Shown piece by piece: positions 1-64,000 of a stretch of 64,000 bases of DNA (positions within the stretch are counted from its first letter, which is position 1; every line of letters starts with the position of its first letter). A program made the position numbers and the translations under genes. This DNA comes from Candidatus Anaerostipes avistercoris (lineage in GTDB: Bacteria > Bacillota > Clostridia > Lachnospirales > Lachnospiraceae). The notes beneath the pieces were generated by a model, which was given only the letters and a program-made list of their open reading frames with translations, was not told the origin of the DNA and made no database searches. Location: contig DWWD01000016.1 of the NCBI GenBank assembly GCA_019119895.1, positions 40,379 through 104,378 on the forward strand. The letters run 5' to 3'.

Positions 1-1092
1 GGAAATGTTGTTCTGGATGTTCTTCAGAATCCATCGATACCGAGTGAGCCGGTCAATGAATTTCAGCCGGCGAGTCTTATGAGAAGGACATTTCTCATAA
101 CAGCGGCAGTATTATGTGCTTTGATTGCGATCGTTTCCTTTATGAAAGATACTGTGAGGAAGCCGAAAGAAGTAGCAAAGAAGCTGGATGCGAAACTTCT
201 GGAGACAATATATCATGAAAAACGGTACAAGACGTGGAAGGCAAGGATTCACCGGAAGAAGTCAGAAGTGCTTCTGACCAACCCTGTCACCAGTTTCCGT
301 TATGTGGAAGATATGAAGAAGCTGGCCCGAAAGGTGCGGAGTCAGATGCAGGAGCATCAGGCAAAAACGCTGATGTTGACCAGTGTGACAGAGGAAGAAG
401 GAAAATCTACAGTGGCAGCTAATCTGGCACTGGCGCTGGCAGAAGAATCTGCGAAAGTTCTTTTGATTGACGCGGATCTGAGAAACCCATCTCAGTATAA
501 GATTTTTGGCATTGACAAAGAAGAAATCAAGCAGTTCGGAGAAGTACTGAATGGAAATCAGAATGTTGAAAATCTGGTCATGTCAGTGAAGAATTCAGAA
601 TTGCTGCTGATCGCGGATACAATGGTGTATCCAAATTCCACTGAGATGATCGCAGCGCCAATTTTCCGAAAGGTGATTGAGTTCTTTAAGGAAAATCTGG
701 ATTACGTTATTATTGATACGCCTCCGATGAATCAGGCCGCGGATGCGGAAGAGCTGGTAGACATCGTAGACGCGTCAATTCTTGTAGTAAAACAGCATAA
801 GGCTCTGGTGAAGGATATTAATGAGGCAATTGACGTGCTCAGATCCGGCGAAGGCGCCATGCTTGGATGTGTTTACAACGATGCATTCCAGGGATTTGCG
901 GAGACAGCGAAAACATACGGTTATAAATACGGATATGGTTATGGCTACGGTTACGGATATGGCTATGGCAGCTATGGCTACGGCTACGGCGGAAAATATG
1001 GTTATGGCTACGGCTACGGAAAACGTGACAGTCAGAAGAAATCCAGATCAAGGAAAAAGAAGGCGGACCAGCAGCAGGAGGATAAGAAATGA
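1..1092 (+). CDS. Capsular/exopolysaccharide tyrosine autokinase (Wzz/BY-kinase, CpsD/CapB-like), 5' end outside window; Tyr-Gly repeat tail
   Basis: Frame is open from base 1 (GNVVLDVLQNPSIPSEPVNEFQPASLMRRTF...), so the listed Met at 79 is internal. TM segment, EEEGKSTVAANLALAL P-loop, LLIDADLRNPS Walker A', VIIDTPP Walker B; (YG)n tail. Confidence 0.88.
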   Translation, partial: GNVVLDVLQNPSIPSEPVNEFQPASLMRRTFLITAAVLCALIAIVSFMKDTVRKPKEVAKKLDAKLLETIYHEKRYKTWKARIHRKKSEVLLTNPVTSFRYVEDMKKLARKVRSQMQEHQAKTLMLTSVTEEEGKSTVAANLALALAEESAKVLLIDADLRNPSQYKIFGIDKEEIKQFGEVLNGNQNVENLVMSVKNSELLLIADTMVYPNSTEMIAAPIFRKVIEFFKENLDYVIIDTPPMNQAADAEELVDIVDASILVVKQHKALVKDINEAIDVLRSGEGAMLGCVYNDAFQGFAETAKTYGYKYGYGYGYGYGYGYGSYGYGYGGKYGYGYGYGKRDSQKKSRSRKKKADQQQEDKK

Positions 1093-2495
1093 GTGAAAGA
1101 TATAGTGAAAAGAAAGAGGGATTGATCGATATCACCGGTCTGGTCGATGATTTGATCAAGGGCGCATTTCATATGAAATGGCGTTTTCTGATTCTGATTA
1201 TCCTCTGTGCAGGAATTTACTGTGGATATAGGAGAATCACTTATTCCCCGTATTATGAAGCAACATCAACTTTTACGATCAGTGCGAGTATTTCGGCTGA
1301 AGCATCTGATACTTACATGGATAATGCGACAGCCAATCAGATGGCGAAGACATTCCCTTACATTTTGGAAAGCGGAGTTTTGCAGGATGTCATTGCCCAG
1401 GACCTGGGACGCCAGTCTGTACCGGGGAAGATTGAAGCCACGGTAATGGAAAATACGAATTTGTTTACGCTGAAAGTTACGGCGGACGATCCGGATATGG
1501 CAAACAGGATTCTCGAATCTGTAGTGGAAAATTATCCGACTGTGGCAGAGTTCGTCATTGGAAGTTCTCAGCTGACATTGATGGATGAGAGCGGGGTTCC
1601 GGCTTCACCGGCAAATCCTTTCAGCTACCGTCATGAGATTATGATCGGTGCGGTCATAGGAATCGTGCTGTGTATTCTGCTGGATCTGTTATTTGCTCTT
1701 GGTAAGAATACGGTGAAGAAAGAAGAAGATTTCAAGAGGTTGTTCAGTGTTAAGAGCCTTGGTACAATTCCTCATGCCAGATTTCATAAGAGAAGGTCCA
1801 AGGTGCAGGAGCTGATCGTACTGGATAATCCGAGAATTCCAAGGAATTTCCTGGAGGCGGCCAGAACAGTGCGGCGCAGGCTGGAACGTGCGAGTAAGGA
1901 AACCGGAATGAAGTCATTCCTCGTAACCAGCGCCATGCCGGGAGAAGGAAAATCTACAGTTTCTGCCAATATCGCCCTTGCGCTGGCAATGAAAGGACAC
2001 AGCGTGATTCTGGTTGACGCCGATCTTCGAAATCCTTCAACGGCAAAAGTGCTGGGAATGGAAGAGAAGGATATTGGAACTTTGGAAGTCATCAAAGGAG
2101 ATGCTGATATCAAAGATGCGGTTCAGTCGTACAAGGATTCCGGCGTTATGGTATTGGCGGGCTCCACACCGATTCAGGATACATCCAGTGTACTGAGCGG
2201 CGACAATATGAGGACATTTGTCAAGAAACTGGAAGAGCAGGCTGATTTCGTGATCATCGATACACCGCCGAGTGCGCTGTTATCTGACGCGGCCATCGTA
2301 GCGCAGTATGTAGATGGAGCGGTCTTTGTTGTCCGTCAGGATTACACAGAAATTGACAGAATTCTGGATGGTATGGAAATCTTGTCCGGTTCCGGTGTTG
2401 AGATTAAAGGATGTATTTTGAACGATGCGGATGTAAATGTGGCAGAGTCCAGCCGGTATGGACATGGATATCACACGAAAGCGGAAACGGCATAA
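1089..2495 (+). CDS. Wzz-domain polysaccharide biosynthesis tyrosine autokinase (BY-kinase), second tandem copy
   Basis: N-terminal Wzz-like region with two TM segments; PGEGKSTVSANIALAL, LVDADLRNPST, FVIIDTPPSALLSDA; overlaps the preceding stop. Confidence 0.88.
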   Translation: MSERYSEKKEGLIDITGLVDDLIKGAFHMKWRFLILIILCAGIYCGYRRITYSPYYEATSTFTISASISAEASDTYMDNATANQMAKTFPYILESGVLQDVIAQDLGRQSVPGKIEATVMENTNLFTLKVTADDPDMANRILESVVENYPTVAEFVIGSSQLTLMDESGVPASPANPFSYRHEIMIGAVIGIVLCILLDLLFALGKNTVKKEEDFKRLFSVKSLGTIPHARFHKRRSKVQELIVLDNPRIPRNFLEAARTVRRRLERASKETGMKSFLVTSAMPGEGKSTVSANIALALAMKGHSVILVDADLRNPSTAKVLGMEEKDIGTLEVIKGDADIKDAVQSYKDSGVMVLAGSTPIQDTSSVLSGDNMRTFVKKLEEQADFVIIDTPPSALLSDAAIVAQYVDGAVFVVRQDYTEIDRILDGMEILSGSGVEIKGCILNDADVNVAESSRYGHGYHTKAETA

Positions 2496-2519
2496 GATTT
2501 AAGAGAGAAGGAGTAACAT

Positions 2520-3431
2520 TTGTACGATTTTATTATTAACCCTGCGGCACGTTCCGGCATGGGAAAAAGAACATGGAAAAAGGTGAAAAAGATTCTTCTG
2601 AAGCATCAGATAGATTTTCGCGAATTTTATACGAAAGGAGCGGGAGACGCCGGGAGAATCGCAGCAAAAGTAACATCCGGTTCGATGCCGGTGCATCTTG
2701 TCCTGATCGGAGGGGACGGAACTCTTCACGAGATGGTATCCGGCATTAAAAACTGGCAGCATGTTTCTGTTGGTTATATTCCGGTAGGATCCGGGAATGA
2801 TTTTGCCAGAGGCATGGGATGGAAAAGGTCGCCTGTCCGTCAGGCTGAGAATATTCTGAGGCCCGGAGAGACCTGGAATATGGACTGTGGAAAGGTGAAG
2901 ACAGAACGGGGAGAAGGCCGTTTTATGGTAAGTGCCGGAATCGGATATGACGCAGGTATCTGCTGGAGAGTCAATCATTCCAGATTAAAGACTATTCTGA
3001 ATCATATGAGGATAGGTAAACTTACATATCTGCTTTTGGGGGCATGGGAAATCCTGCTGTCAAAAGGATTCCGGGGTGAGCTGGAGTTAGACGGCTGCCG
3101 GAAAGTCTTTTTGAGAGATATTCTTTTCTGCTCCGTACATAATCTTCCGTATGAGGGCGGAGGAGTGCCGTTCTGCCCGAAGGCAGATCCGATGGATGGA
3201 AAACTGGATGTATGCGTTATATCAAGGGTTCCGAAACATAAGCTTCCGGTACTGCTTGTGCAGGCACTGAAAGGAAAACATATAAAATACCGCGGCGTGC
3301 ATGTATACCGCTGCAAAGAAGTGAAAATTCATGCAGGGACACCTCAGTATTTCCATATGGATGGAGAAGTCATTGGAAAAGTTCGAAAAGTAAAGATTAA
3401 CGTGGAGAAGGGTAAAGTACATATGTTGTAA
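2520..3431 (+). CDS. Diacylglycerol kinase family lipid kinase (TTG start)
   Basis: FIINPAARSG...LIGGDGTLHEMVSG...PVGSGNDFARGMG motifs; RBS agaaggag upstream. Confidence 0.9.
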   Translation: MYDFIINPAARSGMGKRTWKKVKKILLKHQIDFREFYTKGAGDAGRIAAKVTSGSMPVHLVLIGGDGTLHEMVSGIKNWQHVSVGYIPVGSGNDFARGMGWKRSPVRQAENILRPGETWNMDCGKVKTERGEGRFMVSAGIGYDAGICWRVNHSRLKTILNHMRIGKLTYLLLGAWEILLSKGFRGELELDGCRKVFLRDILFCSVHNLPYEGGGVPFCPKADPMDGKLDVCVISRVPKHKLPVLLVQALKGKHIKYRGVHVYRCKEVKIHAGTPQYFHMDGEVIGKVRKVKINVEKGKVHML

Positions 3432-3460
3432 AATGCAGTTTTGACTGTATTGAGAAAATC

Positions 3461-3492
3461 AGAAAGAACGTCTGGAGACAGGCGTTCTTTCT
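3461..3492 (+). terminator. Intrinsic-terminator-like hairpin after lipid kinase
   Basis: agaaagaacg-tctggagacagg-cgttctttct stem-loop. Confidence 0.5.
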
Positions 3493-3524
3493 GCGTAATA
3501 AGCCTGGAGAACAGGCAGGGCGGA

Positions 3525-4604
3525 CTAATTCCGGGCCCTGCCTGTGCTTTTCCTTTTAATGATAAAGGGTTCAAATTCCAGATTGGTGACGAATCCTCTC
3601 GGCTGGTTCTTAGTCTTGGAATCTCTCAGCCGGGCGATGATATCCACAGCTTCCCGGCCTTTGGCTTCAATGGAGTGTTCCACAGTGGTCAGAGAAATTC
3701 GGTTCATGGATGCCATAGGAACGTTGTCAAAACCGCAGACGGAGAAATCTGACGGAACCCGGTATTTCATTTCGTAGAGAGCGTCAAGGATACCGATGGC
3801 CACCATGTCGTTATATCCGACAAAGGCGGTGGAATCCGTTCCCTCCATCAGAATCTGTTTCGTAAGATTGAATCCGGAAGAGTATTCCAGAAGGTTTGGC
3901 GACAGAAGATTGTATTCGCCGGAGGAGAGGGAACGCAGGGTGACGCAGTTGTCTCCCAGACCATAATCTTCAAAGGCCCGGCACAGCCCTTCGTATCTCT
4001 TGGACCGGGAACGCTCGACACTGCTGATCGGAGTGGAAATATAAGTGATTTTTTTGTGTCCCAGGGAAATCAGATGTTCCGCCACCAGATATGCTGGTTT
4101 CGTACTGCTGACATGAATGGAGTCGAAGACAATCTCATCGTTCTTATCCCCGATGTTTACAATCGGGAGGAGTTTGGACATTTTATTTACTTCCGGAAGG
4201 AAAGAAGTCGGGTACAGATAGACAATGCCGGCGACTTCCAGATCCCGTTTCAGCATGTCCAGATAATACTGCTCTGTGCTTGGATTACGGAGAGTCGGAG
4301 CGATAAAAGTCAGATAGCCGTAATCGTGAGCTCGTTCTGTAATAGAATGAATCAATATGGTATAATAGTGGTTGGATAAAAACGGACACATGATAACGAT
4401 AACCTCGGACAATGAATGTTCCGGGGCTGCAGCAGTCTGCTTTTTTTGATAACCTAATTCCTGAGCGGCCATCAGAACCCTCTGCCGGGTTTCCTCGGTG
4501 AAGGAAACGCCGGGTTTCTGATTGAGGATCATGGAAACGGCCGATTGGGAAACATTTGCGTGTTGAGCGATATCTTTTGTGGTAACTTTCTTTTTTTTGC
4601 CCAT
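3525..4604 (-). CDS. LacI family transcriptional regulator
   Basis: N-terminal HTH VTTKDIAQHANVSQSAVSMILNQKPGVSFTEETRQRVLMAAQELGY plus periplasmic-binding-like domain. Confidence 0.93.
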   Translation of the reverse strand: MGKKKKVTTKDIAQHANVSQSAVSMILNQKPGVSFTEETRQRVLMAAQELGYQKKQTAAAPEHSLSEVIVIMCPFLSNHYYTILIHSITERAHDYGYLTFIAPTLRNPSTEQYYLDMLKRDLEVAGIVYLYPTSFLPEVNKMSKLLPIVNIGDKNDEIVFDSIHVSSTKPAYLVAEHLISLGHKKITYISTPISSVERSRSKRYEGLCRAFEDYGLGDNCVTLRSLSSGEYNLLSPNLLEYSSGFNLTKQILMEGTDSTAFVGYNDMVAIGILDALYEMKYRVPSDFSVCGFDNVPMASMNRISLTTVEHSIEAKGREAVDIIARLRDSKTKNQPRGFVTNLEFEPFIIKRKSTGRARN

Positions 4605-4871
4605 AACAGCCTCCTAATCAAAATTATTTTAATTAATTAATTGTTGTTAATAATACATAAAAATATTACTAATATAATATGGAAATTATTAATAAAACTA
4701 TGTTTATCATACCACAGAAAGGACGGAAAATACAGAGAAATCCGCTGTTTCTGCAGACAGAAATTTTGTACTGACCGAGGTGGAAAAAGAGAAAAAAATC
4801 CGGTTTATTAATATTTTTTGAAAATATTAATGAATTCGTGGAAATGTTGGAAAATCGCGGTCTCCGGGCGT

Positions 4872-4900
4872 TTGACAAGGTACCAGATCCATGCTTTAAT
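4872..4900 (+). promoter_or_regulatory. Sigma-A type promoter of the fsa/transketolase cluster
   Basis: TTGACA (4872-4877), 17 nt spacer, TTTAAT (4895-4900); flanked by repeated GGTACCAGA. Confidence 0.6.
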
Positions 4901-4946
4901 GGTACCAGAAACCAAACGAAGCCATATTTTTTAGGAGGAAAAGAAC

Positions 4947-5603
4947 ATGAGATTTTTTGTAGACACAGCAGATGTAGATCAGATCAGAAAAGCAAATGAT
5001 ATGGGAGTTATTTGTGGAGTAACAACAAACCCATCCTTAATCGCAAAATCAGGAAGACAGTTTGAGGACGTTATCAAAGAGATTACTTCAATCGTAGACG
5101 GCCCGATCAGCGGAGAAGTAAAAGCAACAACAACAGATGCAGAAGGAATGATCAAAGAAGGAAGAGAAATTGCAAAAATCCACAAGAACATGGTAGTTAA
5201 GATCCCTACAACTATCGAAGGATTAAAAGCAACAAAAGTATTATCTTCTGAGGGAATCAAGACAAATCTTACTTTGATCTTTAATCCGAACCAGGCATTA
5301 CTGGCAGCAAGAGCCGGTGCAGCTTACGTATCTCCTTTCCTTGGCAGATTAGATGATATTTCTCAGAACGGATTAGACCTGATCGCAGACATCAAAGAAA
5401 TCTTTGATATGGCAGGAGATATCGATACAGAAATCATCTGCGCAAGTGTCCGCAATCCAATCCATGTTATGGAATGTGCAAAAATGGGTGCAGATATTGC
5501 TACAGTGCCGTATAATGTATTTGAGCAGATGATGAAACATCCTCTGACAGATCAGGGAATTGAAAAATTCCAGGCAGATTATAAGGCAGTATTTGGAGAA
5601 TAA
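4947..5603 (+). CDS. fsa: Fructose-6-phosphate aldolase / transaldolase (TalC/MipB family)
   Basis: [37 protein letters not shown]...; 218 aa, typical short transaldolase. Confidence 0.92.
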
Positions 5604-5621
5604 GAAAGGGTGGTAAATATC

Positions 5622-6443
5622 ATGACAACCGCAGAATTAAAGAAGACGGCAAATGAAGTCCGCAAAGACATTATCAAAGCAACACATGCTGCAAAATCAG
5701 GACATCCGGGCGGCTCACTGTCAGCGGCAGACGTGTTCACTTACTTATATTTTGTAGAGATGAACATTGATCCGGAAAATCCGAAAGATGAAAACAGAGA
5801 TCGTTTTGTTTTATCCAAGGGACATGTGGCTCCTGGATATTACTCAACACTTGCAGAGAGAGGATACTTCCCGAAAGAAGATCTTCTCACATTAAGACAT
5901 ATTGATTCATATCTGCAGGGACATCCGGATATGAAGAAGATTCCGGGTGTAGATATGTCCAGCGGTTCTCTGGGACAGGGAATCTCAGCAGCAGTTGGTA
6001 TGGCGCTGGCTGCAAAGTTAAAAAACAAAGATTACCGTACATACACGCTTCTCGGCGACGGAGAGATTCAGGAGGGGCAGGTATGGGAAGCTGCCATGTT
6101 CGCAGGAGCAAGAAAGCTGGATAATCTGGTAGTGATCGTGGATAACAACGGACTTCAGATCGATGGAAAGATTGAGGACGTATGCTCACCATATCCGATT
6201 GGTGAAAAATTTGCTGCATTTAATTTCAATGTAGTTGAGATTGATGGACATGATTTTGATCAGATTGCAGACGCATTCAAACAGGCAAAAGAGTGCAAGG
6301 GAAAACCAACCGCAATCATCATGAAGACGATCAAAGGAAAAGGTGTATCCTTTATGGAAAACCAGGCTTCATGGCATGGTTCCGCACCGAACGATGAACA
6401 ATGTGAACAGGCACTGAAAGATTTAGAAAAGGTGGGCGAGTAA
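5622..6443 (+). CDS. Transketolase, N-terminal subunit
   Basis: TPP-binding HPGGSLSAADV...GDGEIQEGQVWEAAMFAG...; ATG 5622 preferred over GTG 5610 from RBS spacing. Confidence 0.92.
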   Translation: MTTAELKKTANEVRKDIIKATHAAKSGHPGGSLSAADVFTYLYFVEMNIDPENPKDENRDRFVLSKGHVAPGYYSTLAERGYFPKEDLLTLRHIDSYLQGHPDMKKIPGVDMSSGSLGQGISAAVGMALAAKLKNKDYRTYTLLGDGEIQEGQVWEAAMFAGARKLDNLVVIVDNNGLQIDGKIEDVCSPYPIGEKFAAFNFNVVEIDGHDFDQIADAFKQAKECKGKPTAIIMKTIKGKGVSFMENQASWHGSAPNDEQCEQALKDLEKVGE

Positions 6444-6444
6444 G

Positions 6445-7386
6445 ATGGCAGATGTAAAGAAGATTGCAACAAGAGAAAGCTATGGAAATGCTTTAGTAGA
6501 ATTAGGAAAAGAAAATCCTGATATTGTAGTTCTGGATGCCGATCTGGCCGCTGCAACAAAGACAGGCGTGTTCAAGAAGGAATTTCCGGAGAGACATATT
6601 GACTGTGGAATCGCAGAGTGCAACATGGTCGGAATCGGAGCAGGACTTGCCGCAGCAGGCATGATTCCTTTTGTCAGCAGTTTTGCTATGTTTGCGGCAG
6701 GACGTGCTTTTGAGCAGGTAAGAAACTCTGTGGGATATCCTCATCTGAATGTAAAAATCGGAGCAACGCACGGTGGAATTTCCGTTGGAGAAGACGGAGC
6801 AACCCATCAGTGCTGCGAGGATATTGCGTTAATGCGCACGATTCCTGGAATGACAGTCATCGTTCCTTCCGATGATGTGGAAGCAAAGGCAGCTGTAAAA
6901 GCAGCAGCGGAAATGGAAGGACCGGTTTATATGAGATTCGGACGTCTGGCTGTTCCAGTGATCAACGACACAGCAGATTACAAGTTTGAAATCGGAAAGG
7001 GTACTGTATTAAAAGAAGGTGCTGATGTGGCAATTATTGCCAACGGACTCTGCGTTGCGGAAGCACTGGAAGCAGCAAAGAAACTGGAAGCAGACGGAAT
7101 CAATGCCAAAGTCATCAATATGGCAACTGTAAAACCACTGGATGAGGAACTGGTTCTGGAAGCAGCGAAAGAAACAGGAAAGGTTGTTACAGTAGAAGAG
7201 CACTCTGTCATCGGCGGGCTTGGAAGCGCTGTATGTGATGTGCTGTCTGAGAAACTTCCTACACCTGTATTAAAGATTGGTGTGAATGATGTATTCGGAC
7301 ATTCCGGACCGGCAGTCGAACTGATCAAAGAGTTCGGACTTGACGGAGACAGCATCGCTCAGAAAGTAAAAGATTTTGTAAAATAA
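6445..7386 (+). CDS. Transketolase, C-terminal subunit
   Basis: Pyrimidine-binding and C-terminal transketolase domains (FPERHIDCGIAECNMVGIGAGLAAAG). Confidence 0.93.
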   Translation: MADVKKIATRESYGNALVELGKENPDIVVLDADLAAATKTGVFKKEFPERHIDCGIAECNMVGIGAGLAAAGMIPFVSSFAMFAAGRAFEQVRNSVGYPHLNVKIGATHGGISVGEDGATHQCCEDIALMRTIPGMTVIVPSDDVEAKAAVKAAAEMEGPVYMRFGRLAVPVINDTADYKFEIGKGTVLKEGADVAIIANGLCVAEALEAAKKLEADGINAKVINMATVKPLDEELVLEAAKETGKVVTVEEHSVIGGLGSAVCDVLSEKLPTPVLKIGVNDVFGHSGPAVELIKEFGLDGDSIAQKVKDFVK

Positions 7387-7412
7387 ACAGAAAGTCTCAT
7401 TTACGTTTTATA

Positions 7413-7452
7413 AGACGGAGCATATCTGCGGGAAAGCGGGTATGCTCCGTCT
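7413..7452 (+). terminator. Hairpin terminator after transketolase genes
   Basis: agacggagcata...tatgctccgtct followed by a T-containing tract. Confidence 0.5.
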
Positions 7453-7544
7453 GCGTTTATGAGATAAACCTGGAAATTTTCGCCTGTTCGATTGGACGGG
7501 ATATAAAAAATCAGGTATAGTAGAAGAAAAAAGGAGGACGGTCA

Positions 7545-8420
7545 ATGAAGGTATTAAATTACGGATCGCTGAATTACGATTATGTATATGAAGTAGATCA
7601 CATCAACCAGCCCGGAGAGACCCAGAGCTGTGTCAGGAGAAATGTTTTCTGCGGAGGAAAAGGTCTGAATCAGTCGGTGGCGCTGGCCCGCGCCGGAGTA
7701 TCTGTGTACCAGGGCGGACTGACAGGAGAAGACGGACAGATGTTTCTGGAGGTATGCAGGGAAAATGGAATTGATACTTCCTGCCTGGGCAGGGTGGAAG
7801 GACCCAGCGGACACGCTGTGATTCAGCTGGATCGAAGCGGAGAGAACTGCATTCTTATTTACGGCGGAGCCAATCAGAGTCAGACCAGGGAATGGATGGA
7901 CAAAACGCTGGATCATTTTGGCGAGGGAGATCTTCTTCTGCTGCAAAATGAGGTCAATGGACTGGATTACCTGATCGATCAGGCATATGCGAAAGGAATG
8001 GTCATTGTTCTGAACCCTTCTCCATGGGACGATAAGTTAAAAGCCTGTGATCTGAAGAAAGTATCCGTATTTCTGATCAATGAAGTCGAAGGCGGACAGA
8101 TTACAGGGGAGCAGGAGCCGGAAAGAATTCTGGATAAAATGCAGCAGCTGTATCCGGATGCCCAGACAGTTCTGACACTGGGAAGCAAAGGAGCTATATG
8201 GCAGGGCAGGGGACAGCGGGTTCGGCAGAAGGCGTACAAGGTGGATGTTGTGGATACGACAGCCGCCGGCGATACGTTCACCGGATATTTTATTGCGGGA
8301 ATGACAGAACATATGCCGGTGGAAGAAAATATGCGCCGTGCAGCCAGAGCGTCCGCCATTGCCGTTTCAAGGATGGGAGCAGCTCCGTCCATACCGGCTC
8401 TGAGTGAAGTTGAGAGGTAG
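7545..8420 (+). CDS. PfkB/ribokinase family sugar kinase
   Basis: GGKGLNQSVALARAG and DTTAAGDTFTGYF signatures. Confidence 0.9.
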   Translation: MKVLNYGSLNYDYVYEVDHINQPGETQSCVRRNVFCGGKGLNQSVALARAGVSVYQGGLTGEDGQMFLEVCRENGIDTSCLGRVEGPSGHAVIQLDRSGENCILIYGGANQSQTREWMDKTLDHFGEGDLLLLQNEVNGLDYLIDQAYAKGMVIVLNPSPWDDKLKACDLKKVSVFLINEVEGGQITGEQEPERILDKMQQLYPDAQTVLTLGSKGAIWQGRGQRVRQKAYKVDVVDTTAAGDTFTGYFIAGMTEHMPVEENMRRAARASAIAVSRMGAAPSIPALSEVER

Positions 8421-8475
8421 ACAAAAAGCTCAGCAGGAAGTATAATGGCTTACAGAAAAAAGGGAGGGTTGAAAA

Positions 8476-9225
8476 GTGTGGAATAGAAGAGAACTGAAAC
8501 AGAGGGGAAAAGGAGCATTTCTCCGAAATTATGGAATCACGGTGCTTGTCACTTTGATTCTGGGATTTCTGACAGGAGAGCTGTCTGGAAATGGAGTGAG
8601 CAATAGTGTCAGAGATGTTATGACAGAAAATGACGGTGATATCATGGCACTTGCCAGTTATCTGTGGCTTTTGGTTTTTGGAATCGGATTGCTGTTGATG
8701 CTGATCGGGCTTCTTGTGAAGATTTTTATCGGAAACCTGATTGAGATCGGCGCCATGCGTTTTTATGAAGAAAACAGCACCGGAAAGGCGCCGCTGGGAA
8801 GCATTCTTGCAGGATTCCGCCAGGGTTACTATGGAAAAAATGTGCTGACCTTATTCCTGAGAGATCTTTATCTTGTATTGTGGACAATTCTTTTGATCAT
8901 ACCGGGAATCGTAAAGAGTTACGAATATTCCATGATTCCGTATATTTTAGCGGAAAATCCTGCAATTTCCCGTCAGAGAGCCTTTGAGATCAGCAGGGAA
9001 ATGATGAGGGGAGAGAAATGGGAAGCCTTTGTGCTGGATCTGTCCTTTATCGGCTGGAATATTTTAAGCGGAATCACCTTTGGGATCGTAGGGCTGCTGT
9101 ATTCCAGACCATATCAGAAATCAACCTGGGCAGAGCTTTACAAAGTAAACCGCGAGAAAGTTCTTGGAAATGGAAGCGTGTCTGCGGCAGAACTGCCGGG
9201 AGTGGATGTGGATGTCATAATGTAA
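8476..9225 (+). CDS. DUF975 family membrane protein (GTG start)
   Basis: Multi-TM protein with IPGIVKSYEYSMIPYILAENP...SREMMRGEKWE, typical of DUF975. Confidence 0.82.
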   Translation: MWNRRELKQRGKGAFLRNYGITVLVTLILGFLTGELSGNGVSNSVRDVMTENDGDIMALASYLWLLVFGIGLLLMLIGLLVKIFIGNLIEIGAMRFYEENSTGKAPLGSILAGFRQGYYGKNVLTLFLRDLYLVLWTILLIIPGIVKSYEYSMIPYILAENPAISRQRAFEISREMMRGEKWEAFVLDLSFIGWNILSGITFGIVGLLYSRPYQKSTWAELYKVNREKVLGNGSVSAAELPGVDVDVIM

Positions 9226-9241
9226 CAGGTGATAACAGAGC

Positions 9242-9273
9242 AAAAAGGATTCTGCCGGCGCAGAATCCTTTTT
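9242..9273 (+). terminator. Intrinsic terminator
   Basis: aaaaaggattctgc-cggc-gcagaatccttttt. Confidence 0.8.
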
Positions 9274-9404
9274 CTTTATTCCTGTTTGATAACCGGGCAA
9301 AGGCATGATATAATGGACGTCGGAATATGTGCCGGATACGGCCGTATTTCAAAAGAAACGTAAGAAAAGTGATTGTACATAGAATTCAGATGAAGGAGTT
9401 TATC

Positions 9405-10754
9405 ATGGGGAAATATTTTGGAACAGACGGCTTCAGAGGAGAAGCAAATGTGAATCTGACAGTAGAGCATGCCTATAAAGTGGGACGATATATCGGATGG
9501 TATTTTAATCAGAAAACATCCAGAGCCAAGATTGTCATCGGAAAAGATACCAGACGCAGCAGCTACATGTTTGAAAATGCTCTTGTCGCCGGATTAACGG
9601 CATCAGGAGCGGACGCTTATATGCTGTATGTGACAACGACGCCGAGTGTGGCTTATGTTGTCCGCACGGAGCAGTTTGACTGTGGAATCATGATTTCTGC
9701 CAGTCACAATCCATTTTATGATAATGGAATCAAGCTGATCAATGCCAAAGGACATAAGATGGAAGCAGAAGTCGAGGAAAAAGTCGAGGCGTACATTGAC
9801 GGAGAGATTGATGAAATCCCATTTGCCACTAAGAAAGAAATCGGACGCGCAAGGGATTATACAGCTGGAAGAAATCATTATATCGGATATCTGATTTCCT
9901 CTGCCACCCGCTCTTTTAAGGGAATGAAAGTCGGACTTGACTGTGCCAACGGAAGTTCTTTTGCCATTGCGGAAAATGTGTTTAATGCTCTCGGAGCAGA
10001 GACACATGTGATCAATAATGAGCCGGACGGAACCAATATCAATACCAACTGCGGTTCCACTCATATTGAGATTTTAAGAGGATATGTAAAAGAAAATCAT
10101 CTGGATGTTGGTTTTGCGTATGACGGTGACGCAGACCGCTGTATCGCAGTGGATGAAAACGGTCAGGTTGTGGACGGAGATCTGATTCTCTATGTCTGCG
10201 GTCAGTATCTGAAGAAACATGGTGAGCTGAACAATAACACCATTGTAACAACGGTTATGTCCAATCTGGGACTTTATAAAGCCCTGGAGGCAGCCGGTAT
10301 TTCTTATGAGAAGACGGCAGTAGGAGATAAATACGTCAATGAAAACATGGTAAGAAACGGCCATGCCCTGGGAGGTGAGCAGTCCGGACACATTATTTTC
10401 AGCAAGTACGCTACAACAGGAGACGGAATTCTTACTTCCCTGAAGATCATGGAAGCAATGATTGAACAAAAGCAGGCACTGAGCCATCTGGTGGAAGCCG
10501 TTGAGATTTTTCCTCAGATTCTGGAAAATGTTCGTGTGCATGACAAGAAGACAGCACAGGATGATCCGGATGTGCAGGCGGCGGTAGCGGAAGTTGAAAA
10601 AGAACTTGGAGATGAAGGAAGAATTCTCGTCCGCGAAAGCGGAACGGAGCCGCTTGTCCGTGTCATGGTAGAAGCGAAGAGCCATGAGATCTGCCGCAGT
10701 AAGGTAGATAAAGTGGTGAAGGTGCTGAGACAGAAAGGGCATGTCGTTGAATAA
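9405..10754 (+). CDS. glmM: Phosphoglucosamine mutase
   Basis: MGKYFGTDGFRGEAN..., ISASHNPFYDNGIK active-site Ser, DGDADR metal site; ATG 9405 with aaggag RBS rather than 9327. Confidence 0.93.
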   Translation: MGKYFGTDGFRGEANVNLTVEHAYKVGRYIGWYFNQKTSRAKIVIGKDTRRSSYMFENALVAGLTASGADAYMLYVTTTPSVAYVVRTEQFDCGIMISASHNPFYDNGIKLINAKGHKMEAEVEEKVEAYIDGEIDEIPFATKKEIGRARDYTAGRNHYIGYLISSATRSFKGMKVGLDCANGSSFAIAENVFNALGAETHVINNEPDGTNINTNCGSTHIEILRGYVKENHLDVGFAYDGDADRCIAVDENGQVVDGDLILYVCGQYLKKHGELNNNTIVTTVMSNLGLYKALEAAGISYEKTAVGDKYVNENMVRNGHALGGEQSGHIIFSKYATTGDGILTSLKIMEAMIEQKQALSHLVEAVEIFPQILENVRVHDKKTAQDDPDVQAAVAEVEKELGDEGRILVRESGTEPLVRVMVEAKSHEICRSKVDKVVKVLRQKGHVVE

Positions 10755-10757
10755 TTT

Positions 10758-12983
10758 ATGGAAAAATTATATGCGGAAATTATTATAGATATTTCTCATG
10801 AGGCACTGGATCGGGTTTTTAGCTACAAAGTGCCTTTTTCCTTACGGGAAGATATCCGGATCGGGCAGCAGGTGACGGTGCCCTTCGGGAGAGGGAACAA
10901 GGAACGCAAAGGTTATGTTGTTGGTTTTTCCAATCGGACGGATTATGATGAGAATAAGGTAAAAGAAATTCTGAGAATTGATGCAGACGCGGTGACAGCG
11001 GAATCCAGAATGCTGAATCTGGCATACTGGATACGGGAAAATTACGGATCGACTATGATTCAGGCTCTCCGCACGGTTCTGCCGGTGCAGGAGAAAATGA
11101 ACCGCAGGTCTGCCCGATGGATCGAGCTGAAAATAGATCCGGTACATGGTCCGGCTCTGCTGGAAGAGTATTTTGGGAAACATTATACGGCGAAGGCCAG
11201 GCTTCTGGCGGCTCTGCTGGATCAAAACAGGATTTCATGGGAACAGGCAGCCCATCAGCTGAAGATTTCCAAAAGCACAGTGGATTCCATGGTAAAGGAT
11301 GATGTGATCCGGGTGGTGACAGAATATTATTACCGGAATCCCAGTCAGCAGGAGACGGAACTGGAACCGCCTGCTCTGCTTAATAAAGAGCAGCAGAAGC
11401 TGGTGGACGAATTTAAGCAGGATCTGCTTCGAGAGGAACATAGGGTGTATCTGCTCCATGGGGTGACGGGAAGCGGAAAGACTGAAGTGTATCTGGCGGC
11501 CATTGATGAGGTGATAAAAAGAGGTCAGCAGGCCATCGTGCTGATTCCGGAAATTGCCCTGACCTACCAGACAGTCCGGAGATTTACCAAACGGTTTGGA
11601 GAAAGGGTTTCGATATTGAATTCCCGTCTGTCCAAAGGGGAAAAATATGATCAGTGGCTCCGGGCAAAACAGGGAGATGTGGATGTAATCATCGGTCCCA
11701 GATCCGCACTGTTTGTCCCGTTTCCAAATCTTGGTCTGATCGTGATTGACGAAGAACATGAGGGCAGTTATAAGAGTGAGCAGACGCCCAAATACCATGC
11801 GAGGGAAACGGCGATTCAGAAGGCGTCTATGGAAGGTGCGTCGGTGATTCTCGGATCGGCGACGCCGTCGGTGGAAAGTTACAAACATGCGCTGGAAGGA
11901 AAGTACCGGTTATGGGAGCTTACGAAACGGGCGCAGAACGCAGTGCTGCCTCAGGTTTATATTGAAGATCTCAGGGCAGAACTGAGGGCGGGAAACCGGA
12001 GTATTTTCAGCCGGAGACTCCGCAGTCTTATGGAAGACCGGCTGAACAAAGGCGAGCAGATGATGCTGTTTCTGAACCGGAGAGGCTATGCGGGATTTGT
12101 TTCCTGCAGGAGCTGCGGACATGTGATGGAATGTCCCCACTGTGATGTGTCTATGACGTATCACCGGGAGGGTGTCCTGAAATGCCATTACTGCGGGTAC
12201 GAACTGCCGATGCCGAAGACCTGTCCGGAATGTGGAAGTCCTTACATCGGAACCTTTGGTCTGGGAACGCAGAAAGTGGAATCTGCCATTTATAAGGAAT
12301 TTCCGGGAGTCAGAGTGCTCCGGATGGATATGGATACAACCAGGAGAAAGCACAGTCATGAGGAAATTCTGAAAGCCTTTTCCAGGGGAGAGGCAGATAT
12401 CCTGGTGGGGACGCAGATGATCGTCAAAGGACATGATTACGCTAATGTGACTCTGGTAGGAATCCTGGCGGCGGATCTGTCTCTGCATGCTAATGATTAC
12501 AGGGCCGGCGAGCGGACATTCCAGCTTCTGACCCAGGCGGCAGGAAGAGCCGGCCGCGGAGACAAAGGCGGAGAAGTAGTCATACAGACGTATTCACCGG
12601 ACCACTACAGCATTGTCACGGCAGCGGCGCAGGATTATAAGGAATTTTACCGGCAGGAGATCGGATACCGTACACTGATGAAATATCCTCCGGTCTGGCA
12701 GATGCTGGTAATTTTCTTTTCCGGCAGTGATGAGGATCAGGTAAAGGAATTGTCGGGGAAGACGGCAGAAGTTCTGAAGCGGATGGAATTACTGGTCATT
12801 GGGCCGGGAGAAGCGTCTGTGGTCAGAATGAAGGATCAGTACCGCCGTGTGGTTTATATAAAAGACGCGGATTATCAGAATCTGATCCGGGCAAAAGATC
12901 ATGTAGAAGCATGGCTGGAACAGCAGCAGGAAAAGAGAAATGTTCTGATAAATTTTGATTTTAATCCAATGAACAGTTATTAA
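10758..12983 (+). CDS. priA: Primosomal protein N' (replication restart helicase)
   Basis: LLHGVTGSGKTEVYL, DEEHEGSYK, zinc-binding CRSCGH...CPHCD...CHYCG...CPECGS. Confidence 0.96.
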   Translation: MEKLYAEIIIDISHEALDRVFSYKVPFSLREDIRIGQQVTVPFGRGNKERKGYVVGFSNRTDYDENKVKEILRIDADAVTAESRMLNLAYWIRENYGSTMIQALRTVLPVQEKMNRRSARWIELKIDPVHGPALLEEYFGKHYTAKARLLAALLDQNRISWEQAAHQLKISKSTVDSMVKDDVIRVVTEYYYRNPSQQETELEPPALLNKEQQKLVDEFKQDLLREEHRVYLLHGVTGSGKTEVYLAAIDEVIKRGQQAIVLIPEIALTYQTVRRFTKRFGERVSILNSRLSKGEKYDQWLRAKQGDVDVIIGPRSALFVPFPNLGLIVIDEEHEGSYKSEQTPKYHARETAIQKASMEGASVILGSATPSVESYKHALEGKYRLWELTKRAQNAVLPQVYIEDLRAELRAGNRSIFSRRLRSLMEDRLNKGEQMMLFLNRRGYAGFVSCRSCGHVMECPHCDVSMTYHREGVLKCHYCGYELPMPKTCPECGSPYIGTFGLGTQKVESAIYKEFPGVRVLRMDMDTTRRKHSHEEILKAFSRGEADILVGTQMIVKGHDYANVTLVGILAADLSLHANDYRAGERTFQLLTQAAGRAGRGDKGGEVVIQTYSPDHYSIVTAAAQDYKEFYRQEIGYRTLMKYPPVWQMLVIFFSGSDEDQVKELSGKTAEVLKRMELLVIGPGEASVVRMKDQYRRVVYIKDADYQNLIRAKDHVEAWLEQQQEKRNVLINFDFNPMNSY

Positions 12984-13002
12984 AAAAATAAAGGAGAAGA
13001 AA

Positions 13003-13485
13003 ATGGCAATTCGAAAAATACGTGTAATGGGCGATGAAGTACTTCGGAAAACTTCCAAGGAAGTAAAGGAAATGACGCCCAGACTCAAAACGCTGGTAGG
13101 AGATATGTTTGACACGATGTATGAGGCAATGGGAGTGGGACTCGCCGCGCCGCAGGTCGGCATTTTAAAGAGAATCGTTGTAATTGATACTTATGAGGAA
13201 GGCGAAAAATTTGCGCTTGTGAATCCGGTGATCACTTATAGTGACGGAGAACAGATCGGGGATGAAGGATGCCTGAGCCTGCCTGGGAAGACGGCAGTGG
13301 TAAAACGCCCGGATCATGTTATCTGTCAGGCGTACAATGAAAATATGGAGCCGATTACAGTGGAGGGAAGAGGACTTCTGGCGAGAGCCATCTGCCATGA
13401 ACTGGATCATTTGGATGGAATCTTATACCCGGATGTAGCAGAGGAACCGGTGCGCGATGTGACCTATGAGGAAGAAGGAGAATAA
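13003..13485 (+). CDS. def: Peptide deformylase
   Basis: GVGLAAPQVG, EGCLSLPG, HELDHLDG motifs. Confidence 0.96.
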   Translation: MAIRKIRVMGDEVLRKTSKEVKEMTPRLKTLVGDMFDTMYEAMGVGLAAPQVGILKRIVVIDTYEEGEKFALVNPVITYSDGEQIGDEGCLSLPGKTAVVKRPDHVICQAYNENMEPITVEGRGLLARAICHELDHLDGILYPDVAEEPVRDVTYEEEGE

Positions 13486-13486
13486 T

Positions 13487-14416
13487 ATGAGAGTTGTATT
13501 TATGGGAACACCGGAGTTTGCAGTTCCTTCTCTGCAGGCGCTGATCGATCATCATCAGGTGGCAGGCGTCGTGACCCAGCCGGACCGGCAGAGAGGCAGA
13601 GGAAAGAAAGTACAATTTTCTCCGGTCAAAGAAAAAGCAGTGGCGTATGATATTCCGGTTCTCCAGCCGGAAAGGGCGCGGGATGAAGCGTTTATAGAAG
13701 AACTGGCGAAACTTGATCCTGAAGTGATCGTTGTTGTGGCGTATGGGCAGATTCTCCCGGAAAGTATTCTGAATCTTCCGAAATACGGATGCATCAATGT
13801 ACATGGATCTCTTCTGCCGAAATACAGAGGCGCAGCGCCAATTCAGTGGGCCGTTCTCAACGGAGAAGAGAAGACAGGAATCACGACCATGTATATGGGA
13901 AAAGGACTGGATACGGGAGATATGATCGATAAGGCAGAAGTCGTTCTGGATTCGAAAGAGACGGCGGGAAGCCTTCACGATAAACTGATGAATCTGGGAG
14001 CAGAACTTCTGCTGACGACTTTGTCAAAGGTTGAGGCAGGCACTATTGTCAGGACAAAACAGGATGACAGCGAGAGCAGCTATGCGAAAATGCTCAGCAA
14101 AGAAATGGGGAAAATGGATTTCTCAAAAACGGCAAAAGAACTGGAACAGTGGATCAGGGGAATGAATCCATGGCCGAGCGCATATACGACAATGAATGGG
14201 AAAACTTTGAAAATCTGGGATGCGGATGTTCTTTCTTATGATGGAACTGAAGAGCCAGGAACTGTCGTTGATGTGACAAAGAACACGATTGTGGTAGCTG
14301 CAGGGGAAGGAGCCCTGGCTCTGAAAGAAATCCAGCTGGCAGGGAAGAAACGGATGCCGGTGCAGGCATTTCTGCTGGGAAGTTCTGTAGAAACAGGAAT
14401 CAGATTAGGAGAGTAA
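13487..14416 (+). CDS. fmt: Methionyl-tRNA formyltransferase
   Basis: MRVVFMGTPEFAVPSLQAL..., NVHGSLLPKYRGAAPIQWA; start at ATG 13487 after ggag. Confidence 0.96.
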   Translation: MRVVFMGTPEFAVPSLQALIDHHQVAGVVTQPDRQRGRGKKVQFSPVKEKAVAYDIPVLQPERARDEAFIEELAKLDPEVIVVVAYGQILPESILNLPKYGCINVHGSLLPKYRGAAPIQWAVLNGEEKTGITTMYMGKGLDTGDMIDKAEVVLDSKETAGSLHDKLMNLGAELLLTTLSKVEAGTIVRTKQDDSESSYAKMLSKEMGKMDFSKTAKELEQWIRGMNPWPSAYTTMNGKTLKIWDADVLSYDGTEEPGTVVDVTKNTIVVAAGEGALALKEIQLAGKKRMPVQAFLLGSSVETGIRLGE

Positions 14417-14417
14417 G

Positions 14418-15761
14418 ATGGAAAATCCGAGAGAGCAGGCACTGGATGTCCTCATGAAAGTAGACAAAAAAGAAGAGTTATCTCATATTATTATTGGAAA
14501 TGTGCTGGAGAAATATCAGCTGTCTCCCAAACGGGACCGGGCTTTTTTTTCCCGCCTGACTGAGGGAACACTGGAACGGCAGATTACCATTGATTATGTG
14601 ATCGATCAGTTTTCTAAAACAAAACTCCGGAAATGCCGCCCTCTGATCCGGGCGCTGCTTCGGATGGGGACCTATCAGATTCTGTATATGGATCAGGTAC
14701 CGGATGCCGCGGCATGCAACGAGGCAGTGAAACTGGCAAAAAAACGCGGGTTTTCCAGACTGTCCGGATTCATCAATGGAATCTTGAGAAGCATCAGCCG
14801 CAAGAAGGATAAGATCGTATGGCCGGATCGGGAAAAAGATGAAAATCTCTGGATTTCTGTGAAATATTCCATGCCGGTTTGGCTGGTGGAATTTTTCCGG
14901 GAAACTTATGACGGAGAAACGGTGGAAAAAATGGCAGCTTCGTTTCTGGAGGAAAAGAAGACAACGCTGTATTGTCTAAAAGGCAAAGGCGGAAAAGAAG
15001 CCTTGAAAAAAGAGCTGGAAGAGGAAGGGATACAGGCGGAAGATGGATTTCTGTGTGAAGAAGCACTGCGGATTTCCGGATACGATTCCCTCTGGAGAAT
15101 TCCGGCGTTCCGTCAGGGAAAATGTTTTGTGCAGGATGAAAGTTCCATGCTGGCGGCGTCTCTGGCTCAGGCAGAAGCAGGGCAGCTTGTCCTGGATCTC
15201 TGCAGCGCTCCCGGAGGAAAAGCCATGTATATGGCGGATCAAATGAGGGGAGAAGGAATGGTCATTGCCAGAGATCTGACAGAAGATAAAACAGACCTGA
15301 TTGAAGAAAATACGGAACGGACAGAACTGGAAAACATCCGGGTGGAAATGGCGGACGCCAGGATTCTGGATGAGGACATGATCGGGAGAGCCGATATAGT
15401 TCTTGCGGATCTTCCATGTTCCGGGCTCGGGATTATGGGAAGAAAGAATGACATCAAGTATAACGCAGACAGGAATCAGATGAGAGAACTGGCGGTTCTT
15501 CAGAGAAACATTCTGAAAAATGCGGCGGCTTATGTAAAGCCGGGAGGCGCGCTGATTTACAGTACCTGCACCATCAATCCGGAGGAGAATGAAGAAAATT
15601 ATCGGTGGATTCAGAAGGAGTCCGGTTTCAGACCGGAGGATCTGCGGCCGCTGCTGCCGGAAAGCCTTGTATCAGATACGGCAGAAAAGGGATGGATCCA
15701 GCTGCTGCCGGGAATTCATCCATGCGATGGATTTTTTGTGGGAAAATTAAGGAGAGTGTAA
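14418..15761 (+). CDS. rsmB: 16S rRNA (cytosine-967-C5)-methyltransferase
   Basis: NusB-like N-terminus, LDLCSAPGGKAMYMA, DLPCSGLG, STCTINPEENE. Confidence 0.94.
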   Translation: MENPREQALDVLMKVDKKEELSHIIIGNVLEKYQLSPKRDRAFFSRLTEGTLERQITIDYVIDQFSKTKLRKCRPLIRALLRMGTYQILYMDQVPDAAACNEAVKLAKKRGFSRLSGFINGILRSISRKKDKIVWPDREKDENLWISVKYSMPVWLVEFFRETYDGETVEKMAASFLEEKKTTLYCLKGKGGKEALKKELEEEGIQAEDGFLCEEALRISGYDSLWRIPAFRQGKCFVQDESSMLAASLAQAEAGQLVLDLCSAPGGKAMYMADQMRGEGMVIARDLTEDKTDLIEENTERTELENIRVEMADARILDEDMIGRADIVLADLPCSGLGIMGRKNDIKYNADRNQMRELAVLQRNILKNAAAYVKPGGALIYSTCTINPEENEENYRWIQKESGFRPEDLRPLLPESLVSDTAEKGWIQLLPGIHPCDGFFVGKLRRV

Positions 15762-15762
15762 T

Positions 15763-16797
15763 ATGGATTTAAAATCGATGACGTTGGAAGAGCTGGAAGC
15801 ATGTATGGTATCTCTCCGGGAACCAAAATTCCGCGCAAAACAGATTTATGAATGGATGCATAAGCATCTGGCGTTTTCCTGGGAGGAAATGGGGAATATC
15901 CCGAAAAAGCTGAAAGAAAAACTCCGGCAAAACGGGTACGAGATGTATGGAGTGAAAAAAATTGACTGCTTGATTTCCAAATTGGACGGAACGAGGAAAT
16001 ATTTGTTTGAACTCCATGACGGCAATATCATTGAAAGTGTTCTGATGAAGTACAAACACGGAAATTCTGTCTGTATTTCATCTCAGGCAGGATGCCGTAT
16101 GGGATGCAGATTCTGCGCCTCCACCCTGGGAGGACTGGATCGGAATCTGGAGCCGTCCGAGATGCTCAGTCAGATTTATTTTATCCAGAAAGATACCGGA
16201 GAGAGGGTTTCCAATGTCGTTATGATGGGAACAGGAGAACCTCTGGATAATTATGAAAATGTCCTGCGGTTTCTGGAACTGATCACATCGGAAAAAGGAT
16301 TGAATATCAGCCAGAGGAATCTTACGATTTCCACCTGCGGCATCGTTCCGAAAATCCGGGAGCTGGCAGAAGAACATCTTCAGATTACCCTGGCGATTTC
16401 CCTTCACGCGCCGAATGATGAAAAACGAAAGGAACTGATGCCGATCGCGAAACAATATGCCATGGACGAACTGCTGGAGGCGTGCAGATATTATTTCAAA
16501 AAGACCAATCGGAGAATGACCTTCGAGTACAGTCTGGTGGCAGGAGTCAACGACCAGCCGGAAAACGCGGGAGAATTGTGCAGGAGATTGAAAGGATTTC
16601 CGTGTCATGTGAATCTGATACCGGTAAATCCGATCAAGGAGAGAAATTTTCGACAATCCCTGCCGGAATCTATTATGGAATTTAAAAAGATACTTGAAAA
16701 AAACTGTATAAATGTTACGATAAGAAGAGAGATGGGCGCAGACATCAATGCCGCCTGCGGACAGCTTAGGCGAACGAAACTACAATCTATAAAGTAA
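15763..16797 (+). CDS. rlmN: 23S rRNA (adenine-2503-C2)-methyltransferase, radical SAM
   Basis: CISSQAGCRMGCRFCAST radical SAM cysteines; typical RlmN length and neighbours. Confidence 0.95.
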   Translation: MDLKSMTLEELEACMVSLREPKFRAKQIYEWMHKHLAFSWEEMGNIPKKLKEKLRQNGYEMYGVKKIDCLISKLDGTRKYLFELHDGNIIESVLMKYKHGNSVCISSQAGCRMGCRFCASTLGGLDRNLEPSEMLSQIYFIQKDTGERVSNVVMMGTGEPLDNYENVLRFLELITSEKGLNISQRNLTISTCGIVPKIRELAEEHLQITLAISLHAPNDEKRKELMPIAKQYAMDELLEACRYYFKKTNRRMTFEYSLVAGVNDQPENAGELCRRLKGFPCHVNLIPVNPIKERNFRQSLPESIMEFKKILEKNCINVTIRREMGADINAACGQLRRTKLQSIK

Positions 16798-16809
16798 AGG
16801 AGTACGAAT

Positions 16810-17529
16810 ATGCGATCCGTTGGAGAGTCACATATTGGAAAGGTCAGATCGGAAAATCAGGATACGATTTTTCTGAGCGACCAGCCGGTAGGCAAATTGG
16901 ATAATCTATATATTGTAGCAGATGGCATGGGAGGCCATCGGGCGGGAGGATATGCGTCTTCTTATGCGGTAAGCCGTTTTGTGGACTTGCTGCGCGAATC
17001 AGAGGATGAAGATATAATCGAATCTATGAAAGCGGCAATTGCCGCCGTGAATCAGGAAATACTGGAAAAGTGCAGGGAGGATTCTGCCTATGCGGGAATG
17101 GGAACAACCATTGTCGCAGCCACAGTTTCCGGATCACGGATTACTGTTATGAATATTGGAGACAGCAGACTTTATTATGGAGCAGGAGATTTTGAGCAGA
17201 TTACGGTGGATCATTCCTATGTGGAGGAGCTGGTCCAGGCCGGTGCGCTCAGAAGAGACCAGAGCAGGCTCCATCCGAAAAAGAATTTAATAACCAGAGC
17301 AGTAGGAGCGCCATCTGCAGAGCCTGATTTTTTTCAGTTTCAGGCTCAGGATGGTTATTTGCTTTTATGCAGTGATGGTTTGACGAATATGATAGCAGAT
17401 GATGAATTGAAGGAACTTCTTTTAGATCACAGCCAGCTGGAAAACAAAGCAAGTCAGATGATCGCCCGGGCCAATGAATACGGAGGACGGGATAATATAT
17501 CGCTGGTCATTGTGGAATTAAAGAGATGA
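16810..17529 (+). CDS. prpC: PP2C-type Ser/Thr protein phosphatase
   Basis: VGESHIGKVRSENQD, VADGMGGHRAGG, GGRDNISLVIV. Confidence 0.93.
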   Translation: MRSVGESHIGKVRSENQDTIFLSDQPVGKLDNLYIVADGMGGHRAGGYASSYAVSRFVDLLRESEDEDIIESMKAAIAAVNQEILEKCREDSAYAGMGTTIVAATVSGSRITVMNIGDSRLYYGAGDFEQITVDHSYVEELVQAGALRRDQSRLHPKKNLITRAVGAPSAEPDFFQFQAQDGYLLLCSDGLTNMIADDELKELLLDHSQLENKASQMIARANEYGGRDNISLVIVELKR

Positions 17530-17540
17530 GGTGAATACAG

Positions 17541-19388
17541 GTGTTAGAGATTGGAGAAATTCTCGGCGGCCGTTATGAAATCCTGAAGAGAATCGGATCA
17601 GGTGGAATGGCCGATGTATATATGGCAAAAGACCAGAAATTGAATCGAAAAGTAGCAGTAAAAGTACTGAAACCGGAATATGTAGATGACGAAAAGTTTT
17701 TAAAGAAATTTCAGACGGAAGCCCAGGCGATTGCCAGCCTGATGCATCCGAATATTGTAAATATATATGACGTAGGCATGGAAGACGGAGTCAATTATAT
17801 TGTAATGGAACTGGCCGGAGGGATTACCCTGAAGGAGTATATCAAGAAAAAAGGGAGGCTGTTACCGCAGGAGACGGTGGATATCTCTCTGCAGATTGCG
17901 TCAGCCCTTTCCCATGCCCATAATCATCATATTATCCATCGGGATATCAAACCTCAGAATATCCTGATTTCCGATGACGGAATGATTAAGGTGACGGATT
18001 TCGGCATTGCCAAGGCAGCCAATGCCAATACGGTAACGTCCACGGCAACAGCCATCGGATCTGTCCATTATATTTCGCCGGAGCAGGCGAAAGGCCGTTT
18101 CTGTGACGAAAAAAGTGATATTTATTCCCTTGGAATTACTATGTATGAGATGGTGACCGGAAAAGTACCGTTTGACCATGAAAACGGAGTGACCATCGCC
18201 CTGATGCATCTTCAGAATGAAATCACTCCGCCAAGTGAGATCACGGAGGGAATTCCGGACAGTCTGGAAAAGATTATTTTAAAATGTGTAATGAAAAAAC
18301 CGGAAGAAAGATATCAGACGGCCGATGAGCTGATCGAGGATCTGAAACTGGTTTTCCAGGATACTTCAGGCGACTATGTGGGATTCGCTCCGGCGGTCGA
18401 TGATTCACCGACGATCCTGGTGGATCAGGATGAACTTCAGCAGATGGAAAAAGATGAGAACGGCGGGACCCAGGAATTTGAACCGCCTGCAGCAGATGAT
18501 GAAAACGGTTATCTGGAGAAAGATGATGACGAGCCGGAGGGCATGAATTCTAAAATCGAAAAGCTGGTTATCGTGCTTGCGGCAGTGGTGGGAGCCATTA
18601 TTCTGATCGCGGTGATCACCTTTGTCGTCAGAAGTTCGGGACTGTTCCGGTCCGGAGATGAGGCCTCCACTGAGCAGGTGACATCTTCCGGTGATGCACA
18701 GGATGAAACAGAAACTGACAAATACCAGGTGCCGAATGTAATCGGAATGTCCTTAAGCCAGGCAAAAGAAGCCATTGGCGATAACCTTAAGATTGAAACA
18801 ACGACAGAGGCATCTTCCAGCTATAAAGAAGGGCTGGTCATAAGACAGAGTCTGGAAAGCGATGCTGAAGTAGATAAAGGAGAGACTATCACACTGACGG
18901 TCAGCAGCGGCAGCGAGCAGGTAACTGTGCCGAATGTAAAAGGTCAGTCTCAGTCTTCTGCCACAAAAACTCTGCAGAATGCGGGATTTAAGGTCAGTGT
19001 AAAAACGGCTTACAGTTCCAGTGTAGATGAAGGAGATGTTATTTCTCAGTCACCGGCCAGCGGCTCCAAGAGAGCGTCAGGATCTACGATCACGATCACG
19101 GTCAGCAGCGGCAGCGAGCAGGTAACTGTGCCGAATTTATCTTATTACACAGAATCAGAGGCAAGACGGCAGCTCAGCAACATGGGTCTGACTCTTGGAA
19201 GTGTGACGAGGAAATATGACAGCAGTGTAGAGAGAAATCAGGTCATCAGCCAGTCAATTGCCTCAGGAACGAAAGTTTCAAAAGGTACGGCTGTGGGAAT
19301 CACAGTCAGTCTGGGAAGCCGTCCGTCCACAACCACAAGCAGCAGCGAAGATGAGCCGGATGAGGAAGAACCGGATGAGAACGAATAG
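17541..19388 (+). CDS. prkC: PASTA-domain Ser/Thr protein kinase
   Basis: HRDIKPQNILI, TDFGIAK, TM segment, three extracellular PASTA repeats. Confidence 0.95.
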   Translation: MLEIGEILGGRYEILKRIGSGGMADVYMAKDQKLNRKVAVKVLKPEYVDDEKFLKKFQTEAQAIASLMHPNIVNIYDVGMEDGVNYIVMELAGGITLKEYIKKKGRLLPQETVDISLQIASALSHAHNHHIIHRDIKPQNILISDDGMIKVTDFGIAKAANANTVTSTATAIGSVHYISPEQAKGRFCDEKSDIYSLGITMYEMVTGKVPFDHENGVTIALMHLQNEITPPSEITEGIPDSLEKIILKCVMKKPEERYQTADELIEDLKLVFQDTSGDYVGFAPAVDDSPTILVDQDELQQMEKDENGGTQEFEPPAADDENGYLEKDDDEPEGMNSKIEKLVIVLAAVVGAIILIAVITFVVRSSGLFRSGDEASTEQVTSSGDAQDETETDKYQVPNVIGMSLSQAKEAIGDNLKIETTTEASSSYKEGLVIRQSLESDAEVDKGETITLTVSSGSEQVTVPNVKGQSQSSATKTLQNAGFKVSVKTAYSSSVDEGDVISQSPASGSKRASGSTITITVSSGSEQVTVPNLSYYTESEARRQLSNMGLTLGSVTRKYDSSVERNQVISQSIASGTKVSKGTAVGITVSLGSRPSTTTSSSEDEPDEEEPDENE

Positions 19389-19406
19389 CAGGAGCGTTAT
19401 ACTTTG

Positions 19407-20282
19407 ATGCAGGGAAAGATAATAAAAGGAGTTGCCGGGTTTTACGATGTGGTAGTCGGAGAGAATATATACCGGTGCCGCGCAAAAGGAATTTTTCGAA
19501 ACCAGAACGTAAAGCCTCTGGTAGGCGACTGGGTGGAAATTGAGATACTGGATGAAAAAGACATGGAAGGAAATCTGACGAAGATCCTTTCCCGGTCCAA
19601 TGAGCTGATCCGTCCGGCTGCAGCAAATGTGGATCAGGCAATCGTCGTTTTTGCGGCGAAGAAACCGAAACCTAATTATAATCTTCTGGACCGGTTTCTC
19701 ATGACAATGGAGAAACAGGACATACCGGTGATCGTCTGCTTTAATAAGAAGGATCTGGCAAAAGAAAAAGAGCTGGAACAGCTGGAAACAATCTATGAAA
19801 ACTGCGGTCATCAGGTAGTATTTATCAGCGCCAGAGAAGGAAATGGAATCGATGAGATCCGGGATTTGATTCAGGGGAAGACAACGGTTCTGGCGGGACC
19901 TTCCGGCGTCGGGAAATCATCCCTGATGAATCAGCTGAATCCGGATGCCAATATGCAGGTGGGTGCCGTCAGCGAGAAAATCCATAGAGGACGCCATACG
20001 ACGAGGCATACGGAATTAATCATGATAGAAGAAGGGACATTTGTCCTGGATACTCCAGGATTTAGTTCGCTGTTCATTGACAGTTTTGAGAAAGAAGAAG
20101 TTAAAGATTATTTCCGGGAATTTGCGCCTTATGAGGAACAGTGCAGATTTCTGGGATGCAGCCATACCCATGAGCCGGACTGCGGGGTGAAGAAGGCTCT
20201 GGAAGAAGGAAAAATCAGCAGGATCCGGTATGAAAATTATGTAAATATTTATCAGGAACTGAAAGAAAAGAGAAAGTGGTAA
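19407..20282 (+). CDS. rsgA: Ribosome small subunit-dependent GTPase A
   Basis: Circularly permuted GTPase motifs (CFNKKDL, GPSGVGKSSLMNQL, DTPGFSS) and zinc-binding C-terminus. Confidence 0.94.
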   Translation: MQGKIIKGVAGFYDVVVGENIYRCRAKGIFRNQNVKPLVGDWVEIEILDEKDMEGNLTKILSRSNELIRPAAANVDQAIVVFAAKKPKPNYNLLDRFLMTMEKQDIPVIVCFNKKDLAKEKELEQLETIYENCGHQVVFISAREGNGIDEIRDLIQGKTTVLAGPSGVGKSSLMNQLNPDANMQVGAVSEKIHRGRHTTRHTELIMIEEGTFVLDTPGFSSLFIDSFEKEEVKDYFREFAPYEEQCRFLGCSHTHEPDCGVKKALEEGKISRIRYENYVNIYQELKEKRKW

Positions 20283-20917
20283 TGAAAATATTAATACTGA
20301 CAGGCGGAGACTTTGATCCGGTCTTCGCCTCATCTTATATAAAGGAATGGAAACCAGACAAGATCATAGCGGCTGACCGGGGGCTTTTGGCGGTCCGGGA
20401 GCTGGGGCTGACGCCGGATGCCATTTTAGGCGATTTCGACAGCTGCAGCAGGGAAGTGATGGATCAGTTTGAGACAAAAGATAAGCTGCTGGTGCCGTGT
20501 GAAAAAGATGATACGGATACCGGTCTTGCCATGCAGAAGGCGGTTTCCATGGAAGCCGATGAAATTTTAGTAATAGGGGCTGCCGGAACCCGGCTGGATC
20601 ATGTGCTGGGAAACATCGGGCAGCTGGTGTACGCCTTCCGCAAAGGCGTAAAGGCACAAATGGTTGACGGGCATAATCGAATTACGGTTCTGGAGCACTG
20701 TCACAGAGTGGAGAAAGAACAGCAATTCGGCCAATATATTTCCCTGATTCCTCTTTATGAGGCGAAGGGGGTAACACTGCAAGGATTTAAGTATCCGCTG
20801 AACGATGATACGCTGGTATTCCATGAATCCTGGGGCATTAGCAATGAATTGTCGGCGGATTACGGAGAAATCCGATTCCGGTCCGGAACTCTGCTTATGA
20901 TAGAGAGCCGGGACTAG
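20282..20917 (+). CDS. thiN: Thiamine diphosphokinase
   Basis: ILGDFDS, DDTDTGLAMQKA, GAAGTRLDHVLGN. Confidence 0.9.
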   Translation: MKILILTGGDFDPVFASSYIKEWKPDKIIAADRGLLAVRELGLTPDAILGDFDSCSREVMDQFETKDKLLVPCEKDDTDTGLAMQKAVSMEADEILVIGAAGTRLDHVLGNIGQLVYAFRKGVKAQMVDGHNRITVLEHCHRVEKEQQFGQYISLIPLYEAKGVTLQGFKYPLNDDTLVFHESWGISNELSADYGEIRFRSGTLLMIESRD

Positions 20918-20922
20918 GAACA

Positions 20923-21462
20923 ATGAAAAGAAATGTGAGGTATTTACAAATGGCAAACAAAAAACAGCAGAACAAAACCGCAGGGAATCAGAAATCCCGG
21001 GCAGGCGCAGGCACCAGGAGAGTAAGGAGAATCGAAAAGAGAATGGGCGGAATCGAAAAAATATTATTTTTTCTTCTGATCCTTCTTTTCGCAGCATCCT
21101 TTCTGGGTCTGTACATGGGAGACTACATGGAAGCAAATGCATATTTTCAGGCAGGAATGGGGATGAATCTGGTAGCTATCGCCATTCTGAGTCTGGAGAA
21201 GTTTTTCTTCTGCAAGAACTGGAACCGAAAAGTCACAACAGGATATGAGGTGTCTTACTGGGTGATCGTAGTGTATACGCTTGCCCTGGCGCTGCAGTAT
21301 GAAGGGATTCTGGATCTTGGACTTATGGAGGAAAGGAGCATCTGGATGGTAGTTCCGGCGGCAAGTCTGATATGGATTACAAAGCTTGTTTTTGGGGACG
21401 TGGCCTTTATTGACTATGAAGCCAGAAAAGAAGCAGAGGAGAAAAAGAAAGGACGAAAGTAA
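20923..21462 (+). CDS. Hypothetical membrane protein (possible start at ATG 20950)
   Basis: Basic N-terminus followed by about four hydrophobic segments; no recognised family. Confidence 0.6.
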   Translation: MKRNVRYLQMANKKQQNKTAGNQKSRAGAGTRRVRRIEKRMGGIEKILFFLLILLFAASFLGLYMGDYMEANAYFQAGMGMNLVAIAILSLEKFFFCKNWNRKVTTGYEVSYWVIVVYTLALALQYEGILDLGLMEERSIWMVVPAASLIWITKLVFGDVAFIDYEARKEAEEKKKGRK

Positions 21463-21969
21463 ATGAATTACCAAAAACCTAAAATTGCAGCATCAGCAAA
21501 GATTGCCCGAGAAGCGGTCCTGCTGGGTGATATTACTATCGGAGAAGAATCCACAGTGCTTTTCTTTACAGTTATGAGAGCAGAGGGGGAAGAGTCCATT
21601 GTGATCGGAAACCAAAGCAATGTTCAGGAGAACTGTACCATTCATGTGGATGAGGGGAAAAGCGTCAAAATCGGTGATGGCGTCACCATTGGGCATAATG
21701 CTGTCATTCACGGATGCGAGATCGGGGATCACACGCTGATCGGTATGGGTTCCATCATTATGGACGGCGCAAAAATCGGAAAAGGCTGCCTGATCGGAGC
21801 AGGAAGTCTGGTGACTCAGAATGTGGAAATACCGGACGGAATGCTCGTGATGGGAAGCCCGGCAAGAATAAAGCGTCCATTGACTGAGGAAGAGAAAAAG
21901 TATGTGGCGGACAGTGTTCCGGAATATGTTGGAGTAGGTAACATGCTGAGAGAAGACGGCGTGCTGTAA
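21463..21969 (+). CDS. Gamma carbonic anhydrase family (left-handed beta-helix) protein
   Basis: Hexapeptide repeats; VQENCTIHVDE, GHNAVIHGCEIGDHTLIGMGSIIMDGA. Confidence 0.9.
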   Translation: MNYQKPKIAASAKIAREAVLLGDITIGEESTVLFFTVMRAEGEESIVIGNQSNVQENCTIHVDEGKSVKIGDGVTIGHNAVIHGCEIGDHTLIGMGSIIMDGAKIGKGCLIGAGSLVTQNVEIPDGMLVMGSPARIKRPLTEEEKKYVADSVPEYVGVGNMLREDGVL

Positions 21970-21991
21970 GGGCAGTTAAGGGTGAGGAAGT

Positions 21992-23101
21992 ATGAGATAT
22001 AAAAAATGCCCAATTTGTGATGAAAAATTAAGAAACGGAGTCTGCCCTGTCTGTGGCTATGATTTTAAACGACTGGAGAAGAAACAGAATCCGGAGAGCC
22101 GGCACTGGGATGTGCTGGAGCAGGATCCAGGGACACAGGAACCGGTCTTTGTCCATGAGGAAAAGAAATGCGGGAAAAAGAAGAAAGACCGGAAAAAATG
22201 GAGCCGGTACAAAAAGCGGATGGAAACTCAGAGGGTCAGAAGAAATACGGCTGGAAGAAGAAATTCCAGAAGGACCGGTCTCATCATTCTGATCGTGATT
22301 ATCCTGCTGGTCTCCGGTATACTGCCGTTCATTGGAAATATGGTTTTCCAGGGAATTTCCGATGTGAAGGATGAAGTTCAATACCGGTTTTTTGACGAGA
22401 CCGATTCAGGCGACACGGTGGAATCAGATCCGTACAGAAATACGACTTATGCCCTGGATACTCAGGGAGAACATTTCGAGACAGAACTGACGGCGGGAGA
22501 ATATCTGGTAGGAGCTGATCTTCCGGAAGGAATTTATCAGGTCTCCGTTGAGGAAGGGAAAACCGCGCTTCTGGCGAGAAATCAGGAACAGAGGATCAGC
22601 CTTTATGATTTCTATAAAGCAGATGCGGAGGATGACGATGGATTTTATAAAAAATCAGAGGAGATCCGGCTGTATACGGGAACTTATCTGAGAATTGACG
22701 GAGCAGGAACCATGCGGCTTGAGACGGACAGTGCAAAGGGAGAATATCAGCTGGTGGGGAATCCACTGAAAGAAAATGTTGCAGTCAAAGGAACTATGAC
22801 GGCAGGGAAAGACTTCCCGGCAGGTTCTTACGATATTGTCTGCAGAAAGAACCGGGGCACGGTTCAGACCCTCTACCAGATTACAGAAAACGGCGCTGAA
22901 TATACTACAGATTATAATATGATTGCCAGCGGCGCCAATGATGTGTGGGGAGATCCGGAAAGATATCAGCAGGTGTATTTTTATGACGGAATGCGGATTA
23001 AAGTACCGGATGATATGGAAGTGGAGCTGGAACCGTCTGTCTATACCCGCCCTGAAAATGCGGTGGAATATCGTTTCTATGAACAGACGAACGGTAATTG
23101 A
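21992..23101 (+). CDS. Zinc-ribbon single-pass membrane protein with duplicated extracellular domain
   Basis: CPICDEKLRNGVCPVCGYDF zinc ribbon, one TM, two related G.Y.VG.D.P.G.Y segments. Confidence 0.65.
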   Translation: MRYKKCPICDEKLRNGVCPVCGYDFKRLEKKQNPESRHWDVLEQDPGTQEPVFVHEEKKCGKKKKDRKKWSRYKKRMETQRVRRNTAGRRNSRRTGLIILIVIILLVSGILPFIGNMVFQGISDVKDEVQYRFFDETDSGDTVESDPYRNTTYALDTQGEHFETELTAGEYLVGADLPEGIYQVSVEEGKTALLARNQEQRISLYDFYKADAEDDDGFYKKSEEIRLYTGTYLRIDGAGTMRLETDSAKGEYQLVGNPLKENVAVKGTMTAGKDFPAGSYDIVCRKNRGTVQTLYQITENGAEYTTDYNMIASGANDVWGDPERYQQVYFYDGMRIKVPDDMEVELEPSVYTRPENAVEYRFYEQTNGN

Positions 23102-23145
23102 CAGGATATGGCTTGAAAATACAGAGGGAGTATGATACATTTAAT

Positions 23146-23240
23146 AGTAATGGAATATCCGGAGCAGAGAGGCTCCGGCGGGCTGTACCGTGGAATTGAG
23201 ATTCTGCCCCGAGGCACCAAAGGCCCCGGGGTTTTTTCTT
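23146..23240 (+). promoter_or_regulatory. Leader with T-box-like antiterminator/terminator, probably degenerate
   Basis: AGTA, AGAGAG and GGCTG motifs, GGG-CTGTACC-GTGGAAT..ATTCTG-CCCC antiterminator-like fold, then CCCCGAGGCaccaaaGGCCCCGGGG-TTTTTT terminator. Confidence 0.5.
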
Positions 23241-23284
23241 AGAAAACAGCGGCGGTGCCGGCAGAAGATGAAGGAGGAAAAAAC

Positions 23285-23578
23285 ATGGCAAATCATATTG
23301 ATGATGAAACGATTGAATATGTCGGAATCCTTGCCAAGCTGGAATTGTCCGGTGAGGAAAAGGAACAGGCAAAAAAAGATATGGAAAGCATGCTGGATTA
23401 TGTAGATAAATTGAATGAACTGGATACCAGCGGAGTGGAACCGATGTCTCATGTATTTCCGGTGCGCAATGTGTTCCGGGAAGATGTAGTGACCAATGGA
23501 GACGGAAGCGAAGATACGCTGGCAAATGCACCGGAGGCACAGGATAATTCTTTCGTAGTGCCGAGAACGATCATATAG
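23285..23578 (+). CDS. gatC: Asp/Glu-tRNA amidotransferase subunit C
   Basis: MANHIDDETIEYVGILAKLELSGEEKE...; immediately before gatA; ATG 23285 with RBS. Confidence 0.93.
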   Translation: MANHIDDETIEYVGILAKLELSGEEKEQAKKDMESMLDYVDKLNELDTSGVEPMSHVFPVRNVFREDVVTNGDGSEDTLANAPEAQDNSFVVPRTII

Positions 23579-23588
23579 GAGGCAGGAC

Positions 23589-25064
23589 ATGAGTATTTTA
23601 GATTGCACTGCCCTTGAACTGGGCAGAAAGATAAAAGAGAAAGAAATTACTGCTGTGGAGGCGACAAAAGCCGCTCTGGAACAGATGAAGGCCGTGGAAG
23701 ACAAAGTGCATGGATTTGTGTCCTACGATGAGGAAAGCGCCTTAAAGAGAGCAGAGGAAGTACAGAAAGGAATCGAGGAAGGAAAATACACAGGACCGCT
23801 GGCGGGAGTGCCAATGGCCATTAAGGATAATATCTGCACGAAAGGATATGCGACTACCTGCAGTTCCAGAATCCTTGAGAATTTTGTGCCGACCTATTCC
23901 GCTCAGGCAGTGGAGAATCTGATCGAAGCGGGAGTGATCTTCCTTGGAAAAACAAATATGGATGAGTTTGCCATGGGAAGCACCACAGAGACTTCTGCCT
24001 TTGGAGAAACCAAAAATCCATGGAATCTGGAGAAGGTTCCGGGAGGTTCTTCCGGAGGGTCAGCTGCGGCAGTTGCGGCCAATGAGTGCTTTATGGCTCT
24101 TGGATCTGATACCGGCGGATCCATTCGTCAGCCGGCGTCTTACTGCGGCGTGACTGGAATGAAACCGACTTACGGCACGGTTTCCCGATATGGACTGATC
24201 GCATATGGCTCTTCTCTGGATCAGATCGGACCGATCGCGAAAGATGTATCAGATTGTGCGGCTCTTTTGGAAGTGATCGCTTCCCATGACCCGAAAGATT
24301 CTACTTCCATCGGAAGAGATGAATATGATTTCACCAGCGCCCTGGTAGACGATGTAAAGGGAATGAAAATCGGAATTCCGAAAGATTATTTCGGTGAGGG
24401 ACTGGATCCGGAAGTAAAAGACGCGGTGCTGGCTGCGGCAAAAGCGCTGGAGGCAAAAGGCGCGGTTGTGGAAGAATTTGAACTTGGACTGGTAGACTAT
24501 GCGATTCCTGCATACTATGTCATTGCGGCAGCGGAGGCAAGTTCCAACCTTTCAAGATTCGACGGTGTAAAATACGGATACAGAGCCAAAGAGTATGAGG
24601 GGCTTCACAATATGTACAAGAAGACCAGATCCGAAGGATTCGGAGCGGAAGTAAAACGCCGTATTATGCTGGGATCTTTCGTTTTAAGTTCCGGATATTA
24701 TGACGCGTATTATCTGAAAGCATTAAGAACAAAAGCGCTGATCAAGAAAGAATTCGACAAAGCATTTGAGAAATATGATATGATCCTGGGACCTGTCGCT
24801 CCGACAACGGCGCCGAAACTGGGAGAAAGCCTGAGCGACCCGATCAAGATGTATCTGGGTGATATTTATACGATTTCTGTCAATCTGGCCGGACTTCCGG
24901 GAATTTCCCTGCCGTGCGGCAAGGATAAGAATGGAATGCCGATTGGTCTGCAGCTGATCGGAGACTGCTTCCAGGAGAAGAAGATCATCCAGGCAGCTTA
25001 CGCATTTGAGCAGACAAGAGAATATGAGGCTCCGGAGATTGCAAAAGGAGGTGCCAGAGCATGA
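23589..25064 (+). CDS. gatA: Asp/Glu-tRNA amidotransferase subunit A
   Basis: Amidase signature GGSSGGSAAAVAANECFMALGSDTGGSIRQPAS. Confidence 0.97.
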   Translation: MSILDCTALELGRKIKEKEITAVEATKAALEQMKAVEDKVHGFVSYDEESALKRAEEVQKGIEEGKYTGPLAGVPMAIKDNICTKGYATTCSSRILENFVPTYSAQAVENLIEAGVIFLGKTNMDEFAMGSTTETSAFGETKNPWNLEKVPGGSSGGSAAAVAANECFMALGSDTGGSIRQPASYCGVTGMKPTYGTVSRYGLIAYGSSLDQIGPIAKDVSDCAALLEVIASHDPKDSTSIGRDEYDFTSALVDDVKGMKIGIPKDYFGEGLDPEVKDAVLAAAKALEAKGAVVEEFELGLVDYAIPAYYVIAAAEASSNLSRFDGVKYGYRAKEYEGLHNMYKKTRSEGFGAEVKRRIMLGSFVLSSGYYDAYYLKALRTKALIKKEFDKAFEKYDMILGPVAPTTAPKLGESLSDPIKMYLGDIYTISVNLAGLPGISLPCGKDKNGMPIGLQLIGDCFQEKKIIQAAYAFEQTREYEAPEIAKGGARA

Positions 25065-26500
25065 GAAAACAGTATGAGGCCGTCATTGGACTGGAAGTCC
25101 ATGTAGAACTGGCAACAAAGACAAAGATTTTCTGTGGATGCAGCACAGAATTCGGTGGGGCGCCGAATACCCATACATGTCCGGTGTGTACCGGAATGCC
25201 GGGATCCCTTCCGGTATTGAATAAACAGGTGGTGGAATATGCAGTCGCAGTGGGACTGGCTGCCAACTGTGACATCACCCAGAACTGCAAATTTGACCGT
25301 AAGAACTATTTCTATCCAGATAATCCTCAGAATTATCAGATTTCCCAGCTGTATCTGCCGATCTGCAGAAATGGTAAAGTGGAAATTGATGTGGATGGAA
25401 ATAAGAAAGATATCAGAATCCATGAGATTCACATGGAAGAAGATGCCGGAAAGCTGATCCATGACCCGTGGACCGGAGATTCTCTGGTAGACTTTAACCG
25501 CTCCGGCGTTCCTTTGATCGAGATCGTGTCAGAGCCGGATATGCGCTCTGCCGATGAGGTTATCGCTTACCTGGAAAAATTAAGACTGATCATCCAGTAT
25601 CTGGGCGCGTCAGACTGCAAGCTGCAGGAGGGTTCCATGAGAGCGGACGTGAACTTATCTGTGAGAGAAGAAGGAGCAGAAGAGTTCGGAACAAGGACAG
25701 AGATGAAGAACCTGAATTCTTTCAAGGCCATTAAGAGAGCCATTGAAGGAGAAATGGAACGACAGATCGATCTGATCGAAGCCGGTGAGGAAGTAGTGCA
25801 GGAGACACGCCGTTGGGATGACACCAAAGGAGAATCTTTCGCCATGCGTTCCAAAGAGGATGCTCAGGATTACCGTTACTTCCCGGATCCGGATCTGGTG
25901 CCGGTGGAAATCAGTGATGAATGGATCGCCCAGATCAAAGCAGCTCAGCCGGAATTCAGAGATGAAAAGAAAGCCAGATACAAAGAGGAATATGACCTGC
26001 CGGACTATGATATTGATATTATAACCGGTTCCAAACATATGGCGGATTTATTCGAGGCGACCATTGACCTCGGGTCTGATCCGAAAGAAGTATCCAACTG
26101 GGTGATGGGAGAGACCATGCGTCTGGTCAATGAATCAGAAATGGAACTGGATGATGTGGCGTTTGCGCCGGAACATCTGGCAAAACTGATCGAGATGATC
26201 AAGAACAATGAGATCAACCGAAAAGTCGGAAAAGAAGTGTTCGAGAAGATTTTCAGAGAAAATATTGATCCTGCGGCATATGTAGAAGAGCACGGATTAA
26301 AATCTATGAGTGACGAAGGAGCGCTCCGAGCGGCAATCGAAAAGATTGTAGCAGAGAATCCGAAATCTGTAGAAGACTTTAAATCCGGTAAGAAAAAAGC
26401 TAAAGGATTCCTGGTGGGACAGACGATGAAAGCGACACAGGGAAAAGCAGATCCTGGAATCGTAAACAAGATTTTGGACGAAATTCTGTCACAGATTTAA
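25061..26500 (+). CDS. gatB: Asp/Glu-tRNA amidotransferase subunit B
   Basis: YEAVIGLEVHVEL, CPVCTGMPGSLPVLN, DFNRSGVPLIEIVSEPD. Confidence 0.97.
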   Translation: MRKQYEAVIGLEVHVELATKTKIFCGCSTEFGGAPNTHTCPVCTGMPGSLPVLNKQVVEYAVAVGLAANCDITQNCKFDRKNYFYPDNPQNYQISQLYLPICRNGKVEIDVDGNKKDIRIHEIHMEEDAGKLIHDPWTGDSLVDFNRSGVPLIEIVSEPDMRSADEVIAYLEKLRLIIQYLGASDCKLQEGSMRADVNLSVREEGAEEFGTRTEMKNLNSFKAIKRAIEGEMERQIDLIEAGEEVVQETRRWDDTKGESFAMRSKEDAQDYRYFPDPDLVPVEISDEWIAQIKAAQPEFRDEKKARYKEEYDLPDYDIDIITGSKHMADLFEATIDLGSDPKEVSNWVMGETMRLVNESEMELDDVAFAPEHLAKLIEMIKNNEINRKVGKEVFEKIFRENIDPAAYVEEHGLKSMSDEGALRAAIEKIVAENPKSVEDFKSGKKKAKGFLVGQTMKATQGKADPGIVNKILDEILSQI

Positions 26501-26511
26501 TCAGAAACTAT

Positions 26512-26549
26512 AAGGACATAGATTTACAGTTTTGTAGATTTATGTCCTT
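26512..26549 (+). terminator. Intrinsic terminator after gatB
   Basis: aaggacatagatttac...gtagatttatgtcctt then tttct. Confidence 0.75.
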
Positions 26550-26621
26550 TTCTATTGAATTTGTGTTTCAAAATCAGTACAATAAGAAAGAAAAAAGGAG
26601 AAAGGTATTGGATAGTAGAGT

Positions 26622-27419
26622 ATGAGAGAATATAAAGGAATTGTATTTTTTGATTATGATGGAACAACAGTAGACGAAGTAGACCGAATTAAAACCGCAA
26701 CGCCGACAACGGTGGAATCACTGCAAAAGTTAAAACAAAACGGATATCTGACGATGCTGTGTTCCGGGCGTACAAAACGTTTTCTGGAGATGGATATCGA
26801 TAAATTTCAGGGAGCCATTACCTGCAATGGAGCTCATACGGAGGCAAACGGAGAGATTTTCCGTGACATTACCATTCCGGACGAGCTGTTATTTGATGTG
26901 ATCAACAAGTATTTTCCGCGGGATACGATCATCCAGCTGGAAACTCAGGACGTGACCTATTATCTTCATAATGACGCGGATTTTTTCCAGTATTACTGCC
27001 GGCTGTTCAGCCTGCCGGAGAGATGGTATGCTCCATGGAAATTCCGGACAAAAGATAATCATATTAATAAATTGGTGTTAAATTACAAAGATCCGCAGGT
27101 GCTGGAAGATTTCAAGGAAGAATATAAGGATGTATTCCAATGCGCGAAGCATGTGCGGGAAAATTTTATTGATATCACTCTGAAGGGTGTCACAAAGGGA
27201 GACGCCATTGAAGAATTGATCGAAGAACTGGGAATCGATAAGAAAGATACCTATGCATTTGGAGACGCAGATAACGATGTTGAGATGATGAAAGTGGTCG
27301 GAACCGGAGTTGCCATGGGAAGACACAGTGATGCAGTAGGCGAAGTGGCGTCAATGGTAACCGGAACCGTAAAAGAAGAAGGCATCACACAGGCATTGGA
27401 GAAATTGGGGCTGATATAA
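26622..27419 (+). CDS. HAD superfamily hydrolase (Cof-type), copy 1
   Basis: FFDYDGTTVD motif I, GDADNDVEMM motif IV. Confidence 0.88.
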   Translation: MREYKGIVFFDYDGTTVDEVDRIKTATPTTVESLQKLKQNGYLTMLCSGRTKRFLEMDIDKFQGAITCNGAHTEANGEIFRDITIPDELLFDVINKYFPRDTIIQLETQDVTYYLHNDADFFQYYCRLFSLPERWYAPWKFRTKDNHINKLVLNYKDPQVLEDFKEEYKDVFQCAKHVRENFIDITLKGVTKGDAIEELIEELGIDKKDTYAFGDADNDVEMMKVVGTGVAMGRHSDAVGEVASMVTGTVKEEGITQALEKLGLI

Positions 27420-28219
27420 TGGGAAAATATAAAGGAGTCGTATTGTTTGATTATGATTTTACGACGGTAGACAGAGATGACGGGATTCTGGTGGCATCCC
27501 AGAAGACCATAGAATCTTTAAATAAACTCAAAGAAAACGGATATCTGACGATGCTGTGTTCCGGGCGGAGCAAACGTTTTCTGGAAGATGATATTGACAA
27601 GTTCCAGGGGGCGATCACCTGTAATGGAGCTTACACAGAGATTGAGGGACGTTCGGTTCGTGATATCCATATCCCGCAGGATGTAGTGCAAAAGGTAATC
27701 AGAGAGTATGATACGGAAGAATCAGCGCTCCATCTGGAAACCCAGGATGTGACATATTACATTGAGCACGGACAGGATTTTTATAAAGGATTCCGTTTGT
27801 TCCTGGATCTCCCGGAACACTGGTTCGCGCCGTGGAGTGAGCATAAAGAGGGAGAACATATCACCAAGATCGTCATGAACTGCACGAAAAAAGAAATTAT
27901 GGATCAATTCCGGGAAGAATTTGCCGGGCAGCTGCAGTGTGTACCTCCGTTTGAAGACAAGCTGATTCTGGATGTTATGTCAGTGGGAATTACAAAAGGA
28001 GAGGCGATCGATTATCTGCTGGATCAGTTTGAAATTGACCGGAAAGACAGCTATGCATTTGGTGATTCTGACAATGATGTGGAAATGCTGAAGACTGTCG
28101 GCACCGGCGTGGTGATGGGAAAGCACAGCAAGGCAGCAGGAGAGGCTGCAGCGATGTTTACCGGAACAGTAAAAGAAGAAGGAATTACCACAGGATTGGA
28201 AGCGCTAGGATTGATTTAA
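27419..28219 (+). CDS. HAD superfamily hydrolase (Cof-type), copy 2
   Basis: Paralogue of the preceding ORF; LFDYDFTTVD, GDSDNDVEML. Confidence 0.86.
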   Translation: MGKYKGVVLFDYDFTTVDRDDGILVASQKTIESLNKLKENGYLTMLCSGRSKRFLEDDIDKFQGAITCNGAYTEIEGRSVRDIHIPQDVVQKVIREYDTEESALHLETQDVTYYIEHGQDFYKGFRLFLDLPEHWFAPWSEHKEGEHITKIVMNCTKKEIMDQFREEFAGQLQCVPPFEDKLILDVMSVGITKGEAIDYLLDQFEIDRKDSYAFGDSDNDVEMLKTVGTGVVMGKHSKAAGEAAAMFTGTVKEEGITTGLEALGLI

Positions 28220-28220
28220 T

Positions 28221-28925
28221 ATGGTAAAAATAATATTTGATCTGGATGACACTTTGTATGATCTGATGGAGCCGTTTCAGAAAGCTCATGAGGAAGTCTT
28301 CGGGGATAAGACCGACGCAGACTGTGAGCAATTGTTTATGGCATCCAGGATATATAGTGATAAAGCATTTTATCTGGTAAGAGATGGAAAAATGCCAAAG
28401 AAAGAAGAATTCGCTTACCGGATTCGGAAAACGTATCAGGATGCGGGACTGGAGCCTGACCGGGAAGAAACGGACCGGTTTGAAAAACGGTACCGCTATT
28501 ATCAGAAGCATCTGCATGTACCGGAAGTGATTCGGAAAATGCTGGATTTCTGTGTGGAACGGAGAACCGTGATCGGGATTCTGACCAATGGAACCGCTGT
28601 GAATCAGGGAAAGAAGATAGAGGTTTTGGGAATGGAGCGGTGGTTTCCAAAGGAACGGATTTTTATATCAGACGAGGTGGGAGCTACCAAGCCTGATGTC
28701 AGAGCCTTTCAGGCTGTAGAAAATTCCATGAATCTGGATCCGAAGGATATCTGGTTTGTGGGAGATACGTTCGAAGTGGATGTGGACGGCGCCCGTAATG
28801 CCGGCTGGCATATCATATGGTTCAATCACCGGAAACGAAAGGCACCGGAAGGAGCCGGACAGCCGGATCTGGAAGTAAGGTCAGCGGAAGAACTGCTGGA
28901 AGCAATTGAAAAATTGACAAAATAG
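28221..28925 (+). CDS. HAD family hydrolase (YjjG-like)
   Basis: IFDLDDTLYD, GILTNGTAVNQ, VGDTFEVDVDGARNAGWHIIWFN. Confidence 0.85.
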   Translation: MVKIIFDLDDTLYDLMEPFQKAHEEVFGDKTDADCEQLFMASRIYSDKAFYLVRDGKMPKKEEFAYRIRKTYQDAGLEPDREETDRFEKRYRYYQKHLHVPEVIRKMLDFCVERRTVIGILTNGTAVNQGKKIEVLGMERWFPKERIFISDEVGATKPDVRAFQAVENSMNLDPKDIWFVGDTFEVDVDGARNAGWHIIWFNHRKRKAPEGAGQPDLEVRSAEELLEAIEKLTK

Positions 28926-28927
28926 AC

Positions 28928-28977
28928 AAAAAATTGACAGCAGAGAAGAGGAAAGTCTTTTCTGCTGTCAATTTTTT
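28928..28977. terminator. Bidirectional terminator between convergent HAD and rpiR-family genes
   Basis: aaaaattgacagcagagaag...cttttctgctgtcaatttttta. Confidence 0.8.
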
Positions 28978-29839
28978 ATAACTTATGATCCGCGATAACA
29001 GTACGAATTGTTTTTAAAGACTGATTTGCCTGTTCGCTGTTTCGAAACATTGCCAAAACAAAGATGGCATCAATAATAGCCAGCTGAGAAATCCTGGATG
29101 CCAGTGCCTCAGAGCGGTAAGCTGTCTCTTCAGCCGTACAGGTCAGAACAATGTCTGCGATTTTAGTGAGCGGCGAAGTAGGATAGCTGGTCAGAACAAT
29201 AATTTTTGCAGATGTTTTTCTTGCGGTTTTGGCAATTTCAATGGTTTCTTTTGTAGCACCGGTATGAGAAATAATAAATGCGCAGTCATTTGATGTTAAA
29301 AGAGAGGCATTCATCAGCTGCATATGATAATCGGATACATATTGACATTGAACCGGAGAGCGGAGAAATTTGTGATACATATCTTCAGCAACAACGCTGG
29401 ATCCGCCTATACCAAAAAAACTTACAATATTAGATTTTAAAAAAATATCTGCCGTTCTGCCGTAATCTTCTGCATGAATTAATTTTTTAGTATCCTGCAG
29501 AGACTGAATAGTAGAATCAAAAACTTTTTCAATTTTTGTGTAGTCATTATCAGATTGCTGAATGTTTTCATGAATAGAGACAGAAGCATCTGACTCTTCC
29601 GTCAGAAGAGCTATCTTAAATTCTTTGAATCCTGAATAACCTAATTTCCTTGTAAACTGAAAAAAGGTGGAAACAGCAATTCCGAGAAACTGTGCAATTT
29701 CATTGATGGTACTCCTGGATGTTTTCTCAGGGTAATCTAATACATAATCAGCAATTCTTTTTTCAGTAGGACTTAATTCAGGATATAAAGCTTTGATTTT
29801 CAAACGGATTGTGATGGCAGATTTTTCTTCATGCTTCAT
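28976..29839 (-). CDS. MurR/RpiR family transcriptional regulator (HTH + SIS)
   Basis: LSPTEKRIADYVLDYPEKTSRSTINEIAQFLGIAVSTFFQFTRKLGYSGFKEFKI; SIS domain. Confidence 0.92.
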   Translation of the reverse strand: MKHEEKSAITIRLKIKALYPELSPTEKRIADYVLDYPEKTSRSTINEIAQFLGIAVSTFFQFTRKLGYSGFKEFKIALLTEESDASVSIHENIQQSDNDYTKIEKVFDSTIQSLQDTKKLIHAEDYGRTADIFLKSNIVSFFGIGGSSVVAEDMYHKFLRSPVQCQYVSDYHMQLMNASLLTSNDCAFIISHTGATKETIEIAKTARKTSAKIIVLTSYPTSPLTKIADIVLTCTAEETAYRSEALASRISQLAIIDAIFVLAMFRNSEQANQSLKTIRTVIADHKL

Positions 29840-29934
29840 AATTATTCTCCAAAGTTTTGTATATTGAATTTCATATAAAATAATATCATTTTTTTTTATG
29901 ATTGTAAAACGAAAAAATTTCTTTATAAAAAGTA

Positions 29935-29963
29935 TTTACAAGAAAAAATTTTTGTGCTAATAT
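29935..29963 (+). promoter_or_regulatory. Promoter of the PTS operon
   Basis: TTTACA, 17 nt, TAATAT; spacer contains GAAAAAATTT, which is also present at 29911. Confidence 0.55.
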
Positions 29964-30061
29964 TAGTACATCATTTAAGGAAGGCATGGAAAGAAAAAAA
30001 TCAGAGAAAGGAGGATAATTTTTTAACACAGATTCACAGATGAAAAGAAGGAGGTAACGAA

Positions 30062-30820
30062 ATGGAGTTAACAGTCATTCAGGCATTGATCATTGCAATC
30101 TGGGTTGCGCTGATTGAATCCAGATGCCTTGGATATGCCACATTAACATTACGCTTCAGTCCATTGATGACAGGATTTGTCTGCGGAGCTGTCATGGGAA
30201 ATGTTTCTGAGGCTATGATGGTAACCGCAACCATTCAGTTGATTTATATGGGAGCGGTTGCGCCAGGAGGAACATTGCCAAGTGAACCGGCAATTGCTGC
30301 TGCAATTGCGGTACCGGTAGCATTGATCGGAAACCTGAGTCCGAATCAGGCAGTGGCAATTGCAGTGCCAGTAGGATTGCTGGGATCATACTTATATCAG
30401 TTCCGATTCTTTTTGAATACGTTCTTTACAAAAGTAATGGATAAGTATGCGGCAGAAGGAGATGGAAGGAGATTGGGAATTTCCATTATGCTGATTCCGA
30501 CAGTAATTTCTTTCTGTTTGTTTATTCCGCTGACATTTATTGCTTTATATTTTGGAGCACCAGTCATTTCGGATGTAGTTAATATGATTTCCAATGGACC
30601 AATTTTTCATATTCTGGAAGTTGTTGGCGGCGGACTCGCAGCTCTTGGAATTGCAGTTATTATGCATGTTATAGGAAAGAAGAGTCTGCTCATTTTCTTC
30701 TTCCTGGCATATTTTATGAGCGTTTCACTGAGCAGTCTGGAAATTAATACAGTGACTTATGCAATCTTTGGATGTATTTGTGCAGGAATGTACATTCTGT
30801 TTACTGCAAAAGAAGCGTAA
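30062..30820 (+). CDS. PTS mannose/fructose/sorbose family EIIC
   Basis: Multi-TM, LIESRCLGYATLTLRFSPLMTGFVCGAVMGN; followed by IID, IIA, IIB. Confidence 0.92.
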   Translation: MELTVIQALIIAIWVALIESRCLGYATLTLRFSPLMTGFVCGAVMGNVSEAMMVTATIQLIYMGAVAPGGTLPSEPAIAAAIAVPVALIGNLSPNQAVAIAVPVGLLGSYLYQFRFFLNTFFTKVMDKYAAEGDGRRLGISIMLIPTVISFCLFIPLTFIALYFGAPVISDVVNMISNGPIFHILEVVGGGLAALGIAVIMHVIGKKSLLIFFFLAYFMSVSLSSLEINTVTYAIFGCICAGMYILFTAKEA

Positions 30821-30835
30821 AGGGAGGTGTGAAAT

Positions 30836-31750
30836 ATGAGTGAATATATCGAACAGTTTATGGATGAAGAAGGAACGATAACGGCGGATACAAGTGTTAT
30901 GACAAAGCTGGAAAATGCACCGGAACCAATTACAAATAAAGATTTGCTCAAATCATGGTTTCGCTGGTGGTGGGCAAATGAAGTGCCGCATACATATGAC
31001 CGTATGCTGGCTCCGGCATTTTGCTTTGGAATGATTCCGGCATTAAAAAAGCTTTACAAAGACAAAGCGATGCTCGCGGAGGCATTTCAGAGACATTTAA
31101 TGTTCTTTAATACGCAGGCAGTCTGGGGCGGAGGAACGCTGACAGGAGTTTCTATTTCTTTGGAAGAAGCGAGAGCAAAAGCACTTCATGAAGGAAAGCC
31201 GGAAGAAGCGGTAGATGTCTCTATGATCAATAATACTAAGATTGGATTGATGGGTCCTTTGGCAGGAATTGGAGATGCCATTGATTCTGGTACAGTACAA
31301 TATATCTTTATTGCGATTTTTCTTCCGTTTGCAAAATCAGGAAGCGGTCTGGGAGCTTTACTTCCATTTTTATGTTTTGCATTGTCAACCTTTATTTACG
31401 GCTTTTTCTTTACCAAAATGGGATACAGCTTAGGACGAGGCGCTGCAAAAGAGATCATGACAGGAGCAAAAATGAAATCAGTGATCAATGCGCTGGGAGT
31501 TCTTGGATTGTTTATGATGGGAATCATGGCAGCACAGTATGTGGATGTTTCCAGTGCACTGGAATTTACGATCAATCAAAAGGAATTTGTCATTCAGGAT
31601 ATTCTGGATTCCATCCTTCCGGGGCTCCTTCCGCTGTTGACAGTACTCGCATTGTATCTGTTCTTTGACAAGAAGGGATTAAAGATTACGAAAGGTATGA
31701 TTGTATTGACTGTTTCACTGATTATATTAGCAGCAATTGGAATTTTATAA
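30836..31750 (+). CDS. PTS mannose/fructose/sorbose family EIID
   Basis: ALKKLYKDKAMLAEAFQRHLMFFNTQAVWGGGTLTGVSISLEE, GPLAGIGDAID. Confidence 0.94.
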   Translation: MSEYIEQFMDEEGTITADTSVMTKLENAPEPITNKDLLKSWFRWWWANEVPHTYDRMLAPAFCFGMIPALKKLYKDKAMLAEAFQRHLMFFNTQAVWGGGTLTGVSISLEEARAKALHEGKPEEAVDVSMINNTKIGLMGPLAGIGDAIDSGTVQYIFIAIFLPFAKSGSGLGALLPFLCFALSTFIYGFFFTKMGYSLGRGAAKEIMTGAKMKSVINALGVLGLFMMGIMAAQYVDVSSALEFTINQKEFVIQDILDSILPGLLPLLTVLALYLFFDKKGLKITKGMIVLTVSLIILAAIGIL

Positions 31751-31766
31751 AACTGGAGGAAGCAAA

Positions 31767-32180
31767 ATGGCAAATCGGGCAATTATTGTAATCACACACG
31801 GAGAATTTGGAATAGAGCTGATTAAAAGTGCAGAAATGATCATGGGTCCACAGGAAGATGTAAAGGGGCTCGGGCTCCGTCCCGGAGAATCCGTTGATGA
31901 TCTGCGGGCAGAAGCAGGGGAAACGGTAGAAAAATTTAAGGAAGACGGAAAAGAAATCATCGTATGCTGTGACGTGCTGGGCGGAAGTCCAAGCAACGTA
32001 GCGCTGTTCCTTGCAGCAAAATATGATCTTCAGATTTTTACAGGTGTTAATATGCCGCTCCTGATCGAATTATTCCAGGGATATCAGGACGATGAAGATA
32101 CGGAAGAACTTTTAAACCGGGCAGAAGCGACAGGTTCTGAGGGCGTAAAACGTTTGGCAAAAGATTTTTTAAAAAAATAG
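31767..32180 (+). CDS. PTS mannose-family EIIA
   Basis: IIVITHGEFGIELIKSAEMIMG with active-site His; DVLGGSPSNVA. Confidence 0.92.
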   Translation: MANRAIIVITHGEFGIELIKSAEMIMGPQEDVKGLGLRPGESVDDLRAEAGETVEKFKEDGKEIIVCCDVLGGSPSNVALFLAAKYDLQIFTGVNMPLLIELFQGYQDDEDTEELLNRAEATGSEGVKRLAKDFLKK

Positions 32181-32201
32181 AATCAACAGGAGGTAAAACA
32201 A

Positions 32202-32690
32202 ATGGGTACAATTAATTTAGTAAGAATTGACGACAGACTGATCCACGGACAGGTAATGACAAAATGGTCCAAAGGAATGGGAACCAATGCGATTTATGTT
32301 ATTGATGATGTAACGGCAGCAGATGATTTTATGAAAGATATCTACATCTCAACAAATTCTTCAGCAAATTTAAAAATTGAAGTTTACAGCGTGGATGAAG
32401 CAGTAGAAGAGTATAAAAAGAATCAGTACGGAGATGACAAAGTCATCTTATTATTTAAGACGGTTGCATATGCCAAAAAATTTATTGAGGCAGGAATTCC
32501 TGTGGATTCTCTCTGCGTCGGCGGTATTGCCAAGAAACCGAAAGCAACATTTGTAATTTCTACTGTAGGTCTGACACAGGAAGATGCGCAGCAGCTGAAA
32601 GAACTTCATGACAAGGGAATCGAAGTATACTTCCAGATTGTGCCGGATACACCGAAAGTTTCTTTCGAAGATGCTATGAAGAAAATGTAG
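32202..32690 (+). CDS. PTS mannose/fructose/sorbose family EIIB
   Basis: NLVRIDDRLIHGQVMTKWSK active-site motif. Confidence 0.94.
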   Translation: MGTINLVRIDDRLIHGQVMTKWSKGMGTNAIYVIDDVTAADDFMKDIYISTNSSANLKIEVYSVDEAVEEYKKNQYGDDKVILLFKTVAYAKKFIEAGIPVDSLCVGGIAKKPKATFVISTVGLTQEDAQQLKELHDKGIEVYFQIVPDTPKVSFEDAMKKM

Positions 32691-32701
32691 GAGAAGACTG
32701 T

Positions 32702-33682
32702 ATGGTTGAATATCGAATTGCAATTGTAAATTCCAGCAGTTTCGGAAGAAGGTTTCCAGATCAAATGGAGAGGCTGCAGAAAATCGGAACAGTGGAAAGA
32801 ATTACAGTTGACGGCATGATGAGAGGAAAAGAACTGGCAGAACGGCTCCGGGGATATAATTTGATCATTTCCAGCGTTACTCCCTTTTTTGACCGGGAAT
32901 TTTTTGAGAATAAGGACGAGTTGCTGATCATTTCCAGGCATGGTATCGGCTATAACAATATCGACTTAGAAGCAGCCAGAGAACATAACACGACAGTATC
33001 AATCGTCCCGCCTCTGGTGGAGAGGGATGCCGTAGCAGAAAACGCGGTAGCAAATCTCATGGCTGTCATGCGCATGACAGTTCCAGCTGTCAAGGCAGCA
33101 TCAGAGAATCGGTGGAAAGACCGGGCCAGCTTTGTTGGAAACGGAATTACAGGGAAAACAGTGGGCGTGATCGGCTGTGGAAATATCGGAAGCAGGGTAG
33201 CAGAGATATTAAAACACGGATTCAATACCCGGCTGCTGGTAACAGATCCGAATCTAGATCTTGAATGGGCCAGGGAACACGGAGCAGAACAGGTTGATTT
33301 GGAAACTCTGGTATCAGAAGCAGACATTATTTCTCTGAACTGCACTCTGAATGAGACATCATTTCATATTCTGAATCAGCAGATGTTTGAGAAAATGAAA
33401 CCAGGCGTATATATTACAAATACAGCAAGAGGAGATCTTATTGATGAAGAGGCTGCCTGTAAGGCTATTGAAAATGGAATTATAAAAGGAATGGCAGTCG
33501 ATGTGATGCATGAAGAACCGGCCTCAAACACACATCCGTATTTTAGATATGATAATGTTCTGGTGACACCGCATACATCAGCTTATACAATCGAATGTCT
33601 GCAGGGTATGGGAGAAAAATGTGTAGAAGACCTGGAAAAAATAATTGTCGGGCAGAAACCTGAATGCACTGTAGAGAAATAG
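32702..33682 (+). CDS. D-isomer-specific 2-hydroxyacid dehydrogenase
   Basis: VGVIGCGNIGSRVAEIL, TARGDLIDEEA, DVMHEEPASNTHPYF, TPHTSAYT. Confidence 0.92.
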   Translation: MVEYRIAIVNSSSFGRRFPDQMERLQKIGTVERITVDGMMRGKELAERLRGYNLIISSVTPFFDREFFENKDELLIISRHGIGYNNIDLEAAREHNTTVSIVPPLVERDAVAENAVANLMAVMRMTVPAVKAASENRWKDRASFVGNGITGKTVGVIGCGNIGSRVAEILKHGFNTRLLVTDPNLDLEWAREHGAEQVDLETLVSEADIISLNCTLNETSFHILNQQMFEKMKPGVYITNTARGDLIDEEAACKAIENGIIKGMAVDVMHEEPASNTHPYFRYDNVLVTPHTSAYTIECLQGMGEKCVEDLEKIIVGQKPECTVEK

Positions 33683-33691
33683 TATGAAGCC

Positions 33692-33725
33692 AGAAGCCCT
33701 TTTCATTCAGTGGAAAAGGGCTTCT
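33692..33725. other. Intra-operon hairpin without U-tract
   Basis: agaagcccttttc-attcagtg-gaaaagggcttct, 13 bp perfect stem. Confidence 0.7.
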
Positions 33726-33750
33726 GCTGCAAATACCACAGGAGAAAACA

Positions 33751-34452
33751 ATGAAGAAATTATTGATTTTTGATATGGATGGTCTGATGTTCGAAAGTGG
33801 GAAAATGGCGTTCCGCGGATATCTAGAATCGGCCAGAAAATATGATTATCAGATGACTCATGATGTATATTATTATCTGACCGGCCGTACCTGTGAAGAA
33901 ATTTATGACGAAATGAAGAATTTATACGGAAGCGAGAACGATACGAGAACATGGCGGGAAGAGATGCTGAGAAGCAAACAGGAGATTCTTGAAAAAGAGC
34001 AGAAGATAGGAAAGAAGCCCGGCCTGCTGGAACTTCTGCAATACTGCCGTGAAAATGAAATTCAGACAGCCATGGCATCTTCTAATGATTTGATGATGAT
34101 CAGACAGTATCTGCAGATGGAACAGATGGAGGGAATGATACCATTTATTGTTTCAGGCGAAGAAGTCAGGCGAGGCAAACCGGATCCGGAAATTTTTCAG
34201 AAAGCATGCAGGAAGGCAGGAGCAGAACCGGAGGAAGTTTTGGTTCTGGAAGATTCCATGGTAGGTATTTTGGCCGCAAACAGAGCCGGATATCAAAGTG
34301 TATGGATTGAAGATGATATTACAGAATTGCCGGAGTATGATGGAAAAATAAAATTAAAAAAATCGTTGGACAGGAAGAATATGAAATGGGGCAGACCGGA
34401 TTTTGTATGTAAATCATTAAAAGAAGTTGTAAACCTTTTGAAGGAGTTATAA
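33751..34452 (+). CDS. HAD family phosphatase, beta-phosphoglucomutase-like
   Basis: IFDMDGLMFESG, MASSNDLMMIRQYL, RGKPDPEIF, VLEDSMVGILAANRAG. Confidence 0.9.
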   Translation: MKKLLIFDMDGLMFESGKMAFRGYLESARKYDYQMTHDVYYYLTGRTCEEIYDEMKNLYGSENDTRTWREEMLRSKQEILEKEQKIGKKPGLLELLQYCRENEIQTAMASSNDLMMIRQYLQMEQMEGMIPFIVSGEEVRRGKPDPEIFQKACRKAGAEPEEVLVLEDSMVGILAANRAGYQSVWIEDDITELPEYDGKIKLKKSLDRKNMKWGRPDFVCKSLKEVVNLLKEL

Positions 34453-34453
34453 T

Positions 34454-35005
34454 ATGAGAGAAGAATATCTTATTTATTCAGACAGAACAAAACAAATCCT
34501 GTCATTCATTATGAATTTAATTCTGATTGGGATATGCGGGTGTTTTATGACGATGGAAGCAATGTCCATATGGCTGAAGCTTTTTCTTGGTGTGATGATC
34601 GTATTTATGATAATTATGGAAGGGAAAGTCATCTGCCGGCTGAAAGAAAAGAAGATTTTGTACCGTCTGGATCAGAAAGGAATCACGGATTATACAGATC
34701 CGGAAAAGACCATATATCTGGATTGGAAAGACGTGGGAAAAGTTGAAACTGTTGTGAATAATACTTCTCTGCAAATCGGAATCATGGGGATAAAGGTATC
34801 AGAAGATAAAAACAGGATGGGAGAGATTTTAAAAAGAAATTTATCTGCGAATGGGAATATGTCATTTTATCATATTGTGATTGATGGATTTCAGTTTCGA
34901 AAAAAAGTATTTCGTGAGATCATTCACCAGTGCAGATATTTTGCTGTGAAGTATCATCCATCTGTTGTGATAACAGAAAGTAATGATCCGTTTTTGAAAC
35001 GGTAA
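34454..35005 (+). CDS. Small membrane protein, STM3941-like
   Basis: Two TM segments then a PH-like region (LYRLDQKGITDYT...YLDWKDVGKVE). Confidence 0.55.
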   Translation: MREEYLIYSDRTKQILSFIMNLILIGICGCFMTMEAMSIWLKLFLGVMIVFMIIMEGKVICRLKEKKILYRLDQKGITDYTDPEKTIYLDWKDVGKVETVVNNTSLQIGIMGIKVSEDKNRMGEILKRNLSANGNMSFYHIVIDGFQFRKKVFREIIHQCRYFAVKYHPSVVITESNDPFLKR

Positions 35006-35024
35006 AAGAAATGGAGTGATTGTA

Positions 35025-36437
35025 ATGGGAAAAAGTTCAATTGGCGTCTACGGAATGGGAGTTATGGGCCAGAGTCTTGCTTTAAATATGATGAATCATG
35101 GGTATCAGGTTTCTGTGTTTAACATTGATTATGATGTAACAGAAAAATTTGTCCAGACAAAAGCACTGGGCAAAAGTGTACAGCCGTGTAAAGAATTGAA
35201 GGAATTTACAGATTCTCTGGAGAAACCAAGAAGAGTATTCCTTATGGTAACAGCAGGAAAAGTGACGGATTTAGTGATTGATCAATTGAAGGAATGCCTG
35301 GAAGAAGGCGACATTATCATTGATGGAGGAAACTCATATTTTAAAGATACGATTCGAAGATTTAAGGAACTAAGAGAATATGGACTTCATTTTATCGGAA
35401 CGGGAGTTTCCGGTGGAGAAAAAGGTGCTCTGGAAGGACCAAGTATGATGCCGTCAGGAGATCCGGAAGCATATCAGTACGTAGAACAGATTTTTACCGA
35501 TATTTCAGCAAAGGCAAAGGACGGAGCTCCATGCTGTGCATATATCGGCGGAGATGGTTCCGGGCATTATGTAAAGATGGTACATAATGGAATTGAATAC
35601 GCTGATATTCAGATTATTTGTGAAGCGTACGATTTGATGCGCAATGGAGCGGGCTTTTCTATAGAAGAAATTCAACAGGTATTTGAACAGTGGAATCAGG
35701 GAAGGTTAAAATCATACTTAATAGAAATAACCAGCAAGATTTTAAAGAAAAAGGATGAAGAAACCGGAAAATATCTTGTGGATGTGATTCAGGATAAGGC
35801 AGGGCAGAAAGGGACCGGAAAATGGACCAGCATGGAGGGACTGGATATTGGAGCAGCTATCCCGACAATTGCAGAGTCAGTATTTTCCAGATATATTTCT
35901 GCGCAGAAGGAAGAAAGAGTCCGCGCAAGCCTGGAATTAACAGTAAATTTATCTGCGGAAGTAACCGACAAAGAAGAGTTTGTCCGTGATTTGGAAGCAG
36001 CCGTATATGCAGCAAAAATATGCTGCTATGCCCAGGGATTTGAATTGCTGAAAAAAGCGGCAGCAGAATATGGATGGGTATTGGATTTTGGACAAATTGC
36101 TATGATCTGGCGGGAAGGATGTATTATTCGTGCTGATTTTCTGGAAGATATCAAAGCTGCTTATGATCAGGGTGAAGTGTCTAATTTGATGCTGACTTCA
36201 AAATTTAAAAAAGAATTATTAGATGCGCAGAAATCATGGCGGCGAATTGTGTGTCATATCGTGAATAGTGGAATCTATGCTCCGGCATTAACCAGTACAC
36301 TGAATTATTTCGATGGATACCGCTGTGAAAGAACCAGTGCAAATCTCACACAGGCACAGAGAGATTTCTTTGGTGCGCATACCTATGAGCGTACAGACCG
36401 GGAAGGAATTTTCCATACCATATGGGAAGAAGAGTAA
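35025..36437 (+). CDS. gnd: 6-phosphogluconate dehydrogenase, decarboxylating
   Basis: IGVYGMGVMGQSLALNMMNHGY, IIDGGNSYFKDT, GVSGGEKGALEGPSMMPSG, GGDGSGHYVKMVHNGIEYADIQ. Confidence 0.95.
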   Translation: MGKSSIGVYGMGVMGQSLALNMMNHGYQVSVFNIDYDVTEKFVQTKALGKSVQPCKELKEFTDSLEKPRRVFLMVTAGKVTDLVIDQLKECLEEGDIIIDGGNSYFKDTIRRFKELREYGLHFIGTGVSGGEKGALEGPSMMPSGDPEAYQYVEQIFTDISAKAKDGAPCCAYIGGDGSGHYVKMVHNGIEYADIQIICEAYDLMRNGAGFSIEEIQQVFEQWNQGRLKSYLIEITSKILKKKDEETGKYLVDVIQDKAGQKGTGKWTSMEGLDIGAAIPTIAESVFSRYISAQKEERVRASLELTVNLSAEVTDKEEFVRDLEAAVYAAKICCYAQGFELLKKAAAEYGWVLDFGQIAMIWREGCIIRADFLEDIKAAYDQGEVSNLMLTSKFKKELLDAQKSWRRIVCHIVNSGIYAPALTSTLNYFDGYRCERTSANLTQAQRDFFGAHTYERTDREGIFHTIWEEE

Positions 36438-36456
36438 AAAGACAGTGAAATTGAGC

Positions 36457-36491
36457 CACAGAAAAGACGAGGAATCCTCGTCTTTTCTGTG
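36457..36491. terminator. Perfect 17-bp palindrome, bidirectional terminator
   Basis: cacagaaaagacgagga-a-tcctcgtcttttctgtg between convergent genes. Confidence 0.75.
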
Positions 36492-36516
36492 CTTGTTTTC
36501 TTTTCAGGGGGATTTC

Positions 36517-37440
36517 TTATGATAGTAAGAAATCCCCCTGCCGGATATCCTGAACCTTCAGCTGATGAGCAATTTCATTCAGTACGGTTCGTTTCCGGAG
36601 GCTCCATAAAGGCGCGATCAGCAGGTCTCTTGGACCATCGCCGGTCAGACGGTGGATGACAATATCTTTGCGAAGGTTTCCAATGCAGCGAAGAATCAGA
36701 TCAATATAGGACTCCATGGTAAAGACGGGAAAAGGATCTTCCCGGTACATATCTGCCAGGTCGGTGCCTTTTAGTATATGAAGCATGGAAAATTTAACTC
36801 CGTGGACTGGAAGAGAATTGAGATACCGGACGGATTCCAGCATCATCTCCTCTGTTTCGCCGGGCAGGCCCAGAATCAGATGAACCACTGTCCACACGCC
36901 GATAGAAGATAAATTCCAAACTGCCTCCTCAAAACAGGAAAGAGGATAGCCACGGCGGATCAGTCCGGCGGTAGACGGATGAATGGTCTGGAGCCCCAGT
37001 TCCACAAAAACCGGTTTTTGGTTATTTAGTTCTTTCAGCAGTGACAGAACGTCACTGGGAAGGCAGTCCGGCCGGGTTCCAATGGCGAGAGCGGCAATGC
37101 GGGGATCTTCCATGGCTTCGGTAAACAGCTGACGGAGCCGGGACACCGGGGCATAAGTATTGGTAAAAGCCTGAAAATAAGCAATATATCTGGAAGATGG
37201 ATTTTTTGCCGCTACAAGAGAGATACCCTGAGTGATCTGATCCTGGATGGAGAGACGGGCGTCTGAAGCAAAATCACCGGAGCCGCCTTCACTGCAGAAG
37301 ATACAGCCGCCGGTTCCGATGGTTCCATCCCGGTTGGGACATGTAAATCCGCCGTCCAGGGATACTTTATAAATTTTTTCCCCAAATGTATTTTTTAAAA
37401 AGCTGTCAAAGGAATAGTAGCGTTTTCCGTGCCAGTCCAT
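36517..37440 (-). CDS. TIGR01212 family radical SAM protein (YtqA-like)
   Basis: MDWHGKRYYSFDSFLKNTFGEKIYKVSLDGGFTCPNRDGTIGTGGCIFCSEGGSGDF; gggaggt RBS gives start 37440 rather than 37512. Confidence 0.9.
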   Translation of the reverse strand: MDWHGKRYYSFDSFLKNTFGEKIYKVSLDGGFTCPNRDGTIGTGGCIFCSEGGSGDFASDARLSIQDQITQGISLVAAKNPSSRYIAYFQAFTNTYAPVSRLRQLFTEAMEDPRIAALAIGTRPDCLPSDVLSLLKELNNQKPVFVELGLQTIHPSTAGLIRRGYPLSCFEEAVWNLSSIGVWTVVHLILGLPGETEEMMLESVRYLNSLPVHGVKFSMLHILKGTDLADMYREDPFPVFTMESYIDLILRCIGNLRKDIVIHRLTGDGPRDLLIAPLWSLRKRTVLNEIAHQLKVQDIRQGDFLLS

Positions 37441-37636
37441 ATAAAACCTCCCAAAATAGTAAATAGAATTGAAATATCTGTCAGTTTTCCAGATAAACCT
37501 AGCATAAAACAAGACATCTGCGCAAGTATAGTTTCTATTTTCCTTAGATTTTACAAAAATTTAGAAAGAATTAACGGAATGATTGCAGGAATTTTCAATT
37601 CATCCGATATGATGGTAGTAAAGGAGGGTGAATAAA

Positions 37637-38152
37637 ATGAATGCAGTAATGCGATTTGATGTAAGAACGTCGATGAAACTTCAAAGACATAAAAATCCTG
37701 CAGTGGATAAAGTGCTTTTGGGAATAACAAAATCAGCAAACGGCGGGATGATATGGATTGCGGCGGGATTGCTGCTGCTGGCTATCCCGGGATACAGAGG
37801 AGCCGGGATTTTCTATTTTGAGGTGCTGGCTGCCACGGCAGTTGTAAATAATATTATTTTAAAATCAACCTTTATGAGGAAACGGCCATGCGACCTGTTT
37901 AAAAAGATACCGGTATTGATCAAGAGACCCCATGGTTCTTCATTTCCATCCGGACATACAGCCGTATCCTTTGCGTGCGCGGCAGCACTGTGCGCCATCT
38001 GCCTTCCGGCAGGAATTTTTGCATTATGTCTGGCGGCTGTGATCGGATTTACGAGAATCTACTTTTTTGTACATTTCTTTACGGATGTGTTGTTCGGCGT
38101 CATATCAGGACTTGCGACGGCGGTTATTTGCATCGTAATCTTTCTGCTCTGA
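37637..38152 (+). CDS. PAP2-family phosphatase
   Basis: KRPCDLFKKIP...GSSFPSGHTAVSFA...FVHFFTDVLFG. Confidence 0.88.
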   Translation: MNAVMRFDVRTSMKLQRHKNPAVDKVLLGITKSANGGMIWIAAGLLLLAIPGYRGAGIFYFEVLAATAVVNNIILKSTFMRKRPCDLFKKIPVLIKRPHGSSFPSGHTAVSFACAAALCAICLPAGIFALCLAAVIGFTRIYFFVHFFTDVLFGVISGLATAVICIVIFLL

Positions 38153-38268
38153 GCTGCAGGAGGAGCGATTGGAAAAGAGACTTTTCCGGTCGTTCCTTTT
38201 TTGCCCGGATTATGCTATTCTTATATAAGACAATCAGCACAATGCAAACGGGGAGAAGGCGGAATGAT

Positions 38269-39189
38269 ATGATAAAAACGCATCATATTGAATTTTATAT
38301 GGGAAGCCAGGAAGAAAAAATGGAAGGTTTTATAGAGGATTTTCCATATGCGCCGCTTTATGTGGAACTGGACAAATATGCAGGAAGATTCGTACCGTGG
38401 CACTGGCATAAGGCAGTAGAACTGTTTTATATGGAAAGCGGACAGCTGGAATATTACACACCAAAGCATAAAATCATATTCCCGGAAGGATCCGGCGGCC
38501 TGGTAAACAGCAATGTTCTTCATGCCACAAAAAATAGAAAAGGAAGAGAAAAGAATATACAGCTGATTCATATGTTTGACCTTTCGCTGATCGCAGGAGT
38601 CAAAGGCGGAAGAATCGATCAAAAGTATATTCAGCCGGTCTGTCAGGCGTCTCAGATTGAGATCGTGCCTCTGTTCGAGGATCATCCAAAAGAGGCAGAG
38701 ATCCTCCGGAGAATCCGTCAGACATTTGACCTTTCCGAAGACGAAACAGGGTATGAAATAAAGTTAAGAGAGGAACTTTCCAAAATATGGATGAGCCTCT
38801 TTGAATATATCATGCCTCAGCTGGAACAGAAAGAGCAGTATGATAAAGATAATGATGAGATTAAGGCGATGATGATATATGTTCATGAACATTATGGAGA
38901 AAAAATACGGGTCCGGGATCTGGCGGAAGCGGCCTGCATCAGCGAACGGGAATGCTTTCGGGTGTTTCAGAAATATCTTCATATGACGCCATACAGTTAT
39001 GTCGAAAGCTATCGGATTCAGGAGGCGTGCAGAATGCTGGAAGAAGGGCGGGATTCTGTTACATATATCGGTCAGGCGTGCGGACTGGGAAGCAGCAGTC
39101 ATTTCGGAAAAATCTTTCGGGAATACACAAAGGACACTCCGACTCAGTATCGAAAAAAATGGCAGGATTCTGATAGAAAAAGACGGTAA
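38269..39189 (+). CDS. AraC family transcriptional regulator with cupin domain
   Basis: FVPWHWHKAVELFYMESGQLEY cupin; C-terminal HTH (RVRDLAEAACISERECFRVFQKYLHMTPYSYVESYRI). Confidence 0.92.
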   Translation: MIKTHHIEFYMGSQEEKMEGFIEDFPYAPLYVELDKYAGRFVPWHWHKAVELFYMESGQLEYYTPKHKIIFPEGSGGLVNSNVLHATKNRKGREKNIQLIHMFDLSLIAGVKGGRIDQKYIQPVCQASQIEIVPLFEDHPKEAEILRRIRQTFDLSEDETGYEIKLREELSKIWMSLFEYIMPQLEQKEQYDKDNDEIKAMMIYVHEHYGEKIRVRDLAEAACISERECFRVFQKYLHMTPYSYVESYRIQEACRMLEEGRDSVTYIGQACGLGSSSHFGKIFREYTKDTPTQYRKKWQDSDRKRR

Positions 39190-39271
39190 TCAGATATTCC
39201 TTTTCACAGGAACAGAGTATGATAAAACCATACAAAACAGATTCTGAACTTGTGAAAGGAGGCAGTATAAT

Positions 39272-39622
39272 ATGGAGATTGTATGCATTTTGGATTTATC
39301 TGATACGAAATTCTACAGCAGCGGACTGGGGTTCTTCCTGAGATTTCTGGACAAAATTCTTGGAGATTATACTCTGAAAATATTGACGGATTCAGAAGAA
39401 TTTATTTCAAAAAGCCGGCATATGGATGTGGACCGGTTTCATTATCTGGTCTTTACAGATTCACAGATGACAGAGGATTTAGCCAGACAAATAGGGATTA
39501 CAGAGATTTATCCGGCTAAGAGAGGAGACTTTTATGCTCTGTATACATCCGTTTTCTGGAAAATTTACCATACTGGCCTGCAAAATGGCAGAATTGGAAT
39601 ATTATACGGGGAGACCGGGTAA
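39272..39622 (+). CDS. Hypothetical protein, 116 aa, no recognised family
   Basis: ORF with RBS (aaaggaggcagtataatATG), own downstream terminator. Confidence 0.6.
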   Translation: MEIVCILDLSDTKFYSSGLGFFLRFLDKILGDYTLKILTDSEEFISKSRHMDVDRFHYLVFTDSQMTEDLARQIGITEIYPAKRGDFYALYTSVFWKIYHTGLQNGRIGILYGETG

Positions 39623-39640
39623 CAGACAGCCGGAACGCAA

Positions 39641-39674
39641 AAAAGAGGAGTGATTCATCTGATCACTCCTTTTC
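39641..39674. terminator. Intrinsic terminator
   Basis: aggagtgat-tcatctg-atcactccttttctt. Confidence 0.7.
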
Positions 39675-39682
39675 TTCGTAAT

Positions 39683-40558
39683 TTACAATATTTCGATCGT
39701 ATAGCTTAAGCTGGTTTTTTCTCCCGGCTGCAGGGTTTTTATGCCGCGTTTATGTTCAAAAACGTCGTCTTCATCGGTGCAGGTGGAAGTGCCGCTCCAA
39801 GGTTCCAGGGCAACAAAAGGTCCGTCGTTGGCGCTGGACCACACGCCCAGATAATCGAAATCAGGGAAGGTAACACAGATGCCTTTTTCCTGATCTTTGT
39901 GTTTTAAGGAAACTTTTCTGGATTTCAGCTGGTCAAAAATAATCGCGTCATTGTAGAACATTTCGTGTTTGACCGGCAGTGTGGAGGAATCCTTAAGGAT
40001 GGATACACGGTTTCCGTTGTCGATCAGAGCGTCTTCATTGAGAAGCGCGCAGTCAGCGGTTTCCGGATACTCAAATTCCACCACATAGTCTTCGAAATCT
40101 TCCCCTTCTGAAATCGGGCAGTTAAAAGCAGGGTGTCCGCCGACGCAGAACGGCATCGGAACAGAATCATGGTTGATGACCGTATGGATGATCTTAAGTT
40201 TTCTGCCGTCCAGTTCATAGGTCATCTGGAGTTCAAAGTCAAAAGGATACTGTTCTTTCGTTCCTTCATCAGCCTTCAGGGAAAATACAGCTTTCGTATC
40301 TGTGCCGGAAATCAGCGTAAATTCTTTCCTTCTTGCGATTCCGTGGCGGCCGAAAGAACATGTTTTATCTCCGGAGACAGATGCGGTGCCGTTTCTCAGG
40401 CATCCGACGATCGGAAACAGAACAGGCGCCTGTCCGCTCCAGTAATCAGGATTGCCCTGCCACAGATATTCGGTCCCTTCTGCATCCTTCAGGGATGAAA
40501 GTTCTGCTCCCATGGTTTTAAAAGCAGCGGAAATCTTGTCATTTTTCAATTGGATCAT
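39683..40558 (-). CDS. Aldose 1-epimerase family protein
   Basis: LKNDKISAAFKTMGAELSSLKDAEGTEYLWQG...CVGGHPAFNCPI...; aaggagg RBS places start at 40558. Confidence 0.9.
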   Translation of the reverse strand: MIQLKNDKISAAFKTMGAELSSLKDAEGTEYLWQGNPDYWSGQAPVLFPIVGCLRNGTASVSGDKTCSFGRHGIARRKEFTLISGTDTKAVFSLKADEGTKEQYPFDFELQMTYELDGRKLKIIHTVINHDSVPMPFCVGGHPAFNCPISEGEDFEDYVVEFEYPETADCALLNEDALIDNGNRVSILKDSSTLPVKHEMFYNDAIIFDQLKSRKVSLKHKDQEKGICVTFPDFDYLGVWSSANDGPFVALEPWSGTSTCTDEDDVFEHKRGIKTLQPGEKTSLSYTIEIL

Positions 40559-40806
40559 GTTGATTGCCCTCCTTATTTTGTCCAATCCCGGGGGATTGAA
40601 ACCTTGTCTTTATACTAATAATAATATTATATCATGATTTGTGCGAAAAAGGGGAAAATCCCGGCAGATACCGGACAAAGCGGTGTTTTTTCAGCAGATC
40701 AGTAGAATTTTTTTCGCTGGTGTGATAATATGTCTAAGTATGCACAGAACGAGGAAACGATACGGCGGGCGGAAACGTCCGCTTCACATAGGAGAGAGGA
40801 GAGGCT

Positions 40807-42402
40807 ATGGCAAATTCGATCGAACAGGAAATCAACCGCAGAAGGACCTTTGCGATTATTTCGCACCCGGATGCGGGAAAGACGACCCTGACGGAAAAAT
40901 TCCTGCTGTATGGCGGCGCCATTAATACGGCGGGCTCCGTAAAGGGAAAGGCAAACTCCAGACACGCAGTGTCGGACTGGATGGAAATCGAGAAGGAAAG
41001 AGGAATTTCCGTTACATCATCTGTACTGCAGTTTGAATATGAAGGAAAATGCATCAACATCCTGGATACGCCGGGACATGAAGACTTTTCCGAGGACACA
41101 TACCGGACACTGATGGCGGCAGACTGCGCGGTTATGGTCATTGACGCGTCCAAAGGTGTGGAGCCGCAGACCATCAAACTGTTTAAAGTATGTGTCATGC
41201 GGCATATCCCGATTTTTACATTTATCAATAAAATGGACCGGGAGGCAAAGGATTCTTTTGATCTTCTGGATGATATTGAGAAGGTGCTGGGAATCGAGAC
41301 ATGCCCGATCAACTGGCCGATCGGATGTGGAAAAGAGTTCAAGGGAGTTTATGAGAGAGAAAGCAAAAATATTCTCCGATTTGAGGCCGTGTCCACAGGA
41401 GGTGCCAAGGAAGCAAAGGAAACCATTCTTCCGGCGGATGATCCTCAGGCAAAAGAACTGATCGGAGAAGATTTCTATGACAATTTAATGGAAGAAATCG
41501 AACTCCTGGACGGAGCAGCCGCGGAACTGGATATGGATAAGGTGCAGAAAGGTGAATTATCACCGGTATTTTTCGGATCCGCTCTGACAAATTTCGGCGT
41601 GGAGTCCTTTCTGGAGCACTTTCTGAAAATGACCAGCCGGCCGCTTCCGAGAATGTCAAAAGGTGAGGAAGTGGATCCGGTGGAAAATGGATTTTCCGCT
41701 TTCGTTTTTAAGATACAGGCAAATATGAACAAAAACCACAGAGACAGAATCGCGTTTATGAGAATCTGTTCCGGAAAATTTGACGCCAACATGGAAGTGA
41801 AACATGTGCAGACCGGAAAGAAGATGCGCCTGTCACAGCCGCAGCAGATTATGGCTCAGGAGAGGAAAATCGTGGAAGAAGCTTATGCGGGAGATATTAT
41901 CGGAGTCTTTGATCCGGGTATCTTTTCCATTGGAGACACGGTCTGTCTTCCGAAGGATGACTTTGAGTATGAGGGAATCCCGACATTTGCGCCGGAACAT
42001 TTCGCCAGGGTAATCCATTTGGATTCCATGAAACGAAAACAGTTTGTCAAAGGTGTGGAACAGATTGCCCAGGAAGGAGCCATTCAGATTTTCCAGGAAC
42101 ATGAAGCAGGATTTGCGGAAATCATCGTCGGCGTTGTGGGAACGCTGCAGTTTGATGTATTGAAATTCCGCCTGGAAAATGAATACAACTGCCAGATTCG
42201 TCTGGAGCCTCTGCCGTATCAGGCAATCCGCTGGATCAAGGACAGGGATACCGATATGAGCAAATTGAGAGGCGTGGCGGAAGTGAAGAAAGTGAAAGAT
42301 ATGAAAGGCAATCCGCTGCTGCTGTTTAAGAATGAATGGGGAATTCAGTTTGTTCTGGACCGGAACGAAGGACTGGAACTGGTTGAGTTTAGCAAAGAGT
42401 AG
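40807..42402 (+). CDS. prfC: Peptide chain release factor 3
   Basis: TFAIISHPDAGKTTLTEKFLLYGGAINTAGSVKGK; full RF3 length (531 aa). Confidence 0.96.
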   Translation: MANSIEQEINRRRTFAIISHPDAGKTTLTEKFLLYGGAINTAGSVKGKANSRHAVSDWMEIEKERGISVTSSVLQFEYEGKCINILDTPGHEDFSEDTYRTLMAADCAVMVIDASKGVEPQTIKLFKVCVMRHIPIFTFINKMDREAKDSFDLLDDIEKVLGIETCPINWPIGCGKEFKGVYERESKNILRFEAVSTGGAKEAKETILPADDPQAKELIGEDFYDNLMEEIELLDGAAAELDMDKVQKGELSPVFFGSALTNFGVESFLEHFLKMTSRPLPRMSKGEEVDPVENGFSAFVFKIQANMNKNHRDRIAFMRICSGKFDANMEVKHVQTGKKMRLSQPQQIMAQERKIVEEAYAGDIIGVFDPGIFSIGDTVCLPKDDFEYEGIPTFAPEHFARVIHLDSMKRKQFVKGVEQIAQEGAIQIFQEHEAGFAEIIVGVVGTLQFDVLKFRLENEYNCQIRLEPLPYQAIRWIKDRDTDMSKLRGVAEVKKVKDMKGNPLLLFKNEWGIQFVLDRNEGLELVEFSKE

Positions 42403-42427
42403 ATTTGCTGAAAGAGAGGAAGAAAAA

Positions 42428-42685
42428 ATGACTCGGAAAGAGAAATTTGATCAGGCCGCAAAGGAAGCAAAGGCTGTCGGAATCGGCCTGATCCTGATCA
42501 TTGTATTTTGGGTAATTTCCGGCTTTGGTGTGAGCAGGCTGGATATTACTGTATGGCACACGCCCCTCTGGGTGATCACCGGATGTCTGGGCACATGGAT
42601 TTTTTCGATTATATTAGTGTCATGGATCGTGAAAAAGGTGTTTAAAGATTTTGCGCTGGATGAGGAGGATGGAAATGAATCATAA
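42428..42685 (+). CDS. YhdT family (DUF997) membrane protein
   Basis: Small two-TM protein directly upstream of panF; FGVSRLDITVWHTPLWVITGCLGTW. Confidence 0.78.
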   Translation: MTRKEKFDQAAKEAKAVGIGLILIIVFWVISGFGVSRLDITVWHTPLWVITGCLGTWIFSIILVSWIVKKVFKDFALDEEDGNES

Positions 42686-44165
42686 TATTTTTGGCCTGCT
42701 GCCGGTATTTTTATTTATGCTTCTGATGCTTTTGGTAAGCATCTATGTCCGCAATCAATCTGCGAAAAAATCTTCTGGAGGATTTATAAGGGAATATTTT
42801 ATCGGATCAAGGAGTCTGGGAGGCTTCGTCCTTGCTATGACAACAGTGGCTACCTACAGTTCCGTAAGTTCCTTTGTCGGAGGACCGGGACAGGCGTGGA
42901 GTGTTGGATTCGGATGGGTCTATATGTCTGTCGTACAGGTGACCGCCCTGTTTCTGGTGCTGGGAATCCTTGGAAAGAAAATGGCCATGGCTGCCCGCAA
43001 GATCGACGCGGTAACGGTGATCGATGTGATCCGTCACAGATATCAGTCAGATGCGCTGGCTAATATATCTGCTGTTATTATCGTGCTGTTTTTCTCTGCC
43101 ACCATGGTGGCGCAGTTTGTAGGAGGAGCCAAGCTCTTTGAGGCTGTTACGGGATATTCCTATATGACCGGGCTGGTGCTGTTCGGCCTTGTGGTAGTAA
43201 TCTATACGACCATCGGAGGATTCAGAGGCGTGGCCATCACAGATGCGCTGTGCGCCATTGCCATGCTGATCGGTATGTTTATCCTGCTGTTTGGAATCCT
43301 GAAGGCAGGAGGCGGCTACGAAGCCATTATGACACAGATCACATCCAATAAACCGGAAATGATGGAACCTTTGTCCGGCGGAGAAATGCCGGTGAGCCTC
43401 TATATTTCTCAGTGGATGCTGGTGGGAATCTTCACCGTGGGACTTCCTCAGTCAGTGGTTCGCTGTGTCAGCTATAAAGATACGAAATCCCTTCACCGCG
43501 CGATCATCATTGGAACGATCGTAATCGGAGCTATGAATATCGGTATGAACTTTATCGGCGTCCTGGCCCAGGGCGTGCTGCCGGATGATCTGGCAGCTTA
43601 CGGAGGAAGTGTGGACAACATTATGCCGCTGGCTATCGTTGCGTCTTTAAAACCGCTGATCGCGGGTATTACGATCATCGGACCGGTGGCGGCATCCATA
43701 TCCACCGTTTCTTCTCTGCTTTTGACAGCAACGTCTTCTATTGTGAAGGACATTTATATTTATCAGAAAGAGAAGAAGAAGGAGACCGTATCTGAGAAAA
43801 AGACAAGCTTTTTAAGCCAGATATGGACGCTGGTCCTTGGGATCCTGATTTTTATCATTTCCATCAGCCCGCCGGACGTCATCTGGAGAATCAATATGTT
43901 TGCCTTCGGAGGTCTGGAAACCGCATTTTTCTGGGTATTCCTTCTTGGAATGTTCTGGAAGAAGGCTAATAAGAGAGGCGCTGTCTGGGCCATGGCAGCG
44001 GGGACGATTGTCTACTGTGTAACCATGGCGCTTGGCATCACCGCCGGCGGAATCCATCAGATTCTCATTGGAATCGGCGCATCGTTGATTTGTATGCTGA
44101 TCGGCGGATGGACAGGAAAGAGCGCAGACCGGGAAGTCCTGAATGTATATTTCCCGGAAGCGTAG
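42675..44165 (+). CDS. panF: Sodium/pantothenate symporter
   Basis: SSS family: REYFIGSRSLGGFVLAMTTVATYSSVSSFVGGPGQAWSVGFGWVYMSVVQV. Confidence 0.9.
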   Translation: MNHNIFGLLPVFLFMLLMLLVSIYVRNQSAKKSSGGFIREYFIGSRSLGGFVLAMTTVATYSSVSSFVGGPGQAWSVGFGWVYMSVVQVTALFLVLGILGKKMAMAARKIDAVTVIDVIRHRYQSDALANISAVIIVLFFSATMVAQFVGGAKLFEAVTGYSYMTGLVLFGLVVVIYTTIGGFRGVAITDALCAIAMLIGMFILLFGILKAGGGYEAIMTQITSNKPEMMEPLSGGEMPVSLYISQWMLVGIFTVGLPQSVVRCVSYKDTKSLHRAIIIGTIVIGAMNIGMNFIGVLAQGVLPDDLAAYGGSVDNIMPLAIVASLKPLIAGITIIGPVAASISTVSSLLLTATSSIVKDIYIYQKEKKKETVSEKKTSFLSQIWTLVLGILIFIISISPPDVIWRINMFAFGGLETAFFWVFLLGMFWKKANKRGAVWAMAAGTIVYCVTMALGITAGGIHQILIGIGASLICMLIGGWTGKSADREVLNVYFPEA

Positions 44166-44282
44166 AGACACGCGGTATTATAATAGAAGAAACAGGTTCT
44201 GAAAAAATGCAAAAAAATATTGACATGAAGCTGACTCCTGTGCTATGCTGTATAAGCTGTTTAAAACAGCGGAAACAACAAA

Positions 44283-44407
44283 GAAGAGTATCCACTCTCA
44301 CCTTAGCACGAAGGATGATAGCAGTGACTTGGGTTAATATTTAAGAATATGATATTATGATCATGCTTGAATTTACGTGGATAGTCTCAAGACTGTCCAC
44401 TTTTTTC
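44283..44407 (+). ncRNA. Ribosomal protein L20 leader
   Basis: Upstream of infC-rpmI-rplT; agagtatccactctcacc...gtgacttgggtt...catgcttgaatttacgtggatagtctcaagactgtccacttttttc resembles Firmicutes L20 leaders and ends in a terminator. Confidence 0.75.
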
Positions 44408-44474
44408 TTGAGTTAAAAGTTTGGGAGTATGGATTGCTGATGCAGGAACACATGTATTTATGGAGGTGTAGATT

Positions 44475-44984
44475 ATTAGCGATTTAATGGTAAACGGACA
44501 GATTAGAGACAAGGAAGTACGTCTGATATCCACAAACGGAGAACAGCTTGGAATCATGTCCGCAAGGGAAGCACAGAAACTGGCTGATGAAGCCGGACTG
44601 GATCTTGTAAAAATTTCACCAAAGGCAAAACCACCGGTGTGCAAGATTATCGATTACGGAAAGTATAAATATGAACAGACCCGTAAAGAAAAACTTGCAA
44701 AGAAGAAGCAGAAGGTGATTGACATCAAGGAAGTGCGTATGTCACCGAATATTGATACCAATGACCTGAACACGAAGATCAATCATGCACGGAAATTCCT
44801 GGCAAAGGGGGCAAGAGTGAAAGTAACACTTCGCTTCCGCGGGAGAGAACTTGCGCATGTAAATTCCAGCAAAGGAATTCTTGATGATTTTGCCAAAGCG
44901 CTGGAAGATGTAGCAGTAATCGATAAGAAGCCGAAATTTGAAGGAAGAAGCATGACTATGTTTTTGGCTCCAAAGAGCAACTAG
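44475..44984 (+). CDS. infC: Translation initiation factor IF-3, probable AUU start
   Basis: MVNGQIRDKEVRLI...; frame extends to ATT codons at 44472/44475 just after GGAGGT; first ATG is 44487. Confidence 0.9.
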   Translation: MSDLMVNGQIRDKEVRLISTNGEQLGIMSAREAQKLADEAGLDLVKISPKAKPPVCKIIDYGKYKYEQTRKEKLAKKKQKVIDIKEVRMSPNIDTNDLNTKINHARKFLAKGARVKVTLRFRGRELAHVNSSKGILDDFAKALEDVAVIDKKPKFEGRSMTMFLAPKSN

Positions 44985-45048
44985 CAGGCAGGAGCCGATA
45001 GAATTCGAGTGATGAGTAGATACAGGAAGAATAAAGGAGGAAATCATC

Positions 45049-45246
45049 ATGCCAAAAATGAAGACTTGCAGAGCAGCTGCGAAAAGATTTAAAAAGACAG
45101 GAACAGGAAAATTAAAGAGAAATAAGGCATACAAGAGCCATATCTTAACAAAGAAATCTCCTAAGAGAAAGAGAAACTTAAGAAAAGCTGCAATGACAGA
45201 TGCAACAAACGAGAAGAATATGAAGAAGATTTTACCATATCTGTAG
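45049..45246 (+). CDS. rpmI: 50S ribosomal protein L35
   Basis: [33 protein letters not shown]. Confidence 0.97.
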
Positions 45247-45279
45247 AGTGATTGGATTGTTAAGGAGGAAACATAAGAA

Positions 45280-45636
45280 ATGGCAAGAATTAAAGGCGGA
45301 GTAAACGCAAAGAAAAAACATAACAGAGTATTAAAGCTGGCAAAAGGATACAGAGGAGCCAGATCTAAACAGTATAGAGTAGCAAAACAGTCTGTCATGA
45401 GAGCATTAACAAGCTCTTATGCAGGAAGAAAACAGAGAAAACGTCAGTTCAGACAGTTATGGATTGCGCGTATCAACGCTGCAGCAAGAATGAACGGACT
45501 TTCTTACAGCAAATTAATGCATGGATTAAAATTAGCAGATGTTGAGATCAACAGAAAGATGTTATCTGAAATGGCGATCAGCGAGCCGGATGCGTTTGCA
45601 GCATTAGTTGAAGTTGCAAAAGGAAAACTGGCTTAA
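45280..45636 (+). CDS. rplT: 50S ribosomal protein L20
   Basis: [37 protein letters not shown]. Confidence 0.97.
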
Positions 45637-45670
45637 TTTACATCGGCGGAAATAAAAGCGAATGATAATG

Positions 45671-45706
45671 ATATCCCTGGTGTTATTACCGGGGGTATTT
45701 TATTTT
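45671..45706 (+). terminator. Intrinsic terminator after rplT
   Basis: atatccctggtgttattaccgggggtat then tttatttt. Confidence 0.75.
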
Positions 45707-46043
45707 GAAAAACTGAAGAGAAATTCCTTTTTTTAAAAGAAAATACAATTTTTGACATATTTTTGATACATTTTATAAAAATTTATAAAAAGTTTATATT
45801 TGTTTAAACATGTATTTTTTTTAATAATTGTCAGAAAAAAGACGGATTTGTGAATTATATAAGAAAGATTTCTGAAAATACTATGTCAAAATCAAGGATT
45901 TTGGACGAAAAGTTACGAAAGCAATTCAAATGTTACAAAAATATTACAAAAATTTTTAAAAAAAGGTTGACATGAAAGATGAGCGTGGTATAATACAAAA
46001 CGTATTCAAGTTAACAGAATTGTAACAACTTAGGAGGAATATA

Positions 46044-47213
46044 ATGATTATCAAGAAAATGAGACTGTCAATGGCAGTTGTTACTTTAGCAGGAACAGTG
46101 CTTGCAACAACACCAGTCGCAGCAGCAGGAGATAATTCTGCCAGCGATAACAGCAAGGCTCAGTCTGAAAGTAAATATGAAAATAAGGCAGTAGCAGACG
46201 TTCGTTCAAATACAACTCTGAACATCAGAAAAGAGGGAAGCCTCGATTCAGAAATCGTTGGAAAGATGAAAAAAGGAAACATCGCTACTGTAGTTGAAAA
46301 AGGAAGCGAATGGACAAAGGTTAAATCCGGAGACGTTACAGGATACGTAAAGAATGATTATCTGGTATTTGACAATGACATTGAAGAGTATGCAAAAGAT
46401 AATGTAAAACAGGTAGCAAAAGTTAATACAGAAACTCTTCGTGTAAGAGAAAAAGCTACAACAGACTCTGACATTATCGATTTAGTTGGTGAGGGAGATA
46501 CCTATACAGTTAACAATCAGAATGATGAATGGGTGAAAGTCAGTGTAGACGGAGAGACAGGATATCTTTCAAAAGACTATACAGAACTTGATTATTCATT
46601 CGGAAATGCTAAATCTATGGCTGAAATCCGTGCAGAACAGAAAGCAAAAGAAGAAGCGGCAGCAGCTCAGGCAGCAGCGGACAACACAAGTTCTTCTGCA
46701 GCAAGCAGCACAAGCTCTTCTGCATCTACAGCAAGCAGCAGCACAAGCTCAAGAAGAAGAACGAGCTCTTCTACAAGCAGAAGCACAGCGGCAAGCAGCT
46801 CAAGCTCTTACAGTTCTTCATCTTCTACAACATCTGGATCTGCTACAGGTTCCAGCATTGCAAGCTATGCAAGACAGTTTGTTGGTAACCCATACCGCTA
46901 TGGCGGAACAAGCTTAACAAATGGTGCAGACTGCTCAGGATTCGTTATGTCAGTATATGCTCACTTTGGATACAGTCTGAATCGTACATCCAGCGCACAG
47001 GCAAGCAATGGTGTTGCAGTATCAACAAGCAACCTTCAGCCAGGAGACTTATTATTCTACGGAAGCGGCGGAGGAATCAACCACGTAGCTATCTACATTG
47101 GCGGAGGACAGGTTGTACACGCAAGTAATTCCGCTCCATATCCAAAAGGAGGAATTAAAATCTCCAGCGCCTTCTACAGAACTCCTGTATGCGCAAGAAG
47201 AATTGTTAGATAA
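46044..47213 (+). CDS. Secreted C40 (NlpC/P60) peptidase with two SH3b domains and Ser-rich linker
   Basis: Signal peptide; two SH3 repeats (LNIRKEGSLDSEIVGKM, LRVREKATTDSDIIDLV); NGADCSGFVMSVYAHFG...GDLLFYGSGGGINHVAIYIGGGQVVHAS. Confidence 0.93.
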   Translation: MIIKKMRLSMAVVTLAGTVLATTPVAAAGDNSASDNSKAQSESKYENKAVADVRSNTTLNIRKEGSLDSEIVGKMKKGNIATVVEKGSEWTKVKSGDVTGYVKNDYLVFDNDIEEYAKDNVKQVAKVNTETLRVREKATTDSDIIDLVGEGDTYTVNNQNDEWVKVSVDGETGYLSKDYTELDYSFGNAKSMAEIRAEQKAKEEAAAAQAAADNTSSSAASSTSSSASTASSSTSSRRRTSSSTSRSTAASSSSSYSSSSSTTSGSATGSSIASYARQFVGNPYRYGGTSLTNGADCSGFVMSVYAHFGYSLNRTSSAQASNGVAVSTSNLQPGDLLFYGSGGGINHVAIYIGGGQVVHASNSAPYPKGGIKISSAFYRTPVCARRIVR

Positions 47214-47238
47214 TAAAACAATTGAACATAAGATAAGC

Positions 47239-47271
47239 AATCGGCAGAGTATTGAACTCTGCCGATTTTTT
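47239..47271 (+). terminator. Intrinsic terminator
   Basis: aatcggcagag-tattga-actctgccgattttttg. Confidence 0.85.
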
Positions 47272-47544
47272 GTTGGCGATACGCCTGGAGAGCGGCTGCT
47301 ATGCCTGCATGATTTTAACTAAAATGAATGATAGATCCGGCGCCACTGGGAAACGAGAAACCGGGCCCGCTTTCTCCGGAGAAGGAAGATCAGTCTCCGG
47401 AGAAGAAAGCGGCAGGGGAAAAATATGATGAAAAATAGAATAATATATTTCTTTCTGATATACATGACGTGACTACCTCACATATGAGAATAAAAGGGAT
47501 AATAGTTATTTTTATTTTATCAAAAAGTCGAAAACTAGTCTATA

Positions 47545-47561
47545 AGAATATAAGATATTCT
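47545..47561. promoter_or_regulatory. Perfect inverted repeat, candidate XRE autoregulatory operator
   Basis: AGAATAT-AAG-ATATTCT about 70 bp upstream of the XRE gene. Confidence 0.5.
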
Positions 47562-47629
47562 ATTAGTTTATTATTTGCGGCTCTGTTTCATACTAAAATA
47601 GTACCAATGGGAAGAAACGGAGAGATGGC

Positions 47630-47995
47630 ATGGAGATTAATTATAAGGCATTGGGTGAACGGATTCGGAAAATAAGAAAAGTAGAAGGCATGACACAGGA
47701 ATATCTGGCGGAGAAGCTGGAGATTTCAACTCAGCACATGTCAAATATAGAAAATGCGTCTAAGAAGCCGTCTCTTGCCCTGCTCATGGATCTCGCAGAG
47801 CTTCTGGGAGTCACTCTGGATGAATTGCTGGCGGACAGCTATCCAAAGGAGAAGAATGGGGACGCCCTTTATACGGAGACAGAAATGATTCTTGAGCGGT
47901 GCAGTGCAAAAGAGAGAAAGATTGCCGTTGAGATGCTGGAAGCCCTGGTAAGCAGCATGATCAGGAACAGAGGAGAAGATAAGGAAGAGGAATAA
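47630..47995 (+). CDS. XRE family transcriptional regulator
   Basis: LGERIRKIRKVEGMTQEYLAEKLEISTQHMSNIENASKKPSLALLMDLAELLGVTLDELL. Confidence 0.92.
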   Translation: MEINYKALGERIRKIRKVEGMTQEYLAEKLEISTQHMSNIENASKKPSLALLMDLAELLGVTLDELLADSYPKEKNGDALYTETEMILERCSAKERKIAVEMLEALVSSMIRNRGEDKEEE

Positions 47996-48015
47996 AATAT
48001 ATTTTTTTATACAAC

Positions 48016-48047
48016 AAAAAAACCAGCACATTCCATGCTGGTTTTTC
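48016..48047. terminator. Bidirectional terminator between XRE gene and tRNAs
   Basis: aaaaaccagca-cattcca-tgctggttttt. Confidence 0.75.
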
Positions 48048-48051
48048 TTAA

Positions 48052-48135
48052 TGCCGATGGCGAGATTCGAACTCGCACGAGCATACACTCACTGCGACCT
48101 GAACACAGCGCGTCTGCCAATTCCGCCACATCGGC
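48052..48135 (-). tRNA. tRNA-Leu (CAG)
   Basis: Acceptor GCCGATG/CATCGGC + A; anticodon arm CTGTG-TTCAGGT-CGCAG; long variable arm; TpsiC GTTCGAATC. Confidence 0.93.
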
Positions 48136-48139
48136 AAAG

Positions 48140-48224
48140 TGCAGTTGAGGGGACTTGAACCCCTACCCAGTTAACCCGGACTAGATCCTTAGTCTAGCGC
48201 GTATGCCAATTCCGCCACAACTGC
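48140..48224 (-). tRNA. tRNA-Leu (AAG)
   Basis: Acceptor GCAGTTG/CAACTGC + A; anticodon arm CTAGA-CTAAGGA-TCTAG; GTTCAAGTC T-arm. Confidence 0.92.
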
Positions 48225-48373
48225 GCAACACAGTTATAATACCATTATCTGAGCGGCATGTCAACAGTTTTTTTAAAAAACTTTGAAAAACTTTAAAAAA
48301 TATGTAATTTCGCCGCCTCATGGTTTATAATGTACCATATTATGAGAAAAAAGTAAAGGAAAAGGAGAAAAAA

Positions 48374-49276
48374 ATGTTAATAGGATCCCATGTGGGAATG
48401 AAAGGGAAGGAAATGTTCCTTGGTTCTGTGAAAGAGGCTCTTTCCTACGGCGCCAGTACATTTATGGTGTATACAGGAGCTCCGCAAAATACAAGACGCA
48501 AAAAGATTGAGGAACTGAGAATCGAAGAAGGCAGAGAACTGATGAGAGAAAATGGGATGGATATTTTCGTAGTGCATGCCCCGTACATCATTAATCTTGC
48601 CAATACGGTGAAACCGGAGACGTTTCAGCTGGCAGTGGATTTTTTGAGGATAGAGATTAAGAGGACGGCAGCTATGGGAAGCGATATCCTGGTACTGCAT
48701 CCCGGATCTCATGTTGGAGCAGGGACTGACGAGGGAATCGCCCAGATCATCCGCGGGCTGAATCTGGTGCTGGAGGAAGATACGCCGGTAAAGGTCGCGC
48801 TGGAGACCATGGCGGGCAAGGGCAGTGAAATCGGACGGGAATTTGAAGAGCTGGCCCGAATCTACGATGGCGTCCGATATCCGGATAAACTGAGAGTCTG
48901 CTTTGACACCTGTCATGTCAGCGACAGCGGACTGAATGTAAAAGAAGAATTTGACACCGTTATGAATTCCTTTGACCGGATCATAGGAAAGGATCAGATC
49001 AGTGTTTTTCACATCAATGACAGTAAGAATCCGATGGGAGCGGCAAAAGACCGTCATGAGAATCTGGGATTTGGAGAAATCGGATTCGATGCGCTCCGGT
49101 ATGTTGTCAACCACAAAGACTTTGAGGAGGTACCGAAGATTCTTGAGACGCCTTATGTGAAAGAGCCGGATGGAAAGAAATCTTATCCGCCTTACCGGTA
49201 TGAAATTGAGATGCTGAAAACAGGAACCTTCGATCCGAAGATGAAAGAAAGAATACTGGAGGATGCCGGAAAATGA
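48374..49276 (+). CDS. nfo: Endonuclease IV (AP endonuclease)
   Basis: [59 protein letters not shown]. Confidence 0.94.
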
Positions 49277-49953
49277 AAGTAACATTTATTGAACATAGTG
49301 GATTTTCAGTGGAAATAGAGCGAGCGGTGCTGTTATTTGATTATTACAAAGGAACCATACCGCAGTTTCCAAAGAATAAAAGAATTTTTGTATTTGCATC
49401 TCACAGTCATGGAGATCATTATAATACAGAAATCTGGAAATTGAAGGAAGAGTATCCGGATATTACGTATATTCTTTCCGATGATATCCGGCCCAGTGGA
49501 GATGCCGTTCTTATGGGACCTCATGAGATAAAAGAAATCAAAGGAATCCGGGTGAAGACTCTGAAATCCAATGATATGGGCGTAGCATTTCTGGTGGAAG
49601 CCGAGGGAAAAACGATATTCCACGCAGGCGATCTTAACTGGTGGCACTGGAATGGAGAGCCGGATGAGGAGAATGAATATTACAAAAGGACATTCCAGGA
49701 GGAAATCGGGCGTCTGGAAGGAGTTTCCATTGATGTTGCCTTTATGCTCCTGGATCCGAGACAGGAAGATAAGTACTGCTGGGGAATGAATTACTTTCTG
49801 GAGAAAATACATCCCCGCATAGTATTCCCGATGCACTGCTTCGGCTCTTATAAGATCACAAGGCATTATCTGCGGTGCAGCGATGGGAAACGCTGGAAAG
49901 ATGTGGTATATGAAATTACCAGGCCATCTGAAGAGTTTGTGATCATTGATTAA
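49273..49953 (+). CDS. Metallo-beta-lactamase fold hydrolase
   Basis: [29 protein letters not shown]. Confidence 0.88.
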
Positions 49954-50435
49954 GAAGGGAGAATCACTTTCCAGGCCTCCAGCAGCCGTTCCAGAGAATA
50001 GGAAGCGTTTGCAGGGCTGGTGGAAGGAAGCCGGACAGCCGGACTGCCGGTTACAGGCTCGCAGTATTTTTTATAAAGCTGAAAGGCGGTGCCGCCGTTG
50101 GTGTAAATCTGACGGACTGGCGCTGCTTTTAATATGTGGGAAAAATCGTTCGGAACCGCGTTTTTGATGCTGCTGTCGCTGGAACCGTGGATATCGCAGG
50201 AAGCGATCACATCCCACACAGCGATATGGTGCTTCAGCAGAAAAATCTTCTTGTCCTCTACAGTTTCCGGCAGAGAATCCTCCATCAGAATGGATAAAAC
50301 CTTCCAGAAACGATTTCTCGGATGATGATAAAAAAATCCGGCTTCCCTGGATTTCACAGAGGGAAAAGACCCGAGGATCAGAATTTCAGACTGATGATTA
50401 AAAACAGGGGGAATCTGATGTATAACATGTTCCAT
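49950..50435 (-). CDS. Mug/UDG-like DNA-deoxyinosine glycosylase
   Basis: ILILGSFPSVKSREAGFFYHHPRNRFWKVL...WDVIASCDIHGSSDSSIKNAVPNDF...LPSTSPANAS; likely start 50435. Confidence 0.85.
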   Translation of the reverse strand: MEHVIHQIPPVFNHQSEILILGSFPSVKSREAGFFYHHPRNRFWKVLSILMEDSLPETVEDKKIFLLKHHIAVWDVIASCDIHGSSDSSIKNAVPNDFSHILKAAPVRQIYTNGGTAFQLYKKYCEPVTGSPAVRLPSTSPANASYSLERLLEAWKVILPS

Positions 50436-50562
50436 ATTATGGCGCTCCTTTTTGTCATTTTTTCTCATTGTAGCAGATTTTACGCAAAATTTGTAGAAAG
50501 AGAGCATGCGCCTATACCATTTTCTGACAAAGAATTTCCGGCGGCTTTCATATAATGGCAGT

Positions 50563-51354
50563 ATGTTTTTCGTTATGATATTTCTGAGGCAGTGGGCAGT
50601 TCTGGAAATCCTGCTGTTCATGGTCAGCAAAGCATTGAAACAAAACAGCAGCATGTGGAAAGTCACCGTGGCGGCAGCTGCCGGAAGCGCGGCAGGATGT
50701 GCGGCGCTGATGCTTCCGGGAAAAATACTGACCCTGCCTGCCGCTGTCTGGCTTACGGTGCAGATAGGATTTGGCTCCAAATGGAAGAAAAAAATGTATT
50801 TCGCCGGCTGTCTGGCGGCGGGAGCCTTCCTCTGCGGCGGTATATGGACCATGTGCCGTCCTTACATACCAGGCGGAAGCTGGATACTGGGAGGCGTCAT
50901 ATCGGCAGCTGCTCTCTGGGGCTTTTACAGGTTTTTCTGGAGAGATGTGCTGCGGCAGAAGGATTTCCTGTATGATGTTTCCTTTACCTGGAAAGGAAGG
51001 AGAATCCGGGTCTGCGGTTTTGCCGATACAGGAAATTTTCTTTATGAGCCGGCAGGAAGGATGCCGGTTTCCGTGCTGGAAGCCTCTGTCCTGCAGAAAT
51101 ATTATGAGGAATCGTTGGAACATCTGACGGAAAAACATGATGGAAATGGAATCCGGATGATTCCGTATCACTCTGTGGGCAGAAAACGCGGCATTATGAC
51201 AGGTATTATCGTTGATGACATCGAAATTTCCGGAAAAGACGGGAAAATTCAGGTGGAAAAGGGGGTGATTGGGATCTCAGAAGAGCCGTTATCGGAAAAG
51301 GGAGTGTATCAGCTTCTGCTTCATCCGGATTTGATGAAATATGGGAGGTTGTAA
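50563..51354 (+). CDS. spoIIGA: Sigma-E processing peptidase SpoIIGA
   Basis: N-terminal multi-TM region, catalytic [22 protein letters not shown]; directly upstream of sigE. Confidence 0.88.
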
Positions 51355-51355
51355 T

Positions 51356-52069
51356 GTGCTGAAATTAAAATTAACAAACGGCCGGAAAACTTTTTTCGCA
51401 AGAGGAAATGAGATTCATTATATCGGGGGTGCGGAGATCCTGCCGGCGCCGCTGGAGGCCAGGGAAGAGCAGAGGATGATACATATGCTGGGAACGGCAG
51501 ATGAACCGGAGGCAAGAGCCATGCTGATCGAGAGAAATCTCCGGCTGGTGGTCTATATCGCGAAGAAATTTGACAATACAGGAATCGGTGTGGAAGATCT
51601 GATTTCCATTGGTACCATCGGGCTGATCAAGGCGATCAATACCTTTAATCCGGCAAAGAATATCAAACTGGCAACATATGCGTCCAGATGCATCGAAAAC
51701 GAGATTCTCATGTATCTGAGACGGAATAACAAGACAAGGATGGAAGTGTCCATTGACGAGCCGCTGAATGTGGACTGGGACGGCAATGAACTGCTTTTGT
51801 CCGATATCCTTGGCACCGATGAGGATATCATATACCGGGACCTGGAACATGAAGTGGACCGAAAACTTCTCATGAAGGCCATGACAATCCTTACAGACAG
51901 AGAAAAAAGAATCATTGAACTGAGATTCGGAATCAATCAGAAAAATGGAGAGGAAAAGACGCAGAAGGAGGTGGCGGACATGATGGGAATTTCCCAGTCT
52001 TACATCTCCAGGCTGGAGAAGAAAATCATCAAGCGTCTGAAAAAGGAAATGACGAGGATGGGATGCTGA
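51356..52069 (+). CDS. sigE: RNA polymerase sporulation sigma factor SigE (GTG start)
   Basis: [12 protein letters not shown]...[41 protein letters not shown]...[23 protein letters not shown]; gggagg RBS before GTG 51356. Confidence 0.95.
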
Positions 52070-52103
52070 AATCATGTATACACGGGGAAATGCCGGACTT
52101 TTG

Positions 52104-52132
52104 TTGACATTTCCCCGGCGCTGTGATATAAA
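52104..52132 (+). promoter_or_regulatory. Promoter of licT-like gene
   Basis: TTGACA-N17-TATAAA. Confidence 0.7.
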
Positions 52133-52161
52133 AATATATAGAAATAAGATAATTGACAGCC

Positions 52162-52250
52162 GGGATTGTTACTGGAGAAGGCGATACCTGGGTTTTACAA
52201 GACAGCATAACAGGATAGATATGCTCTTTTGTAAAACCTGGGTTTTTTTA
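52162..52250 (+). promoter_or_regulatory. RAT (ribonucleic antiterminator) plus overlapping terminator, upstream of licT
   Basis: GGGATTGTTACTGGAGAAGGCGATACCTGGG, then ggttttacaaga...tcttttgtaaaacctgggttttttt. Confidence 0.85.
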
Positions 52251-52359
52251 TTTCACAGGATACAGTTTCCCGTGAAATAGAAAATGCTCTGCAGCGACTG
52301 CACTGGAGCGGAAAAGAAATTTATGAAAATCTATGACACAGAAAAAAGAGGAGAATTTT

Positions 52360-53216
52360 ATGATTATTAAAAAAATCATGAATAACAATGTCGTATTTGT
52401 GGAGGACAGGAAGAAAAACGAGTTGATTCTTGTGGGAAGCGGCATTGGGTTTAAAATGAAGCCGGGAATGAAGGCGGATGAATCCAGGATTGAAAAGACG
52501 TTTCTGCTGAGCAGGTTTAAAGAACAGAAACGGCTGATCGAGCTTTTGTCCAAGATTTCCTCCGAGGACTTTAAGCTGGCGGATCATATCATTCAGTATG
52601 CCAGGGCGGCGCTGGGGACAGATTTGGATGAAAACATTTATGTGACGCTGACGACCACATGGTGTTTGCTATGGAAAGGACAAAGAAAGGCATTATTTTC
52701 CGAAATGCTTTGTTGTGGGAGATCAGGCAGTTCTACCCACAGGAATTTGCCATTGGCCAGTACGCCATCGAGGTAATCGCCAAAAAAACAGGGATTCAGA
52801 TGGCTGAGGATGAGGCAGCGTTTATTGCTCTTCATATTGCCAATGCAAGATCGGACGGGGACATTGCGGAAGTAGAAGTTACCACAAAGATTCTGAAGGC
52901 GGCGCTGAAGATCATAAAACTGACCTATCAGATTGAGCTGGATGAGGATTCACTGGATTATGGAAGGTTTGTTGTTCATATGAAATACTTTGTCGGCAGA
53001 CTGATGAAAAAGAAACTGCTGGATCAGAATGATCCTGTGTTTATTGATATGATTAAGCAGCAGTACAGCAAGGCTTTCGGCTGTGCGGTGAAGATCGGAC
53101 AGCTCGTAACGGAACAATATGACATGGACATCAACGATGATGAGCTGGTGTACCTGACCATTCATATTCAGGGAATTACAAATTCAATTTCTAACAAAAA
53201 AAGCCTTGACAAATAG
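52360..53216 (+). pseudogene. licT: BglG/LicT family transcriptional antiterminator, frameshifted
   Basis: N-terminal CAT-RBD + start of PRD1 in frame 1 (to ...IYVTLT), rest of PRD1/PRD2 in frame 3 (DHMVFAMERTKKGI...); one base apparently missing near 52650. Confidence 0.85.
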
Positions 53217-53234
53217 AATGGAACAGATTATAAT
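53206..53234 (+). promoter_or_regulatory. Consensus sigma-A promoter for bglP, overlapping the licT 3' end
   Basis: TTGACA-N17-TATAAT. Confidence 0.8.
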
Positions 53235-53285
53235 AATTTACAGAAATTGGAAATAGTGACAGGGGAGAGGGATTTCCCCGAAGTC

Positions 53286-53377
53286 AGGATTGTTACTGAA
53301 GAAGGCGATACCTGAGCTGATTGAGAACACAGATAGGCGGTCTGCGGATCCGTGTTTTCAATTGGTTCAGGTTTTTT
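53286..53377 (+). promoter_or_regulatory. Second RAT plus terminator, upstream of bglP
   Basis: AGGATTGTTACTGAAGAAGGCGATACCT, then cctgagctgattgagaacac...gtgttttcaattggttcaggttttttt. Confidence 0.87.
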
Positions 53378-53507
53378 TATATCTACAGGAAATTCCAACT
53401 GGGATTCCTGGGGCATAAAATGCTTTATTATTTTCTTAATGGCGCGCATGGAAGAAAGTAAATGATTACGATTCATTATGATCGAAGAAAAGAAGGGAGA
53501 AAAAAGA

Positions 53508-55400
53508 ATGGCGACGAAAGTCAGAGATTACACAAAGCTGGCCAGTGATATTATTCAGGAAGTCGGCGGAAAAGAAAATATTATCAATGCGACGAGATGT
53601 GCGACTAGATTGAGACTTGTATTGAAAGAGACAGCAGGTGACGCAAAAGAAAGAGTTGGAAAGCTTCCGGGAGTCATTACAGTTGTGGAAAACAGCGGAC
53701 AGTTCCAGGTAGTCATTGGAAACCATGTCGGAGAGGTTTATACGCAGGTGGCAAAAGAACTGGATCTGGATAATTCCGACCGTGTGGTGGAAGAACCGAA
53801 ACAGGGAGTATTAAACCGGGTCATCGCAACTATGTCTGCTGTTTTTGCTCCATTTATTTATGTGCTGGCGGCAGCCGGTATTTTACAGGGTATTTTGATT
53901 CTTATCAATCTGGCAGTGCCGTCTTTTGCCAATACAGGAACTTATGAAGTGTTAAGTTTTATGTCCTGGGCGCCGTTTACGTTCCTGCCGATCTTTATCG
54001 CGATTACGGCATCCAAGCATTTTCAGTGCAACATTTACATTGCGGTTCTCTGCTGCTGTGCGCTGGTAAGCCCGACATGGACAGAGATGGCAGCCAGAAT
54101 CGCGGACGGGGAGACAATCAAGTTTCTGATTTTCAATCTTTCAGAAACAACCTATACATCCTCTGTTCTGCCGCCGCTGTTCCTTGTATGGATTCTTTCC
54201 TATCTGGAACATTTTGCAGAGAAGAGGCTCCATGAAAATATCCGTTCCCTGTTTACTCCGCTGATTTGTCTGGTGGTTATGGTTCCATTGACCATTCTGT
54301 TAATCGGACCTCTTTCCAGTCTTTTGGCGACAGGTATCGCAAATGGATATAATACCTTGTTTGAAACAGTTCCGGCACTGGCAGCAGCCGTGATCGGAGG
54401 CGTATGGCAGGTTATCGTTATTTTTGGCGTTCACTGGGGAATTACGCCGGTGGTACTTGCTAACTTTGATATGTACGGAAGAGATTCGTTCCAGGCATTC
54501 CAGACCATTGCTGTTGTGGCACAGATGGCAGCAGCATTTGGCGTTTTCATCAAATCCAGAAACAAAGAATTTAAAGGCGTGGCCCTTTCTTCCGGAATCA
54601 CAGGAATCTTCGGTATTACAGAGCCTGCGATTTACGGTGTTACCCTCCGCCTGAAGAAACCTTTTGCCTGCGGATGTGTGGCAGGCGCTGTCGGAGCCAT
54701 CGTGGCAAGTTTCTTCAACACATATTATTATGCTTACGCAGGACTTCCGGGACTGCTCACTACGGTCAACGCCATCAATTCCGATAATCCGACGTCCTTC
54801 CTCGGAGAAGCAATCGGATGCGCGATCGCTATTGTGGGAGCCATTGTTCTCGTGCAGATTGTAGGTTTTGATGATCCGAAACCGGAAGAAGAGGAAGAAG
54901 CGCTGCCGGAGAAGACAGACGCCAGTGCAAACAGCGGAGCGCAGACACACAAAGATGTGTATGCTCCGATCAAAGGGGAAGTAATCCCTCTGACAGAGGT
55001 GGAAGACGAAGTATTCAGCAGTCAGCTTATGGGAAAAGGAGCAGCCATTAAGCCGGAAGAAGGAAAGGTGTACGCGCCGTTTGATGGAACAGTGGAAAGT
55101 ATTTTTGATACGAAACACGCTATGGGACTGAAATCCAATGACGGAGTGGAACTGCTGATCCATGTGGGAATGGACACAGTAAAACTCAATGGAGAACCAT
55201 TTGAATTAAAGACAGAAGCAGGAAAGAAAATATCCAAAGGAGACCTGCTGCTGGAGTTTGACATGAAGAAGATCGAAGAAGCGGGACTTCCGCTGGTAAC
55301 GCCGGTCATTGTATCCAATACGGATGATTACACCGATGTGCTGGCATACCCGAACGAAAAAGTAGAACCGGGTGACGCGTTATTATCTGTTATCGAGTAA
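53508..55400 (+). CDS. bglP: Beta-glucoside-specific PTS EIIBCA
   Basis: EIIB ENIINATRCATRLRLVLKE, EIIC, and EIIA HVGMDTVKLNGEPF; ATG 53508 with gaaggga RBS. Confidence 0.93.
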   Translation: MATKVRDYTKLASDIIQEVGGKENIINATRCATRLRLVLKETAGDAKERVGKLPGVITVVENSGQFQVVIGNHVGEVYTQVAKELDLDNSDRVVEEPKQGVLNRVIATMSAVFAPFIYVLAAAGILQGILILINLAVPSFANTGTYEVLSFMSWAPFTFLPIFIAITASKHFQCNIYIAVLCCCALVSPTWTEMAARIADGETIKFLIFNLSETTYTSSVLPPLFLVWILSYLEHFAEKRLHENIRSLFTPLICLVVMVPLTILLIGPLSSLLATGIANGYNTLFETVPALAAAVIGGVWQVIVIFGVHWGITPVVLANFDMYGRDSFQAFQTIAVVAQMAAAFGVFIKSRNKEFKGVALSSGITGIFGITEPAIYGVTLRLKKPFACGCVAGAVGAIVASFFNTYYYAYAGLPGLLTTVNAINSDNPTSFLGEAIGCAIAIVGAIVLVQIVGFDDPKPEEEEEALPEKTDASANSGAQTHKDVYAPIKGEVIPLTEVEDEVFSSQLMGKGAAIKPEEGKVYAPFDGTVESIFDTKHAMGLKSNDGVELLIHVGMDTVKLNGEPFELKTEAGKKISKGDLLLEFDMKKIEEAGLPLVTPVIVSNTDDYTDVLAYPNEKVEPGDALLSVIE

Positions 55401-55407
55401 AAGATGA

Positions 55408-56865
<1,458 letters not shown>

Positions 56866-56906
56866 GACAGCAGAAAGAAGCTGCCGGGAAACAGATCGTT
56901 TCTGAC

Positions 56907-56944
56907 AAGGGCAGGTGTGACTTGTGTGAGCCGCACCTGCCCTT
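56907..56944. terminator. Bidirectional terminator between bglA and hxlR-type gene
   Basis: aagggcaggtg...cacctgccctt. Confidence 0.7.
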
Positions 56945-56951
56945 GCATCTG

Positions 56952-57329
56952 TCATGAAGTGGGTTTGTGGAGTCCGTGCATGCTGCAGCTGCTCTCAACG
57001 CCTCTCTGCTCCAGATAATAATCGCCCCAGTCATACATGGAACGGAGCAGAGGTACGATGCTCTGGCCCAGCTCAGTCAGAGAATATTCTACTTTCGGCG
57101 GAACGACGGGATAGACTTCCCGGTGGATCAGTTCATCTGCTTCCAGCTCCCGGAGCTGCTGCGTCAGCATTTTCGGGGTGGCGGCAGGAATCCTCCGTTT
57201 TAATTCGCTGAAACGCAGCGTCTGATTGACCAGATGCCACAGAATCAGAGACTTATATTTTCCTCCGATCAGATCCAGTGTCGTCTCTACGGGACAGTAA
57301 CAGGGTGTCGGTTTTGTTATATTTTCCAT
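56952..57329 (-). CDS. HxlR family transcriptional regulator
   Basis: [80 protein letters not shown]. Confidence 0.94.
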
Positions 57330-57554
57330 AGGAACCTCCTTTAGTATCTTTTTGGGTACTATATATCTTTTAAGTGCGTTCTTGCAATTATCATCATTAG
57401 TGATAAAATCATAACATGGAAATAAGATTTGAGCAAATTTTTACAAAAAATATGAAAAATATAGGGGAAAGTCTTTTCTTTCAGTTCCATTTGTAGTAGC
57501 ATAAAAAGGATTGAATATATGAATGATGAATATCATTCTGGAGATGGAGGAAGT

Positions 57555-58298
57555 ATGTTAGAATTAAAAAATATATCATTTACCGTCTCTGATGAAGAAA
57601 ATAGAGACAAAGAAATTATAAAAGACATCAGCCTGACACTGGAAGATGACAAATTTATTGCCATCACCGGGCCAAATGGAGGTGGAAAATCAACACTGGC
57701 CAAGATCATCGTAGGAATTGAGAAACCGACATCCGGCCAGATTATCTGGAATGGACAGGATATCACGGACCTCAGCATTTCTGAGAGAGCGGATCTTGGA
57801 ATCAGCTTTGCTTTCCAGCAGCCGGTCCGTTTTAAAGGAATTACAGTGTTTGATCTGATCAAACTGGCAGTGGGACATCAGATTTCCAGATCAGAAGCCT
57901 GCGAGTATCTGTCAGAGGTTGGACTCTGTGCCAGAGATTATGTAAACCGCGAAGTAGACGCCAGCCTTTCCGGCGGGGAAATCAAGAGAATTGAAATTGC
58001 CACAATTCTTGCAAGAGGAACGAAACTTTCCATTTTTGATGAGCCGGAAGCAGGAATTGACTTGTGGAGTTTTCAGAATCTGATTCAGGTATTTGAGAAA
58101 ATGAGAAATGATATTAAGGGATCCATTCTTATTATTTCTCATCAGGAAAGAATCCTGCGCATTGCTGATGAGATTGTAGTGATCGCGGACGGCGAAGTGC
58201 TGGAGCATGAGAAGGCAGAGGAATTCCTTCCGAAACTTTTAAATGATGCAGACAGCCGGGACGAATCATGTCACTGCTGGAAGAAGGGAGGATGTTAA
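57555..58298 (+). CDS. SufC-like ABC ATPase
   Basis: ITGPNGGGKSTLAKIIVGIE, FQQPVRFKGITV, SLSGGEIKRIEIATIL, FDEPEAGIDLWS. Confidence 0.9.
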   Translation: MLELKNISFTVSDEENRDKEIIKDISLTLEDDKFIAITGPNGGGKSTLAKIIVGIEKPTSGQIIWNGQDITDLSISERADLGISFAFQQPVRFKGITVFDLIKLAVGHQISRSEACEYLSEVGLCARDYVNREVDASLSGGEIKRIEIATILARGTKLSIFDEPEAGIDLWSFQNLIQVFEKMRNDIKGSILIISHQERILRIADEIVVIADGEVLEHEKAEEFLPKLLNDADSRDESCHCWKKGGC

Positions 58299-58299
58299 G

Positions 58300-59229
58300 A
58301 TGGATATTAAAATTGACCCGATCCAGATGCATCTGCTGGAGGAAGTGACGGGACTTCATGAGATTCCGGCAGGCGCTTACAATATCAGAGCCAATGGAAA
58401 AGGCGTGGCAAGACACAGTTCTGCCAATATCGAAATTATTCCGAAAGATGACGGAACAGGAATTGATATTAAAATCAAGCCGGGCACTAAAAATGAAAGT
58501 GTGCATCTTCCGGTGGTGCTCAGTGAGGCGGGGCTCACAGAAGTTGTATATAACGATTTTTATATCGGCGAAAATGCCGATGTGACTATTGTTGCCGGCT
58601 GCGGAATCCACAACGGCGGCAAAAAGAACAGCCAGCATGACGGAATCCATCGTTTTTTTGTAGGAGAGAATGCGAGAATCCGCTATGTGGAAAAGCATTA
58701 TGGAAGCGGAGAGGGAACAGGAGAAAGAATCATGAACCCTCAGACCATTGTGGAAATCGGCAAAAACGGATATATGGAGATGGATACGGCCCAGATCAAG
58801 GGCGTAGATTCCACCAAACGTCTGACTACAGCGAAACTGGCGGAAGGTGCGACGTTTACCGTTATGGAGCGTCTCATGACCCATGGAAAACAGTATGCGG
58901 AAAGCGAGTTTGAAGTGGACCTGAATGGAGATGACTCCGGAGCTCATATTGTATCCAGATCTGTGGCAAAGGATGCGTCTGACCAGATCTTTATTTCCAA
59001 GATTCATGGAAACGCCAAATGCAGCGGCCATTCCGAGTGCGACGCGATCATCATCGGAGATGCCAAGATCAGCGCGGTTCCGGAGATCACAGCGGATTGT
59101 TCCGACGCGTCTCTGATTCATGAGGCTGCCATCGGCAAGATCGCCGGAGAACAGATCATCAAACTGATGACCCTTGGTCTGACAGAAGAAGAAGCAGAAG
59201 AACAGATCATCAACGGATTCTTAAAATAA
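58300..59229 (+). CDS. SufB/SufD family Fe-S assembly protein
   Basis: C-terminal SufBD pattern (SGHSECDAIIIGDAKISAVPEITADCSDASLIHEAAIGKI...EEEAEEQIINGFL). Confidence 0.9.
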   Translation: MDIKIDPIQMHLLEEVTGLHEIPAGAYNIRANGKGVARHSSANIEIIPKDDGTGIDIKIKPGTKNESVHLPVVLSEAGLTEVVYNDFYIGENADVTIVAGCGIHNGGKKNSQHDGIHRFFVGENARIRYVEKHYGSGEGTGERIMNPQTIVEIGKNGYMEMDTAQIKGVDSTKRLTTAKLAEGATFTVMERLMTHGKQYAESEFEVDLNGDDSGAHIVSRSVAKDASDQIFISKIHGNAKCSGHSECDAIIIGDAKISAVPEITADCSDASLIHEAAIGKIAGEQIIKLMTLGLTEEEAEEQIINGFLK

Positions 59230-59237
59230 AACAGGAC

Positions 59238-59267
59238 AAAAGGCGCCTTTTTCGCATGGCGCCTTTT
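59238..59267 (+). terminator. Intrinsic terminator
   Basis: aaaaggcgcc-tttttcgcat-ggcgcctttt. Confidence 0.8.
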
Positions 59268-59348
59268 CATGTACATAAGATTATTTTATCTGATATAATA
59301 AGAATGAAGAAGACAGGAATAATAAAAAGAAAAAGGAGTATGAACCGG

Positions 59349-62249
59349 ATGAATCAGAATTATGCATTAATAAAAGAAGAACCGATCGAAGAACTGGACG
59401 GAACCGGCTGCCTTCTCCGTCATAAAAAGACAGGGGCCAGAGTGGTAGTCATTTCCAACAAAGATGATAATAAAGTATTTCAGATCGGATTTAAGACGCC
59501 TCCGAAAGATGATACCGGGGTGCCTCATATCCTGGAACATTCCGTGCTGTGTGGATCCAGGGAATTCCCAATGAAAGACCCGTTTGTGGAACTGGTAAAA
59601 GGATCTTTAAATACTTTTCTAAACGCCATGACTTATCCGGACAAGACCGTATATCCGGTGGCGAGCCAGAATGACAAAGACTTTTTTAACCTGGTCCATG
59701 TTTATCTGGATGCAGTATTTTATCCGAATATTTACCAGAAACCTGAAATCCTGAAGCAGGAAGGATGGCATTATGACCTGGAATCTGCTGACGCGCCGAT
59801 TCATTACAACGGCGTTGTATTCAATGAAATGAAGGGAGTCTTCTCTTCTCCGGATCAGCAGCTGGCGCGGATCATTCAGAAATCCCTGCTTCCGGACACG
59901 CCATATGGATTTGAGTCCGGCGGAGACCCGGCGGCAGTACCGGATCTGACCTATGAAGGATTTCTGGATTTCCACAGGACGTATTATCATCCGTCCAACA
60001 GTTATATATATCTTTATGGAGACATGGATCCGGACGAGTATCTGGAATTTATCCATGAACATTATCTGAAAGATTTTGATGAAAAAACAGTGGATTCTTC
60101 CTGGAATATGCAGGCGCCGTTTGAGGAGCCGAAACGGATTGAGGAATACTATCCGGTCGGAGAAAATGACGCAGAGGAAGAGAAGACTTATTTTGCATAC
60201 AACGCAGTGATCGGGACCAGTCTGGACAGGGAACTTTATCTGGCGTTCCAGATTCTGAACCGCGCATTATTCGGAGCGCCGGGCGCGCTGGTGAAGAAAG
60301 CTCTGCAGGAGGCGCAGATCGGAAAGGATGTATCCAGCTCTTATGACAACGGCATTGAGCAGCCGATTTTCTCTGTTATCGCTCAGGAGGCGGCAGAAGA
60401 ACAGGAGAAGGAATTTATCCGGATCATCGAGGAGAATCTGAAAAAGATCGCAGAGGAAGGAATCCCGAAACGAAGTCTGACAGCGGCGTTTAATTTCTAT
60501 GAATTCCGTTATAAAGAAGCCAATTTCGGACGTTTCCCGAAAGGACTGATGTATGGACTCCAGATGTATGACAGCTGGCTGTATGATGATGAGAAACCGT
60601 TTATTCATATTAAAACCAATGAGATTTTTGAGACTCTGAGAGGGAAGATGGAGACCGGATATTTTGAGAATCTGATCCGGACGTATCTTCTGGACAATCC
60701 GCACAAATCTATTGTGGTCATGAAGCCGAAGAAAGGACTTCAGAAAGAAAAAGATCAGCAGGAAGCTGATAAATTGAAGACATACAAAGACTCTCTGTCA
60801 AAAGAGGAAATTGACGAGCTGGTGGAAGAGACAAAACGTCTGAAAGAAATCCAGGAAACGCCGTCCACGAAGGAAGAACTGGAGAAAATACCGGTTCTCG
60901 ACATCGAAGATATTCGAAAAGAAATCAAGCCGCTCAGCAGCAAAGAAGAGGAAGCAGGAGGCGTCAAAGTCCTGTGGCATCCGTATTTTACCAATCAGAT
61001 CTGTTATCTGAAACTTGCTTTTGATATGAGCTATGTCCCGATGGAACTGGTGCCGTATGCTTCTCTGCTGACTGAAGTGCTGATGGGCGTGGACACGGAA
61101 CAGAGAGACTATCAGGAACTGGGCAATGAGATCAGCATCGAGACCGGAGCCATTGCGGCTTCCATGGATGTTCTGCCGCAGGGAAAAGAAGATTTCCTTC
61201 CGATGTTTACGATAAAGACCAAATGCTTCTATCCAAAGACAGAGAAGGCATTTGAGCTGATGGAAGAAATTGTATTTGAAAGTAAGCTGGATGATAAGAA
61301 ACGTCTGAAAGAAATCATGGGACAGATTTACACGAATCTGAAGATGATGCTGACAGAGAGCGGACATAAGACAGCAGCCAGCCGCGCCATGTCATATTTC
61401 TCCGGATATGCGCAGTACAAAGAGGTAATCCAGGGAATTTCCATGTTTGAATCTGTGAAGAACTGGTACGAGAATTTCGATGAAGAATATGAAAATATTG
61501 TAAATGGACTGGAACAGGCCAGACAAGCGATTTTCCAGAAACAGAATATGATCGTAAGTTATACGGGAAAAGAAAAAGAGCCGGAATTTCTGGCAGAAAG
61601 TCTCTCTCATTTTGCCGGACGGCTGTATCCGGATCAGGAGAGAGGAGCCGGGATCGCTGTGGCGTGCAGCCGGAGAAATGAGGGATTTACCACGGCAGGA
61701 GGCGTGTGCTATGTTGCCTGCGCAGGCAATTTCATGGATCAGGGATTCGAGTATACCGGAGCTTTGAAAGTGCTGCAGATGATTTTCTCTTATGAGTATC
61801 TCTGGATCCAGCTTAGGGTCAAAGGAGGAGCCTACGGCTGTATGTGCAGCTTTGGAAATCAGGGTGATTCCATGTTTGTCACTTACAGAGATCCGAATCT
61901 TACAGAAACCTACGATGTCTACGACCACGCTGCTCAGTTCGTAGAGGAATTTGACGCCGATGAAAGAGATATGAAGAAATATATCATCGGAACCATCAGC
62001 AATATGGATATGCCGATGGGACCGGATGATATGGGAGCAAGAAGTTTCAATGCGTATCTGATGGGAAGAACAGAAGAAGAACTGCAGAAAGACAGAGATC
62101 AGGTGCTTGGATGCACCAGAGACGATATCAGGGCCCTGGCGCCGCTTGTAAAGGCCGTTGTGGATGCAGGAAACCGCTGCTGTATCGGAAACGAAGAAAA
62201 GATCCGTCAGGCAGAAGGCTGCTTCGGCGAGATCAGGAATTTACTGTAA
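59349..62249 (+). CDS. M16C insulinase/presequence-protease family peptidase (ATG 59340 also possible)
   Basis: HILEHSVLCGSREFPMKDPF (HxxEH), about 970 aa; GAYGCMCSFGNQG. Confidence 0.92.
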   Translation: MNQNYALIKEEPIEELDGTGCLLRHKKTGARVVVISNKDDNKVFQIGFKTPPKDDTGVPHILEHSVLCGSREFPMKDPFVELVKGSLNTFLNAMTYPDKTVYPVASQNDKDFFNLVHVYLDAVFYPNIYQKPEILKQEGWHYDLESADAPIHYNGVVFNEMKGVFSSPDQQLARIIQKSLLPDTPYGFESGGDPAAVPDLTYEGFLDFHRTYYHPSNSYIYLYGDMDPDEYLEFIHEHYLKDFDEKTVDSSWNMQAPFEEPKRIEEYYPVGENDAEEEKTYFAYNAVIGTSLDRELYLAFQILNRALFGAPGALVKKALQEAQIGKDVSSSYDNGIEQPIFSVIAQEAAEEQEKEFIRIIEENLKKIAEEGIPKRSLTAAFNFYEFRYKEANFGRFPKGLMYGLQMYDSWLYDDEKPFIHIKTNEIFETLRGKMETGYFENLIRTYLLDNPHKSIVVMKPKKGLQKEKDQQEADKLKTYKDSLSKEEIDELVEETKRLKEIQETPSTKEELEKIPVLDIEDIRKEIKPLSSKEEEAGGVKVLWHPYFTNQICYLKLAFDMSYVPMELVPYASLLTEVLMGVDTEQRDYQELGNEISIETGAIAASMDVLPQGKEDFLPMFTIKTKCFYPKTEKAFELMEEIVFESKLDDKKRLKEIMGQIYTNLKMMLTESGHKTAASRAMSYFSGYAQYKEVIQGISMFESVKNWYENFDEEYENIVNGLEQARQAIFQKQNMIVSYTGKEKEPEFLAESLSHFAGRLYPDQERGAGIAVACSRRNEGFTTAGGVCYVACAGNFMDQGFEYTGALKVLQMIFSYEYLWIQLRVKGGAYGCMCSFGNQGDSMFVTYRDPNLTETYDVYDHAAQFVEEFDADERDMKKYIIGTISNMDMPMGPDDMGARSFNAYLMGRTEEELQKDRDQVLGCTRDDIRALAPLVKAVVDAGNRCCIGNEEKIRQAEGCFGEIRNLL

Positions 62250-62264
62250 AAAGAAAGGATAGTT

Positions 62265-63170
62265 ATGGAACACGCATTCAAATCAGGATTTGTAACATTG
62301 ATCGGGCGCCCCAATGTGGGAAAATCAACGCTGATGAACCGGCTGATCGGACAGAAGATCGCCATTACATCCAGCAAACCGCAGACCACGAGAAACCGGA
62401 TCCAGACGGTATATACAGATGACAGAGGGCAGATTGTTTTCCTGGATACTCCGGGAATCAATAAAGCAAAAAATAAGCTGGGAGATTATATGCTCCAGGC
62501 GGCAGAGAGAACGTTAAATGAAGTAGATGTTGTTCTCTGGCTGGTAGAGCCGACCACATTTATCGGCAGCGGAGAGCGTTATATCGTGGAGCAGCTTTCC
62601 AAAATAAAAACACCGATTCTTTTGATCATCAATAAGATTGATACGGTGGAAGAAAAGGAAATACTGGAAGCGATCAGCACCTACAAAGATGTGCTGGATT
62701 TTGCGGAAATCATACCAGTGTCTGCCCTGAGAGGAAAAAATACGGATGATGTGATCGACACGATCTTCAAATATCTGGAAGAAGGACCGATGTATTATGA
62801 CGCGGATACGATCACAGATCAGCCGGAACGGCAGATCTGTGCGGAATTAATCCGGGAAAAGGCGCTGCGGTGTCTGAGCCAGGAGATTCCTCACGGAATC
62901 GCTGTTGTCATTGATTCCATGAAAGAGAGACGGCACGGCCATATCATCGATATTGATGCCACTGTCATTTGTGAGAAAGATTCCCACAAAGGGATCATCA
63001 TCGGGAAAAAAGGGGCGATGCTTAAGAAAATCGGAAGCCTTGCCCGTACGGAAATGGAAAATCTGCTGGATACAAAAGTAAACCTCCAGCTTTGGGTGAA
63101 AGTAAAAAAAGACTGGCGGGACAGTGACTACCTGCTGAAGAATTACGGATACGATAAGAAAGAAGTTTGA
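62265..63170 (+). CDS. era: GTPase Era
   Basis: GRPNVGKSTLMNRLIGQKIAITSSKPQTTRNRI, DTPGI, NKID, KH domain GIIIGKKGAMLKKIG. Confidence 0.97.
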   Translation: MEHAFKSGFVTLIGRPNVGKSTLMNRLIGQKIAITSSKPQTTRNRIQTVYTDDRGQIVFLDTPGINKAKNKLGDYMLQAAERTLNEVDVVLWLVEPTTFIGSGERYIVEQLSKIKTPILLIINKIDTVEEKEILEAISTYKDVLDFAEIIPVSALRGKNTDDVIDTIFKYLEEGPMYYDADTITDQPERQICAELIREKALRCLSQEIPHGIAVVIDSMKERRHGHIIDIDATVICEKDSHKGIIIGKKGAMLKKIGSLARTEMENLLDTKVNLQLWVKVKKDWRDSDYLLKNYGYDKKEV

Positions 63171-63172
63171 TC

Positions 63173-63904
63173 ATGGGTCAGGAAATCAAGGTGCTGGGCC
63201 TGGTGCTGCAGGCGGGAAATATCGGCGAGTATGATAAAAGAATCGTGCTGTTGACAAAAGAGCGGGGAAGAATCTCCGCCTTTGCCCGCGGTGCGAAAAA
63301 AGCGACCAGTCCGTATGCCGCGGCATGCCAGCCGTTTACCTTTGGAACGTTTTCCCTTTATGAAGGAAAAAACTCTTTTAATGTGATGTGGGCTCAGGTG
63401 GACAATTATTTTGCGGAACTGAAAAAAGATCTGGATCTGATCTATTATGCCAGCTATTTCAGTGAGTTCGCCTCATATCTTACGAGAGAAAATAACGATG
63501 AGATGAAGATTTTGAAACTGCTGTATCAGAGTCTCCGGGCGCTGGAAAAGAAGACCATACCGCCTCCGCTGATCCGGCGGATTTATGAAATCAAGATTAT
63601 GGCGTTTTACGGACTGGGAATGGAAGTGTTCCAGTGCGTGAGATGCGGAAGCCGTGAAAATCTTACAGGATTTCAGCCTTCGGAAGGAGGCGTTGTCTGT
63701 GCTTCCTGCGGGAAATCTCTTTATCCGGTGAGCCCTTCTACTCTTTATACTCTGCAGTTTATTCTCTGCAGTCCGGTGGAAAAACTTTATACATTCCGGG
63801 TGAGTCAGGAAGTGCAGAAAGAATTGGAAATGATTATAAAAGCATTTCTGAGGATTCACATTCAGCATGAATTCAAATCCCAGGTCTTCCTTCCGGAACC
63901 GTAA
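63173..63904 (+). CDS. recO: DNA repair protein RecO
   Basis: VLGLVLQAGNIGEYDKRIVLLTKERGRISAFARGAKK; CxxC...CxxC zinc site; follows era. Confidence 0.93.
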   Translation: MGQEIKVLGLVLQAGNIGEYDKRIVLLTKERGRISAFARGAKKATSPYAAACQPFTFGTFSLYEGKNSFNVMWAQVDNYFAELKKDLDLIYYASYFSEFASYLTRENNDEMKILKLLYQSLRALEKKTIPPPLIRRIYEIKIMAFYGLGMEVFQCVRCGSRENLTGFQPSEGGVVCASCGKSLYPVSPSTLYTLQFILCSPVEKLYTFRVSQEVQKELEMIIKAFLRIHIQHEFKSQVFLPEP

Positions 63905-63924
63905 TGTAAGATCTGACACAAGAA

Positions 63925-64000
63925 AGAATCCTGCTTTGCAGGATTCTCCGCCTGCGGCGGGGCGCATGAGCGGCAGTTTCCGTTCCGCCGCAGTGCGATC
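63925..64000. repeat. Terminator-like hairpin followed by GC-rich palindromic element truncated by window end
   Basis: agaatcctgc-ttt-gcaggattct, then tgcggcgg...ccgccgca. Confidence 0.5.

Follow-up and report, generated by a model that had tools for sequence, protein, structure and literature searches.

Does the short sequence that precedes the gatCAB operon of Candidatus Anaerostipes avistercoris descend from a T-box riboswitch and, if so, what could be left for it to do without the part that reads tRNA? The locus lies in a 64,000-nucleotide stretch of contig DWWD01000016.1 (‘the window’, to which all coordinates refer), where a gap of 183 nt (23102–23284) separates the stop codon of a 369-aa open reading frame (23101) from the gatC ATG (23285). 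The original prediction had placed an internally deleted, decaying T-box in this gap, which it put at 180 nt. A leader of ~90 nt (~23148–23238) is predicted upstream of gatC, and its parts are listed in Table 1. The promoter-like site matches the consensus at 9 of 12 positions, which alone is not above the shuffle background, and is 92% identical in both sister species of the window species; transcription would begin near 23148, with ~11 nt of transcript ahead of the hairpin. No promoter is visible between the terminator and the RBS, which lie <40 nt apart, so gatCAB transcripts would have to read through the terminator.

Table 1. Predicted elements of the leader and the genes that follow it (window coordinates).
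Feature	Position	Strand	Basis
Promoter-like TTGAAA-17-TACATT with TG extension	23113–23141	+	consensus scan
7-bp hairpin CCGGAGC-AGAGAG-GCUCCGG, Stem III position	23159–23178	+	fold; R1 alignment with T-box Stem III
T-box-type antiterminator CGGG / 7-nt bulge CUGUACC / GUGGAAU-UGAG-AUUCUGC / CCCG	23179–23211	+	prefix fold; homology to relatives' gatC T-boxes
Intrinsic terminator CCCCG-A-GGC...GCC-C-CGGGG + T6, overlapping the antiterminator	23207–23237	+	minimum-energy fold
gatC	23285–23578	+	TIGR00135, 93.6 bits
gatA	23589–25064	+	TIGR00132, 639.8 bits
gatB	25061–26500	+	NF004012, 687 bits

Eleven genomes of the genus were compared, namely that of the window species (G000) and ten congeners, among them the sister species G005 and G001. 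The open reading frame directly upstream of the gap (21992–23101) is without an NCBIfam match and is only 57–75% identical in the sisters, while G006 and G008 match its first 57 residues only; it is a fast-evolving gene. Elsewhere in the window, two adjacent HAD-type hydrolase genes (26622–28219), both of which match one single gene in G002, G004 and G006–G010, look like a tandem duplication, and two adjacent tRNA genes are found on the minus strand (48052–48224).

Direct recognition of a T-box in the window fails. The Rfam T-box covariance model (RF00230), which the original prediction had proposed as a check, gave it no support: there was no match in the window at gathering level, and none in a local scan of 23060–23320 up to E=10. 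Only sub-threshold matches to unrelated RNAs were obtained for other RNA families at the leader. A T-box search of the 11 genomes recovered 8–10 T-boxes per genome, with no match at gatC of G000, G005 or G001. In five of the ten congeners (G002, G007, G004, G009 and G010), by comparison, a complete T-box lies directly before gatC (69–90 bits, E 7e-19 to 2e-13, confirmed with alignments), with a specifier region that reads GAAC followed by A (Asn-type); because the Rfam gathering cut-off is 93 bits, gathering-level scans miss these T-boxes. The genus itself therefore includes relatives that have an intact T-box here.

The link between these T-boxes and the window leader is made by alignment. 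The window leader aligns with the gatC T-box of G002 with a score of 53, against 37 for the best of 1000 dinucleotide shuffles, and the leader of G001, the most diverged sister, reaches 38 (attained by 0/1000 shuffles), with no significant alignment to the T-boxes of G004, G009 and G010. A covariance model built from the three short leaders only (R1; G000, G005 and G001) was run on the window and ten 19-kb gatC regions, where the matches that followed its training sequences were exactly those five T-boxes of gatC (E 5e-7 to 0.07) and an antisense hit on one of the training sequences. When R1 was applied to 396 genomes of the family, nine non-self matches were obtained, four of which are true T-boxes in other genera: one stands directly before gatC (L176) and three before AspRS genes (L175, L180 and L183), two of the latter being of the aspartate--tRNA(Asn) type, with gatC following in L180. 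The other five matches are weak and are not T-boxes by Rfam. Taken on sequence comparison, the resemblance to T-boxes exceeds chance, and the leader is homologous to the 3′ half of the gatC T-box, sharing descent with the complete T-boxes at the same locus; the predicted internal deletion is thereby borne out. Two other origins were considered and rejected. A leader-peptide attenuator would use a 30-codon frame (23150–23242) that is open in the window and is not conserved, since it meets a TGA after six codons in G005 and runs in a different frame in G001. Short DNA matches elsewhere in the genus, which might have indicated a multi-copy element, do not include a second copy, and the five of them that were read look like coding sequence (e.g. 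...GVGIYRGIEKIT...).

What has survived is the decision-making part of the riboswitch. RNAfold was applied both to the transcript cut at the CCCCG (the prefix) and to the complete leader. The prefix folds into a T-box antiterminator with a 7-nt bulge, in a bracket pattern identical to that of the gatC T-boxes of G004, G009 and G010, and the minimum-energy state of the complete leader is the terminator (−36.0 versus −27.1 kcal/mol with the GGGC/GCCC helix forced), whose stem (23207–23231), followed by a tract of six T/U (23232–23237), reuses the CCCG of the antiterminator. The antiterminator-like fold and the competing terminator of the original prediction are both confirmed in this way, and the two structures are mutually exclusive in the window. 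In a sweep of transcript length, the antiterminator helix is partly occupied at 66–72 nt (0.1–0.4 in G000 and 0.3–0.9 in G005), and terminator occupancy exceeds 0.95 once the terminator is complete. Each of the three short-leader species has the terminator as its final fold; in G001 the antiterminator is degraded and is not the predicted fold at any length.

Only ~30 nt lie between the predicted start and the antiterminator, taken up in part by a single hairpin of 7 bp, the one aligned with Stem III, and this leaves no Stem I, specifier or Stem II/IIAB; the lack of room for a normal Stem I had been noted in the original prediction. The words that had been offered as T-box hallmarks (AGTA, GCAGAGAG and GGCTG) are not remnants of Stem I, being either variable between the species or parts of other elements: AGTA sits at the predicted transcription start and reads AATA in G005, AGAGAG is the loop of the hairpin and differs in the sisters, and GGCTG falls within the antiterminator, where it forms 5′ arm and bulge. 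The surviving piece is T-box-derived as proposed, and consists of the decision module (Stem III-position hairpin, antiterminator and terminator) rather than of Stem I scraps. The replacement of TGGN by CTGT was read correctly. In the bulge, canonically UGGNACC, the UGG has become CUG(U) in G000 and G005 and CCG(U) in G001, whilst the ACC half is kept in G000 and G005, a change that would leave one Watson–Crick pair and a possible wobble to NCCA. With the sensing parts absent and the bulge altered, tRNA sensing should be lost. The ileS T-box of the genus presents the reverse condition: in 7/7 genomes read (L192, which is G000 contig 14, 3600–6000, and L204–L209) its bulge is unusual (UGGUUUG, UGGUAUA, UGGUUUA or UGGUUAG), with UGGU kept and ACC replaced.

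In a tree computed from GatCAB and three neighbouring proteins, G000, G005 and G001 group with a support of 100 and nest in a clade whose other members, G006, G008 and G003, lack a leader altogether, whilst full T-boxes are found on the deeper branches (G002/G007 and G004/G009/G010); the node that orders the clade members is weak (57). The simplest history would be that an ancestral gatC T-box was reduced in the clade of the window species and wholly lost in some of its members. The reduced leader has nevertheless not simply decayed, because its identity (85/91 or 93% between G000 and G005; 75/91 or 82% with 11 gap positions between G000 and G001) is far above that of the four-fold sites of gatCAB (58% and 52%, respectively) and of the spacer 3′ of the terminator (76% and 50%), a comparison that rests on three closely related sequences. 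The terminator is 94% identical in both sisters with all 8 pairs kept, and all 7 pairs of the hairpin are kept in the most diverged sister, with changes in the loop (AGAGAG in the window; AATGAG and AAAGAG in the sisters). The second helix of the antiterminator (A2) retains 4/7 pairs in G001, as judged with hand-placed helices. Decay, as originally proposed, is accordingly seen in the tRNA-contacting bulge and in the G001 antiterminator, but not in the strongly conserved remainder. Selection seems to hold the hairpin and the terminator and to be relaxed on the antiterminator, which is what a fixed attenuator would predict; general promoter and terminator function may explain some of the conservation.

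The pathway in which GatCAB acts offers a context for the loss of the sensor. GatCAB, a tRNA-amidating enzyme, is universal in the genus and GlnRS is encoded in 11/11 genomes, so the main task of the enzyme should be the conversion of Asp to Asn. A T-box whose specifier text is GAAC and whose bulge is GUGGUACC precedes aspS in 9/11 genomes (L188, L193 and L197–L203); UGG is retained in the aspS T-boxes of the genus, and all three species with the short gatC leader have an Asn-type one. The identity of the gene behind it as AspRS was established for G000 and G001, and this AspRS would also charge tRNA-Asn. In G002 and G007 (L195–L196) there is no aspS T-box, only a short leader without the T-box bulge, and the full gatC T-box is kept. 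At least one Asn-type T-box is present in the AspRS–GatCAB pathway of every one of the 11 related genomes, which is a pattern and not a test. AsnRS (asnS) is patchy (7/11 genomes). Its gain was rejected as the cause of T-box loss for want of a clean correlation: it is absent in G001 and G008, which have no gatC T-box, and also in G002 and G007, and is present in G004, G009 and G010, where the T-box is kept.

The explanation that we favour, and regard as probable with ample room for doubt, is that the leader is a T-box-derived, tRNA-blind constitutive attenuator of gatCAB, with the sensing of Asn left to aspS. On this view an ancestral tRNA-Asn T-box riboswitch of gatCAB has kept its 3′ decision module and lost both the entire 5′ domain that reads tRNA (Stem I and its specifier, and Stems II/IIAB) and the UGG of the bulge. 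Transcription from the predicted promoter would yield the ~90-nt leader, in which the antiterminator would form transiently and, with no tRNA to hold it, give way to the terminator; a constant fraction of polymerase would pass it, and this fraction would supply gatCAB expression. Uncharged tRNA-Asn would be sensed by the intact aspS T-box, at the preceding step of the same pathway, where tRNA-Asn sensing probably survives, and the gatC stump would probably still set gene dosage without sensing tRNA. Two observations count against this account. G000 and G005 keep an intact antiterminator geometry, for which an attenuator that is only constitutive would have no use. It is also strange to find a strong terminator ahead of an operon that the cell needs, unless termination is leaky or controlled, and most of all in G001, where AsnRS is missing.

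It is these same features that invite a new signal. The antiterminator/terminator pair might have been placed under the control of a protein, a small RNA or other RNA, a metabolite or a new tRNA contact, making a T-box derivative without Stem I and specifier into a ~90-nt regulated attenuator. The conservation of the whole leader, hairpin included, and the presumed need to express gatCAB through the terminator fit such a switch, but the antiterminator is degraded in G001, the hairpin loop and the bulge are among the variable parts, so that no conserved unpaired binding site is visible, and no similar leader was found in 385 genomes of other genera except true T-boxes and weak, unconfirmed matches. 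We give this reading a small but real chance. An insulator, retained chiefly so that transcription of the upstream operon stops there, is an unlikely reading of the terminator. In its favour, the last upstream frame stops 11 nt before the gatC promoter, abutting it, and no terminator-like site was found on the plus strand from 21900 to that promoter. Against it, the terminator follows the gatC promoter and has to halt gatC transcripts too, it has been lost in G008 and G003 with no terminator-like site before gatC, and the conservation of the hairpin would be left unexplained; the fixed attenuator may, as a further advantage, insulate the upstream operon.

A neutral relic, drifting towards the disappearance already reached in G003, G006 and G008, would account for the mutated bulge and the eroding antiterminator of G001, and is made very unlikely by a degree of conservation so far above that of four-fold sites and the adjacent spacer. 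Less likely still is a minimal T-box in which the tRNA acceptor end binds the altered bulge without Stem I: the antiterminator fold and the ACC half speak for it in G000 and G005, but the pairing left to NCCA is scant, there is no specifier and the bulge differs between sisters. Least probable of all is that the ~90-nt terminated transcript acts as a small regulatory RNA in its own right. It is conserved and has a predicted promoter of its own, a 5′ hairpin and a terminator, but variation is greatest in its unpaired parts, the place expected for a seed, and it is always found directly before gatC.

Shortened T-boxes and T-boxes of transamidation genes have precedents. Truncated-Stem I T-boxes of the ileS type are without the top of Stem I and keep the specifier and UGGN, and the T-box of the Clostridium acetobutylicum transamidation operon reportedly has overlapping GAA/AAC (Glu/Asn) codons. 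The latter is described as complete and as binding tRNA-Asn and tRNA-Glu (Saad et al. 2013, as related in PMC4052509); going by that account, it resembles the present system in controlling tRNA-dependent transamidation genes and in the GAAC specifier text that it shares with the congeners' gatC T-boxes, and differs in that the window leader has no specifier. The ileS-type T-boxes of Actinobacteria are likewise shortened (PMC4810234, PMC7778990), but mostly act on translation, whereas the window leader has lost all of Stem I and UGG. A box before an MFS transporter was also called degenerated, in a figure legend, and no analysis of its remaining parts or their conservation was found; among the genomes of 2008 no T-box was reported before amidotransferase genes (Wels et al. 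2008; PMC2494555). The literature search found no report of such a Stem I-less T-box derivative. The closest comparison is with the complete gatC T-boxes of the congeners, with which the leader shares its place, a homologous antiterminator and terminator, the 7-nt bulge geometry and the overlapping CCCCG, and from which it differs in length (~90 nt against ~240 nt), in the missing 5′ stems and specifier, in its CUG bulge and in the lack of an Rfam match.

One genus thus displays, at one locus, three states of a riboswitch: a complete T-box, a conserved stump without a sensor, and nothing. The intact aspS T-box in the same pathway suggests why the gatC sensor could go. Family covariance models miss such derivatives, which is a warning for surveys that use them. 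If a new signal does act on the leader, it would be a case of an expression platform re-used after its ligand domain was lost; more generally, the locus makes it testable whether selection can retain an expression platform as a fixed attenuator once the ligand domain has gone.

Follow-up and report, generated by a model that had tools for sequence, protein, structure and literature searches.

A probable gluconate-PTS-type operon for sugar-acid utilisation, pairing a D-2-hydroxyacid dehydrogenase-fold enzyme with 6-phosphogluconate dehydrogenase, in Candidatus Anaerostipes avistercoris

In the 64,000-nucleotide stretch of Candidatus Anaerostipes avistercoris DNA analysed here (“the window”), we identified an operon whose most likely role is to take up gluconate-like sugar acids and convert them to a pentose phosphate. 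With a probability of roughly 65%, it is an RpiR-controlled hexonate-utilisation operon of the Enterococcus faecalis gluconate-PTS type, equipped with an enzyme of the D-2-hydroxyacid dehydrogenase fold (DHAD) that acts at C2, and with 6-phosphogluconate dehydrogenase (Gnd) as its exit. In the mechanism we propose, a four-part PTS would take in a gluconate-class six-carbon sugar acid and phosphorylate it, presumably at C6, and DHAD would work at C2 of the phosphorylated acid via 2-keto-6-phosphogluconate, such that the C2 relatives 2-ketogluconate and/or mannonate would thereby also reach 6-phosphogluconate. Gnd, probably linked to NAD, would then decarboxylate 6-phosphogluconate to ribulose-5-phosphate. 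The Anaerostipes operon would depend on Gnd alone, whereas most of its Lactobacillales relatives have a UxuA-KDPG-aldolase branch.

All of the genes that a sequence-only reading had assigned to an operon at 28976-36437 were found, and their families were confirmed by Pfam/NCBIfam. The features, in window coordinates, are as follows.

28976-29839, reverse strand: RpiR/MurR-family regulator (HTH_6 and SIS domains; Pfam/NCBIfam)
29912-29953, no strand assigned: double AT-rich box that overlaps the -35 hexamer; probable RpiR operator
29935-29963, forward strand: promoter-like site TTTACA-17-TAATAT
30062-30820, forward strand: PTS EIIC, mannose/sorbose family (PF03609, E 9e-57)
30836-31750, forward strand: PTS EIID (PF03613, E 8e-82)
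31767-32180, forward strand: PTS EIIA (PF03610; ATG start, with an in-frame TTG upstream at 31737 possible)
32202-32690, forward strand: PTS EIIB (PF03830, E 4e-45)
32702-33682, forward strand: DHAD, D-2-hydroxyacid dehydrogenase fold (2-Hacid_dh; PF02826/PF00389)
33751-34452, forward strand: HAD hydrolase, beta-PGM-like (PGMB-YQAB subfamily; Pfam/NCBIfam)
34454-35005, forward strand: small membrane protein (NF041635, STM3941 family; 40.1 bits against a cut-off of 40)
35016-36437, forward strand: Gnd, full-length 6-phosphogluconate dehydrogenase (6PGD; TIGR00873, 681 bits, cut-off 427)
36457-36491, forward strand: strong intrinsic terminator-like hairpin closing the operon (16 pairs, 8 of them G-C; T-rich tail)

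The regulator gene diverges from the PTS-DHAD-HAD-membrane protein-Gnd operon, within which the intergenic gaps span 1-68 bp. The operon is also present in two other Anaerostipes genomes (L009 and L010) and its core was found in many Lactobacillales and Erysipelotrichales, a recurrence that rules out chance assembly. The HAD gene is missing from the L010 version, implying that it has no essential role in the operon; its product is a probable phosphatase, which may act on a sugar-acid phosphate by-product. The small membrane protein is common to the window, L010 and the Breznakia pachnodae locus L011. This last locus also resembles the window in its RpiR regulator, EIIC-D-A-B order, DHAD and HAD, but carries a short NAD-type GndA in front where the window has a full-length Gnd at the end. 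Among 75 DHAD loci collected across genomes, 59 have an RpiR homologue within 9 kb. The double box was detected in 29 of 51 RpiR-operon intergenic regions, many of them from related genomes and the window among them, against an average of 0.02 in dinucleotide shuffles, and is probably an RpiR operator common to the orthologous operons. The TTTACA box is retained in most orthologous intergenic regions; that of the E. faecalis locus L083 has diverged.

All four PTS components exceed the cut-offs of their mannose-family (TC 4.A.6) models (PF03609, PF03613, PF03610 and PF03830), and the phospho-histidine motifs of EIIA (ITHGEFG) and EIIB (DDRLIHGQV) are intact. In the EIID tree, the window protein and 67 other DHAD-linked EIIDs (68 in all) form one side of a branch with an SH-aLRT support of 98, outside which fall seven paralogues from the same genome together with E. 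coli ManZ and AgaD. This group includes the EIID of L083, which we took to be the E. faecalis gluconate PTS locus on the strength of its EIIA, identical to PDB chain 3ipr, and its UxuA, identical to PDB chain 1tz9. The gene order of L083 agrees with that of the E. faecalis gluconate operons (EF3142-37 and EF3136-34; OG1RF_12405-00 and 12399-97; PMC2766626, PMC4707282), which, like the window, have an adjoining RpiR regulator and a 6PGDH gene. EIIC and DHAD of the window are about 62% and 56% identical to their L083 counterparts. The E. faecalis PTS order is C-D-B-A and that of the window EIIC-EIID-EIIA-EIIB. The operons differ in their other genes: L083 has a short form of GndA along with an Fe-ADH, UxuA and KDPG aldolase, while the window lacks the UxuA/Eda branch and carries a full-length Gnd, the HAD and the small membrane protein. 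That the PTS imports a gluconate-class sugar acid, as had been suggested from the sequence, is well supported. A composition of this kind had also been thought not well described; E. faecalis EF3142-EF3134, however, already combines PTS, gnd and uxuA, and the window operon appears to be a variant of this known gluconate-PTS operon, for whose enzymes we propose functions.

It is most improbable that the PTS serves another sugar, such as an amino sugar or hexose, with Gnd there incidentally. Mannose-family PTSs are promiscuous and the best NCBIfam matches of EIIC are to GalNAc/galactosamine subunits, but these lie far under the cut-offs, and we dropped the galactosamine assignment. Moreover, EIID sits in the E. 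faecalis gluconate PTS clade, the operon has no deaminase, sugar-phosphate isomerase or bisphosphate aldolase, and its Gnd is the single copy in a genome in which no G6PDH was detected.

Gnd itself is a full-length two-domain protein above the equivalog cut-offs (TIGR00873 and PRK09287), with an intact catalytic lysine motif (HYVKMVHNG). Where the E. coli enzyme has FNRSRE, it has FNIDYD and so lacks the NADP-binding Asn-Arg-Ser/Thr motif; with the NADP arginine lost, it probably prefers NAD. KDPG aldolase (PF01081) was not found in the genome, and none of its six FGGY kinases reaches the gluconokinase cut-off in a search confined to gluconokinases of the FGGY type. Given the sole Gnd and the failure to detect G6PDH, KDPG aldolase or an FGGY gluconokinase, 6-phosphogluconate must derive from uptake, and its place as the metabolic node of the operon is upheld. 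The UxuA and KDPG aldolase exit (the “mannonate route”) is absent from the window operon, and UxuA was not found in A. butyraticus, to which the genome is close, or in Ca. A. excrementavium.

For DHAD, the fold search went no further than to place the confident structural model (pLDDT 95, built with 41 sequences) among glyoxylate reductases/PGDH. The catalytic triad Arg243-Glu272-His291 and Asp182 are invariant in the family alignment. While superfamily, fold and the Arg-Glu-His triad are common to DHAD and the KguD/GhrB-type 2-ketogluconate reductases, DHAD forms a separate clade (support 100/99) apart from E. coli GhrB and the B. subtilis 2-ketogluconate-reductase-like 9m0t. Descent from a KguD-like enzyme is thus not borne out by the tree, in which these two proteins served as proxies for Pseudomonas KguD. 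Position 182 holds N, A or S in 9m0t, GhrB and 2dbq, whereas the aspartate of DHAD matches NAD-dependent SerA; replacement of these non-acidic residues, in a protein that did not show an NADPH-type cofactor pocket, makes it probable that DHAD uses NADH rather than NADPH. DHAD and Gnd thus both look NAD-type, which would close a redox loop from 2-ketogluconate to ribulose-5-phosphate.

Such a loop is at the heart of a dedicated 2-ketogluconate pathway, as put forward in the sequence-only reading, in which the PTS would yield 2-keto-6-phosphogluconate, DHAD would reduce it with NADH and Gnd would release ribulose-5-phosphate in a redox-neutral sequence. We regard this pathway as possible but doubtful. 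A C2-acting, NAD-matched DHAD fits it, as do the loci with Gnd only (the window, L010, L011, L016, L107 and L116) and the DHAD-Gnd pair at L132. D-2-hydroxyacid dehydrogenases yield the 2R configuration, that of gluconate, and Streptococcus faecalis was reportedly found in the 1960s to ferment 2-ketogluconate via a 2-keto-6-phosphogluconate reductase. What is not supported is 2-ketogluconate as the specific substrate: the orthologous E. faecalis operons have been linked to gluconate and the “mannonate route” (PMC2766626, PMC4707282), and in published phenotypes E. faecalis is mostly gluconate-positive but differs among strains in its use of 2-ketogluconate (PMC8744253). Our literature search gave no direct description of a PTS-linked 2-ketogluconate path, and 2-ketogluconate is best seen as one possible substrate. 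Since E. faecalis gluconate use via GndA needs no C2 step, the need for DHAD in Gnd-only operons hinges on which substrate these take up, a point against the C2-acting role proposed here.

Some genomic contexts of DHAD, those with UxuA and KDPG aldolase or with FGGY kinase and UxuB/UxaC, call for more than a reductase. Orthologues occur in 68 of 398 sampled Lactobacillales genomes, and most adjoin this PTS with Gnd/GndA and/or UxuA and KDPG aldolase; across the 75 loci, which include related, non-independent genomes and some truncated at contig ends, we counted the PTS in 64, UxuA in 40, Gnd/GndA in 38 and an FGGY kinase without the PTS in eight. UxuA acts on the mannonate configuration, which sits poorly with a pathway confined to 2-ketogluconate. 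Other orthologues, in the same 15-row clade as that of the window, lie in Lactobacillales hexuronate loci, next to an FGGY kinase and UxuB/UxaC and in some cases GndA; these loci offer no 2-keto acid to reduce. Locus context changes 24 times on the DHAD tree, as expected if one enzyme feeds alternative exits. An enzyme linking 6-phosphogluconate, 2-keto-6-phosphogluconate and 6-phosphomannonate at C2 explains these contexts, whereas a pure 2-ketogluconate reductase does not, and we propose that DHAD acts at C2 of 6-phosphohexonates.

An HcxA/YbdH-like Fe-ADH accompanies DHAD in most Lactobacillales loci. It is absent from the window operon, the best match in the genome being 28%, and the chemistry there may therefore differ from that of the Lactobacillales loci. 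We rejected Fe-ADH as an obligatory partner of DHAD, because five of the 40 UxuA loci have the PTS but no Fe-ADH, a combination that also counts against the 2-ketogluconate pathway; a search of the rest of those five genomes gave no close orthologue (best match 26-34%). A 5-keto acid substrate, with this ADH acting at C5, was also considered, but the best model for the ADH is PRK10586 (YbdH/HcxA), presumably a 2-oxoacid reductase, and tested enterococci are 5-ketogluconate-negative.

DHAD might instead be an NAD-dependent 6-phosphomannonate/6-phosphogluconate 2-epimerase that retains its cofactor and works via 2-keto-6-phosphogluconate, with the PTS importing mannonate and/or gluconate, a tentative idea that falls well short of an even chance. 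It would unite the PTS-UxuA-Eda, PTS-Gnd and FGGY kinase-UxuB/UxaC loci (some with GndA), and the invariant residues R79, H80, E107 and Y295, which are not common to GhrB/SerA-type enzymes, are consistent with it, as is the prebound NAD reported in the same fold for McyI in the titles of its entries. To our knowledge, though, no D-2-hydroxyacid dehydrogenase is an epimerase, and the Fe-ADH found next to DHAD in most PTS loci points instead to a redox route shared by two enzymes. A relevant precedent is the hybrid galacturonate route of L. suebicus, with mannonate kinase and 6-phosphomannonate 2-epimerase activities whose genes were not assigned (PMC6978723); compared with it, the window has a PTS in place of permease and kinase, and no uronate enzymes. 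An aldose-1-epimerase-like protein, of the kind favoured in that study, is a competing candidate present in some hexuronate DHAD loci.

Finally, an ordinary gluconate PTS and Gnd might be joined by DHAD and HAD as housekeeping enzymes for the disposal of damaged metabolites, 4-phosphoerythronate for example, a reading we think improbable. HAD phosphatases are capable of metabolite repair, 4-phosphoerythronate is known to arise as a side product of this pathway and to inhibit it, and PdxB, which acts on this compound, belongs to the DHAD superfamily; in B. subtilis, 4-phosphoerythronate is described as toxic on pentose-pathway carbon sources (PMC12445079). PdxB, however, is distant from DHAD in the tree, and DHAD also lies beside UxuA and FGGY kinase/UxuB, where a need for repair is not obvious.

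Returning to a C2-acting DHAD in a gluconate-PTS-type operon, the analysis connects a widespread enzyme family, present in 17% of the Lactobacillales genomes sampled, with a single chemical node and casts doubt on reading the E. faecalis operon as gluconate import plus a vaguely outlined “mannonate route”. DHAD could be the missing gene for the L. suebicus 6-phosphomannonate 2-epimerase activity (PMC6978723), and as such is a specific candidate for an activity that was demonstrated in 2020 with no gene assigned to it. More speculatively, the family may be the C2 epimerase or oxidoreductase of 6-phosphomannonate/6-phosphogluconate behind that activity, a hub at which numerous lactic acid bacteria, and through transfer also Anaerostipes, would switch phosphorylated hexonates between the pentose-phosphate exit (Gnd) and an Edd-free Entner-Doudoroff exit (UxuA-KDPG aldolase). 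For gut anaerobes without G6PDH, the operon suggests a supply of pentose phosphate from sugar acids.

All genes of the operon described in the sequence-only reading lie at 28976-36437, where eight same-strand genes with intergenic gaps of 1-68 bp stand beside a divergent RpiR gene. EIIA and EIIB have unbroken phospho-histidine motifs, and the catalytic motif of Gnd, the full-length 6-phosphogluconate dehydrogenase (6PGDH), is likewise unbroken. The features are:

29912-29953, double AT-rich box
29935-29963, promoter, upstream border of the operon
28976-36437, divergent RpiR gene, then EIIC, EIID, EIIA, EIIB, D-2-hydroxyacid dehydrogenase (DHAD; 32702-33682, + strand), HAD, small membrane protein, Gnd
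36457-36491, terminator hairpin of 16 pairs, downstream border of the operon

The double box, one copy of which runs into a TTTACA hexamer, was found in 29/51 RpiR-operon intergenic regions, whereas dinucleotide shuffles gave a mean of 0.02. The regulators that share it have just 35-66% identity with the RpiR of the window, which suggests a common class of effector.

The host belongs to Anaerostipes and is close to A. butyraticus, which carries the same operon (proteins 99-100% identical); the operon of Ca. A. excrementavium is that of the window without the HAD gene. Across about 5.9 kb (32200-38123), from EIIB to past a radical-SAM gene, the DNA matches A. butyraticus JCM 17466 at 100% identity, against just 82-87% for 25703-28700; this reflects either a recent interspecies exchange or a shared assembly stretch. 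Directly ahead of the operon (26622-28925), two paralogous HAD-like proteins in tandem, of 265 and 266 aa, are followed by a third of 234 aa, a trio kept in both relatives.

The proposal that 6-phosphogluconate is the metabolic node of this operon held up when we searched the assembly, which is 100% complete: the window's Gnd is its one 6PGDH, and neither G6PDH nor KDPG aldolase was detected in it. The gluconokinase search covered the FGGY type, and none of the six full FGGY kinases reached the gluconokinase cut-off. In this genome Gnd therefore does not belong to a housekeeping oxidative pentose pathway: its substrate must come from sugar acids taken up from outside, with the operon's own PTS as the simplest supplier. 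Nothing else argues as strongly for a gluconate-class substrate.

The permease points to a known system. The DHAD-linked EIIDs (68 rows) fall on one side of a tree branch with an SH-aLRT of 98, opposite seven same-genome paralogues (28-41% identical), E. coli ManZ and AgaD. The window's genome holds eight full-length mannose-family EIIDs and three partial ones, one with an internal stop (contigs C27, C33, C7, C16, C42, C6 and C35). One member of the DHAD-linked set comes from locus L083, whose EIIA and UxuA are identical to PDB 3ipr and 1tz9, both E. faecalis structures. Its gene order, GndA-DHAD-ADH-EIIC-EIID-EIIB-EIIA-UxuA-Eda (GndA, short 6PGDH; Eda, KDPG aldolase), agrees with two E. faecalis 'gluconate' operons (PMC2766626, PMC4707282); a study of E. 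faecalis gluconate-PTS mutants (Fan 2019) is cited in PMC8547443.

DHAD orthologues occur in 2/392 genomes of Lachnospirales, 68/398 of Lactobacillales and 11/295 of the Breznakia order. Among 150 Lachnospiraceae genomes, the window's own was the only one in which a close relative of the EIID turned up, so lateral acquisition of the operon is probable. The same PTS, with a DHAD 62% identical to the window's, is also present in a MAG of Gilliamella (Gammaproteobacteria; L012:6992-10722), likely a transfer between phyla, or else a binning error.

Across 75 loci with a DHAD at least 47% identical, in counts that are indicative only, given related genomes and contig ends, PTS genes were present in 64, RpiR in 59, UxuA in 40 and Gnd or GndA in 38. 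The most complete form reads RpiR | GndA-DHAD-FeADH-EIIC-EIID-EIIB-(membrane protein)-EIIA-UxuA-KDPG aldolase-HAD. The membrane protein, of about 290 aa in many Lactobacillales loci (L013:11390-12286, L014:10328-11188, L020:3435-4319), had no matches in Pfam and NCBIfam searches; by eye it has M28-peptidase-like motifs. The module's minimal form, in a Breznakia-order genome (L132:9982-12629), comprises RpiR, DHAD (76%) and Gnd (74%) only, without an adjacent PTS. In the Enterococcus faecium plasmid pVB3378_p4 (L147:13932-16283), RpiR-gnd-DHAD lies at the record start, near sgrA and adjoining a 285-base 'alcohol dehydrogenase' fragment; this operon looks truncated or split by the record's origin. 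In eight loci an FGGY kinase is present and the PTS absent; seven of these also have UxuB and/or UxaC, and three have GndA. A Leuconostoc citreum plasmid combines DHAD-FGGY kinase with KDPG aldolase and GndA. In hexuronate loci, DHAD lies between UxuB, which forms mannonate, and, if present, GndA, which uses 6-phosphogluconate, and adjoins the gluconokinase-like FGGY kinase.

For UxuA, the C2 configuration has to be that of mannonate, and for Gnd that of gluconate. DHAD is a constant partner of both, and would interconvert 6-phosphohexonates at C2 via 2-keto-6-phosphogluconate. In extracts of galacturonate-grown L. suebicus, mannonate was phosphorylated and 6-phosphomannonate and 6-phosphogluconate were then interconverted in both directions, with no gene assigned (PMC6978723). 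Because DHAD is shared by the UxuA, Gnd and hexuronate contexts, and given these extract activities, C2 interconversion is the most economical prediction, a single function covering all contexts. The authors of that study pointed to an aldose-1-epimerase-like protein; such a gene is present in four hexuronate loci, but did not recur consistently in the PTS loci. DHAD may perform the interconversion alone, with bound NAD, or the HcxA/YbdH-like Fe-ADH may be its partner in a two-enzyme redox route. This Fe-ADH occurs in many Lactobacillales, and is missing from DHAD loci L014, L084, L089, L096 and L099; the partnership with UxuA and Gnd extends to such loci. Two narrower forms of this C2 reading, a dedicated 2-ketogluconate path with DHAD as a simple reductase and an epimerase with retained NAD, carry confidence that overlaps with that of the reading as a whole.

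DHAD forms its own clade (support 100/99) apart from GhrB, 2dbq and 9m0t, a B. subtilis enzyme labelled 'probable 2-ketogluconate reductase'; in this tree GhrB and 9m0t stand in for Pseudomonas KguD. The fold model of DHAD is confident and falls among glyoxylate reductases and phosphoglycerate dehydrogenases. The triad Arg243-Glu272-His291 is invariant, and S11, S13, R79, H80, E107 and Y295 are invariant in this family only, which would be compatible with a substrate that is phosphorylated or doubly handled. Asp182, also invariant, is shared with NAD-dependent SerA; the position is non-acidic in GhrB and 9m0t. The window's Gnd has FNIDYD at the position of E. coli FNRSRE, and most GndAs have an Asp ending the same strand. 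Because of these residues, both the DHAD and Gnd steps look NAD-linked.

In the window, DHAD may act solely as a 2-keto-6-phosphogluconate reductase. The path first proposed, with a PTS dedicated to 2-ketogluconate and a reductase of the KguD type, may hold for the Anaerostipes version, which has Gnd only, but fails as a general account of the DHAD family, given its UxuA and hexuronate contexts. The E. faecalis-type gluconate PTS operon takes a new form in the window, and the point of interest is the DHAD family, so far without an assigned function.
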